A stretch of 32,720 nt of DNA from a virus, in IMG/VR virus record IMGVR_UViG_3300032293_002246, positions 1 to 32,720 of that record; one strand, 5' to 3'. Below, in pieces: positions 1 through 32,720 of the stretch (within the stretch, counting starts at the first letter, position 1; every line of letters starts with the position of its first letter). A model generated the notes under the pieces. That model was given only the letters and a program-made list of their open reading frames with translations, was not told the origin of the DNA and did no database searches. The translations under genes were made by a program, and so were the position numbers.

Positions 1-1
1 G

Positions 2-685
2 AAGTCGTTATTAGGTCGTGTGTCGGCCCCAGGTACTGACAGCGGTTGGTGGCGTGGAGGCGGTGGATCTCCTGGTAGTCCTGCTGCGGAACGTGCATAT
101 CAAACAGAAAAGTCTCGCGTTGCTCAGCTGACTGCTCAAGATCCTGAGCTTCAGCGTTACAAAAATGCTCGCAAAGCAGCTGTTGCTGCAGGCCCTGGTT
201 CTGCTGCTGAGCAAAGCGCAGAAGACATGGGGATGCAGATGTGGGCAAAAGCAAATCCAAAACTGGCGGCAAAAGTTAAGCCTGGTCAATCGGGTTATGA
301 TGCCATCCAGCGCATGCAAGGCGTTGGTCAGATGGGCTCTCCTCTGAACTTGCCATTCGACACAAGCTCCCCACTTGGGACAACACCCCCTGCTCCTACT
401 GCTTCTTATGACGCAGGCAAGGTTGCTCAAGGGATGGGTTTTTCCGCTGTTCCACGGAATGCTTTTGCTGGTGCTTCCGCATCTCCTTATGCAGCTTTTA
501 GCCAAGGCCCAACACTACAAAGTGCTCCCCTTGGCGTGCCATCAGAGATGCCCAGTGCCTCATACGAAGGCGTAACAGGGATTCAACCCATGGGTTCAGC
601 TGTTGAGAAGTTTGACCCTAAAGGTGCAGAAGCTCAAAAACTTCTAGAGATGTACAAAAACTCTATCTTTAGCGGACAACAATAA
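2..685 (+). CDS. Partial virion-type protein (C-terminal part), unknown function
   Basis: The frame is open to the left edge of the window (first residues KSLLGRVSAPG), so this is the end of a longer gene. A GTG exists at 20, but nothing like a ribosome binding site precedes it. The visible 228 residues are rich in Ala, Gly, Pro, Ser and Gln, with a short charged helical stretch near AERAYQTEKSRVAQLTAQD and low-complexity Pro/Ala segments after it. This composition is common in phage structural or internal virion proteins, and the next genes look like virion genes, but I do not recognise the family. Confidence 0.75.
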   Translation, partial: KSLLGRVSAPGTDSGWWRGGGGSPGSPAAERAYQTEKSRVAQLTAQDPELQRYKNARKAAVAAGPGSAAEQSAEDMGMQMWAKANPKLAAKVKPGQSGYDAIQRMQGVGQMGSPLNLPFDTSSPLGTTPPAPTASYDAGKVAQGMGFSAVPRNAFAGASASPYAAFSQGPTLQSAPLGVPSEMPSASYEGVTGIQPMGSAVEKFDPKGAEAQKLLEMYKNSIFSGQQ

Positions 686-720
686 TTTCACTGGCATTGC
701 ATTGCATGTAAGCCCAGCCG

Positions 721-754
721 ACTGGACACAGATCTTTGATCTACGGGGGCCAGT
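721..754. repeat. Nested inverted repeat in intergenic region
   Basis: ACTGG (721-725) pairs with CCAGT (750-754), and inside it AGATC (730-734) pairs with GATCT (738-742) around a TTT loop. It lies 36 nt after the stop of the upstream gene. No T-run follows, so it is a weak terminator candidate at best; it could be an RNA-processing hairpin. Confidence 0.4.
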
Positions 755-771
755 GTAGTTGCTTTAAACCA

Positions 772-888
772 ATGATTCTCTGCCCGAAATTTGTTAAACG
801 AACCTTGACCTATTTGGCATCAACCCTGGTTCTACAAACCGTTTTTATCCCTGGTCTCAAGGCAAGTTCAAATTGGGTAGGAGATTGA
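772..888 (+). CDS. Possible 38-aa membrane or signal-like peptide
   Basis: This short frame reads MILCPKFVKRTLTYLASTL and continues to a stop at 886-888, just before the transglycosylase-like gene at 902. It has a basic start (KFVKR), a hydrophobic core of about 18 residues and a short polar tail, like a signal peptide or a single-span membrane peptide. There is no clear ribosome binding site and I know no homologue. It could be a chance frame in the 216-nt intergenic region, so it is listed as possible only. Confidence 0.28.
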   Translation: MILCPKFVKRTLTYLASTLVLQTVFIPGLKASSNWVGD

Positions 889-901
889 GAAACCTATAAC
901 C

Positions 902-1570
902 ATGACAACACCGCGCATTGGTACATTAAAGCCAGGAGACAGGCAGGCCGTATTTGCTTCGGCAAAACGTCTTGGTCTGGATCCATATGAGTTTGGTGCG
1001 CTTATCCACCAAGAGTCTGGGTTTAGGCCCAACGTATACGGTGGCGCCGGTGGTAATTACTACGGATTAATTCAATTTGGTGGTCCTGAACGAGCAAAGT
1101 ATCTAGACAAATCCAAGCTTGGCAATTACACAATTGCTGAGCAAATGCCTGCAGTTGAACAGTTCCTTCGTGACCGTGGCTTCCAGCCCGGAAAGATGGG
1201 AATTGATCGTGCGTATGCCACCATTCTTGGCGGCAACCCCAACGTTTCTCTAACGGCAAAAGATTCGTTTGGTACTTCTGTTGCGTCTTCGATTCCCAGG
1301 TTTAAATCTGGTGGGTCTTTATACAAAGCCGCACAAGCAACTTTGGGCGACCCGCTCACCCAAACCGCGCCTGCTGCAGCACCACCGGCTCCCACTGGTA
1401 GCCAGCGTTCCGTAGAAGATATCCTCTCTTCTGCATTACGTGGCACAGCAAAACCAGAGCTTGAGAAAAGGAACAGTATTGCGGATGCGATGAAGTCTGC
1501 AGTAATGGAATCACTGCTTCCAGGGTTGCTTAATCCGGGTTCACTTAATCCCTTTGGCTTCTTGCCGTAA
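902..1570 (+). CDS. Lytic transglycosylase-like virion protein
   Basis: The N-terminal half has the look of a lysozyme-like/SLT transglycosylase domain: FGALIHQESGFRPNV (residues 31-45) places a likely catalytic Glu at residue 38, followed by the GGNYYGLIQF stretch typical of this fold. The C-terminal part (about residues 140-222) is Pro/Ala-rich and then helical, probably a virion-anchoring tail. The gene lies among structural genes rather than lysis genes, so a role in local peptidoglycan opening during DNA entry is more likely than host lysis. An AGGAG occurs about 18 nt upstream, further than usual. The enzyme class is inferred from motifs only. Confidence 0.6.
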   Translation: MTTPRIGTLKPGDRQAVFASAKRLGLDPYEFGALIHQESGFRPNVYGGAGGNYYGLIQFGGPERAKYLDKSKLGNYTIAEQMPAVEQFLRDRGFQPGKMGIDRAYATILGGNPNVSLTAKDSFGTSVASSIPRFKSGGSLYKAAQATLGDPLTQTAPAAAPPAPTGSQRSVEDILSSALRGTAKPELEKRNSIADAMKSAVMESLLPGLLNPGSLNPFGFLP

Positions 1571-1575
1571 TCACA

Positions 1576-1842
1576 ATGTCTCGTTTTTTCAAATACGCTG
1601 ACTACGATTACCTTCCCAGTGAAGCCTTAACGGTTGGCATCGGTGATAGTTTTGCGTCAGAACCCCAAGCCGAAACAGATTACCTATCCTCAAAACGGTT
1701 TAAATTTGAACCTGCGGATAGTGCTAATCTGTTCGGCCGTTTTCTGACATTGCAAAACAATCCCGAGGCCCTGGCCGAATCTAAGATGAAGTTGCCACCT
1801 AACTTCCAGGCATTTATGGCAATGTCTAGGATGGGCGGTTGA
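1576..1842 (+). CDS. Hypothetical protein, 88 aa
   Basis: It starts 5 nt after the transglycosylase-like gene on the same strand, so the two are probably co-transcribed. The protein is mildly acidic and aromatic near its N-terminus (FFKYADYDYLP) and ends in a Met-rich segment, MAMSRMGG. No domain is recognised. Its position suggests a small virion or assembly protein. Confidence 0.7.
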   Translation: MSRFFKYADYDYLPSEALTVGIGDSFASEPQAETDYLSSKRFKFEPADSANLFGRFLTLQNNPEALAESKMKLPPNFQAFMAMSRMGG

Positions 1843-1844
1843 CG

Positions 1845-2444
1845 TTAATCTTCTTGTTTTGGTTTTACATGCGGCTTGCCTTTTGCATCATGCCGCTCTT
1901 TTGAAAAAGCTTTTTCAAGTGGCCAGTTGTTGTTAAGACGTTTTTGCATTGATTGCGGGCTGATGCCAACTTCTTTTGCCCAATCGGCAATGCATTGAGT
2001 TTTCCCGTTAAACGTGTAAAGACGTGTTGCACGTTTTCCGCCACGGTTGCGAGTCTGTTCTTTATGCGTGGCCCAGCGGCAATTTTCTTTGCAATAACCT
2101 TTTTCGTTATCAATACGCTCTAGTTCTAATTTCGAATTTTCTTTTGGCCCCATGTCTTTTAAAAAGTTTTCAAAACTATTCCAATTAGGATCGTACGTGA
2201 CGCCACGCCCACCATATCGCGCGTAATGCGTATTGCTTTTGTGATCGCAGCGTGATTTCATTGCCTTCCAAGAACGATACTCAGAATTGAATTTGTCATC
2301 TGCAACCCAAGCACCATGGATGATGGACGCACAAGTTTTTGAACAGAAGATTTTTCCGTTTTTTCTTAAGCGGTAACGGACGGAGGATGGCCACTTACTT
2401 GCAAAAGGTTGCCCGCATTTTGAGCAAAGAAAAATGTTGTCCAT
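1845..2444 (-). CDS. HNH homing-type endonuclease, 199 aa
   Basis: Start taken at the ATG at 2444 (MDNIFLCSKC); the frame is open further upstream but would then cover the promoter side of the next gene. The N-terminus has a Cys4 zinc ribbon (CSKC ... CSKTC). The core has the order WKAMKSRC, YGGRGVTYDP, LERIDNEKGYCKENCRWAT and KEQTRN, typical of the phage HNH family with a D-R-I-D-N-xx-GxY-xx-NCRWAT core. The last 60 residues (IADWAKEVGISPQSMQKRL) form an HTH/NUMOD-like DNA-binding domain, the usual targeting module of freestanding homing endonucleases. It sits antisense between two plus-strand structural genes, consistent with homing insertion. The key Asp-His pair is not the classic DH form, so activity is unproven. 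Confidence 0.8.
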   Translation of the reverse strand: MDNIFLCSKCGQPFASKWPSSVRYRLRKNGKIFCSKTCASIIHGAWVADDKFNSEYRSWKAMKSRCDHKSNTHYARYGGRGVTYDPNWNSFENFLKDMGPKENSKLELERIDNEKGYCKENCRWATHKEQTRNRGGKRATRLYTFNGKTQCIADWAKEVGISPQSMQKRLNNNWPLEKAFSKERHDAKGKPHVKPKQED

Positions 2445-2505
2445 TAGAATGGGCTTACAGAACACAAGCAGCCTAGCACAAAAGGCTGAATATCGGAAGA
2501 AGTAA

Positions 2506-3291
2506 ATGTCATCATCCTCGACGAACAAGCAACCACTGTTGGTTGATAGGCCATTATTTGATTCGGTGCGCGTGACAACGCAAACCGTGGGTAGCGCAGC
2601 ATCTAATACTTTATTTGTACAAGGTGGACAAGCTCCATCTATCCTAGTGGACATGGATGCTTCCGTCAGTGAAGACAACAATAGCGGTGGTGTAGTTGAT
2701 TCGATCACCGTCAGCCGCAACGATTTTTATCGCAGCGCAGATTACACGGTCAATACCACAACCTCAGGCACGCCTGTTTCCCTGGTAAGCGGACAGATTG
2801 TTTTCATCTCCTCCACAGGTGCTCTTACTGGTGCTGGCGCACCGTTTAGTGGATACGGCTATTACACATATACGGGCTCTGGTACTCTTACCGGCGTTAA
2901 TAGCGCCTTGAATTACTCAGGCGGCACAACGTCTGGTTTCCTGTACAACGGCGTAGCTTATGGCAACCAACCTGCTGTTACCTTCGTCTTTTACCAGACG
3001 CGAGGAACAACTACACCAATCCCTGGCTCCGGTGACTACAAAGTTTTGTTTGCCAAAACACTCCCCGCCAACAGCGGCACAGTCGATTGCTCTGATGTGA
3101 TGCCGCAACTTGCGGTACCCAACGTCAGCGCAGGCAACACCAATGGCCTTGGTACTACAGCCCCATTACGCAACAAAGGTATTTACCTTGAGCGAGGCGA
3201 TCGTATTTACGTTGGTGTATTTCCGGACGGTCCTAACAGTTCTGGTTATATCCCAGGTGCCCACGTATATGCACAAGGCGGATTTTTCTAA
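2506..3291 (+). CDS. Virion structural protein, unknown, 261 aa
   Basis: A GGAAGAAG ribosome binding site lies a few bases before ATG. The sequence is rich in Gly, Ser, Thr and Tyr with alternating hydrophobic residues, which suggests beta-structure. The last third holds ordered segments such as KVLFAKTLPANSGTVDCSD and GIYLERGDRIYVGVFPDG, resembling a small tail or decoration domain. Two nt separate it from the next gene, so it heads a three-gene structural cluster ending near 5806. No family is recognised. Confidence 0.75.
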   Translation: MSSSSTNKQPLLVDRPLFDSVRVTTQTVGSAASNTLFVQGGQAPSILVDMDASVSEDNNSGGVVDSITVSRNDFYRSADYTVNTTTSGTPVSLVSGQIVFISSTGALTGAGAPFSGYGYYTYTGSGTLTGVNSALNYSGGTTSGFLYNGVAYGNQPAVTFVFYQTRGTTTPIPGSGDYKVLFAKTLPANSGTVDCSDVMPQLAVPNVSAGNTNGLGTTAPLRNKGIYLERGDRIYVGVFPDGPNSSGYIPGAHVYAQGGFF

Positions 3292-3293
3292 TC

Positions 3294-4856
3294 ATGGCCC
3301 CCAAGGGTGGCGATAAATTTGGGTCTTTTGTTAACAGTGTTGACAAAGATCCTTTCCGTTTAAAACCTATTACAACTGAATTTTCTTCTGGGTCTGTACC
3401 TAACTCATTAAGTGCAATAAATAGGGAATCAGCATGGTCCCGCTGGCGACGAGGCTATGAAATTGCAACTGCTTGTTTTTATGACAACTCATACGAATAT
3501 CCGTTTAGTTATGTAATCCCAGTACCAGCAGGGACTCCTGCCTCTGTGGCTGCGGTACAACCAACTATTCCAGGTGTGTTTGTAGGTTTTCCGACAAAGA
3601 ACAAAGAATTTTCTATGCACTGGGCTGGAGTGCGTTTGGCGGGATCTTTGCGGTGTGATAATTTAGTTGACAAAACTACAGGCACCAGGCTTTACATTGA
3701 GCTGGTGACGGAAGATAAGGATTACTGGTACGTCAAGCTAGCCGGTAACTGGAGCACCAGTAATCCGCTACCCCCACCGTTCTATGTGGCCCTTCCAGGC
3801 GCTCCTAATGGCCTTAGAGCGATCAATGGGGAGATCCTGGAAGACCGAGTTGTTGCTATTGGTGGAGTACCGATCACCAAAGAAACTATTGACCCCGCAA
3901 CGCAAAAACGCTATGGTTACACACAGGCCGTCATTGTTGAAACTTATCCATTTACCGGTATTTTAAAACTTCGCAAGGCAGGCTCAGTTGAAGTTACGCC
4001 AGATGCAACATTAATCACACCGGCAACTAAGGGACCCAGCGTTAACAGATACTTAATAACAGGCGCAAGATACTGTTGTTCTTGCCAAGATTTTACCCAT
4101 CGCGAGTATTCGTTTATGACAAACCTTGGTAAAGGGACCAAACGGATATTTCCTAGAACGAGCATCGCCTCTATTAAGCCTGGAAGATATGAAAAAACAA
4201 GACTAAACGGAAAGTTAAACAACAATGCAATGACCAGCGCAACGGTTGATCGCAAAATGGACATTATTGCTCCATCTGCACAATATACAGTTCCCCCAGA
4301 AGTAAATACAGTATCCACGGTAGATTCAGATGCCACTAGAGATTTTGCAGGAGTGTTCCGCGAATTTGGGGGCACGTACTTAAGAAGCACAACAAACCCT
4401 TCAATTCCTGGTTCTAGAGCAGAAGGGATGCCTTCTTACAATGATTACACCTCGGCAAATAAACAGATAACTTCAATTACAGATTTTTGGACGCCGTTAT
4501 TAGATGAGATGCGATATTGCAAACACATCTATGCACTAAAGTTTGCCGAAGGTAATTTTCCGCCTGAGCCTTCTGATTTTCCAGTTGAAGAAGGGAGCAT
4601 GGTTGCGTGGGAACAAAAATTAATTGATCAAACAGAAAATGAACAACAAGAGTTGGTGGCATTGAACTTATCAAGACAGTCACTGTCAATGATGGATGTC
4701 CCCCCTTACAACTGTCAATCACCAATGATGATGCCCATGATGCAAAAACTGTTTAATATTCCCGCAAATTTTGTAATGATGAGAGGTTTTACAATGTATG
4801 ACAAAGATGGCACTGCGTACAAACCATCGCTAGGGCAAAATCCGTCCTCTCTATGA
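3294..4856 (+). CDS. Virion structural protein with a split SWIM-like Cys/His motif, 520 aa
   Basis: A large structural-type protein in the middle of the three-gene cluster. Residues 261-270 read CCSCQDFTHR and residues 407-413 read RYCKHIY. CxC followed by CxH with these neighbours is the ligand pattern of SWIM zinc fingers, but here about 144 residues separate the two halves. The N-terminal 250 residues look beta-rich. The C-terminus (430-520) has a Gln/Glu-rich helix (ENEQQELVALNL) and Met/Pro-rich segments. It overlaps the next gene by 4 nt (ATGA), implying translational coupling. The virion role is inferred from context; zinc binding is a hypothesis. Confidence 0.75.
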   Translation: MAPKGGDKFGSFVNSVDKDPFRLKPITTEFSSGSVPNSLSAINRESAWSRWRRGYEIATACFYDNSYEYPFSYVIPVPAGTPASVAAVQPTIPGVFVGFPTKNKEFSMHWAGVRLAGSLRCDNLVDKTTGTRLYIELVTEDKDYWYVKLAGNWSTSNPLPPPFYVALPGAPNGLRAINGEILEDRVVAIGGVPITKETIDPATQKRYGYTQAVIVETYPFTGILKLRKAGSVEVTPDATLITPATKGPSVNRYLITGARYCCSCQDFTHREYSFMTNLGKGTKRIFPRTSIASIKPGRYEKTRLNGKLNNNAMTSATVDRKMDIIAPSAQYTVPPEVNTVSTVDSDATRDFAGVFREFGGTYLRSTTNPSIPGSRAEGMPSYNDYTSANKQITSITDFWTPLLDEMRYCKHIYALKFAEGNFPPEPSDFPVEEGSMVAWEQKLIDQTENEQQELVALNLSRQSLSMMDVPPYNCQSPMMMPMMQKLFNIPANFVMMRGFTMYDKDGTAYKPSLGQNPSSL

Positions 4857-5806
4857 CAACACCAAACTTTGGCGACGTAGTAGAAACAAACTTTATTTAC
4901 TCACAAGGGCAAGACGATGTTCGTAAATACGGCTTTAGCACAATACAGATAAGTGGAAGACCTACTATTTACCATGCAGGCGATGTTGTGCATCTTCCAT
5001 TTGCATCGGGTGAGTTGTCAACAATTGAAGCCATAGGCTTGGCGTGGTCGGGGTATGTCAACGGCATTCCACCAGAAGATGAGTTGGTTGCACCATTAGA
5101 TCGGCCACATGAATACCTACCGACCGGTCGTACAATCGGGGTAGGCACTGCTCTATTCCCAGCTCAGGGTCTAAACTGTGGATGTGGTGAAGACAACCTC
5201 AAGTCAATCACATGGTACAAAGACGATAAAAAGCTAGTAACAATTGAGTACAATCCGGCGACTTCGGAATATACTTACTTTCCAGAACCGGACCAGCTGA
5301 TGCCAACGTTCTTGGCAACCAATGGCTACGACGTGCCAAGCTACCTAATTGATACCCCTGGCGTCTTAGTTGTGGGTATCCATGGTAACGGCAGATATAA
5401 GTCCGTGGTTGAATGTATGAATGGTCGACTTGATGAGCGCGTTACTTATGTCAATGGTCAGGCGCCGCAATGGTACTACAGGGGAGAGGTTTTCAACTGG
5501 ACTGAAAACACTTGGTACATAATTGATAACGGCGGCATTGATTTGCCGCCTTACGACAACGCGCCGAGTCGCGGCGGATCTAATTGCACGAGCTATTTCA
5601 ACGATTATAGTTCGGGTGATTCGGTCGCCTACGCTATTAAGTATTTTGACGGACCAAACAACTACCAACAAATCTGCGCTAGTGCAAACGCTATAGATTA
5701 CGAACCTGTGCTACTGCGGGTTACACAGATCGACGAATACGAGCCAGACGGAGCTGGAGGAATTCTTTTGGGGGGAGAGATCTTCAACGCAATTGAAGAT
5801 CTCTAG
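4853..5806 (+). CDS. Virion structural protein, unknown, 317 aa
   Basis: It is translationally coupled to the preceding gene through an ATGA overlap. The protein is acidic and aromatic (many Tyr, Trp and Asp), with several Cys including a GLNCGCGEDN segment. It resembles beta-rich tail or baseplate-type proteins, but no named family is evident. Its last codons lie inside a perfect 12-bp inverted repeat (5776-5804), so the gene end doubles as an RNA hairpin. This closes the plus-strand cluster; the next gene is convergent. Confidence 0.75.
   Translation: MTTPNFGDVVETNFIYSQGQDDVRKYGFSTIQISGRPTIYHAGDVVHLPFASGELSTIEAIGLAWSGYVNGIPPEDELVAPLDRPHEYLPTGRTIGVGTALFPAQGLNCGCGEDNLKSITWYKDDKKLVTIEYNPATSEYTYFPEPDQLMPTFLATNGYDVPSYLIDTPGVLVVGIHGNGRYKSVVECMNGRLDERVTYVNGQAPQWYYRGEVFNWTENTWYIIDNGGIDLPPYDNAPSRGGSNCTSYFNDYSSGDSVAYAIKYFDGPNNYQQICASANAIDYEPVLLRVTQIDEYEPDGAGGILLGGEIFNAIEDL
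5776..5804 (+). terminator. Perfect 12-bp hairpin overlapping the gene end
   Basis: AGAGATCTTCAA (5776-5787) is perfectly complementary to TTGAAGATCTCT (5793-5804) around a 5-nt loop, ending just before the last two bases of the stop codon. No T-run follows, so it is not a classic intrinsic terminator. It may stabilise the 3' end of the structural mRNA or separate it from the convergent gene at 5869-6087. Confidence 0.5.
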
Positions 5807-5868
5807 TAGGTGAGTTAATAGTATCTCCGGTAACGAGAACCCCTAGTAACCCATGACCACCTTCCTTT

Positions 5869-6087
5869 TTACACGGCTACTGGCTGTCTTTTAAGTTTAT
5901 CCAAATGTTTGCGCACTGCACTTACATTCCACATGTAGCTATCCCTGGAGCGTGTCTCAGGAAACGCTGCGAAATGGGGCCCAAGCTTTAGAGTGCCGTC
6001 GTCCCTGTAGCGAAACAGAGTTTTCTTGTCGATGCCGAGAAGTTTTTCCGCTTGCTGAACGGAGACCCAGCCTGGATGCTTGGCCAT
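5869..6087 (-). CDS. Small MerR/excisionase-type HTH DNA-binding protein, 72 aa
   Basis: Residues 7-30 (WVSVQQAEKLLGIDKKTLFRY) form a winged HTH of the HTH_17/excisionase class, followed by a wing segment (GPHFAAFPETRSRDSYMWN) and a helix ending at the C-terminus. The whole protein is one DNA-binding domain, so a phage transcription regulator or recombination directionality-type protein is likely; with no integrase in view, a regulator is preferred. It has a consensus TTGACA box upstream (6134-6139 on minus), unlike most genes here, suggesting early expression by host polymerase. A 141-aa protein encoded at 13858-14283 has the same domain. Confidence 0.7.
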   Translation of the reverse strand: MAKHPGWVSVQQAEKLLGIDKKTLFRYRDDGTLKLGPHFAAFPETRSRDSYMWNVSAVRKHLDKLKRQPVAV

Positions 6088-6109
6088 GAAGGAGTATTGG
6101 CGTACAGGT

Positions 6110-6139
6110 ACACCCTATGACATCTGCGAGTCTTGTCAA
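6110..6139 (-). promoter_or_regulatory. Host-type promoter for the 72-aa HTH gene
   Basis: On the minus strand TTGACA (6139-6134) is followed after 16 nt by TAGGGT, a poor -10. A GTACCTGTAC repeat follows immediately and could be an operator. It is the only consensus -35 I noticed beside a gene in this window. Confidence 0.4.
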
Positions 6140-6222
6140 GCAATTTAAGAAAACTTTCATCTGTTTGCTAAACGGCGGAAACATGTCTTCAAATTAAAAT
6201 AAGGTAACGGCAACCGAAGAGT

Positions 6223-6594
6223 ATGTTCAACTGTGAGCAGGAACCCCTTTCCCTTCTCCTTGAATTAACTCCCAAATTGGCAAAAAAACGTTACCGTCAA
6301 TCCATATACGACGCTTGGAATCACAAATGTGGTTATTGCGAAGAGCAAGCCACATCCCTGGACCACATCATCCCAAGGTTTCGTTCTGGCTCCAGTAACC
6401 GGAATAATCTTTTGCCTTGCTGCAAACGGTGCAACGCAAATAAAGCAAGTTCAAAAATGGAAGAATGGTATGAGCAACAAGAGTATTTTTCGGCTGAAAG
6501 ATATAACAGGATCCAAGCTTGGGTTAATCAAGAAGTAATAGACCTGTTTGTTTATAATATGGAGACGGAACCTAGTACGTTTGCTGCTGGATAA
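6223..6594 (+). CDS. HNH endonuclease, 123 aa
   Basis: A classic McrA-type HNH core: CGYCEEQATSLDHIIPRF, then SGSSNRNNLLPCCKRCNANK (about residues 37-78). The two CxxC pairs would bind structural zinc, and DH of LDHIIPR plus the downstream Asn and His/Lys positions would form the beta-beta-alpha-metal active site. The stop overlaps the start of the 904-aa gene (TAATG). Standing between structural genes it may be a homing endonuclease. A packaging-associated HNH is an alternative, but no terminase is visible. Confidence 0.85.
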   Translation: MFNCEQEPLSLLLELTPKLAKKRYRQSIYDAWNHKCGYCEEQATSLDHIIPRFRSGSSNRNNLLPCCKRCNANKASSKMEEWYEQQEYFSAERYNRIQAWVNQEVIDLFVYNMETEPSTFAAG

Positions 6595-9308
6595 TGGCAT
6601 TATCTTACGACCCAACAACAAAAAAATGGAATGTAACACAAGAGAAAACAGATTATCAAACTGATTTTCCAACCAATTTAGAGGTGCCAGGCACTATAAA
6701 TCTTTGGGTAAAAACAAAACAAGTTCCTTATGTAATCAAAGGTCAGCAATACTACAACACCGTTGTTGAAGATACCGCCACTGGAACGACATCCCCTGGC
6801 GAAGGATGGGCCGCAGCAGGTTCTATCCCAAGGAGTAATATCAGTTTGCAAACCATTGCAAACCAACTAAATTCAACATTTGGAGCCCTTAGCCTCATAC
6901 CTCTTTCTGCTGCAAATCCTCTTTTAGGGAAAGCATCTGCAACCGCAGCAACATATGCTGCAAACGAACAAACTAACGCATTAAATACAACAAAAAATCA
7001 AGAAAATGCAGCGTTAAATACTGAAAACACAAATCGAAACAACGCCTATCAAACCGTACTCGGAGTCGCCAACTCTACAGCTGGCGGTGATTACGTCACT
7101 CAACGAGACCAAATTAGAAAACTCCAAGGCGTAAACGATGCAGAAAAAACAAGGCTAGAGGATTATTTCAAAGCGTTTTATACAACAGAAAAACTTCAGC
7201 CTTGGGATCCGAGCTTAGGTGCTAAACCTGCTTATGGCGACTTTGATCCCAAGTACTACAAGTCAATCAACCCGGCCCTGGAAGAAAAGTGGAAAGCTGC
7301 CGTTGCAAATGATGACATTGACATAACCCAACGATATTCAGAGGGCACGTATTACCTTCAACATTACACAATGCAGGGAAAACCTGCGGGCATGCGTGGT
7401 AATGCGGCAGAGGCAACAACAGCTGCCAACCAATACGTTGAACGTAAACCAACCGACAGTGACATTCAGGCAGTGCGTAGCATTCAGCTCGGTGTAAATA
7501 CTGATACACAAACCAGCCGACTCCTGGGAGTGCCACAAGTTGCTAGCGAATGGGAAAAAGCAAAATCAGGGGACACTTATTGGGCAGGCTTAGCAAAAGA
7601 AAAATTCCTGGACCCACAGAAACCAGATGAGTTTGCAGCATTGTTCCGTTTATCCCAGCGGCCGGAAGACAAACAAGTAAGTTTTAATTACAACTTGAAC
7701 GCCGGGTACGGTGTGACAGAGCTAGAAGACGCAATCACTCAGGCGGTAGGCGACAGAGCCACAGTCGACGCCAAGAAGTTTGGCGCACTAACGCAGAGTG
7801 TATTAAAAGATACAATTGCGGAAATGAAGAAGGCTAAAGGGAAAGAACAAATGCTAGGCCTTATGCAAGGCTTCTCCAGCTTTAGAGAGATTGTGGATAT
7901 AAATAAAGAAATCAGCAACAGTATCCTCGGAGATTCTGGCGTTGGCGGTATCCTTGCATTTACTTCTGGTAAATCATCACAAGAATCCCTGGAAAAAAGC
8001 CTGCAAAATATCACGGGTGTTAACAACAACGTTACGTACAACTGGCAACAATGGTTTGATAGTGAACTAAAGAAAAAATACGAACAAGACGTAGAGCTTG
8101 GCTACAGTACGGAAACCGCCAAAGATACGATCAAAGTTGAAGCACAGTTTGCAAGAGATTTCATAGACAAGTATCTGACGCCACGTTTTAATACGTCGCG
8201 TTCAATTAGTGAGTTCACCGAGTATCTTGACGTACGGCAGAAAGAACAAAACCCATTCCAAACGCAGGACATGCTTAACGCTGTTAGCCAAGTGGCGGAT
8301 TTGCGTGCAGGCGAATTCTTGTCACAAGTGCAAAATGCACCCGATCGTTTCTTCAATACTGATTTCTACTTTAACCCAACAGGTGACAAGGCAAGAACCG
8401 ACGCTTATTCACAGCAAGCTCAAGCAGTGGCAGAAGATTGGGAAAAAGCAAAAGCTGGTGATTCATACTGGGCAAGCCAGGCGTATCGCTTTGGTGTTGA
8501 TCCAAATGATAAAAAACAATTTGCACGCATGCATTTCCAGGTCAAAGGGAAGGGCATGGGTTACGACGCAGCAGAGGACATCTTGAATGCTGGTAAAGTG
8601 CAGGATGAAATTTATAACAAAATCTTGCCTGCACTTAAAGAGGAATCTTTAAAACAAGGAACAATCTTTGGTCAATTTATTACACCAGAAGAATTTGCTG
8701 ACGAGGTATTGAAAGGCCTGGATCCTAATGACAAAACTACCTGGCAGGAAGCACTAGACACAGTTGGCCTCAAAGATTTCCAGGGGAACATTGATGAGTT
8801 CAGGGATTTGGTATCTGAAACTTTACGCACGGGATCGGCGCAAACAATTAGGGAGCAGATCAAATACCTTAATGAAAAAGGTAAAAAACCAACGCAAAAA
8901 TTATTGGGCGTTGAATATATCGAACGGCCTGAAGATTACAAAACCGATTCAATTAAATCGGAAACACAACTATACAAAACGTTTCAGCAAGCTGGATACA
9001 AAGGAACGGAGGACGAATTCTATAAAGATGTATTCCCTGATACCGATAGGACCGAGCAACAGCTCCTTACCAAGGCAGGCACTGGCTCAGCTTTTGAAAT
9101 GAACAAGCTTGATTTCAGTGATCCATTTGCATCCCTTGGGACACTGCAAGGTTTCTTTGGTGATCAAGAAGATACTTCAGACGAAGACACTGCGGACAAG
9201 GAGAAAAGCATCTTCAACTTAGGATTGGATGATGAAGAAACAAACTACAAATCAAAAACAGGCAGTGACATTCTTGGTGAATTTACCTCTATGTTTAAAG
9301 GGTTCTGA
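6594..9308 (+). CDS. Large virion-type protein with an internal repeat, 904 aa
   Basis: The longest plus-strand gene in the window; it starts on the stop codon of the HNH gene and ends overlapping the next start. It is mostly predicted helical and charged, with a Gln/Asn/Ala-rich coiled-coil-like stretch near residues 115-160. A repeat is visible: VASEWEKAKSGDTYWAGLA near residue 316 and VAEDWEKAKAGDSYWASQA near residue 612, each followed by a similar DP..K..FA segment. The C-terminus is acidic. Size, helical content and location suggest an internal or ejection virion protein or a scaffold. No family is recognised. Confidence 0.75.
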   Translation: MALSYDPTTKKWNVTQEKTDYQTDFPTNLEVPGTINLWVKTKQVPYVIKGQQYYNTVVEDTATGTTSPGEGWAAAGSIPRSNISLQTIANQLNSTFGALSLIPLSAANPLLGKASATAATYAANEQTNALNTTKNQENAALNTENTNRNNAYQTVLGVANSTAGGDYVTQRDQIRKLQGVNDAEKTRLEDYFKAFYTTEKLQPWDPSLGAKPAYGDFDPKYYKSINPALEEKWKAAVANDDIDITQRYSEGTYYLQHYTMQGKPAGMRGNAAEATTAANQYVERKPTDSDIQAVRSIQLGVNTDTQTSRLLGVPQVASEWEKAKSGDTYWAGLAKEKFLDPQKPDEFAALFRLSQRPEDKQVSFNYNLNAGYGVTELEDAITQAVGDRATVDAKKFGALTQSVLKDTIAEMKKAKGKEQMLGLMQGFSSFREIVDINKEISNSILGDSGVGGILAFTSGKSSQESLEKSLQNITGVNNNVTYNWQQWFDSELKKKYEQDVELGYSTETAKDTIKVEAQFARDFIDKYLTPRFNTSRSISEFTEYLDVRQKEQNPFQTQDMLNAVSQVADLRAGEFLSQVQNAPDRFFNTDFYFNPTGDKARTDAYSQQAQAVAEDWEKAKAGDSYWASQAYRFGVDPNDKKQFARMHFQVKGKGMGYDAAEDILNAGKVQDEIYNKILPALKEESLKQGTIFGQFITPEEFADEVLKGLDPNDKTTWQEALDTVGLKDFQGNIDEFRDLVSETLRTGSAQTIREQIKYLNEKGKKPTQKLLGVEYIERPEDYKTDSIKSETQLYKTFQQAGYKGTEDEFYKDVFPDTDRTEQQLLTKAGTGSAFEMNKLDFSDPFASLGTLQGFFGDQEDTSDEDTADKEKSIFNLGLDDEETNYKSKTGSDILGEFTSMFKGF

Positions 9309-9607
9309 TGTCTGATAAACACCGGAAAGCAGCGAGCGCTGCACGTTTAGCAAAAGACAAAATGTCTTGCAACAAACCACGCCGTACTCCTGGGCATCCA
9401 ACAAAATCGCATGTGGTTAAAGCATGCAAGGGAGGAGAAGAAAAAATTGTACGGTTTGGCCAGCAGGGCGTTGAAGGTGCAGGGAAAAACCCAACTACAG
9501 AAAAAGACAAAGCTCGCAAAAAATCTTATTATGCGCGCCATAATGCGCAAGATTCAAATCCCGACATAATGTCGGCTAGGTATTGGAGCCACCGCGTAAA
9601 ATGGTGA
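9308..9607 (+). CDS. Conserved small basic phage protein, 99 aa
   Basis: The start overlaps the previous stop (TGATG). The C-terminal half, with IVRFGQQGVEG, then KKSYYARHNAQDSN and ARYWSHRVKW, matches a small family of unknown function often found near structural genes of tailed phages (the RFG ... RH ... ARYWS pattern). Two Cys in the N-terminal half and many Lys/Arg suggest nucleic-acid or zinc binding, but that is speculative. The family assignment rests on pattern memory. Confidence 0.7.
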   Translation: MSDKHRKAASAARLAKDKMSCNKPRRTPGHPTKSHVVKACKGGEEKIVRFGQQGVEGAGKNPTTEKDKARKKSYYARHNAQDSNPDIMSARYWSHRVKW

Positions 9608-9625
9608 CGCACCATTTGACTCCTC

Positions 9626-9751
9626 ATGGTAAAACCCAAGTCTTCTTCTGTTGTCAAACTTGAGTCTCGTCCTAAGAAGACTCGTCAAGGACAGGGCCAA
9701 CACTCACTTCCAAATCACGGTCGCAAGAAAACACGCGGACAAGGTAAATAA
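9626..9751 (+). CDS. Small Lys/Arg-rich phage protein, 41 aa
   Basis: ATG at 9626 opens a 41-codon frame beginning MVKPKSSSVVKLESRPKK, containing KTRQGQGQHS and ending NHGRKKTRGQGK. Small, very basic proteins with a TRQGQ ... RGQGK ending are common beside structural genes in marine phages. The start is 18 nt after the previous gene on the same strand. It may be a DNA-condensing or capsid-internal peptide; the function is unknown. Confidence 0.65.
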   Translation: MVKPKSSSVVKLESRPKKTRQGQGQHSLPNHGRKKTRGQGK

Positions 9752-9757
9752 ATTGTG

Positions 9758-9784
9758 TATGATTGGAAGTAACTAGCGTTACTT
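9758..9784 (+). promoter_or_regulatory. -10-like box plus inverted repeat before the endolysin gene
   Basis: TATGAT lies at 9758-9763. AAGTAAC (9767-9773) and GTTACTT (9778-9784) form a 7-bp inverted repeat with a TAGC spacer, ending 2 nt before the start codon. The repeat covers the expected transcription start and leader, so it could be an operator or an RNA hairpin limiting ribosome access. Confidence 0.4.
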
Positions 9785-9786
9785 TC

Positions 9787-10446
9787 ATGTCGGATCTTTC
9801 TGCTGCGCTTAATTTGATCCGTAAATATGAAGGCTTTAACGAACAAGCTTTCTCGGATCCATACACAGGGAAAGATCCGTACACCATTGGTTATGGCACA
9901 CAGTTTTATCCAGACGGTTCTCCGGTAAAACGTGGGCAACGCTGCAGTCCACAAAAAGCATTGGAGCTGTTGTTTCACGAAACAAATATCATTGACACCC
10001 AGCTGTTAAAGCTAAATCTAGGTCTTGATGACGGCATGCAGCAAGCGTTGGTTTCTTTTATCCACTCCATTGGCTGGGAACCTTTTCTCTACAGCGCAAT
10101 TATCGACTGCATTGAACAAGAAAATTACTGTGGCGCCGTAAAAGAAATAGGAAGCTGGATCTTTAATCCCGACCATCAAGTCGTAGGAAACTTGTTGGAT
10201 CGCCGCCGAGAAGAAATTAATCTTTTTCTTCGAGACGTTGATGCAAATCCCTGGTCATCTACCGAAGTGTTATTGACAGCGTTTCGCAATTACGCTGGAG
10301 CATTTCACCAGGTGCAAGCTATCCGCCGTCTTGAAGAGCTAATCAGTCCCTACATTCTTGCCGAATTTGCTAACCGGTTCTGCATTGATGAAAATCCTTG
10401 GGCGGATCTTTCGATCGAAGAAGCAGACCTTGCAACCAACAGCTAG
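9787..10446 (+). CDS. GH24 endolysin (T4-type lysozyme, muramidase)
   Basis: Start taken at ATG 9787 (MSDLSAALNL); an upstream TTG at 9763 would span the inverted repeat. Residues 8-40 contain LNLIRKYEGF, then AFSDPYTGKDPYTIGYGTQF: the Glu-Asp-Thr arrangement of GH24 lysozymes with Glu15, Asp24 and Thr33 in catalytic spacing. It would hydrolyse the MurNAc-GlcNAc bond of host peptidoglycan at lysis. There is no signal peptide, so a holin is needed; the 54-aa peptide at 18414 is one candidate. At 219 aa it is longer than T4 lysozyme, with extra helices at the C-terminus. Confidence 0.85.
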   Translation: MSDLSAALNLIRKYEGFNEQAFSDPYTGKDPYTIGYGTQFYPDGSPVKRGQRCSPQKALELLFHETNIIDTQLLKLNLGLDDGMQQALVSFIHSIGWEPFLYSAIIDCIEQENYCGAVKEIGSWIFNPDHQVVGNLLDRRREEINLFLRDVDANPWSSTEVLLTAFRNYAGAFHQVQAIRRLEELISPYILAEFANRFCIDENPWADLSIEEADLATNS

Positions 10447-10449
10447 CAT

Positions 10450-10455
10450 TAGAAT
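10450..10455 (+). promoter_or_regulatory. -10-like box of the NblA-like gene
   Basis: TAGAAT ends 9 nt before the ATG at 10465, so a standard initiation site would give a leader of only about 3 nt. No Shine-Dalgarno sequence lies between the box and the ATG. Confidence 0.4.
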
Positions 10456-10464
10456 AATTGCAAC

Positions 10465-10776
10465 ATGCAAATGAAGGCTGGAATGGAGAGGTCAGTCGAG
10501 CCCAGGGAGTTTGAACTTCCGCTAGAACTACAATTCTCCATGCGCAAAGCTGAGCTTGCTGCGCAGGAAATGACGTGGGAAGAATTGCTGTACACACTTT
10601 TAAACCTATACCACCAGCGCTTGATGGAGTGGTACGCAATCAAAGATATTCTCGCGGCAGAGAACATCTCAATTGACTTTGACATTCCCACAGATCTGGA
10701 ATTAGCAGAACTCGCCGCCGCTTGTGTTAGCGACGACGAGGATGACGAAGACGACGGTGAGCTTCAGCCCTTTTGA
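10465..10776 (+). CDS. nblA: NblA-like phycobilisome degradation adaptor, 103 aa
   Basis: Residues 17-63 (ELPLELQFSMRKAELAAQEM, then TWEELLYTLLNLYHQRLMEW, YAIKDIL) follow the NblA pattern: L-[ST/P]-[LV]-E-x-QF-x-[LIM]-[RQ] ... [MI]-[ST]-x-E-x-L ... L-Y-x-Q-x-M-x-E-x-x-x-K-x-x-L. NblA binds phycobilisome rods and delivers phycobiliproteins to Clp protease; homologues are known in cyanobacteria and in Microcystis phage Ma-LMM01. Typical NblA is about 60 aa. This one has a 16-residue N-terminal lead and a C-terminal tail ending in the acidic run SDDEDDEDDGE. It follows the endolysin gene with its own -10-like box. The family call rests on motif similarity. Confidence 0.66.
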   Translation: MQMKAGMERSVEPREFELPLELQFSMRKAELAAQEMTWEELLYTLLNLYHQRLMEWYAIKDILAAENISIDFDIPTDLELAELAAACVSDDEDDEDDGELQPF

Positions 10777-10994
10777 CATTCGTCCAAAATAATAAGGCGG
10801 TTGAGGTACCATTGTGCTTTCTTCAATGATTCTGTCCCGCCTTTATGCGACTCACGCCAGATATACTTCATGCAATTGGCCTTGCAATAACCACGGAATT
10901 CTTCGGTGGTTAAAGCCGCCTCAATTGCTTCGATGCACTCGATGCCCCCATCGGTGTAATGTGACGGATGATTGACCACATCCCCCTGGAGCAC
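10764..10994 (-). CDS. DUF3310-type nucleotide kinase-like phage protein, 76 aa
   Basis: VVNHPSHYTDGGIECIEAIE, then CKANCMKYIWRESHKGG and LKKAQWYLNRLI is the full signature of the small DUF3310 family, which is widespread in phages and of unknown function. I chose GTG at 10994, giving MLQGDVVNHPSHY, the usual family start. The same frame is open to ATG 11255, but that part overlaps the 113-aa gene in another frame. It is convergent with the NblA-like gene and overlaps it by 13 nt. Confidence 0.75.
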   Translation of the reverse strand: MLQGDVVNHPSHYTDGGIECIEAIEAALTTEEFRGYCKANCMKYIWRESHKGGTESLKKAQWYLNRLIILDECQKG

Positions 10995-11059
10995 AGGAGC
11001 TTCTTCTTTTGTTAGCCAGGGTACCGGGCAGATGCCGTCCTTGCAACCAGCGTCGTCTT

Positions 11060-11401
11060 CTACCGGCTTAAACCACGACGTTTGCGAGACTGTTCCAGCA
11101 TCTCCTCGTTGGGTCCCTCCAGGTCCAGCACTAACGCCCTGGGCTTCGGTGAGGCTCCCATCTGTAAGCCCTGCTCCATCGATGGGATGTACCCCGTCAT
11201 TCCAGGACGTTGCCCCTCTAGATGCAGCGGGTTCCTCTCCAGTCCTTGTTCGCATGCAACCAAGCCTCGGTTATACATATCTACCAATGGTACATCATTT
11301 GTCTCGTTGTCGAGGGGTGCACCAAAATCTTCTTCACCGAGGCAGCGGCACTTCACCTCATCCTGGATGAAACTATCTAAGAAACCTGCAACGCCATGCA
11401 T
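11060..11401 (-). CDS. Hypothetical protein, 113 aa
   Basis: ATG at 11401 opens a frame with balanced composition and a typical basic phage-protein end, EEMLEQSRKRRGLSR. It is preferred over the overlapping frame (11063-11255), whose translation is low-complexity Gly/Thr/Ser. It is divergent from the gene starting at 11443 and upstream of the DUF3310 gene on the same strand. No domain is recognised. Confidence 0.6.
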   Translation of the reverse strand: MHGVAGFLDSFIQDEVKCRCLGEEDFGAPLDNETNDVPLVDMYNRGLVACEQGLERNPLHLEGQRPGMTGYIPSMEQGLQMGASPKPRALVLDLEGPNEEMLEQSRKRRGLSR

Positions 11402-11430
11402 GGCGGATACCCTGGTTGATTTACTCCTTC

Positions 11431-11442
11431 TACAATGATACT
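11431..11442 (+). promoter_or_regulatory. -10-like box abutting a start codon
   Basis: TACAAT (11431-11436) ends 6 nt before the ATG at 11443, the distance at which transcription normally initiates. The mRNA would be leaderless. Confidence 0.4.
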
Positions 11443-11814
11443 ATGGCAAAATTCTTTGACTCCACCTACGATCCAACCCTTGACGCTGGTACGTCTGGAG
11501 CCGAAGTCTCAGACCTAAATCCAGAACAGGCGTACGATACGGACTTACGTCGATTTCCTGCGGAAGATCGGCAAGCTGTTGAATCTGTAAATGATAATCA
11601 AAACCGTGTAGGTAAATTCATAAGAGCAGCTAAAACCGCTGGAGCGTACAGAGTCAGGGCTGGTATTGCTGAACCAACCATCCGTGGTAAAACACCACGA
11701 TCAGAAGCAACAATCGATGGTGTCACACTGCCCAGCATGGGAGATTCTGGTGGGCGTGCCGGAAGTACCGGTTACGCCCGTAAACCACAACCAAGTTTTG
11801 GTAAGCAGTTTTAG
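11443..11814 (+). CDS. Hypothetical protein, 123 aa
   Basis: Start taken at ATG 11443 (MAKFFDSTYDPT), directly after a -10-like box. The N-terminal half is acidic and the C-terminal half basic and Gly/Arg-rich, ending KPQPSFGKQF. No domain is recognised; the composition suits a virion-associated or disordered protein. Its stop overlaps the stop of the convergent dCTP deaminase gene (shared TTAG). Confidence 0.65.
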   Translation: MAKFFDSTYDPTLDAGTSGAEVSDLNPEQAYDTDLRRFPAEDRQAVESVNDNQNRVGKFIRAAKTAGAYRVRAGIAEPTIRGKTPRSEATIDGVTLPSMGDSGGRAGSTGYARKPQPSFGKQF

Positions 11815-12398
11815 ACCTGGGAGAACACTACGTTACTTGGTTGATCTTGATACTTGCCCTTACGGTCCTGGTAAGTAACTTCACAAGGATTTCCTGAGTG
11901 GAACAAAAGTTGCGTGATACCTTCATTCGCATAAATGCGATTGAACAGGCCAGTGCAATTACTGATCTCAAGCGTAAGGTAACCCTCCCAACCAGCTTCG
12001 GCAGGTGTGATGTTAACCATAATCCCCGATCGGGCATACGTAGATTTGCCGACAGCTACCACGCTGATGTTGCCTGGTAACTTCAGACGTTCATAAGCAA
12101 CGCCAAGACAATATCCATACGGAGGCAGCAGGAAGTATTGACCACGTTCGTCCTCCTGAAGATCGGCTGGCTTCAGAATGTCAGGATCAAAGTCCTTTGG
12201 ATCGCAATCCCCAGCTTGCACACGGCCAAAAATCAGACATTGACTTGGAGACAAACGAATGTCATATCCGTATGAGCTGAGGCCATAGCTCAGAAGTTTC
12301 CGTCCATTTTCCTTGCTGACCAGGTGATCGACAAATGGATCGATCATGCCATTTTCAAGTGCTTGCTCGCGAATTTCCCAGTCTGCAAGGATGCTCAT
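11811..12398 (-). CDS. dcd: dCTP deaminase
   Basis: It deaminates dCTP to dUTP, the precursor route to dTTP, helping phage DNA synthesis and base balance. The full-length 195-aa protein carries the family landmarks SSYGYDIRL (about 41-49), GKSTYARSGI (117-126) and TPAEAGWEGYLTLEISN (131-147). The catalytic Glu in AGWEG is residue 138, the same number as in the E. coli enzyme. No extra dUTPase domain is visible, so it appears monofunctional. It is the last gene of the minus-strand operon from 14283, with its own -10-like box TATACT at 12424-12419. Confidence 0.93.
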   Translation of the reverse strand: MSILADWEIREQALENGMIDPFVDHLVSKENGRKLLSYGLSSYGYDIRLSPSQCLIFGRVQAGDCDPKDFDPDILKPADLQEDERGQYFLLPPYGYCLGVAYERLKLPGNISVVAVGKSTYARSGIMVNITPAEAGWEGYLTLEISNCTGLFNRIYANEGITQLLFHSGNPCEVTYQDRKGKYQDQPSNVVFSQV

Positions 12399-12418
12399 AA
12401 TTCCTTCTAATCCTTTTC

Positions 12419-12424
12419 AGTATA
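12419..12424 (-). promoter_or_regulatory. -10-like box before the dCTP deaminase gene
   Basis: TATACT on the minus strand, 20 nt before the start codon, followed by AAGGATTAGAAGGAATT which offers a ribosome binding site. It lies in the 32-nt gap after the Dam-like gene and could boost the deaminase separately. Confidence 0.4.
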
Positions 12425-12430
12425 AGGAAA

Positions 12431-13018
12431 TCAACAGAGGATGAGCCCCCTTGGTTCGTAGATATCCTTAAATCGCTCAATGGCTTTTTCCGTATCAGAC
12501 ATCGGCGGCAGGTAAACCAAGAAGGATGTACAGGTTTTGTGATTGGCTACCCCCGTACTTTTGCGCACCGTTAGCGTCGGCGGTGTGCGCAAAATGCACA
12601 TAGGAAAATCAAAAATCTTAAACTCGTAACGAATCATGTCTGGGCAGTTGGTGAAATACAAGCCCTGACTTATCTCTCTTGCGAGCCAGCTTTTGTACAT
12701 CTTGCGGAACCACACCGCATGTGATGACGCCAAAGTCGGAGAAGAAGACCTGGTCATCTTCCAACGATCATTCTTTTTATCCCAGAAGTAAGCACCGCTG
12801 GGAGGAAACAAATAAACCTTGCCATGCCACGGTTGGCAATTGAGACCGTCATCGGAAGGAGTGTAATACTCCTTTGCCTCTACCCTTTCGTTTGCAAAAT
12901 CAGAACTTGCGACATCAAGATCAATTCCTTCCAGGACCGCATGTGCTGCCGAGATTAAGTCCGGACTTGTAATAAGTTCACGATCTTCGGCATGCGCTTT
13001 GACGTTTTCAATTCCCAT
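12431..13018 (-). CDS. Dam-like (PF05869-type) DNA adenine methyltransferase homologue with altered motif
   Basis: ITSPDLISAAHAVLEGIDLD, then VASSDFANERVEAKEYYTP and DDGLNCQPWHGKVYLFPPSG follows the order of the phage N6-adenine methyltransferase family: a host-like IDLDxAS motif, a YYT..DDGL..W segment and the catalytic tetrad. However, the tetrad position reads FPPSG where DPPY or NPPY is expected, so catalysis is doubtful. CTSFLVYLPP near the C-terminus also fits the family. Length is 195 aa. The start overlaps the upstream gene stop (TAATG). It may be a lapsed or repurposed methyltransferase. Confidence 0.65.
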   Translation of the reverse strand: MGIENVKAHAEDRELITSPDLISAAHAVLEGIDLDVASSDFANERVEAKEYYTPSDDGLNCQPWHGKVYLFPPSGAYFWDKKNDRWKMTRSSSPTLASSHAVWFRKMYKSWLAREISQGLYFTNCPDMIRYEFKIFDFPMCILRTPPTLTVRKSTGVANHKTCTSFLVYLPPMSDTEKAIERFKDIYEPRGLILC

Positions 13019-13404
13019 TAGTTTTCCGACACCTTGTTGTAATCAACTTCCAGGTAACGCATGCCCTGTGCATCGTTAATGATGTATCCAGCTTTTTCCG
13101 TTGGATCAATCTTTTGAGCGGCCCCAAGAATCCGCCTAAATGTCTCAGCCATGTCGCCATCATTGTTACGCTCGCACTCCTCCTGGGCTGCGTGCATCTC
13201 CTTGAGTGTCAAAAAAAACATTGTGCGATCAACAGTATCAGGCTGAAACACCATCACTCCTGGACCTTCGCACTCCCACATTTTGAAGTAGTGCTGCCCC
13301 ATATCACCAAGGATCAGCTTTAGTGTGGCATCGAGCATCCGTACTTTCGTCTGGTCTAACTCAGGCCCAACGACAGATGCAATCAGTTGTTCACGACGAT
13401 TCAT
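13018..13404 (-). CDS. Hypothetical protein, 128 aa
   Basis: Third gene of the minus-strand operon; it overlaps the upstream gene by 14 nt and the downstream one by 1 nt, so translation is probably coupled. The protein is helical and acidic with many Met, ending GMRYLEVDYNKVSEN. No domain is recognised. Operon position between an HTH protein and nucleotide/DNA-modification genes suggests an early function. Confidence 0.7.
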   Translation of the reverse strand: MNRREQLIASVVGPELDQTKVRMLDATLKLILGDMGQHYFKMWECEGPGVMVFQPDTVDRTMFFLTLKEMHAAQEECERNNDGDMAETFRRILGAAQKIDPTEKAGYIINDAQGMRYLEVDYNKVSEN

Positions 13405-13858
13405 TTTTAATCAATCCTTGTTTTGTTAATGCTTCCAACAGTTTATTTGTTGGCTTGTACAAGACGACCATCTTGCCTAGGATACCGCGTTTTTTGACGA
13501 GGCGTCCATTGTCATCTTTAAGTTTTTCAAATTCGCCAGACCTAATCAGATACTCAGCCACACATCGGAGTCTTCGTTTAAGCGGCAACTCAGCTTGTGG
13601 GAATTTGCCGCAGATCGTATCAGGTATTAAATCCTGGAACGCAAGACGCAATCTATTGGCAAGTGTCATGCCAAAGTTCGCATCTTCTTCTTCGTAATTT
13701 TTTAAGTTTTCCAAGTATCTTTGCAGGCACCCGTCGTCAAAAGATCCTTCAGGCGGCAAAAACATTTCCACTTGATTTGCAAGGGATTCCGGAAGTGACT
13801 CCCTGTAATTCTCCAGGGTCACAACCTGGATCTCAACCCCGCTAAATCTGTGTGGCAT
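13391..13858 (-). CDS. Hypothetical protein, 155 aa, possible winged-helix C-terminus
   Basis: It overlaps the upstream HTH gene stop by 1 nt (TAATG). The middle is acidic and helical. The C-terminal 60 residues (RRLRCVAEYLIRSGEFEKLK, then GILGKMVVLYKPTNKLLEALTKQGLI) alternate helices and a beta-hairpin as in winged-helix domains. DNA binding is therefore possible but not established. Confidence 0.65.
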   Translation of the reverse strand: MPHRFSGVEIQVVTLENYRESLPESLANQVEMFLPPEGSFDDGCLQRYLENLKNYEEEDANFGMTLANRLRLAFQDLIPDTICGKFPQAELPLKRRLRCVAEYLIRSGEFEKLKDDNGRLVKKRGILGKMVVLYKPTNKLLEALTKQGLIKNESS

Positions 13859-14283
13859 TACTTGATACGATCCGGACTGGTCGGCATGTACATTTTTAAA
13901 GACCTATTATCAGTACCAATAAAATCCCGGAAATCGCTTTTGCGAGTCTTGCAAAATTGTTGGATCACCTGATTCCAAGGGATGCGAATCACTGCTTTGC
14001 GACTTGGGTCAGGCGAAATGTTGATGTAGTGCACGCCTTCAACCCAACCTTTATCAGGCGTTTTGCGTCCTATTGATACCCAGTTTCTAATCGTCTGGTC
14101 AGATACGCCCAGGCGTTTGGCGCACTCCTCAGTAGATACGTATTCATCTGCGTAGATCTGAGGATTCAAAACGTTTGTTTCTTCTTCCCCATAACGGCTG
14201 TGCCACATAGACGACAAGATATTGCGGATGCCTTTAAGCTCTGACGCAATATCTTCCAATCCTTTTCTTAGTCCGTAATTCAT
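13858..14283 (-). CDS. HTH (MerR/excisionase-type) regulator, 141 aa
   Basis: Residues 47-70 (YVSTEECAKRLGVSDQTIRN) form an HTH_17-type helix-turn-helix, followed by a wing containing GVHYINISPDPSRKAVIRIPW, the GxHY..(P).SR pattern shared with the 72-aa protein at 5869-6087. A helical N-terminal extension (1-45) could dimerise. It heads the five-gene minus-strand operon and is divergent from the gene at 14335, so it may regulate one or both directions. Confidence 0.75.
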   Translation of the reverse strand: MNYGLRKGLEDIASELKGIRNILSSMWHSRYGEEETNVLNPQIYADEYVSTEECAKRLGVSDQTIRNWVSIGRKTPDKGWVEGVHYINISPDPSRKAVIRIPWNQVIQQFCKTRKSDFRDFIGTDNRSLKMYMPTSPDRIK

Positions 14284-14297
14284 ACCAACAAATCCTC

Positions 14298-14303
14298 TCT
14301 ATA
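14298..14303 (-). promoter_or_regulatory. -10-like box of the HTH-led operon
   Basis: TATAGA on the minus strand 15 nt before ATG 14283, followed by GAGAGGATTT as a likely ribosome binding site. The 51-nt divergent gap must also hold the promoter of the gene at 14335. Confidence 0.35.
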
Positions 14304-14334
14304 GATGCTAGTGTATGGGAAAAGATTTTGCATC

Positions 14335-14637
14335 ATGGAAGAACAAGTTCCCCCTAGCCAGTATCCAGTTCCAGAAGGAGCAATCACTGTGGAGCAGCTG
14401 GAAGAAATGAAAGCACGCGCTCGTGAACTGGCCGTGCGTCAGGCTCTTACCAACCAGATGCAACCAACTGGCTCATTCCCTGGTCAACAACCAAGGGTTG
14501 TTTACGTTCGGCGCAACCTTACGGTCGCTGAATTACTTGTTGTTTTCCTCATTTCTTGTGGAATTGTAACAGGAATTCAAATGACTTGGAATGGAATTTC
14601 TAATTTCTTGCCAAAAATTGAGGTGAGAGTAAAGTGA
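14335..14637 (+). CDS. Single-span membrane protein, 100 aa
   Basis: Start taken at ATG 14335 (MEEQVPPSQYPVPEG). The first 60 residues are soluble: a Pro-rich start, a charged helix (EQLEEMKARARELAVRQAL) and a linker. One clear membrane helix follows near residues 70-88 (ELLVVFLISCGIVTGIQM), then a short basic tail. It stands just upstream of the fibre genes. A holin or spanin-like role is conceivable but unproven; I would not name it. Confidence 0.65.
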   Translation: MEEQVPPSQYPVPEGAITVEQLEEMKARARELAVRQALTNQMQPTGSFPGQQPRVVYVRRNLTVAELLVVFLISCGIVTGIQMTWNGISNFLPKIEVRVK

Positions 14638-14658
14638 GCAAGGCCATCTATAATTAGG

Positions 14659-14675
14659 TATAATACTGCGCAGTA
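14659..14675 (+). promoter_or_regulatory. Consensus -10 (TATAAT) fused to a 12-bp palindrome, before the fibre gene
   Basis: TATAAT occupies 14659-14664. The perfect palindrome TACTGCGCAGTA occupies 14664-14675, covering the expected transcription start. The GTG start is at 14683. A palindrome over the start site is a typical repressor operator position. Confidence 0.5.
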
Positions 14676-14682
14676 CAAATAA

Positions 14683-16470
14683 GTGGCAAACAGACGCATA
14701 AGCGAATTCGATTCAATCGACGGCGCCGATATTGTCAACGAGGATCTCATGACGCTGGTCCACGTATTTGAAGTGGATCCATTGTTGCGCAATAAAAAAA
14801 TCACTTTTACGCAGTTTAGAGAATACCTTAATCAACATTACGCTACCGTCACTGGGGATACAATTAGCGGAAACATTGTTATTGAAGGCAACTTAGACGT
14901 TAGTGGTACTGCAGCTTTTGGTACAACAACTGCTACAGGACTAAGTACATTTAATGCAGTTGTTATTCAGAACACTTTAAATCTCAGTGGAGTAGCTAGC
15001 GGAACAACGTTTACCGGAGCAAATGCTAACTTTAGAAACGGGCGCTTTACAACACAGCTTTCCGGCATTGTCATTACTGGAGACACTATTCGCTCAACCA
15101 CTGGTCAATTTCAATCTATTACGGGAGCCACCGGGACATTTACATCTGTTATCTCAGGCGTTACGGTAACTGGAGATACGGCTCGATTCACAACAATTAC
15201 CGGTCAAACAATATCGAGTCAGTCAATTTCTGGAGTATCGGGTACGTTTAACGATTATGTATCCGGTGGAACCATTACTGGTGTAAGCGGGCAATTCACA
15301 GAAGTTACTGGTGGCACTTTAAACGTAACAACAGGAACTGTACAAGTTTTAACTGTTAATAGTCAAGCAGTTCAAAACAACTTGACTGTTACCGGCAACA
15401 TAGTAACAAACGGTACAGTCACAGCAAGTGGCTCTGTTAATTCCAGTGGCAATCTAACTGTTAATGGTTCTGGTTCTTTTGGATCAGGGCTTACGGTCAG
15501 TGGTACTTTAAGCGGGGCAACTATTACCGGCACTACCGCCATATTTACTTCAGTTAATGGCGGTACAGGTGTTTTTACAGTACAACTTTCAGGCGAAAAT
15601 ATTACAGGATCGGGAGCAACATTTAGCGTAGTTACTGGAATTTCCGGAACATTTACATCCCGAATTTCAGGCGCAACTATTACAGGAACTAACGGACGTT
15701 TTACAAATGTCACCGGTACCAACGGAACATTTACTTCCCTGTCAGGGGGCACAATTACCGGTGTTAGTGGTTTGTTTACCAATATAACCGGCATTAGCGG
15801 TGGGTTTACCGTACTTACAGGTGAAACTGTTACGGGTAACCTGGCTAATTTTGTGTCAGGTGTTTATACCTCTGAGCTATCAGGCGCAACAATAACCGGG
15901 AATACTTTACGGGCAACCAGTGGTGTTTTTCAAAATTTAACAGCAGTCAACCAAACTTTCTCGGGCAATCTTACATTTTCTGGTACAACCACTACCCTTG
16001 GTTCAGGGTTGTTTGCTTCTGGTATTAATGTCACAGGCACTGTAAGTGGAATAACAGTTACAGGAACCAGTGGTCAATTTACAACGGTGACGGCAAATAC
16101 TGGTAATTTTGTTTTAGCAACAGGCACAACTGCTGCTTTTGCCACCGGCATCTTTACTACAACGCTTTCCGGTTCAACTGTCACTGGAACCACTGCGCAA
16201 TTTATTACAGTCACGAGCACAACCGGAACATTTACTACACTTACCGGCACTACAATTTCAGGGGCAACTGCTAATGTGGGAACAGGAAATTTCAACCGAG
16301 TTTCAGGTGCAACGGTAACTGGTGCAACAGGTGCATTTACAAATATCACAGGAAGCACTCTTAGAATCACAACTCCCTCTGGCGGAACTTCTGCGGTCAT
16401 ATGCTCTGGTATATTTGAAGGTGGAGTTTCGGGATTTATTATTCAGGGCCCCTTGATAATCCTTCCTTAA
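14683..16470 (+). CDS. Repeat-built tail fibre or spike protein, 595 aa
   Basis: GTG start 8 nt after the palindrome. Residues 1-50 (RRISEFDSIDGADIVNEDLM, then LLRNKKITFTQFREYL) form a compact N-terminal module that resembles fibre attachment domains of cyanophages. From about residue 55 the protein consists of tandem units of the form SGxTITGxxGxFTxVTGxxGTFT, Gly/Thr/Ser-rich, with an aromatic Phe at regular spacing, as expected of a triple-beta-helix shaft. The last 25 residues (VICSGIFEGGVSGFIIQG) are distinct. It is a receptor-contact candidate; no enzymatic motif is seen. Confidence 0.75.
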   Translation: MANRRISEFDSIDGADIVNEDLMTLVHVFEVDPLLRNKKITFTQFREYLNQHYATVTGDTISGNIVIEGNLDVSGTAAFGTTTATGLSTFNAVVIQNTLNLSGVASGTTFTGANANFRNGRFTTQLSGIVITGDTIRSTTGQFQSITGATGTFTSVISGVTVTGDTARFTTITGQTISSQSISGVSGTFNDYVSGGTITGVSGQFTEVTGGTLNVTTGTVQVLTVNSQAVQNNLTVTGNIVTNGTVTASGSVNSSGNLTVNGSGSFGSGLTVSGTLSGATITGTTAIFTSVNGGTGVFTVQLSGENITGSGATFSVVTGISGTFTSRISGATITGTNGRFTNVTGTNGTFTSLSGGTITGVSGLFTNITGISGGFTVLTGETVTGNLANFVSGVYTSELSGATITGNTLRATSGVFQNLTAVNQTFSGNLTFSGTTTTLGSGLFASGINVTGTVSGITVTGTSGQFTTVTANTGNFVLATGTTAAFATGIFTTTLSGSTVTGTTAQFITVTSTTGTFTTLTGTTISGATANVGTGNFNRVSGATVTGATGAFTNITGSTLRITTPSGGTSAVICSGIFEGGVSGFIIQGPLIILP

Positions 16471-16480
16471 TTTTTTAGCT

Positions 16481-16486
16481 TAGAAT
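16481..16486 (+). promoter_or_regulatory. -10-like box before the second fibre gene
   Basis: TAGAAT followed by AAATAAAA, 21 nt before ATG 16508. It lies in the 37-nt gap between the two fibre genes. Confidence 0.4.
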
Positions 16487-16507
16487 AAATAAAACGGTTA
16501 AACAACA

Positions 16508-17359
16508 ATGCCATACGGTTCGATTAAGGTAGATACACTCACATTTACCAACGCAGGCGTAGATAAAAGTGTTTCAATTTCTGGCCTAGTTCAAAACCCC
16601 ACTTTTACAGGTAACGTAACAGTCACCGGTACTGTTTCCGGTACAACCGTTCGTGCCACCACTGTTAGCGGCGTCACTATATCTGGAACAACTGCTAATT
16701 TTGCTGCTGGTGTTTTTTCTACACAGATTAATAGCCCGTTACATATTGCATCTGGTGGTAGCGCTGCCGCACCAAGTATTCAAATTGGTACAGGTACCAG
16801 CATTGCTCCAGGTTTGTATAGCCCTGGCACAGATCAACTTGGTTTTAGTACAGGCGGCGCTTTTTGTTTAGTTGTTGATTCCGTTGGCAACGTGGGGATT
16901 GGTACGGTTTCTCCTAAAGCGGAATTGCATGTGAATAATAGTACGCTTACTAATCCGTCTTTAACATATGGCTCTACAGCTGGACAAATATTCCAAAATG
17001 AAAATAATGAGCTTGCATTTGGTGTTGCAACAGACCCCAATTATTCAACATGGATACAAGCTCGCCGTGTTACTAACCTTGCTTCAGAACTTGCAATTAA
17101 TCCTCTTGGTGGCAACGTAGGGATCGGAACTTTAAATCCAACATCGCTTCTTCACTTAGGCGATTCAGGTAATATTACCGTAGGCACGACTACGGGTACC
17201 AAAATAGGGACAGCTACGACACAAAAAATTGGCTTCTATAACACCACGCCTGTAGTACAGCCTACTGCTGTTGCTAACGCCACTGATGCTGCAACTGTCA
17301 TTACACAACTCAATGCGTTGTTGGCCAGAATGCGTAATCTTGGTTTAATTGCCACCTAA
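16508..17359 (+). CDS. Tail fibre protein with receptor-type C-terminus, 283 aa
   Basis: The N-terminal 80 residues continue the Gly/Thr repeat style of the preceding protein (GTVSGTTVRATTVSGVTISG). Two copies of GNVGIGTxxPxxxLHx (near residues 131 and 203) mark the beta-knot segments seen in many phage and bacterial fibres. The C-terminus (TTQKIGFYNTTPVVQPTAV, then AATVITQLNALLARMRNLG) is a recurrent cyanophage fibre ending with a trimerising helix. It likely pairs with the 595-aa shaft protein. Virion location is inferred. Confidence 0.75.
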   Translation: MPYGSIKVDTLTFTNAGVDKSVSISGLVQNPTFTGNVTVTGTVSGTTVRATTVSGVTISGTTANFAAGVFSTQINSPLHIASGGSAAAPSIQIGTGTSIAPGLYSPGTDQLGFSTGGAFCLVVDSVGNVGIGTVSPKAELHVNNSTLTNPSLTYGSTAGQIFQNENNELAFGVATDPNYSTWIQARRVTNLASELAINPLGGNVGIGTLNPTSLLHLGDSGNITVGTTTGTKIGTATTQKIGFYNTTPVVQPTAVANATDAATVITQLNALLARMRNLGLIAT

Positions 17360-17401
17360 TTAATTTACTTGCCTTAGAGTTAACAAAAAGCCGTAAGTCA
17401 A

Positions 17402-18403
17402 ATGTCAATAAAACTTGTAGATGCAGCTGAATTTTTTAAAGGGCTGCCTCATCAAATTGACGCATTTAACTGGCTTCAGGATCAGGTATCAACCTCGGTC
17501 CTGGAGTCTTTTGCGTCTAAATACCGCAACGCAGATAAACCCAAGCCTGACCAAACTTTTGAGAACAGTTGGGACGGTGTCCTGGCAGCAGCAAAAGCAG
17601 CAGGTAGCAAATATCCAGAAGTTGTTGCGGCACAGTGGGCGCTTGAATCAGGCTGGGGTAAGCACACATCAGGTACCCACAATTATTTTGGATTAAAAGG
17701 AAGTGGTTCTAACGTCAACACCCAAGAGTTTTTGAACGGGAAGTGGGTCACAATCCAGGCCGGGTTCATTAATTTTCCCGATCTCTACACCTGTGTTTGC
17801 TACCTTATTGAGCGCTGGTACAAAGACTTTGGTCAGTTCAAGGGAGTTAATCGCGCCAAGAGTGCGGATGAATGCGCCAGGCTTTTGGTAACCGAAGGTT
17901 ATGCAACGGATCCAGATTATGCAACAAAATTAATTGCAATTTTAAACAAACAAAACAAACCCTCGCAACTAGAAACGCCATCTCAATTCAATCCCAGGAG
18001 CCCCTTCACCACCAAAATTACCGAGCACATTACCTATGGTGAATTAACACTCAACCAAGAAGCTCGTCGTTTTACCAAGCAACACCAGTGTGATACAGCC
18101 TTGGAACTTTGTAAGTTTTTGGAAAAAGTGCGGGCTCAGTTTGGAAATAAGCCATTGGTTATTACCAGTGGATCCAGGCCTGAACCAATCAACTCACAAG
18201 TTGGCGGCTCAAAAAATAGTGAGCATACATACAATGCACCATCTAAAGGTGCAGTAGATTTTTACATTGATGGCGTCAGTGTCTATACTGTGCAAGATTG
18301 GTGCGAAAAAAATTGGCCGTACTCTTTAGGGTACGGCGCAGCAAGAGGATTTATTCACTTGGGAATTAGAGAAGGTCGTCCCAAAGTTAGGTGGGACTAC
18401 TGA
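17402..18403 (+). CDS. Two-domain cell-wall hydrolase: glucosaminidase (FlgJ-type) plus M15-type peptidase
   Basis: Residues 55-175 form a glucosaminidase domain: VVAAQWALESGWGKHTSGTH (75-94, likely catalytic Glu82) followed by NYFGLKG and later YATDPDYATKLI. Residues 240-333 form an M15-like domain: LVITSGSRPEPINSQVGGS, SEHTYNAPSKGAVDF and FIHLGIREG, supplying the His, Asp and His zinc ligands in M15_3 order. Together it would cut both glycan and peptide bonds of peptidoglycan. It lies directly after the fibre genes with a TAGAGT box upstream, suggesting a virion-associated or late enzyme distinct from the GH24 endolysin. Confidence 0.8.
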   Translation: MSIKLVDAAEFFKGLPHQIDAFNWLQDQVSTSVLESFASKYRNADKPKPDQTFENSWDGVLAAAKAAGSKYPEVVAAQWALESGWGKHTSGTHNYFGLKGSGSNVNTQEFLNGKWVTIQAGFINFPDLYTCVCYLIERWYKDFGQFKGVNRAKSADECARLLVTEGYATDPDYATKLIAILNKQNKPSQLETPSQFNPRSPFTTKITEHITYGELTLNQEARRFTKQHQCDTALELCKFLEKVRAQFGNKPLVITSGSRPEPINSQVGGSKNSEHTYNAPSKGAVDFYIDGVSVYTVQDWCEKNWPYSLGYGAARGFIHLGIREGRPKVRWDY

Positions 18404-18413
18404 GTTCTACCTG

Positions 18414-18578
18414 TCAGCGCATCTTGGCGCGACCGATAACAAGACCAAGAATTTCAATAATCTTGTACGCTTTACCGACAAGTTTGTCATCAGCAGGCGT
18501 TGGAGTCAAGGCGCAAATAGCTGAGCATGCTGCATGAATAGCAAGCGCAACTTCAAAATACTGACTAAGTGTTTCCAT
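18414..18578 (-). CDS. Small holin-like membrane peptide, 54 aa
   Basis: ATG at 18578 opens a 54-codon frame starting METLSQYFEVALAIHAAC and ending YKIIEILGLVIGRAKMR. It has a hydrophobic N-terminal segment, then ALTPTPADDKLVGKAYKIIE, a pattern (LTPTPxDD ... K.YK.I..LxLxxGxAK) I associate with small putative holins or membrane peptides of tailed phages. It is convergent with the cell-wall hydrolase gene, 10 nt apart. If it is the holin, it lies about 8 kb from the endolysin. The holin call is tentative; the frame itself looks real. Confidence 0.55.
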   Translation of the reverse strand: METLSQYFEVALAIHAACSAICALTPTPADDKLVGKAYKIIEILGLVIGRAKMR

Positions 18579-18594
18579 GGGAAGAGTGTTTTCT

Positions 18595-18714
18595 TTATTC
18601 TAAATTACTTGATCTATAGATATAGAAAGATTTAAACTCATCATTGATTTTCCAACGAATGTCTTTATGACGTTGAAACCACTTTTTCCAAACTTCAAAC
18701 TGTTTTTGCGGCAA
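18595..18714 (-). CDS. Possible 39-aa peptide (TTG start)
   Basis: A frame open between the 314-aa and 54-aa genes reads LPQKQFEVWKKWFQRHKDI and ends YRSSNLE. It is rich in Trp, Lys and Phe and looks more protein-like than the two other frames over the same bases. It has only a TTG start and no ribosome binding site, so it may instead be a remnant or a frameshifted extension of the upstream gene. Confidence 0.25.
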   Translation of the reverse strand: MPQKQFEVWKKWFQRHKDIRWKINDEFKSFYIYRSSNLE

Positions 18715-18727
18715 AGAAAACGTGAAA

Positions 18728-19672
18728 TCATAACCTGTTCGTCAAAGGGATAAAAAGATCGGGAAACTTGTCGGTGTCCTGATGCTCGGACTCCCAAGCC
18801 TGCCGCCATTCTGACAGGGAATGGTCGTGAATTGATGTAAAAAATTCTTCTTCATTACCGGCTTCCGCAAAGATTGCATATTCTGTTTCTTGTTCCGATG
18901 GAATTAAATCGCCAATTAACCACGTAGAAGTTGACAGCACAGTAAGAGTTACGCCTGAATTTATTTCGCAAAGTAATTCAGTAAAACCATTGGGCTGCTC
19001 AGTGCTACTTGAAACAATGGTATCTGTTGCAACAGGAGAAATAACGTTGATTGTACGGCTATAATCAATTGCTGTTTCTTGTAGCAACAAACCGATTTGA
19101 TTTTCATCTTCTAGTCCAATAAAAAGTTCTGTTGGAGAAAACTCGACAACAATTCCTAATTCATAATCAAGTGGTTCATTGCGTGTTGTTGAAACACAAA
19201 TTAAATAACCGCCTGCGTCTAGGGGATAATAACGATCATCTCCACGATCTAAACGATAAGCTACAAATTGATTATACAGATCAGACTGCGCGCTCATAAC
19301 CGTACCTAAGTACGGATAAAAGATTCTGTTATTGCTTGTCGTAGCTATTGAATCAGCGTCAAAAATGGCTCGTCCCTGGATAGGAACTGAATCAAGATCA
19401 TACGCAGAAACTTGAATGTAATTAGGGCGAGGAGGACCTTTGGTAAGAATAATCCACCCAGGATTTTCTAAATTGATCTTAAACCAGTGATTGTAAGTAC
19501 CTCCACCAAAACCTCCGTTAGATGTTTGACTGGTATCTACGTAACCAACAACTTTATTTTGCGGGCCAAGTTTTCCCTTAAGGTAACGCAGCGAAGTAGT
19601 ACTAAAAGAACCAAGTACCAGGGGATTTGATTTGCTGCGATTTGCCTGGGCAATAACTTGGTTGCGCGACAT
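18728..19672 (-). CDS. Hypothetical protein, 314 aa, probably beta-rich
   Basis: AAAGGAAC provides a ribosome binding site before ATG 19672, and TACAAT (19702-19697) a -10-like box. The sequence alternates hydrophobic and polar residues with many Thr, Ser, Tyr and acidic residues, and motifs such as GYVDTSQTSNGGFGGGTYN suggest a beta-sandwich. The C-terminal 50 residues are acidic and Trp-containing (SLSEWRQAWESEHQDTDKF). No family is recognised. It may be a virion or secreted protein despite lying on the minus strand. Confidence 0.7.
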   Translation of the reverse strand: MSRNQVIAQANRSKSNPLVLGSFSTTSLRYLKGKLGPQNKVVGYVDTSQTSNGGFGGGTYNHWFKINLENPGWIILTKGPPRPNYIQVSAYDLDSVPIQGRAIFDADSIATTSNNRIFYPYLGTVMSAQSDLYNQFVAYRLDRGDDRYYPLDAGGYLICVSTTRNEPLDYELGIVVEFSPTELFIGLEDENQIGLLLQETAIDYSRTINVISPVATDTIVSSSTEQPNGFTELLCEINSGVTLTVLSTSTWLIGDLIPSEQETEYAIFAEAGNEEEFFTSIHDHSLSEWRQAWESEHQDTDKFPDLFIPLTNRL

Positions 19673-19714
19673 TATTTGATATAGTTCCTTTTATCTATTG
19701 TAAGTGTGACCAAT

Positions 19715-20386
19715 TTAACCCTCGTCATATTCAGGAGGGGCGGGTGCTTCCAGGGGATGCGCAATGGTGTGTTTATATTGTGTTGCTGCCAGTGCATCAG
19801 CTTTTACTTGTTCTTTTGCCTTGTGGTAGCACATCAATTTACTTGGCTCAAATTCCAGGACCAGAGGATGGATGCGGCCAGGGGGGTAGTCCCTGTTCCA
19901 GCTGGAGAGCATGTGGAGAGGATTAAAACAGTCAGGGTTTCCGCATACGCGGTTAACAAAGAATTTGCCGACATCTCCCCATGCACACTGGTAGACAGCT
20001 TTATGTAAGGACACGTACTCAGACAACTGTTTGGAATAATGAGAACGATAGGAAGGTAGGCAAGCACGTTTTGAATTGCCGGTGATGTACCAACACTCAT
20101 CCTTGGTTGTCACATTGATTCGTTTCCAGATGGCAGCGTATTTGTGCTTGTAATTTGGATCTAGATAGTTGATGTCAAATCCACAGATGTTATTCCGGAT
20201 TTTCTGGGCGCAGTAGTAACACCAGTGGTTTTCTTGGTCACGGATGTCGTGGTTGTGTGGGCAAACGTAGCCCCTGTAGTAACCGTACTCATCAAGCGTT
20301 TTGTCGTCGCAGCGATTGGCGTTTGGTAAATACCGAATGTTTAACCGTGAGTTGAGTTCGGAAACTTGGGAGATGAGATTTGCCAT
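19715..20386 (-). CDS. Zinc-binding HNH endonuclease-like protein, 223 aa
   Basis: The N-terminal part has a zinc-ribbon-like set: YVCPHNHDIRDQENHWCYYC, then CGFDINYLDPNYKHKY. The second half has the HNH zinc-loop signature LHKAVYQCAWGDVGKFFVNR, then VCGNPDCFNPLHM, where CGNPxCxNPxH is diagnostic of one His-Me finger endonuclease family. A long extension follows. One nt separates it from the upstream HNH gene, forming a two-gene endonuclease cassette. Confidence 0.75.
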   Translation of the reverse strand: MANLISQVSELNSRLNIRYLPNANRCDDKTLDEYGYYRGYVCPHNHDIRDQENHWCYYCAQKIRNNICGFDINYLDPNYKHKYAAIWKRINVTTKDECWYITGNSKRACLPSYRSHYSKQLSEYVSLHKAVYQCAWGDVGKFFVNRVCGNPDCFNPLHMLSSWNRDYPPGRIHPLVLEFEPSKLMCYHKAKEQVKADALAATQYKHTIAHPLEAPAPPEYDEG

Positions 20387-20387
20387 G

Positions 20388-20801
20388 TCAGTTTGAGTCC
20401 AATGTGAGATTGGTGGACGGGTGTGTCCTGTAGCGGAGGGTCAATTCTTTGCGGTTGTCTCGGTTGAGACACGTGTGAATGACATCTGCACCTTCGGGAT
20501 CCTGGCTCGTCCGCAGGAAGTAAACGATCCGATGCGCCAGATACCGCTCTCCCCCCAGCCGTACGACGTAGTAGCGGGTGGATGGAACGTATTTGCCAGC
20601 CATCTCCCCAGGGGCGTGCCAGCCCGTCTTGCAGGCCCACTGGAGGCCTGATGGGAATTGGTCGGTCAGCTGAAGCTGGGTCTCCAGGTGCCAGAGAGGC
20701 GGCAGTGGTACGTGTGGTCTACCCATGAAATCGACAAATGCCCCCTGTTTATCTTTATTAGATTCAAATGACACTTTGCCGAAAGTGTCATTATTTGTCA
20801 A
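20388..20801 (-). CDS. HNH_3-type endonuclease, 137 aa (or 112 aa from ATG 20726)
   Basis: RYYVVRLGGERYLAHRIVYF, then LRTSQDPEGADVIHTCLNRD and NRKELTLRYR matches the HNH_3/AP2-linked core (AHRIVYxLxTGxxP...DVIHxxxNxxDNRxxxLxLR) seen in many cyanophages. The usual I-D-H is V-I-H here, so one metal-site Asp differs. The frame is open to a TTG at 20801; ATG 20726 is the first ATG. The extra N-terminal segment (NNDTFGKVSF ... GAFVD) is duplicated in inverted orientation at 20887-20960, so that stretch may be regulatory DNA rather than protein. Confidence 0.65.
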   Translation of the reverse strand: MTNNDTFGKVSFESNKDKQGAFVDFMGRPHVPLPPLWHLETQLQLTDQFPSGLQWACKTGWHAPGEMAGKYVPSTRYYVVRLGGERYLAHRIVYFLRTSQDPEGADVIHTCLNRDNRKELTLRYRTHPSTNLTLDSN

Positions 20802-20960
20802 GTAATCTCAAATGAGATCCTACTTGAGACACAAAGGACAACTCCATTGTCTCACGGTCTCATTCCCGTCTCATCATGATCCCAATAATGACACTTTGCC
20901 GAAAGTGTCATTTCAATTACGTAAGGGTATAAGGGGGGCATTTGTCGATTCCGTAGTTCC
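20724..20960. repeat. Imperfect inverted duplication with two identical palindromes
   Basis: Arm 1 (20792 down to 20724, read on minus) and arm 2 (20887-20960, read on plus) align without gaps. Both start with the 26-bp palindrome, keep 20 nt of diverged sequence, then share GGGGGCATTTGTCGATT. The palindromes (20767-20792 and 20887-20912, 11-bp stem, GCCG loop) are identical and in the same orientation exactly 120 bp apart, although the flanks are inverted. The 94 nt between them are rich in GTCTC/GAGAC, with further small inverted repeats such as ATCTCAAATGAGAT. It could be a duplicated operator-promoter module or a mini-element. Confidence 0.7.
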
Positions 20961-20989
20961 CTACCCCTCCAAAACGTACGCAACGCTAC

Positions 20990-21013
20990 AAAAAATCCCC
21001 TGTTTCCAGGGGA
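20990..21013 (-). terminator. Intrinsic terminator of the SpeD-glycosyltransferase operon
   Basis: On the minus strand TCCCCTG-GAAA-CAGGGGA (21013-20996) is followed by six T residues. The GAAA tetraloop on a GC-rich stem plus T-run is a textbook rho-independent terminator, 52 nt after the glycosyltransferase stop. Confidence 0.8.
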
Positions 21014-21064
21014 CTCACCACTCTGGGGCCGATTACGCCCCACGTGTCTCATATGCGTCCAGTC

Positions 21065-22327
21065 TCACGCAACTGCGCCAACCCTGCGTTTTTCCCGCTT
21101 CTTCTTCTGCTTCTTCTCCTTTGTTTCCGTTTTTACCTCCTCGCCACCCCCCATCACCTCCTGGAACATCCCCCCAAATTGAGACGCAACTGAGTCCCAA
21201 CTAAACACTGGATCCGTCACCCGCTGGTAGCAGAGGTCGGCCACGCGGTTCAGGTATTCACGATCGTCATAAAGCTTGCCCAGGATCTCGGCCAGGTGCA
21301 GATCAGAAGGACATGGCATCTCACGAGCCATATTCACGTCCACATCTACGTGGTTACAGCGAATAAGTGGGGCATACCCCTCAAAAATCTCCTTGGTACT
21401 GGTATGATCCGGCACCACCTGTGCAACACGACAGGCAGCATTCTCAAAATTGACCAGCTCCCATCCACCCCCCTTGGTGGTATTGATGCCGATGTCAGCC
21501 GCGTTGTAAATACAATTGAGGAATTCAACGGATACGTTCGGCGGCCCTGCGCTGTTATTGGTCATAATGATGCGACCGTTGGGGTCAAGACCGTTCTTTA
21601 CCATCTCCCTGCCAAAGAGCGGCATGATGTCCCACCCCTGATCCTTAGTGCCGCAGTGCATATACAACTGTGCATCTGGACGGCCAACTGCAAATTTTGC
21701 AAACGCAGCAATGGTGATGTCCATCCGTTTGCGGAACTGATTCCTATTTGCGTTCAGGCAAATGAAGATATCTTCCGGTAAACCAAGTTTTTTCCGTGCC
21801 TCCTTCTTATCCATGGGATAAAAGAGACCAGTATCCAGGCCATGAGGAATAATCGTTACCGCTTTGGTAATACCCGATTTAAAGAATTCGTATGCGCCAA
21901 ATTCCGTAAACGCAATCAATGCGTCCCAATTATTGATGTGCGGATCAATGCCCCCAATCCAGTTGTAGCTATCCATGGTGAGATAACCACAGAACTTAAA
22001 CTTCTTCTGCTGGTGCAGATCTTGAATACGCTTGTACTGCTCACTAACAATCCAGGGATCGTTCAGACTGAACACAATGTCAGGCTGCTCTCGCTCAACA
22101 ATTTCCCGAATGCGATCTTCGCCAAATGCTGCCTGCTGGAATCGATTGGACGCTGGATACATCTTGAAATCTTTCTGCTCATCCGTTGGATCTCCATGCC
22201 AATTACATGCGAGCACCACAATTTCAAAGTCGTCCTTAAGGCGTGGAAGAACAGCGCCACTCACCCGGCCAAAGCCGGTCATTGCTGCGAAGTCAGCAAC
22301 CCAAAGGATCTTAGTTTTTTTAGTCAT
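21065..22327 (-). CDS. GT-B fold glycosyltransferase (GT4-like), 420 aa
   Basis: Start taken at ATG 22327 (MTKKTKILWVADF) rather than the upstream TTG, because a -10-like box TATAGT (22355-22350) lies between. N-terminal landmarks are ILWVADFAAMTGFGRVSG and a HGLDTGLFYPMDKKEARKKL linker; the C-terminal sugar-nucleotide site has GGWELVNFENAACRVAQVVP followed by the DHTSTKEIF stretch, the E-x7-E-like region of GT4 enzymes. The last 20 residues are strongly Lys/Arg/Glu-rich and not part of the fold. Possible roles are glycosylation of phage DNA, virion proteins or host surface; the substrate cannot be told. Confidence 0.8.
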   Translation of the reverse strand: MTKKTKILWVADFAAMTGFGRVSGAVLPRLKDDFEIVVLACNWHGDPTDEQKDFKMYPASNRFQQAAFGEDRIREIVEREQPDIVFSLNDPWIVSEQYKRIQDLHQQKKFKFCGYLTMDSYNWIGGIDPHINNWDALIAFTEFGAYEFFKSGITKAVTIIPHGLDTGLFYPMDKKEARKKLGLPEDIFICLNANRNQFRKRMDITIAAFAKFAVGRPDAQLYMHCGTKDQGWDIMPLFGREMVKNGLDPNGRIIMTNNSAGPPNVSVEFLNCIYNAADIGINTTKGGGWELVNFENAACRVAQVVPDHTSTKEIFEGYAPLIRCNHVDVDVNMAREMPCPSDLHLAEILGKLYDDREYLNRVADLCYQRVTDPVFSWDSVASQFGGMFQEVMGGGEEVKTETKEKKQKKKREKRRVGAVA

Positions 22328-22349
22328 TTTAGACGAATTATCTCGCTTT

Positions 22350-22355
22350 ACTATA
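22350..22355 (-). promoter_or_regulatory. -10-like box of the glycosyltransferase gene
   Basis: TATAGT on the minus strand, 22 nt before ATG 22327, at the very end of the speD gene. Confidence 0.4.
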
Positions 22356-22356
22356 C

Positions 22357-22710
22357 TCAATTCGTCGGTGTAGTCGACCGTACCAACTCTTTTTGTTCAG
22401 TTATTTTTGCTTTCAATTTCTTCTTCAAGAACTCAGCCGCTCGATGCGTCTGAGTTGTATCGCCACAAGTGTAGAGATCGATTGCACAATACCCAATCTC
22501 CGGCCAGGTGTGCACAGATGCGTGGGATTCCGCCAGCAACGCCAGTAGTGTCACACCTTGCGGTTTAAATTTTTCACCAATAATGCGCAGGATAGTTGCG
22601 TTGGCCATTACCAAAGAAGTTTCAAGCAATCGTTGAAGTTCTTCGTAATCATCCAAAATCCCTGGATCACACTCATAAAGATCCAGGATTAGATGCCGAC
22701 CATTTCCCAC
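22357..22710 (-). CDS. speD: S-adenosylmethionine decarboxylase proenzyme
   Basis: It decarboxylates SAM to provide the aminopropyl donor for spermidine. MGNGRHLILDLYECDPGIL at the N-terminus and the autoprocessing site LLAESHASVHTWPEIGYCAI match the prokaryotic SpeD family: cleavage before the Ser in ESHASVHTWPE makes the pyruvoyl cofactor. At 117 aa it is near the usual length and all key residues (Glu-Ser, His, Cys in IDLYTCGD) are present, so it should be active. The GTG start overlaps the primase stop by one base (TAGTG), implying coupling. speD is a recurrent auxiliary gene in cyanophages. Confidence 0.93.
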   Translation of the reverse strand: MGNGRHLILDLYECDPGILDDYEELQRLLETSLVMANATILRIIGEKFKPQGVTLLALLAESHASVHTWPEIGYCAIDLYTCGDTTQTHRAAEFLKKKLKAKITEQKELVRSTTPTN

Positions 22711-25340
22711 TACATTAATGCATCATTCTCTATTGTCTCATTACTTTGTGCAAAAAGTTCAGGGTACTCTCCTTTATATCGATCAGGGTTTGTTGCAAAT
22801 TCCACAATCGACGGATAGGTTGCATACCTGGGCGCATTTGACGCCTTAAGTGCAACATTGAAAACCTGCATACCACCTGGCTGCTTCTTGGAATAGACGT
22901 TCATTTTCAGCTGATGCTTACAGATATCAAGGAACAAGGGCTCAAAACGTCCACGCGACATGATGTTGACGTTGGAGTTACGGCAAAACTCTGCGTAGCT
23001 TGCGTACAACCAACGGTCGTGCTTGTCGTAATAACCACCCGTCCCACTTGCGTTTGGTTGACAGACACCAACAAAAACCGCTGCACCAGGCTGAAACACA
23101 AGCTTGTGATCCATCCAATCCAACAGTGGATTGGATCGCAGACTTTGCGTCTTCTCATACTTACGGAAGAACTCAATTTTCTTACCGGTCTCCATCAAGT
23201 AAGAACGCATGTCATCCTCCGTCATATCCAACAACCAGTTCACCAACCCTGGCAGCAACGGAGCAAAGCTACCCTGCGGCTTCCCCTTGGAATCAAACTT
23301 GATCAGTTCTTTTTGTTCCGCCTGACCGCCTTCAAATGGGCGATCGAACGGGATAGTAAGACGGCGACGAGCAAGGCCAGAAGTGTAATCGGTTGACTGA
23401 ATCGCTTCATTTGCCGTGATCATCACCATCCCATGGTACTGGAATGGGTCTTGTCCTTCGCTCTGATACTTACGTTCACTACGGATCCAATCATTACCCG
23501 TAATTGCCTTCAGCTTGGAAACCGAACCGCCCCACCTATCCGCATCTTGGAACAGCAGTAGTTTTTTACCCATGTAACCAGCGGCTTCAAATCTATTCTT
23601 TTCCAAATTCTCAAAGTCTGTGGAGTAGGTATTTTGCTTACCAACCAGTGCTACGGCCAAGTTTGCATACGTGGATTTACCAGATTTACCTGGGCCCACA
23701 ATCTCAATAAACTTCTGAATCTCGTAACGTCCCAGAAGCGTGGCACGCAACCATGCCCTAAGTACCAGCACACACTCCCAGTTACCACGCTGGGAATCTT
23801 TCAACCATTTAATGATGTCTTGACAATCAGCCGCTGGATTGTACTCATATGGCATCTGTTGCGTAAAGTACATGCCCCGATTAAATGGAAGCAACTCCTT
23901 GGCTTCTACATCCAAGATCCCATTAGTAAACAACAGGTAATCCGAGCCGTCATACCAATCTTCAAATACAAGAATTGCCTGCAGTTGTTGATAGACATCC
24001 AACATCAAATTGGAACTAAAGCCGCCAGGCAGTTTAAGAAATTCCAGCTTTGAGCGAATGTCTCCAAGCGCTTCAATTTTTGTCAGCGGAGACCACAGCC
24101 CATCACTTTCTTTACCATAAATAAAGAATTGACCATGGGGTTGACTGAAGCGCAAATTTCCGCTATACAACGAGCGCAGTCTATCAACAATTTCATTTGA
24201 TGGCGGGTTTTCTGTTTTCCCTTTCTTTGTTTCTGACGTCCATCCTGTCGTTGACAGCTCCTGCGTCCGCTCTTGGCGTTTCGGAGCGCCAGCACATTCA
24301 ACACCTGGAGCAGTTGCGAGAGTCATTTGAAGTTCTTCCTGATCAATTTCAGCCAATAATTTTGAAGCATGATCTAATGTCGCATCATCAACACTCATCC
24401 CCCTATAGTCTTGGGACGGCTGCCAACCTTGTTCACGAGCAACGTGAATCAATGAACCAATGCTGCGACCAGAACCACGAGTAAACGACAGCCACCGCCG
24501 GTGACACTCCCCCTCTCTATACTTCTCCGACTGCTTGGACCAATCCTCCCATTGTTCCAGGAGGGATTCATCGAGATTGTGTAGGGATTGCCCGACCGTA
24601 ATCCAAATGTCATAGTCATCGGCTGCCTCTGGAGGCATGCCCCACATTGCTTCCGTTGCCAGTTTGATATCGCGGTCCAGGTCTACAACACTAGTAATTG
24701 CAAACCCTGGGCCAATAACCCGCGTAGTTTCTTTTGCAGGAATCCCCTGCTGCACATTTTTATTAATGATGGCATTCAACAAAAAGTTTGGGAATTCAGG
24801 CAGCGCAGCTGCCCACTCAAACCCAAGATTTGGCGAAGTGTAATACCCATCCGTTTCCGGATGTAAGCCCATTAACACACCTTGGTGCCGCTTCCAAAGA
24901 AGCTCAAGTTTTTCTTTGTCTCTAGATGCGTACCAGGTGTATTTGTTACGGACAATATGTTTATGTTTTTCGCGATCAATTCGATACAGCCGACGTTCGC
25001 GTCCCTCCTTTCCACTAAAGATCGTCAGCGTTGGCGGCAGTGCCTCTAAGAATGGCGCATCAGCCAACTCTTCAATCAGTTGGTAGACAGACGGACCATC
25101 AATGTCAACCCAAATCAAACCGTATGGATGGTTGTAGACAGGACCACCAAGCAATCCAATTGCTTTACATTTCCCGATGGTCAGCTCATCAGAAATTTCC
25201 TTAACGCTAAACGGTTTGTTTTGCCAACCTGCAACGTAAGGATCTTTGTTGGCACCGAGCGGAGTCAGAGGCCAATCGACAGGAATGTAATCAAGCCGAA
25301 TTTGTCCCGGCTTGAGGGCGAGCTGTTGGGTATTGGTCAT
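22710..25340 (-). CDS. Primase-polymerase / SF3 helicase replication protein
   Basis: Domain order: N-terminal prim-pol (residues 1-190) with the metal-binding WVDIDG (about 77-82), SGKEGRERRLYRI and LHPETDGYYTSPN; a PriCT-2 domain (about 230-310; DYDIWITVGQSLHNLDESLL, CHRRWLSFTRGSGRSIGSL); a D5/P4-type SF3 helicase with Walker A GPGKSGKSTYANL (near 547), Walker B KLLLFQDADRW (near 595) and motif C VMITANE. It would synthesise primers and unwind DNA at the fork as one polypeptide, as in P4-like and many phage replicases. It is coupled to both neighbours (ATGA upstream, TAGTG downstream). Confidence 0.88.
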   Translation of the reverse strand: MTNTQQLALKPGQIRLDYIPVDWPLTPLGANKDPYVAGWQNKPFSVKEISDELTIGKCKAIGLLGGPVYNHPYGLIWVDIDGPSVYQLIEELADAPFLEALPPTLTIFSGKEGRERRLYRIDREKHKHIVRNKYTWYASRDKEKLELLWKRHQGVLMGLHPETDGYYTSPNLGFEWAAALPEFPNFLLNAIINKNVQQGIPAKETTRVIGPGFAITSVVDLDRDIKLATEAMWGMPPEAADDYDIWITVGQSLHNLDESLLEQWEDWSKQSEKYREGECHRRWLSFTRGSGRSIGSLIHVAREQGWQPSQDYRGMSVDDATLDHASKLLAEIDQEELQMTLATAPGVECAGAPKRQERTQELSTTGWTSETKKGKTENPPSNEIVDRLRSLYSGNLRFSQPHGQFFIYGKESDGLWSPLTKIEALGDIRSKLEFLKLPGGFSSNLMLDVYQQLQAILVFEDWYDGSDYLLFTNGILDVEAKELLPFNRGMYFTQQMPYEYNPAADCQDIIKWLKDSQRGNWECVLVLRAWLRATLLGRYEIQKFIEIVGPGKSGKSTYANLAVALVGKQNTYSTDFENLEKNRFEAAGYMGKKLLLFQDADRWGGSVSKLKAITGNDWIRSERKYQSEGQDPFQYHGMVMITANEAIQSTDYTSGLARRRLTIPFDRPFEGGQAEQKELIKFDSKGKPQGSFAPLLPGLVNWLLDMTEDDMRSYLMETGKKIEFFRKYEKTQSLRSNPLLDWMDHKLVFQPGAAVFVGVCQPNASGTGGYYDKHDRWLYASYAEFCRNSNVNIMSRGRFEPLFLDICKHQLKMNVYSKKQPGGMQVFNVALKASNAPRYATYPSIVEFATNPDRYKGEYPELFAQSNETIENDALM

Positions 25341-25522
25341 GCGTCCACCGATTGCCTGAGTTCTACTTTAAAGGCTTTATGGGCAAAAAACTGCTCCTTA
25401 ACAAGAAAAAAAGCATGGAGGTGCATAGGGGTGGGCAGATAAAAACAATCCCCATCCACCGCATTCGTCATGCGATTTTGAAGAGTATTCATCCACTCAC
25501 CAACGGAAATGTAAATTCCCAT
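25337..25522 (-). CDS. Hypothetical protein, 61 aa
   Basis: The stop overlaps the primase ATG (ATGA), which supports a real gene. MGIYISVGEWMNTLQNRMTN is followed by a His/Phe-rich middle (PTPMHLHAFFLVKEQFFAH) and a short charged tail. No domain is recognised. Position suggests an early replication-operon gene. Confidence 0.55.
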   Translation of the reverse strand: MGIYISVGEWMNTLQNRMTNAVDGDCFYLPTPMHLHAFFLVKEQFFAHKAFKVELRQSVDA

Positions 25523-25562
25523 TGGGGGTTTGATTCGGTTGTTTACTTATCCTAGGGCCCCC
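25523..25562 (-). promoter_or_regulatory. G/C-run inverted repeat and weak -10-like box
   Basis: TTGGGGG and CCCCCAA pair across a loop of about 25-29 nt in the 55-nt gap. On the minus strand TAGGATAAG within the loop could be a -10 for the 61-aa gene and replication operon. Weak evidence. Confidence 0.3.
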
Positions 25563-25577
25563 AACCCAAAGCCAAGC

Positions 25578-25781
25578 TTACGAATTCCCAGAGATCTGAG
25601 TCTCATTAGACTCGCTAATGATTTTGTAATCTTCCATAATTTTGTTATAAATATCAACAGGATCTTGCCGAGTTTCTATTGCGCATGATGTTGCAACAGA
25701 CCACGCAATACGCCGTTGCTTTTCCTCGGGCGACAGTTCACTCCATTTTATTTTGAATGTATCCCCAAGATGTTGTTTCAT
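25578..25781 (-). CDS. Hypothetical protein, 67 aa
   Basis: It overlaps the end of the endonuclease VII gene by 44 nt in another frame. MKQHLGDTFKIKWSELSPEE is followed by a helical, charged sequence (IYNKIMEDYKIISESNET) with sensible composition. No family is recognised. Confidence 0.5.
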   Translation of the reverse strand: MKQHLGDTFKIKWSELSPEEKQRRIAWSVATSCAIETRQDPVDIYNKIMEDYKIISESNETQISGNS

Positions 25782-26169
25782 TTTTTAAATACGCAATTAA
25801 CCCTTCTAATTTTTTAATTTTATCTTGGACATGTCCCAGCGCAAGATTACAAGAATGACACAGCAATCCTCTTATTTTGCCTGTTTCATGACAGTGATCT
25901 ATGTAAAATTTTTTTCTTCCAGGAGCCCCAGGAGTAGCGGAACGGCATCCAGGATTTGCGCAACAACCGTCTTGAGTTTTTAAAATTTTTTTATATTCAC
26001 TATACGTTACTCCAAATTTTCTTTCTACTCGCAGTTCGTTTTGGCAATCACGACACATTGATGAATGACTAGCTTTACCGTTCTTTTTTATGTAACCTGA
26101 TAAACCAAAGCAAGTTAATTGTTTAGTTTCTTTGCAGCGAGTGCATTTTTTAGACAAGATCAGTGTCAT
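25738..26169 (-). CDS. Endonuclease VII-like HNH nuclease, 143 aa
   Basis: Start taken at ATG 26169 (MTLILSKKCTRC), overlapping the upstream gene by 20 nt. The N-terminus has a CTRC ... CRDC zinc pair. The core reads YKKILKTQDGCCANPGCRS, KFYIDHCHETGKIRGLLCHS, CNLALGHVQDK, the recombination endonuclease VII pattern with DHCHxTGxIRGLLCxxCN as catalytic centre. T4 gp49 of this family resolves Holliday junctions and trims branched DNA, but many phage copies are freestanding homing enzymes. Next to a PD-(D/E)XK nuclease and the primase, a DNA-processing role is reasonable. Confidence 0.85.
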   Translation of the reverse strand: MTLILSKKCTRCKETKQLTCFGLSGYIKKNGKASHSSMCRDCQNELRVERKFGVTYSEYKKILKTQDGCCANPGCRSATPGAPGRKKFYIDHCHETGKIRGLLCHSCNLALGHVQDKIKKLEGLIAYLKNETTSWGYIQNKME

Positions 26170-27004
26170 GGACTCCACAGTTTTCAATTTGGGTATAGTA
26201 CTCGGAAACCAACGCGTACCAGTCTTTTCGGAGCATGTTAAGAAAGTTTCGAGAAATTTTAAAGATTTGTGTACGCACAGGCGTTGATACCAAGATTGCC
26301 GCTTGTTGTACGGTCATACCCAGAGTCTGTTCAATAGCAATGTCGTATGCAGCAAGTTGTTTGCAAGTTTTTTTAAACTTAAGATGACCACCTAGGAGAT
26401 CACGCCATTCAGGCGAACCCTTCTCCAAATCTTTAGGCCACTTGCGACTGTAAGGCTTGACGCTGGTTTTCAAATCAGCGAGAGTAAGCTTGTTATTAAC
26501 CACAGCAATGATATCGGGAGCACCAGCCCAAGCTCGCCCGTCAGGATCGCAACCCCACACACGAGCAACGTCATCAGCGCCAATAGTGAAGTTAAACCGA
26601 TCAGCAACAGGCGTTTCTGCCCATAATACTTCGTCGAACTGATCCAAAATCGACGGCATGCCCTGCCAAAAGTCTTGATACTCATCTGCAATCTCCGGGG
26701 TTTTATTCCCCTTGAGGTATTGTTCCATCCCGTAGTGTATTGCAGTACCTCTCTCCGCAGCTGCCTCCTTAACACCTGGATTATTTTTTGACCACATTTC
26801 AAGCTTCCGTTTGTTTGCTTCGGAAGCTGTCTCAGATATGATTGTAGTTACAGACGGGGCTGGACCAGTGGGTAACGGTGTGGTGTAATGCCGTTTGCCG
26901 TTAAGCGTAATTCTGGTTGCGGCCCTGTTCAGGTTCCGCATGAGATCCGGTTGCTTATCCTGGAGCTTAATCCAAGAATCCGATAAATCTATGTTAGCAA
27001 CCAT
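26150..27004 (-). CDS. PD-(D/E)XK exonuclease (RecB/MGME1-like), 284 aa
   Basis: AAAERGTAIHYGMEQYL (81-97) is the motif-I helix of RecB-family nucleases. AGAPDIIAVVNNKLTLADLKTS (160-181) gives the catalytic Asp164 and the Asp177-x-Lys179 pair, and QLAAYDIA is the usual following helix. APSVTTIIS near residue 49 is also typical. It probably digests host or phage DNA ends or acts in recombination. It heads the minus-strand replication operon, with a GATAATATACA promoter-like region shared divergently with the small membrane gene at 27051. Confidence 0.8.
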   Translation of the reverse strand: MVANIDLSDSWIKLQDKQPDLMRNLNRAATRITLNGKRHYTTPLPTGPAPSVTTIISETASEANKRKLEMWSKNNPGVKEAAAERGTAIHYGMEQYLKGNKTPEIADEYQDFWQGMPSILDQFDEVLWAETPVADRFNFTIGADDVARVWGCDPDGRAWAGAPDIIAVVNNKLTLADLKTSVKPYSRKWPKDLEKGSPEWRDLLGGHLKFKKTCKQLAAYDIAIEQTLGMTVQQAAILVSTPVRTQIFKISRNFLNMLRKDWYALVSEYYTQIENCGVHDTDLV

Positions 27005-27050
27005 TGACGGTTTTGTATATTATCCTCAAGTTACCACATTGTTTATTAAA

Positions 27051-27152
27051 ATGCGAATGAACAACTTTGTGTACGCAATCTCCAGCATTCTCCTGGCTCT
27101 ATTGACAGTTGTTGCCATTGATGCTTACCTAATCTTTATCGCCCCTCGTTGA
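27051..27152 (+). CDS. Tiny single-span membrane protein, 33 aa
   Basis: MRMNNFVYAISSILLALLT continues to IFIAPR; an ATG at 27057 gives 31 aa. Nearly the whole protein is one hydrophobic helix, with Lys/Arg only at the ends, the size and shape of small thylakoid subunits. I compared it by memory with PsbN, PsbM, PsbT, PetG, PetL and PetN and could not match any. It stands 5 nt before the Hli gene on the same strand, so a photosynthetic-membrane role is possible but unproven. Confidence 0.5.
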   Translation: MRMNNFVYAISSILLALLTVVAIDAYLIFIAPR

Positions 27153-27157
27153 CGGTA

Positions 27158-27406
27158 ATGACCGGCCCACAAAAGTTCTTGTACGCAATCCAAGGATGGT
27201 GGTCATGCATCTCTTGGATTCTCGTGGAACTAATCAAGGAGTATTTCCCGGATCTAAACCTGCTACAAATCCCCACTCACCCCTCTGATTTTGCATGGTA
27301 TGCCGAACGTGTTAACGGAAGATTAGCCATGTTGGCCGTTTTTGCTATACTAAGCATTGATTTTTTTACCAAGGACTCCATTTGGCATGTCATCCATGTC
27401 TTGTAA
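27158..27406 (+). CDS. hli: High-light-inducible (Hli) chlorophyll-binding protein, 82 aa
   Basis: WYAERVNGRLAMLAVFAILS (residues 48-67) is the ExxNGRxAMxxF signature of the Hli/CAB family, in which Glu50-Arg55 and Asn53 bind chlorophyll. Phage Hli proteins are thought to protect photosystems during infection. The Gly that usually follows AM is replaced (AMLA). An N-terminal hydrophobic segment (FLYAIQGWWSCISWILVELI) is unlike the short single-helix phage Hli and may add a second helix. Start taken at ATG 27158; a TTG at 27149 would add three residues. Confidence 0.85.
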   Translation: MTGPQKFLYAIQGWWSCISWILVELIKEYFPDLNLLQIPTHPSDFAWYAERVNGRLAMLAVFAILSIDFFTKDSIWHVIHVL

Positions 27407-27533
27407 TCTGACCAGGTTTTACTACGACCTGGATGGTTGGCCCGTTGTTGAGGACATCGAAACAAGTGAGGCTGACGAATTTGAACAAAATCTAAACGAC
27501 CAAGATATACCCTATACTCGTATGGATATGTAA
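27387..27533 (+). CDS. Small acidic protein, 48 aa
   Basis: ATG 27387 (or 27396) lies within the last 20 nt of hli in another frame. The peptide begins MSSMSCNLTRFYYDLDGWPV and is strongly acidic in the middle (VEDIETSEADEFEQNLNDQD). Clean composition and tight overlap with hli argue that it is real. No family is recognised. Confidence 0.5.
   Translation: MSSMSCNLTRFYYDLDGWPVVEDIETSEADEFEQNLNDQDIPYTRMDM
27513..27518 (+). promoter_or_regulatory. -10-like box before the methyltransferase gene
   Basis: TATACT, 21 nt before ATG 27540, located inside the end of the small acidic gene. Confidence 0.4.
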
Positions 27534-27539
27534 AAAATT

Positions 27540-28121
27540 ATGTCCACTTGGGAGCAATACTTTAGTCAGGTAAAACCACGGCTTGGCGCCAGGGCACATG
27601 GCTTTGAAAAAATCTTTACCCACCTGGATCAACGCACCAATCCTGTCATCATTGAAACAGGTACGTACCGGGAAGAAAATAATTTTACCGGTGATGGTTG
27701 CTCGACCCTTCTGTTTGACCGTTATGTCAGTACAAAAGGTGGCAGTGTAATTTCAATCGACATTGATTCAAAGGCCTGTGCGTTAGCCGCCGCCAATACC
27801 AGCTACAACACTGACGTTGTCGAATCTGATTCCATAACTTTCCTTTCTACACTGGAAGGTAAAGCCGACCTTTTATACCTTGATTCATGCAATATTACAG
27901 ATTGGCTTAATGATTGGGAGCCTGCAACGCACCATCTTAAGGAATTGTTTGCGGCTAAAAGTGTCATTGCACCCGGCACTTTAATTGTTGTCGATGATAA
28001 CATTATCCACGAAGGTACTCGCCGTGGCAAAGGCAGACTGATTTACGAACTCATGGAGTCCTTGGACATTGAACCTTTCCTTGATGAGTATCAAGTAGGC
28101 TGGATCTGGATTGAGCTGTAA
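27540..28121 (+). CDS. Class I SAM-dependent methyltransferase-like protein, 193 aa
   Basis: VIIETGTYREENNFTGDGCS (36-55) is a motif-I-like loop, SVISIDIDSKA (about 70-80) the acidic end of strand 2, VVESDSITFL motif II and ADLLYLDSCN the strand-4 Asp; the later GTLIVVDDNIIHEG fits strand 5. This order matches methyltransferase_24/TylF-like phage proteins. The substrate is unknown: sugar, peptide and small-molecule methylation are all possible. It stands between the Hli block and a set of small cyanophage genes. Confidence 0.7.
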   Translation: MSTWEQYFSQVKPRLGARAHGFEKIFTHLDQRTNPVIIETGTYREENNFTGDGCSTLLFDRYVSTKGGSVISIDIDSKACALAAANTSYNTDVVESDSITFLSTLEGKADLLYLDSCNITDWLNDWEPATHHLKELFAAKSVIAPGTLIVVDDNIIHEGTRRGKGRLIYELMESLDIEPFLDEYQVGWIWIEL

Positions 28122-28137
28122 ACTACGTACCTCCAAA

Positions 28138-28350
28138 ATGTCTTTATCTGCCCAAGTCAAAGAAGCAGTTAATCAATCTGCACAACATCTACGTGATGCA
28201 CTAGCGTTTGCCTCACGCTCCGAGCATCCAATTACGATTGCAACGCTTGGAGAATTGCTAGTGCGCCTGGAATCAGTTGAATCCATGGATGAAGTTTTTG
28301 AAAAATTTGGTCGTGGCACAAAAGAAAAAGAGGAACACCACTTCGGATGA
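28138..28350 (+). CDS. Conserved-type small cyanophage protein, 70 aa
   Basis: Start at ATG 28138 (MSLSAQVKEAVNQSAQHLRD). The pattern MSLSxQVK.AV ... LR.ALAFA.R.E.P, then a second short helix, resembles small unknown proteins of cyanophages. It is helical, with a charged Lys/Glu/His tail. Function unknown. Confidence 0.65.
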   Translation: MSLSAQVKEAVNQSAQHLRDALAFASRSEHPITIATLGELLVRLESVESMDEVFEKFGRGTKEKEEHHFG

Positions 28351-28492
28351 AGAACGTTTAACTCGTTTTTTCATGTGGTTACGGCATCAAATTCCAGAGC
28401 CATCCGATGGATGGCAACAAAAAATGCAGCCATGTAGATGGGCTAAAATACTGGAAGAACGTAAAAATAATCTTGATGTCTCAAGAGAATAA
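28313..28492 (+). CDS. Hypothetical protein, 59 aa
   Basis: This frame overlaps the end of the 70-aa gene. GTG 28313 gives MAQKKKRNTTSDEERLTRFF; ATG 28289 is an alternative. The protein-like segment MWLRHQIPEPSDGWQQKMQP, then CRWAKILEERKNN, with regular Trp, Pro and Arg, argues for a real gene. It ends inside the next gene. No family is recognised. Confidence 0.5.
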   Translation: MAQKKKRNTTSDEERLTRFFMWLRHQIPEPSDGWQQKMQPCRWAKILEERKNNLDVSRE

Positions 28493-28754
28493 ATATACAA
28501 AACCAGAGTTACGCGAAAGTATTAAAGATCGCGTGATGGCTGGTTCCAAGGGCGGTAAGCCGGGTCAATGGAGTGCACGCAAAGCTCAACTTGTTGCTCA
28601 GCAGTACGAAAAAGCAGGTGGTGGTTACAAAGGCGGTAAAGGTGAAAAACAAAAGTCGTTGGAAAAATGGAGCAAAGAAAAATGGATGACCAAAGACGAG
28701 TATGAAAAAAGAGGTAAAGCTAAGGCCGCAGCAAAGAAATATAAAGATGGCTGA
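28476..28754 (+). CDS. DUF5872-type protein, 92 aa
   Basis: Start at ATG 28476 (MSQENKYTKPELRESIKDRV). MAGSKGGKPGQWSARKAQLV, then AQQYEKAGGGYKGGKGEKQK and SLEKWSKEKWMTKDEYEKRG is the DUF5872 pattern, found in phages and giant viruses; function unknown. It is Lys-rich and probably nucleic-acid-associated. It overlaps the following gene by 8 nt. Confidence 0.75.
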   Translation: MSQENKYTKPELRESIKDRVMAGSKGGKPGQWSARKAQLVAQQYEKAGGGYKGGKGEKQKSLEKWSKEKWMTKDEYEKRGKAKAAAKKYKDG

Positions 28755-28953
28755 CAAAGCAATACAAAAAGGATATACCAAACGTTACCTTCCGGAAAGT
28801 GCGTGGGCTTCACTGTCTGAAAAGGAACGTGCTAAGACTGACGCAAAGAAAAAAGCTGGTAGCAAACAAGGCAAGCAATTTGTACCTAACACAGAAGCAG
28901 CAAAGAAAGCCGGTAAAGCCGCCCGTGCATCTAAACGTTACAAAGATAAATAA
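28747..28953 (+). CDS. Small basic protein, companion of DUF5872, 68 aa
   Basis: ATG 28747 overlaps the DUF5872-type gene. GYTKRYLPESAWASLSEKER, then AKTDAKKKAGSKQGKQFVPN and AKKAGKAARASKRYKDK resembles the KRYLP..W..LS..E...TD.KK..GSK.GKQFV.NT domain often found beside or fused to DUF5872 modules. Highly basic; a DNA-binding or condensing role is plausible. Confidence 0.65.
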   Translation: MADKAIQKGYTKRYLPESAWASLSEKERAKTDAKKKAGSKQGKQFVPNTEAAKKAGKAARASKRYKDK

Positions 28954-28959
28954 CTCATC

Positions 28960-28965
28960 TATACT
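28960..28965 (+). promoter_or_regulatory. -10-like box before the Lys-rich gene
   Basis: TATACT followed by TAATAAAG, 21 nt before ATG 28987. Confidence 0.4.
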
Positions 28966-28986
28966 TAATAAAGATTCCTGATTACC

Positions 28987-29157
28987 ATGGAAAAGAAAAA
29001 AGCTATTCCCTCTAAGAAAGCTGTGCCTCCTGCTAAAGGTAAAGCTGCTCCCCCTGTCAAAGGCAAAGGTGGCGCATCTACTAAACAAACGGAAGCGCGT
29101 GACAAATTCAAAGAAATGATTGCAAAAAAGAAAGAAGCTGCCGCCAAAAAGAAATAA
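28987..29157 (+). CDS. Lys/Ala/Pro-rich histone-like small protein, 56 aa
   Basis: The frame starts MEKKKAIPSKKAVPPAKGKA and ends KEMIAKKKEAAAKKK. It is low-complexity, with about one third Lys plus Ala and Pro, resembling the disordered tails of histone H1-like proteins. A short helical part (TEARDKFKEMIAKKKE) closes it. It probably binds nucleic acids. Codon pattern, its own promoter-like box and the following terminator support a real gene. Confidence 0.6.
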   Translation: MEKKKAIPSKKAVPPAKGKAAPPVKGKGGASTKQTEARDKFKEMIAKKKEAAAKKK

Positions 29158-29167
29158 AGTATTCCGC

Positions 29168-29268
29168 TATACTTTGTTTGCTCATATCCACGCTTTCAGT
29201 CCAGCAGGCACATAGCATGGAGCGGTATGGAACTTAATTCCTGGCTTGAGCAACCAGGGATTTTTTTT
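29168..29268 (+). ncRNA. Candidate short noncoding transcript with terminator
   Basis: TATACT (29168-29173) and a hairpin-T8 terminator (29240-29268) bracket about 90 nt without a convincing reading frame. The interval holds GGCACATAG at 29207-29215, the same nonamer as in the two hairpin loops near 29900, flanked by CCAGC and GCATGG which can pair with one bulge. It may be a small RNA or just the leader of the gene at 29306 with early termination. Confidence 0.4.
29240..29268 (+). terminator. Intrinsic terminator
   Basis: CCTGG (29240-29244) pairs with CCAGG (29254-29258), followed by GA and eight T residues (29261-29268). Confidence 0.7.
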
Positions 29269-29305
29269 GCTATGCTGCATTGAGTTGCAAAAACACCGTT
29301 GAAGA

Positions 29306-29854
29306 ATGTCTCAATTTAATATTGGTGATACCGTCACCAAGCTTTACGGTAAAAAACCTGCAACAATTGTAAGACGGAACAACTGGCGTGGCTCTGAACA
29401 CAATCCGTGCTGGTATTGCCAGTACTTACCGCCAAGCAAAGGTTGCTTTGAAGCTACTGAACAAGATTTAAAACTGTACGATTTTCCAGAAGAAACCATG
29501 AGCGACACAAAAACCCTTTATTCGTTCAAAAAAGAAGACGGCAGCACTGCATACGGCAGTCACATTGGTACCAACTCAAGCAACAATTATTTGATTGAAG
29601 AAAAAGGAACAGGAGACATCCACGTTCTTGGCCTTAAAGACTTAGAAGAAGTGTTGCCTTACACTTTTTCTGCATCTATTAACGGCAAAGAAACGCATTA
29701 TGTTTGCCAACCAGATGCAGTAAACAAAGGCGATTTTCTTCTGTATACAAGTGGCACCACACCGCAGATTGCTGTTGTCACAGCCGTAGACACGAAAAAT
29801 AAAACTGCCCGCAGCAAGTTTCGTGGCAAACGACTGGTGCTGGATGACATTTAA
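29306..29854 (+). CDS. Conserved-type cyanophage hypothetical protein, 182 aa, possible two-module
   Basis: The N-terminal module (MSQFNIGDTVTKLYGKKPAT, then NPCWYCQYLPPSKGCFEATE) looks like a small SH3/KOW-type beta-barrel with Cys and Trp. The second module begins at MSDTKTLYSFKKEDGSTAYG and resembles small cyanophage proteins with an ELEEVxPYT segment (here DLEEVLPYTF). The two may be fused. A TATGCT box (29271) precedes the gene just after the terminator. Confidence 0.65.
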   Translation: MSQFNIGDTVTKLYGKKPATIVRRNNWRGSEHNPCWYCQYLPPSKGCFEATEQDLKLYDFPEETMSDTKTLYSFKKEDGSTAYGSHIGTNSSNNYLIEEKGTGDIHVLGLKDLEEVLPYTFSASINGKETHYVCQPDAVNKGDFLLYTSGTTPQIAVVTAVDTKNKTARSKFRGKRLVLDDI

Positions 29855-29859
29855 ACTGT

Positions 29860-29865
29860 TACAAT
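29860..29865 (+). promoter_or_regulatory. -10-like box driving the structured RNA region
   Basis: TACAAT; the expected start (about 29872) coincides with the 5' strand of the outermost stem (29871-29877). Confidence 0.4.
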
Positions 29866-29870
29866 ATCAT

Positions 29871-29984
29871 TGATAGAGGCCAGGTCCCTGTGCGCGTTAG
29901 GCACATAGCCTAGAAGGCGGCGTTGGGCACATAGCCCAGAAGGCGACACACCTGGCCCATCACACTACCCATGCTGTTCTATCA
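29871..29984 (+). ncRNA. Candidate structured RNA with tandem covarying hairpins
   Basis: TGATAGA (29871-29877) pairs with TCTATCA (29978-29984). GGCCAGGT (29878-29885) pairs with ACCTGGCC (29950-29957). Enclosed are two tandem 26-nt units (29894-29919, 29920-29945), each with a hairpin TRGGC-ACATA-GCCYA. They differ at only two positions, A/G and T/C, which pair with each other, so the change is compensatory. No reading frame accounts for this. Promoter-like box immediately upstream, tRNAs downstream. Not recognised as a known Rfam family by memory. Confidence 0.6.
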
Positions 29985-30037
29985 GTATGGTGCAACGCAT
30001 GGACCGGAAATTTTCAGTCGCCGCGTTTGCGTACAAC

Positions 30038-30122
30038 ACCCCCTAAGCCTAGCTCTCAGACGGTGACCATTTTGTTGACGTCGACAAAATGGTTACTAGA
30101 GATGATGCTCAAACCTGGGGGT
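30038..30122 (+). ncRNA. Second structured segment before the tRNAs
   Basis: A 13-bp hairpin, GTGACCATTTTGT (30063-30075) with ACAAAATGGTTAC (30084-30096; one G-T pair), has an 8-nt loop containing GACGTC. It is enclosed by ACCCCC (30038-30043) and GGGGGT (30117-30122). No T-run follows. It could be a second domain of the same RNA, a processing signal for the tRNA precursor or a DNA operator. No coding frame seen in 29855-30133. Confidence 0.45.
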
Positions 30123-30133
30123 CACTTAATTAC

Positions 30134-30205
30134 CGGGATGTAGCTCAGCGGTAGAGTGCTGCTTTTGGGAAGCAGATGCCACAGGTTCGATTCCTGTTAT
30201 CCCGA
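30134..30205 (+). tRNA. tRNA-Pro (TGG)
   Basis: A 72-nt cloverleaf: 7-bp acceptor (CGGGATG with TATCCCG, one G-T), D-arm GCTC/GAGT, anticodon stem CTGCT/AGCAG with loop TTTGGGA giving anticodon TGG, five-base variable loop, T-arm ACAGG-TTCGATT-CCTGT, discriminator A. CCA is not encoded. It starts 11 nt after the second structured RNA segment. Confidence 0.92.
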
Positions 30206-30209
30206 CCTT

Positions 30210-30283
30210 GCTGATGTAGCTCAGTTGGATAGAGCAGGGTTTTTGTAAAGCTCAGGCCAGGAGTTCAAGTCTCCTCATCAGCT
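30210..30283 (+). tRNA. tRNA-Thr (TGT)
   Basis: A 74-nt cloverleaf: acceptor GCTGATG/CATCAGC, D-arm GCTC/GAGC, anticodon stem GGGTT/AGCTC (two wobble pairs) with loop TTTGTAA giving anticodon TGT, T-arm AGGAG-TTCAAGT-CTCCT, discriminator T, CCA not encoded. It lies 4 nt after tRNA-Pro, so the two are surely co-transcribed. The weak anticodon stem is unusual but acceptable. Confidence 0.9.
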
Positions 30284-30317
30284 TTAGTTTTATTCTTAAT
30301 AACTGCCATTTACTCGG

Positions 30318-30323
30318 TATAGT
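30318..30323 (+). promoter_or_regulatory. -10-like box before the HNH gene
   Basis: TATAGT followed by TATAAGAGC, 11 nt before the GTG at 30335, implying a very short leader. Confidence 0.35.
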
Positions 30324-30334
30324 TATAAGAGCAT

Positions 30335-30595
30335 GTGCAGGCATTAGTGCCAACAAGCCCACGTAAGTTACAAGAAAACCGACAAAGATTCTTGGAATAC
30401 AAGAAGACTCTTAAGTGTGAGCACTGTGCCCTGGATGATTACAGAGTCCTTGAGTTTCACCATGTAGGTGACAAGGATTTGAATGTATCAAGTATGGTTA
30501 ACCATGGATACAGCTGGCGCCGTATCCAAGAAGAAATTAGTAAATGTATACCACTGTGCTGCAACTGTCACAGAGTTGAACACTGGGAGGATTAA
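30335..30595 (+). CDS. Small HNH endonuclease, 86 aa
   Basis: GTG start at 30335 (MQALVPTSPRKLQENR); a GTG at 30347 is an alternative. RFLEYKKTLKCEHCALDDYR, then VLEFHHVGDKDLNVSSMVNH and EEISKCIPLCCNCHRVEHW matches the small phage HNH family with CxxC, LEFHH and LCxNCHRxxH. It follows the tRNA pair, a common site for homing endonucleases in phage genomes. The stop overlaps the convergent 679-aa gene. Confidence 0.8.
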   Translation: MQALVPTSPRKLQENRQRFLEYKKTLKCEHCALDDYRVLEFHHVGDKDLNVSSMVNHGYSWRRIQEEISKCIPLCCNCHRVEHWED

Positions 30596-32631
30596 CGCCC
30601 AATAATTGGACTAAAACTGTTTAATAAATCCTGGAAGCGAGATCCCGTTTTATCCCACCAAGGACGCCCAACTTTACGTTCACCCGCAACTGAACCATAA
30701 GGTACTTGTACAGGTTTGCCACCAAGCACAGCCGTGCCCATACGCGGTTGAATTGTTGGGGTTGGTCCCACGTATGTTGAATAAGGACTTGCCGGTTGAT
30801 TACGTGTTACCCAATCTTTACCAGTTTGAGCACGATAAACACGGTTAAGTGCTTTGCCAGTTTCTATTGCACCCAAACCTGCTAGCACACCACCAGTCGC
30901 AGGAAGAACAGAACCAACCATTGCAGCAGGACGTGCATAACCTGCAGCCCTTAGTGCTTGTAATCCTTTAGCTGTTGCACCACCAACAGCAGAACCAACC
31001 GCAGTATTAACTGCTGCTGTGGCACCAGCTTGGGCATAATCCCCGCGAGCTAGTGCATCAATTACAGCAGGATCCATTGCAGTAGCAATAGCACCAGAAG
31101 CAAGACCACCCAAACCCAAACCTTGAATTGGTTTAGATTGCTCAACTAAATTTTTAACAGTACGATCTAAAAGTTTATTAGCAGCTTGCGGACGCAATTT
31201 ATCTCTATTAATAATTAATTCACTCAACTCTTCTTCTGCTTCTCCAAAAGGATCCAAGGGGTCTATTGGTGTTGTGTAAGTATTAAGTTCTTGTATATTA
31301 CTTGCGTTATATCGAGGATACTCGTACTTGAATAATTTATCAAATTCATCTACTTTAAAAGCAGTGTAACTTGCTTTATCAGATGGAGGCAAAATACCTA
31401 TTTGACGCAAATCAACTTTACTTGCAAAAGAACCCGAAGGACTTATTCCTTGACCTTGTGCAGGAAACTCACTTATTGTACCTGTTACAGCAGATGTTGA
31501 AGGAGTACGAGGCTCCCCAAGTGCTGGCACATTACGTGCATATTTTTCTATTACTTGATAAGGCGTTAAACCTTCTGCTTCTGCAAGACGGTTTAAATTA
31601 TTAGATAGAATTGTTCCGGAATTTCTTGTTAATTTTGTTGATTGATAATCAAAAGGAAGTTTCTTAGCATTTAATAATGCTTGAATATCACCCGTAGTTA
31701 ATTCACCACGAGCCTCAATTAAATCTTTTCTAAAATTAACATCTTGCTCTGCTCGACCACTTCTAGAAGATTCAGACCTAATTCCCCAAGAAGGTCCTGT
31801 TGTTTTTCCTTCACTTTCAAAAGCTTTTAATTTAACTCTTGGATCGTCTTCTACATCTCCTGTGTATAAATAATCAGCTTGTTTAAAAGGAGAAGCTTCA
31901 AAACGGGATATATATAAAGAAGGGTTTGCTGTTTGTATAAATTCGCCTGTTTGTGGACTTTGTCTTTGAGCATAACCATATTGAGGTTTGTTAATATTTC
32001 CCCATACTTGACCTGCTTGTGGAACGTATTCTTTTCTTAAAGTTGCAATTTGTTCTTGTAATTCACGAGATGGAGCTTCGCCTTTTTCATTTAACCAGTT
32101 CTTTTTTTGTTGTTCATATTGGTTTAAAACAACACCTAATTTATCAACATTTGCTAAAGAACCAGCCGAAAAACGACTTGGTTCTGGGCCAGGAGTAACC
32201 GTTACTGCTTGCAATGAACCTTCTGATGAAGGTGGTTTATTTTGTAATAGTGTTTGAAAAGAACCAAGCTCAAAACTAGGCTCTCCTGGTTGAGAACTTA
32301 AATATTCTTGATAAAACTTTTTATTTCTGTAAAGGTCATTATCATTAATTTGTTTATTAAAAACTCTACTAAGACCAATTGACTGGCTTAAAGGAATTGT
32401 TGGAACAAGAGATTTACCAGCAAGTATACCGCCGCGGCTATAATCAAACATGTTTGGGTCAGCACCAGGAAACATCCTTTGTGCTTCTTTTTGTTTAATT
32501 TTTGTTGTATCTTGAATTAAATTTTGAAATGGCAAAAAACTTCCATTGGGTATTGCTATTGCTGCAGCCCCCAAAGAACCAAACAATTTTAAAGCTTCTT
32601 CTCGTTGTTGTTTAAGTTCTGCTTCAGTCAT
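30592..32631 (-). CDS. Large virion-type protein with a Gly/Ala-rich membrane-like segment, 679 aa
   Basis: It starts on the stop codon of the upstream gene (TAATG). The N-terminal two thirds are polar, Gln/Asn/Pro-rich and without recognisable domains. Residues about 505-610 form a long Gly/Ala zipper-like region (GLGLGGLASGAIATAMDPAV, GSAVGGATAKGLQALRAAGY, LPATGGVLAGLGAIETGKAL), the kind of small-residue helix found in membrane-penetrating ejection or tape-like virion proteins. The C-terminus is Pro/Thr-rich. By eye its 5' half is more A+T-rich than the neighbouring genes. An internal ejection protein is the best guess. Confidence 0.7.
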   Translation of the reverse strand: MTEAELKQQREEALKLFGSLGAAAIAIPNGSFLPFQNLIQDTTKIKQKEAQRMFPGADPNMFDYSRGGILAGKSLVPTIPLSQSIGLSRVFNKQINDNDLYRNKKFYQEYLSSQPGEPSFELGSFQTLLQNKPPSSEGSLQAVTVTPGPEPSRFSAGSLANVDKLGVVLNQYEQQKKNWLNEKGEAPSRELQEQIATLRKEYVPQAGQVWGNINKPQYGYAQRQSPQTGEFIQTANPSLYISRFEASPFKQADYLYTGDVEDDPRVKLKAFESEGKTTGPSWGIRSESSRSGRAEQDVNFRKDLIEARGELTTGDIQALLNAKKLPFDYQSTKLTRNSGTILSNNLNRLAEAEGLTPYQVIEKYARNVPALGEPRTPSTSAVTGTISEFPAQGQGISPSGSFASKVDLRQIGILPPSDKASYTAFKVDEFDKLFKYEYPRYNASNIQELNTYTTPIDPLDPFGEAEEELSELIINRDKLRPQAANKLLDRTVKNLVEQSKPIQGLGLGGLASGAIATAMDPAVIDALARGDYAQAGATAAVNTAVGSAVGGATAKGLQALRAAGYARPAAMVGSVLPATGGVLAGLGAIETGKALNRVYRAQTGKDWVTRNQPASPYSTYVGPTPTIQPRMGTAVLGGKPVQVPYGSVAGERKVGRPWWDKTGSRFQDLLNSFSPIIGR

Positions 32632-32720
32632 TATCCATTTCTCAGCGTAGCTTTAATAAACCAAGCAGCTTTAAACATCTGGCCAACGAGATCGGCCATG
32701 TAGTTAGCAATATCAATGGC
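32631..32720 (-). CDS. Partial CDS (C-terminal 29 aa)
   Basis: The frame is open to the right edge and ends with TAA overlapping the 679-aa gene start. The residues read AIDIANYMADLVGQMFKAAW and end TLRNG. It is helical; nothing more can be said. Confidence 0.65.
   Translation of the reverse strand, partial: AIDIANYMADLVGQMFKAAWFIKATLRNG

Follow-up and report, generated by a model that had tools for sequence, protein, structure and literature searches.

The window analysed in this work is a complete virus record from IMG/VR comprising 32,720 bases. Its primase shares 56% identity with the primase of Synechococcus phage S-EIV1, a freshwater isolate, and a 182-aa protein encoded 5' of the array described below has its sole relative among isolates in Synechococcus phage S-CRM01. 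Based upon these two proteins the virus is very probably a cyanophage, and its hosts are presumably freshwater cyanobacteria. The region of interest (positions 29857-30133) consists of a promoter and at least three mutually independent RNA modules arranged as an array, behind which the genes for tRNA-Pro and tRNA-Thr are located (Table 1). In a preliminary description, this region was regarded as one structured RNA that lies upstream of the phage tRNAs and contains no reading frame. The last two of these points are upheld by our results, as the two tRNAs come next in the sequence and zero ORFs of at least 40 aa overlap with the region on either strand, but the view of a single RNA is not, since every module is also found in other contexts. 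The fold of the entire region was better than those of all 200 of 200 dinucleotide shuffles (z of -4.56), and two portions of it folded alone, viz. 30033-30128 and 29962-30038, gave z values of -5.35 and -3.05, respectively, in shuffle tests. BLAST searches of the region against phages retrieved only the tRNAs. Similarly, the Rfam search that had been proposed as a check detected only the two tRNAs at the curated cutoffs, whereas at relaxed limits abiF RNA was matched at 30039-30122. The earlier suggestion of an undescribed family thus holds for modules 1 and 2, neither of which is matched in Rfam, but not for 30039-30122, which corresponds to a diverged abiF RNA (RF03085). Matches to the families Proteo-phage-1, YrlA and anti-hemB were far under their cutoffs and were rejected as due to chance or, in the case of YrlA, to the tRNAs themselves.

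Table 1. Positions of the promoter element, RNA modules and tRNA genes in the window.
Feature	Position	Strand	Remarks
-10 element TACAAT	29860..29865	+	6 nt 5' of module 1
Module 1	29872..29961	+	not in Rfam; 55.6 bits with model R1
Two tandem 26-nt hairpin copies, apical arm of module 1	29896-29921, 29922-29947	+	ANAUA loop
Module 2	29968..30031	+	hairpin 29969-29976/29983-29990 and second arm GUGCA...UUUGCG; not in Rfam
abiF-type RNA	30039..30122	+	P1 30039-30044/30116-30121, P2 30046-30048/30107-30109; 56-nt insert hairpin in apical loop
Near-palindromic 16-bp insert hairpin of abiF-type RNA	30062..30097	+	fold
tRNA-Pro (TGG)	30134..30207	+	ARAGORN, Rfam; 5' end 11 nt past abiF-type RNA
tRNA-Thr (TGT)	30210..30283	+	ARAGORN, Rfam

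In the alignment of its homologues, module 1 follows the plan GAYAGAG-P1 (7 bp)-CYCUG-variable apical arm-CAC-P1'-CCWUC, with P1 of the window formed by 29879-29885 and 29950-29956. As its apical arm, module 1 mostly has a small hairpin, whose sequence and length vary among the homologues. Two co-linear long-range stems of 7 and 8 bp had been proposed previously for this region. The 8-bp stem GGCCAGGT/ACCTGGCC (29878-29885 with 29950-29957) is confirmed, but the 7-bp stem is not clearly supported. The outermost GAU/AUC pairs can be formed in most homologues and show zero compensatory changes, and pairing of the other long-range candidate, UGAUAGA with UCUAUCA, would compete with the hairpin 29969-29990 that is supported by covariation. 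Among 53 distinct copies of module 1, all seven pairs of P1 change on both sides, which provides strong support for the earlier proposal that RNA structure is under selection here. Substitutions that break the stem are not what the homologues exhibit, as 99.2% of the P1 cells in these copies are paired. The covariation score of P1 was matched by none of 500 shuffles, and it collapsed in slid controls; when only phage copies were considered, 100% of cells were paired and six of the seven pairs had changes on both sides. A further pairing of GAYAGAG with CYCUG across the 5' strand of P1 could be formed in 91.3% of cells with 0 pairs changing on both sides, and hence a ToxI-like H-type pseudoknot is possible in this module, though without covariation. 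A scan for the plan of module 1 identified it in 69 IMG/VR stretches, and its covariance model found three isolates, whereas BLAST of module 1 against isolates gave zero matches. Two other assignments were rejected, viz. CRISPR-DR33 (16.8 bits vs a cutoff of 39) and a degenerate tRNA. Judging from its conserved plan and covariation, module 1 is a family that is absent from Rfam.

The promoter-like TACAAT box noted earlier was also confirmed, and its placement is a recurrent feature. In 45 of 81 distinct contexts, a TANNNT hexamer is present exactly 6 or 7 nt 5' of module 1, while at other offsets such a hexamer occurs in only 0-7 of these 81 contexts. A copy of module 1 from a host genome (L206, see below) is likewise preceded by TTGACA and a -10-like box with the same spacing as in phages. 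Due to the spacing of this box, module 1 probably forms the 5' end of a transcript.

Within the long-range stem of module 1, the presence of two tandem 26-nt repeats was verified, both of which form the same RGGC-ACATA-GCCY hairpin and differ from each other only in the two partners of one base pair (A-T vs G-C). This swap had been taken as a signature of selection for RNA structure. It is indeed present, but by itself it is weak, and the real evidence is carried by the homologues. Most homologues of module 1 contain a plain P2 hairpin or other inserts at this place, and on this comparison the repeats are a phage-specific variable insert in the apical arm rather than part of the conserved core of the module. 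In pattern scans the 26-nt element was found in 23 IMG/VR stretches, and its exact pattern had 0 matches in the genomes of about 85,000 bacterial and archaeal species, based upon which its origin from a host CRISPR or another host repeat was rejected. Many phages have just one copy of the ANAUA hairpin, which is also found in other stems, and its stem shows covariation (TAGGC/GCCTA, TGGGC/GCCCA, CATGC/GCATG and CAGGC/GCCTG). The same hairpin constitutes the anticodon arm of tRNA-Ile/Met-like genes of phages. Four such cyanophage genes are short (67-69 nt; L022:3666-3734, L026:1635-1703, L110:6366-6434 and L113:8454-8521), have the anticodon loop C-A-NAU-A-G in which the usual U33 is missing, and are located directly 3' of abiF-type RNAs. 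It is a matter of speculation that the ANAUA hairpins serve as decoys for anticodon-cutting RNases.

Module 2 also appears to be a covarying hairpin family, the second new one in the array, that is absent from Rfam. Its hairpin has the loop CUCUGU, and in 15 distinct copies 100% of the cells are paired, with changes on both sides in five of the eight pairs.

The third module, 30039-30122, matched RF03085 with a score of 27.9 bits (E of 0.015), which is under the gathering cutoff of 37. In the Rfam alignment and the fold, the conserved strands AAGCCU and GCUCAAA are in place and both P1 and P2 are paired, and in the syntenic homologue L008 an abiF RNA scoring 55.3 bits, i.e., above the cutoff, is present at the same place. 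At the first pair of P2, the window has A-U, the hosts and one phage group have G-C, and another phage group has U-A; in all ten loci that were found via the insert alone, this pair, which was outside the search pattern, is matched. By these characteristics, 30039-30122 is a diverged form of abiF RNA. The apical inserts of the homologous RNAs, which are of the window type or of others, range from 9 to 71 nt, and the 56-nt insert of the window RNA might change its binding. IMG/VR pattern scans revealed the abiF core in 73 stretches and the insert type in 10. No Abi_2 gene was found in the window record.

The same RNAs are found in a broad set of phages. Of nine related virus loci that were found via the 182-aa protein, seven (L002-L008) have kept a comparable RNA region behind it. 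Next to tRNAs, these RNAs also occur in the three Synechococcus isolates S-EIV1, S-SZBM1 and S-CREM1, two of which have CB0101 as their host. The order in S-EIV1 is promoter, module 1 (16205-16272), abiF-type RNA (from 16277) and a tRNA-like sequence; in S-SZBM1 module 1, abiF RNA and tRNA-Ala stand back to back; and in S-CREM1 module 1 (155720-155774) ends 1 nt 5' of tRNA-Ala and the abiF RNA lies just 5' of tRNA-Gly. An abiF-type RNA is present within 300 nt 3' of module 1 in 32 of 88 loci. No Abi_2 gene was detected in any of 100 virus records, among them the window and the complete S-SZBM1 and S-CREM1 as well as many fragments, and hence these RNAs are orphans in the phages. Cores of abiF RNA are also seen in phages of other hosts, including Roseobacter phage CRP-143 (L117, 2501-2529), Acinetobacter phage Acj61 (L118, 2501-2522) and others among L011-L083. 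No Abi_2 gene was found in CRP-143, Acj61 and ten further records with an abiF core, and orphan abiF RNAs may be a general phenomenon in phages. Additional structured segments recur in the arrays (L008:5630-5830, L095, L098, L103 and L002:3390-3460), with sequences such as AAGTCCTGGGTTTCCAGGCC..., GTGCGCCGGGGACCGATTTGGCAAGCGCGACGGATC and TTCCCGCTCTGC..GCATCGGGC, and these are possibly more mimics of defence RNAs.

The counterparts of these RNAs in hosts were sought in 251 genomes from the family of a Cyanobium genome (Cyanobiaceae), 11 of which (4%) contain Abi_2 genes. At nine of the 11 Abi_2 loci an abiF RNA with a score of 29-34 bits, which is below the cutoff, is located directly upstream, with loops that are longer than usual. 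Its flanks and stem are nearly identical between the host loci and phages, as seen from a comparison of CAACACCCCCUAGGCC..GCCCAAACCUGGGGGUCACU in the host locus L207 with CAACACCCCCUAAGCC..GCUCAAACCUGGGGGUCACU in the window. An abiF search over the 251 genomes yielded none among the 25 candidates scored per genome, which we regard as a false negative given that direct scans of the Abi_2 loci revealed nine. At another of the 11 loci (L206) the RNA directly 5' of the Abi_2 gene is that of module 1. In order to avoid circularity, a model (R2) was built only from phage copies of module 1, and in 400 genomes of the host family it gave three matches of 56-60 bits, with no other place scoring. All three are directly 5' of an Abi_2 gene, which is intact in G085 (L206), frameshifted in G708 and reduced to a 64-aa remnant in G002. 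In G002, module 1 and the remnant are flanked by an integrase fragment on one side and by Phd/YefM-PIN toxin-antitoxin genes on the other (L288:1740-2943). The three loci, with 96-99% DNA identity there, belong to one homologous lineage and therefore represent a single evolutionary association of module 1 with Abi_2. The protein from G085 matches Abi_2 (7e-48), PADLOC AbiD (4e-46) and PDB 8vz6 ('Abi family protein'), and it contains the RNxxxH motif of HEPN proteins. No relative of module 1 was found 5' of ten AbiD/F genes from a wider range of cyanobacteria, several of which carry abiF RNA instead, and for some other cyanobacterial relatives of AbiD/F no RNA was recognised.

The best host match of module 2 (32.5 bits; E of 7.5e-5 per genome, or about 0.03 over 340 genomes) is located 20 nt 5' of a TTG-started gene. 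The product of this gene corresponds to HEC-09, a candidate defence protein in PADLOC (1e-37), with a weak match to the RNase domain NYN, and a gene for an AbiEi antitoxin is present nearby. This single match is suggestive of a link between module 2 and the NYN/HEC-09 RNase, which is put forward tentatively. The other matches of the module 2 model R3 (L293-L297) are weak, and R3 did not match the leaders of other NYN genes, which have different leader hairpins. Hairpin RNAs precede several NYN-domain genes related to HEC-09 (L303, L298 and L299). In an E. coli plasmid (L303, CP057030.1) four tandem hairpin repeats and an intrinsic terminator are found at about 333-482, 5' of the NYN gene, and in the viral contigs L298 and L299 one hairpin and a terminator occupy this position.

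The abiF RNA of C. difficile inhibits the AbiF toxin in trans by direct RNA-protein binding for which its structure is required (PMC12373285). The RNA at 30039-30122 resembles this RNA (RF03085; RCd22 of C. difficile, PMC12373285) in its P1/P2 plan and its AAGCCU and GCUCAAA strands, but differs from it in scoring below the cutoff, in its 56-nt apical insert and in having no adjoining toxin gene; modules 1 and 2 are, according to Rfam, not abiF RNAs. Escape from abortive infection by means of an RNA is known from phage PhiTE, which evades the type III system ToxIN via pseudo-ToxI, an RNA mimic of the antitoxin (PMC3475682). As in PhiTE, orphan antitoxin-like RNAs are present here in phages while the full system resides in hosts. 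However, the PhiTE mimic arose in rare escape mutants and is directed at one toxin (PMC3475682), whereas the present array is stable, joined to tRNAs, found in many natural phages and apparently directed against two or three toxin groups. It also differs from a type III toxin-antitoxin operon in that tRNAs follow it and no toxin gene can be recognised. The RNA anti-CRISPRs (Racr) are solitary phage non-coding RNAs that mimic CRISPR repeats (PMC10651486); these too imitate the RNA part of a host defence, but here it is leader RNAs of the AbiD/F type that are mimicked. Phage tRNAs are known to evade tRNA-cutting defences (PMC10264068, PMC11555353), and the tRNAs of this unit and the anticodon-arm-like hairpin could similarly counter anticodon-cutting RNases, although its main elements resemble antitoxins rather than tRNAs or substrates. 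For S-CREM1, an abiF sRNA in a tRNA array has been reported on the basis of an Rfam match and a shared motif (PMC9964418); in the portions of that account available to us, module 1, the host counterparts and the plan of the array do not figure. Hence, phage mimicry of a defence RNA is a known kind of mechanism, while the targets, the array form and two RNA families appear to be new.

The structures and their covariation, the position of the host copies before AbiD/F genes, the spacing of the promoter, the linkage to tRNAs and the orphan character of the phage copies are all observed in the sequences themselves. Considering the orphan state, the host counterparts and the mechanism known from the literature, neutralisation of host AbiD/F-type toxins is the most likely function, and we regard it as fairly probable that the array provides RNA antitoxin mimics, released by tRNA processing, that act upon these toxins in trans. 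According to this proposal, a sigma-70-type promoter would start the transcript at or beside GAUAGAG, and module 1, module 2, the abiF-type RNA, tRNA-Pro and tRNA-Thr would form one transcription unit. Module 1 would be a copy of the leader RNA from one AbiD/AbiF toxin clade, the abiF-type RNA that of another, and module 2 possibly the leader RNA of an NYN-domain RNase. When RNase P matures the tRNAs, the transcript is probably trimmed and the RNAs are released; during infection these would bind host AbiD/AbiF HEPN ribonucleases in trans, like the cognate abiF RNA, and the bound protein would stay inactive and abortive infection would fail. The transcription, processing, binding and neutralising activity of the phage RNAs are here inferred from the above observations.

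The location of the modules within tRNA arrays, where they abut tRNA genes, and the freedom of their apical arms to vary in sequence and length would also be expected if they served the processing or stability of the tRNA operon of the phage (as spacers, RNase sites or terminator-like hairpins) and had no protein target. We consider this unlikely, because nucleotides outside the helices are conserved as well (GAYAGAG, CYCUG, AxGCC and GCxCAAA), the host copies precede AbiD/F genes with no tRNAs between, and other phages have orphan abiF RNAs outside tRNA arrays. Less probable still is that the array is the phage's own toxin-antitoxin locus, whose RNAs regulate a phage toxin or nuclease that is unrecognisable as Abi_2. 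Such RNAs do stand in cis to the toxin gene in bacteria, and an HNH-type gene is located 3' of the window's tRNAs, with a similar one behind the array in L002 and L003, but 100 records are without an Abi_2 gene and the genes downstream of the array differ among phages, indicating that no single partner gene has been kept.

That the modules are decaying, functionless relics of captured defence loci is very improbable. Although they are leader RNAs devoid of their toxin genes, and the host locus is also decaying (frameshifted in L287 and truncated in L288), 99-100% of the stem cells have stayed paired in strongly diverged copies, in which both sides change, the distance to the promoter is conserved, and the modules have been retained by many different phages. 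HEPN toxins are switchable ribonucleases, and the RNAs could also be envisaged to act in the opposite sense, displacing the host antitoxin or loading the toxin, with host arrest or the exclusion of other phages as the outcome. The phage inserts in the apical arms could conceivably alter activity in this manner, but trans-expressed abiF RNA inhibits AbiF in C. difficile (PMC12373285) and a lytic phage would gain little from activating an abortive-infection toxin, which makes this the least probable of the readings considered here.

A broader form of the neutralisation proposal, which is tentative and in our estimation possible rather than probable, is that cyanophages contain RNA-only anti-defence islands, in which interchangeable copies of the antitoxin leaders of different host RNase toxins are linked to tRNAs and processed with them, some with nested hairpins resembling anticodon arms that would be decoy substrates for the same anticodon-cutting RNases. 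The targets of such islands would be two AbiD/F clades, the NYN/HEC-09 RNase and those of further modules. If this is true, modules 1 and 2 would each represent a new family of antitoxin RNAs, with HEC-09 being a toxin under RNA control.

AbiD/F proteins are described as relatives of the ribonucleases that are ancestral to Cas13 (discussed in PMC12373285). Phage escape from them is hardly known, and if neutralisation by the array is correct, they are countered by copied antitoxin RNAs and not by a protein, with these RNAs being hidden from gene finders in tRNA clusters. Reading such arrays would then also give hints as to which RNAs partner unexplored toxins; in this work an uncharted leader RNA of AbiD/F was reached in this way from module 1, and a candidate RNA partner of HEC-09 from module 2. 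With three isolated Synechococcus phages available, the idea is directly testable.

Two other parts of the window are also of interest. The segment 29160-29270, located 5' of the 182-aa gene, contains a TATACT box, a segment GGCACATAGCATGG similar to the ANAUA hairpin, and the hairpin CCTGGCTTGAGCAACCAGGG with a T run behind it, which resembles an intrinsic terminator, and it is perhaps another small RNA. Positions 28407-29157 encode three consecutive small lysine-rich proteins (115, 83 and 56 aa), of which the 115-aa protein matches phrog_17747 and, weakly, DUF5872.
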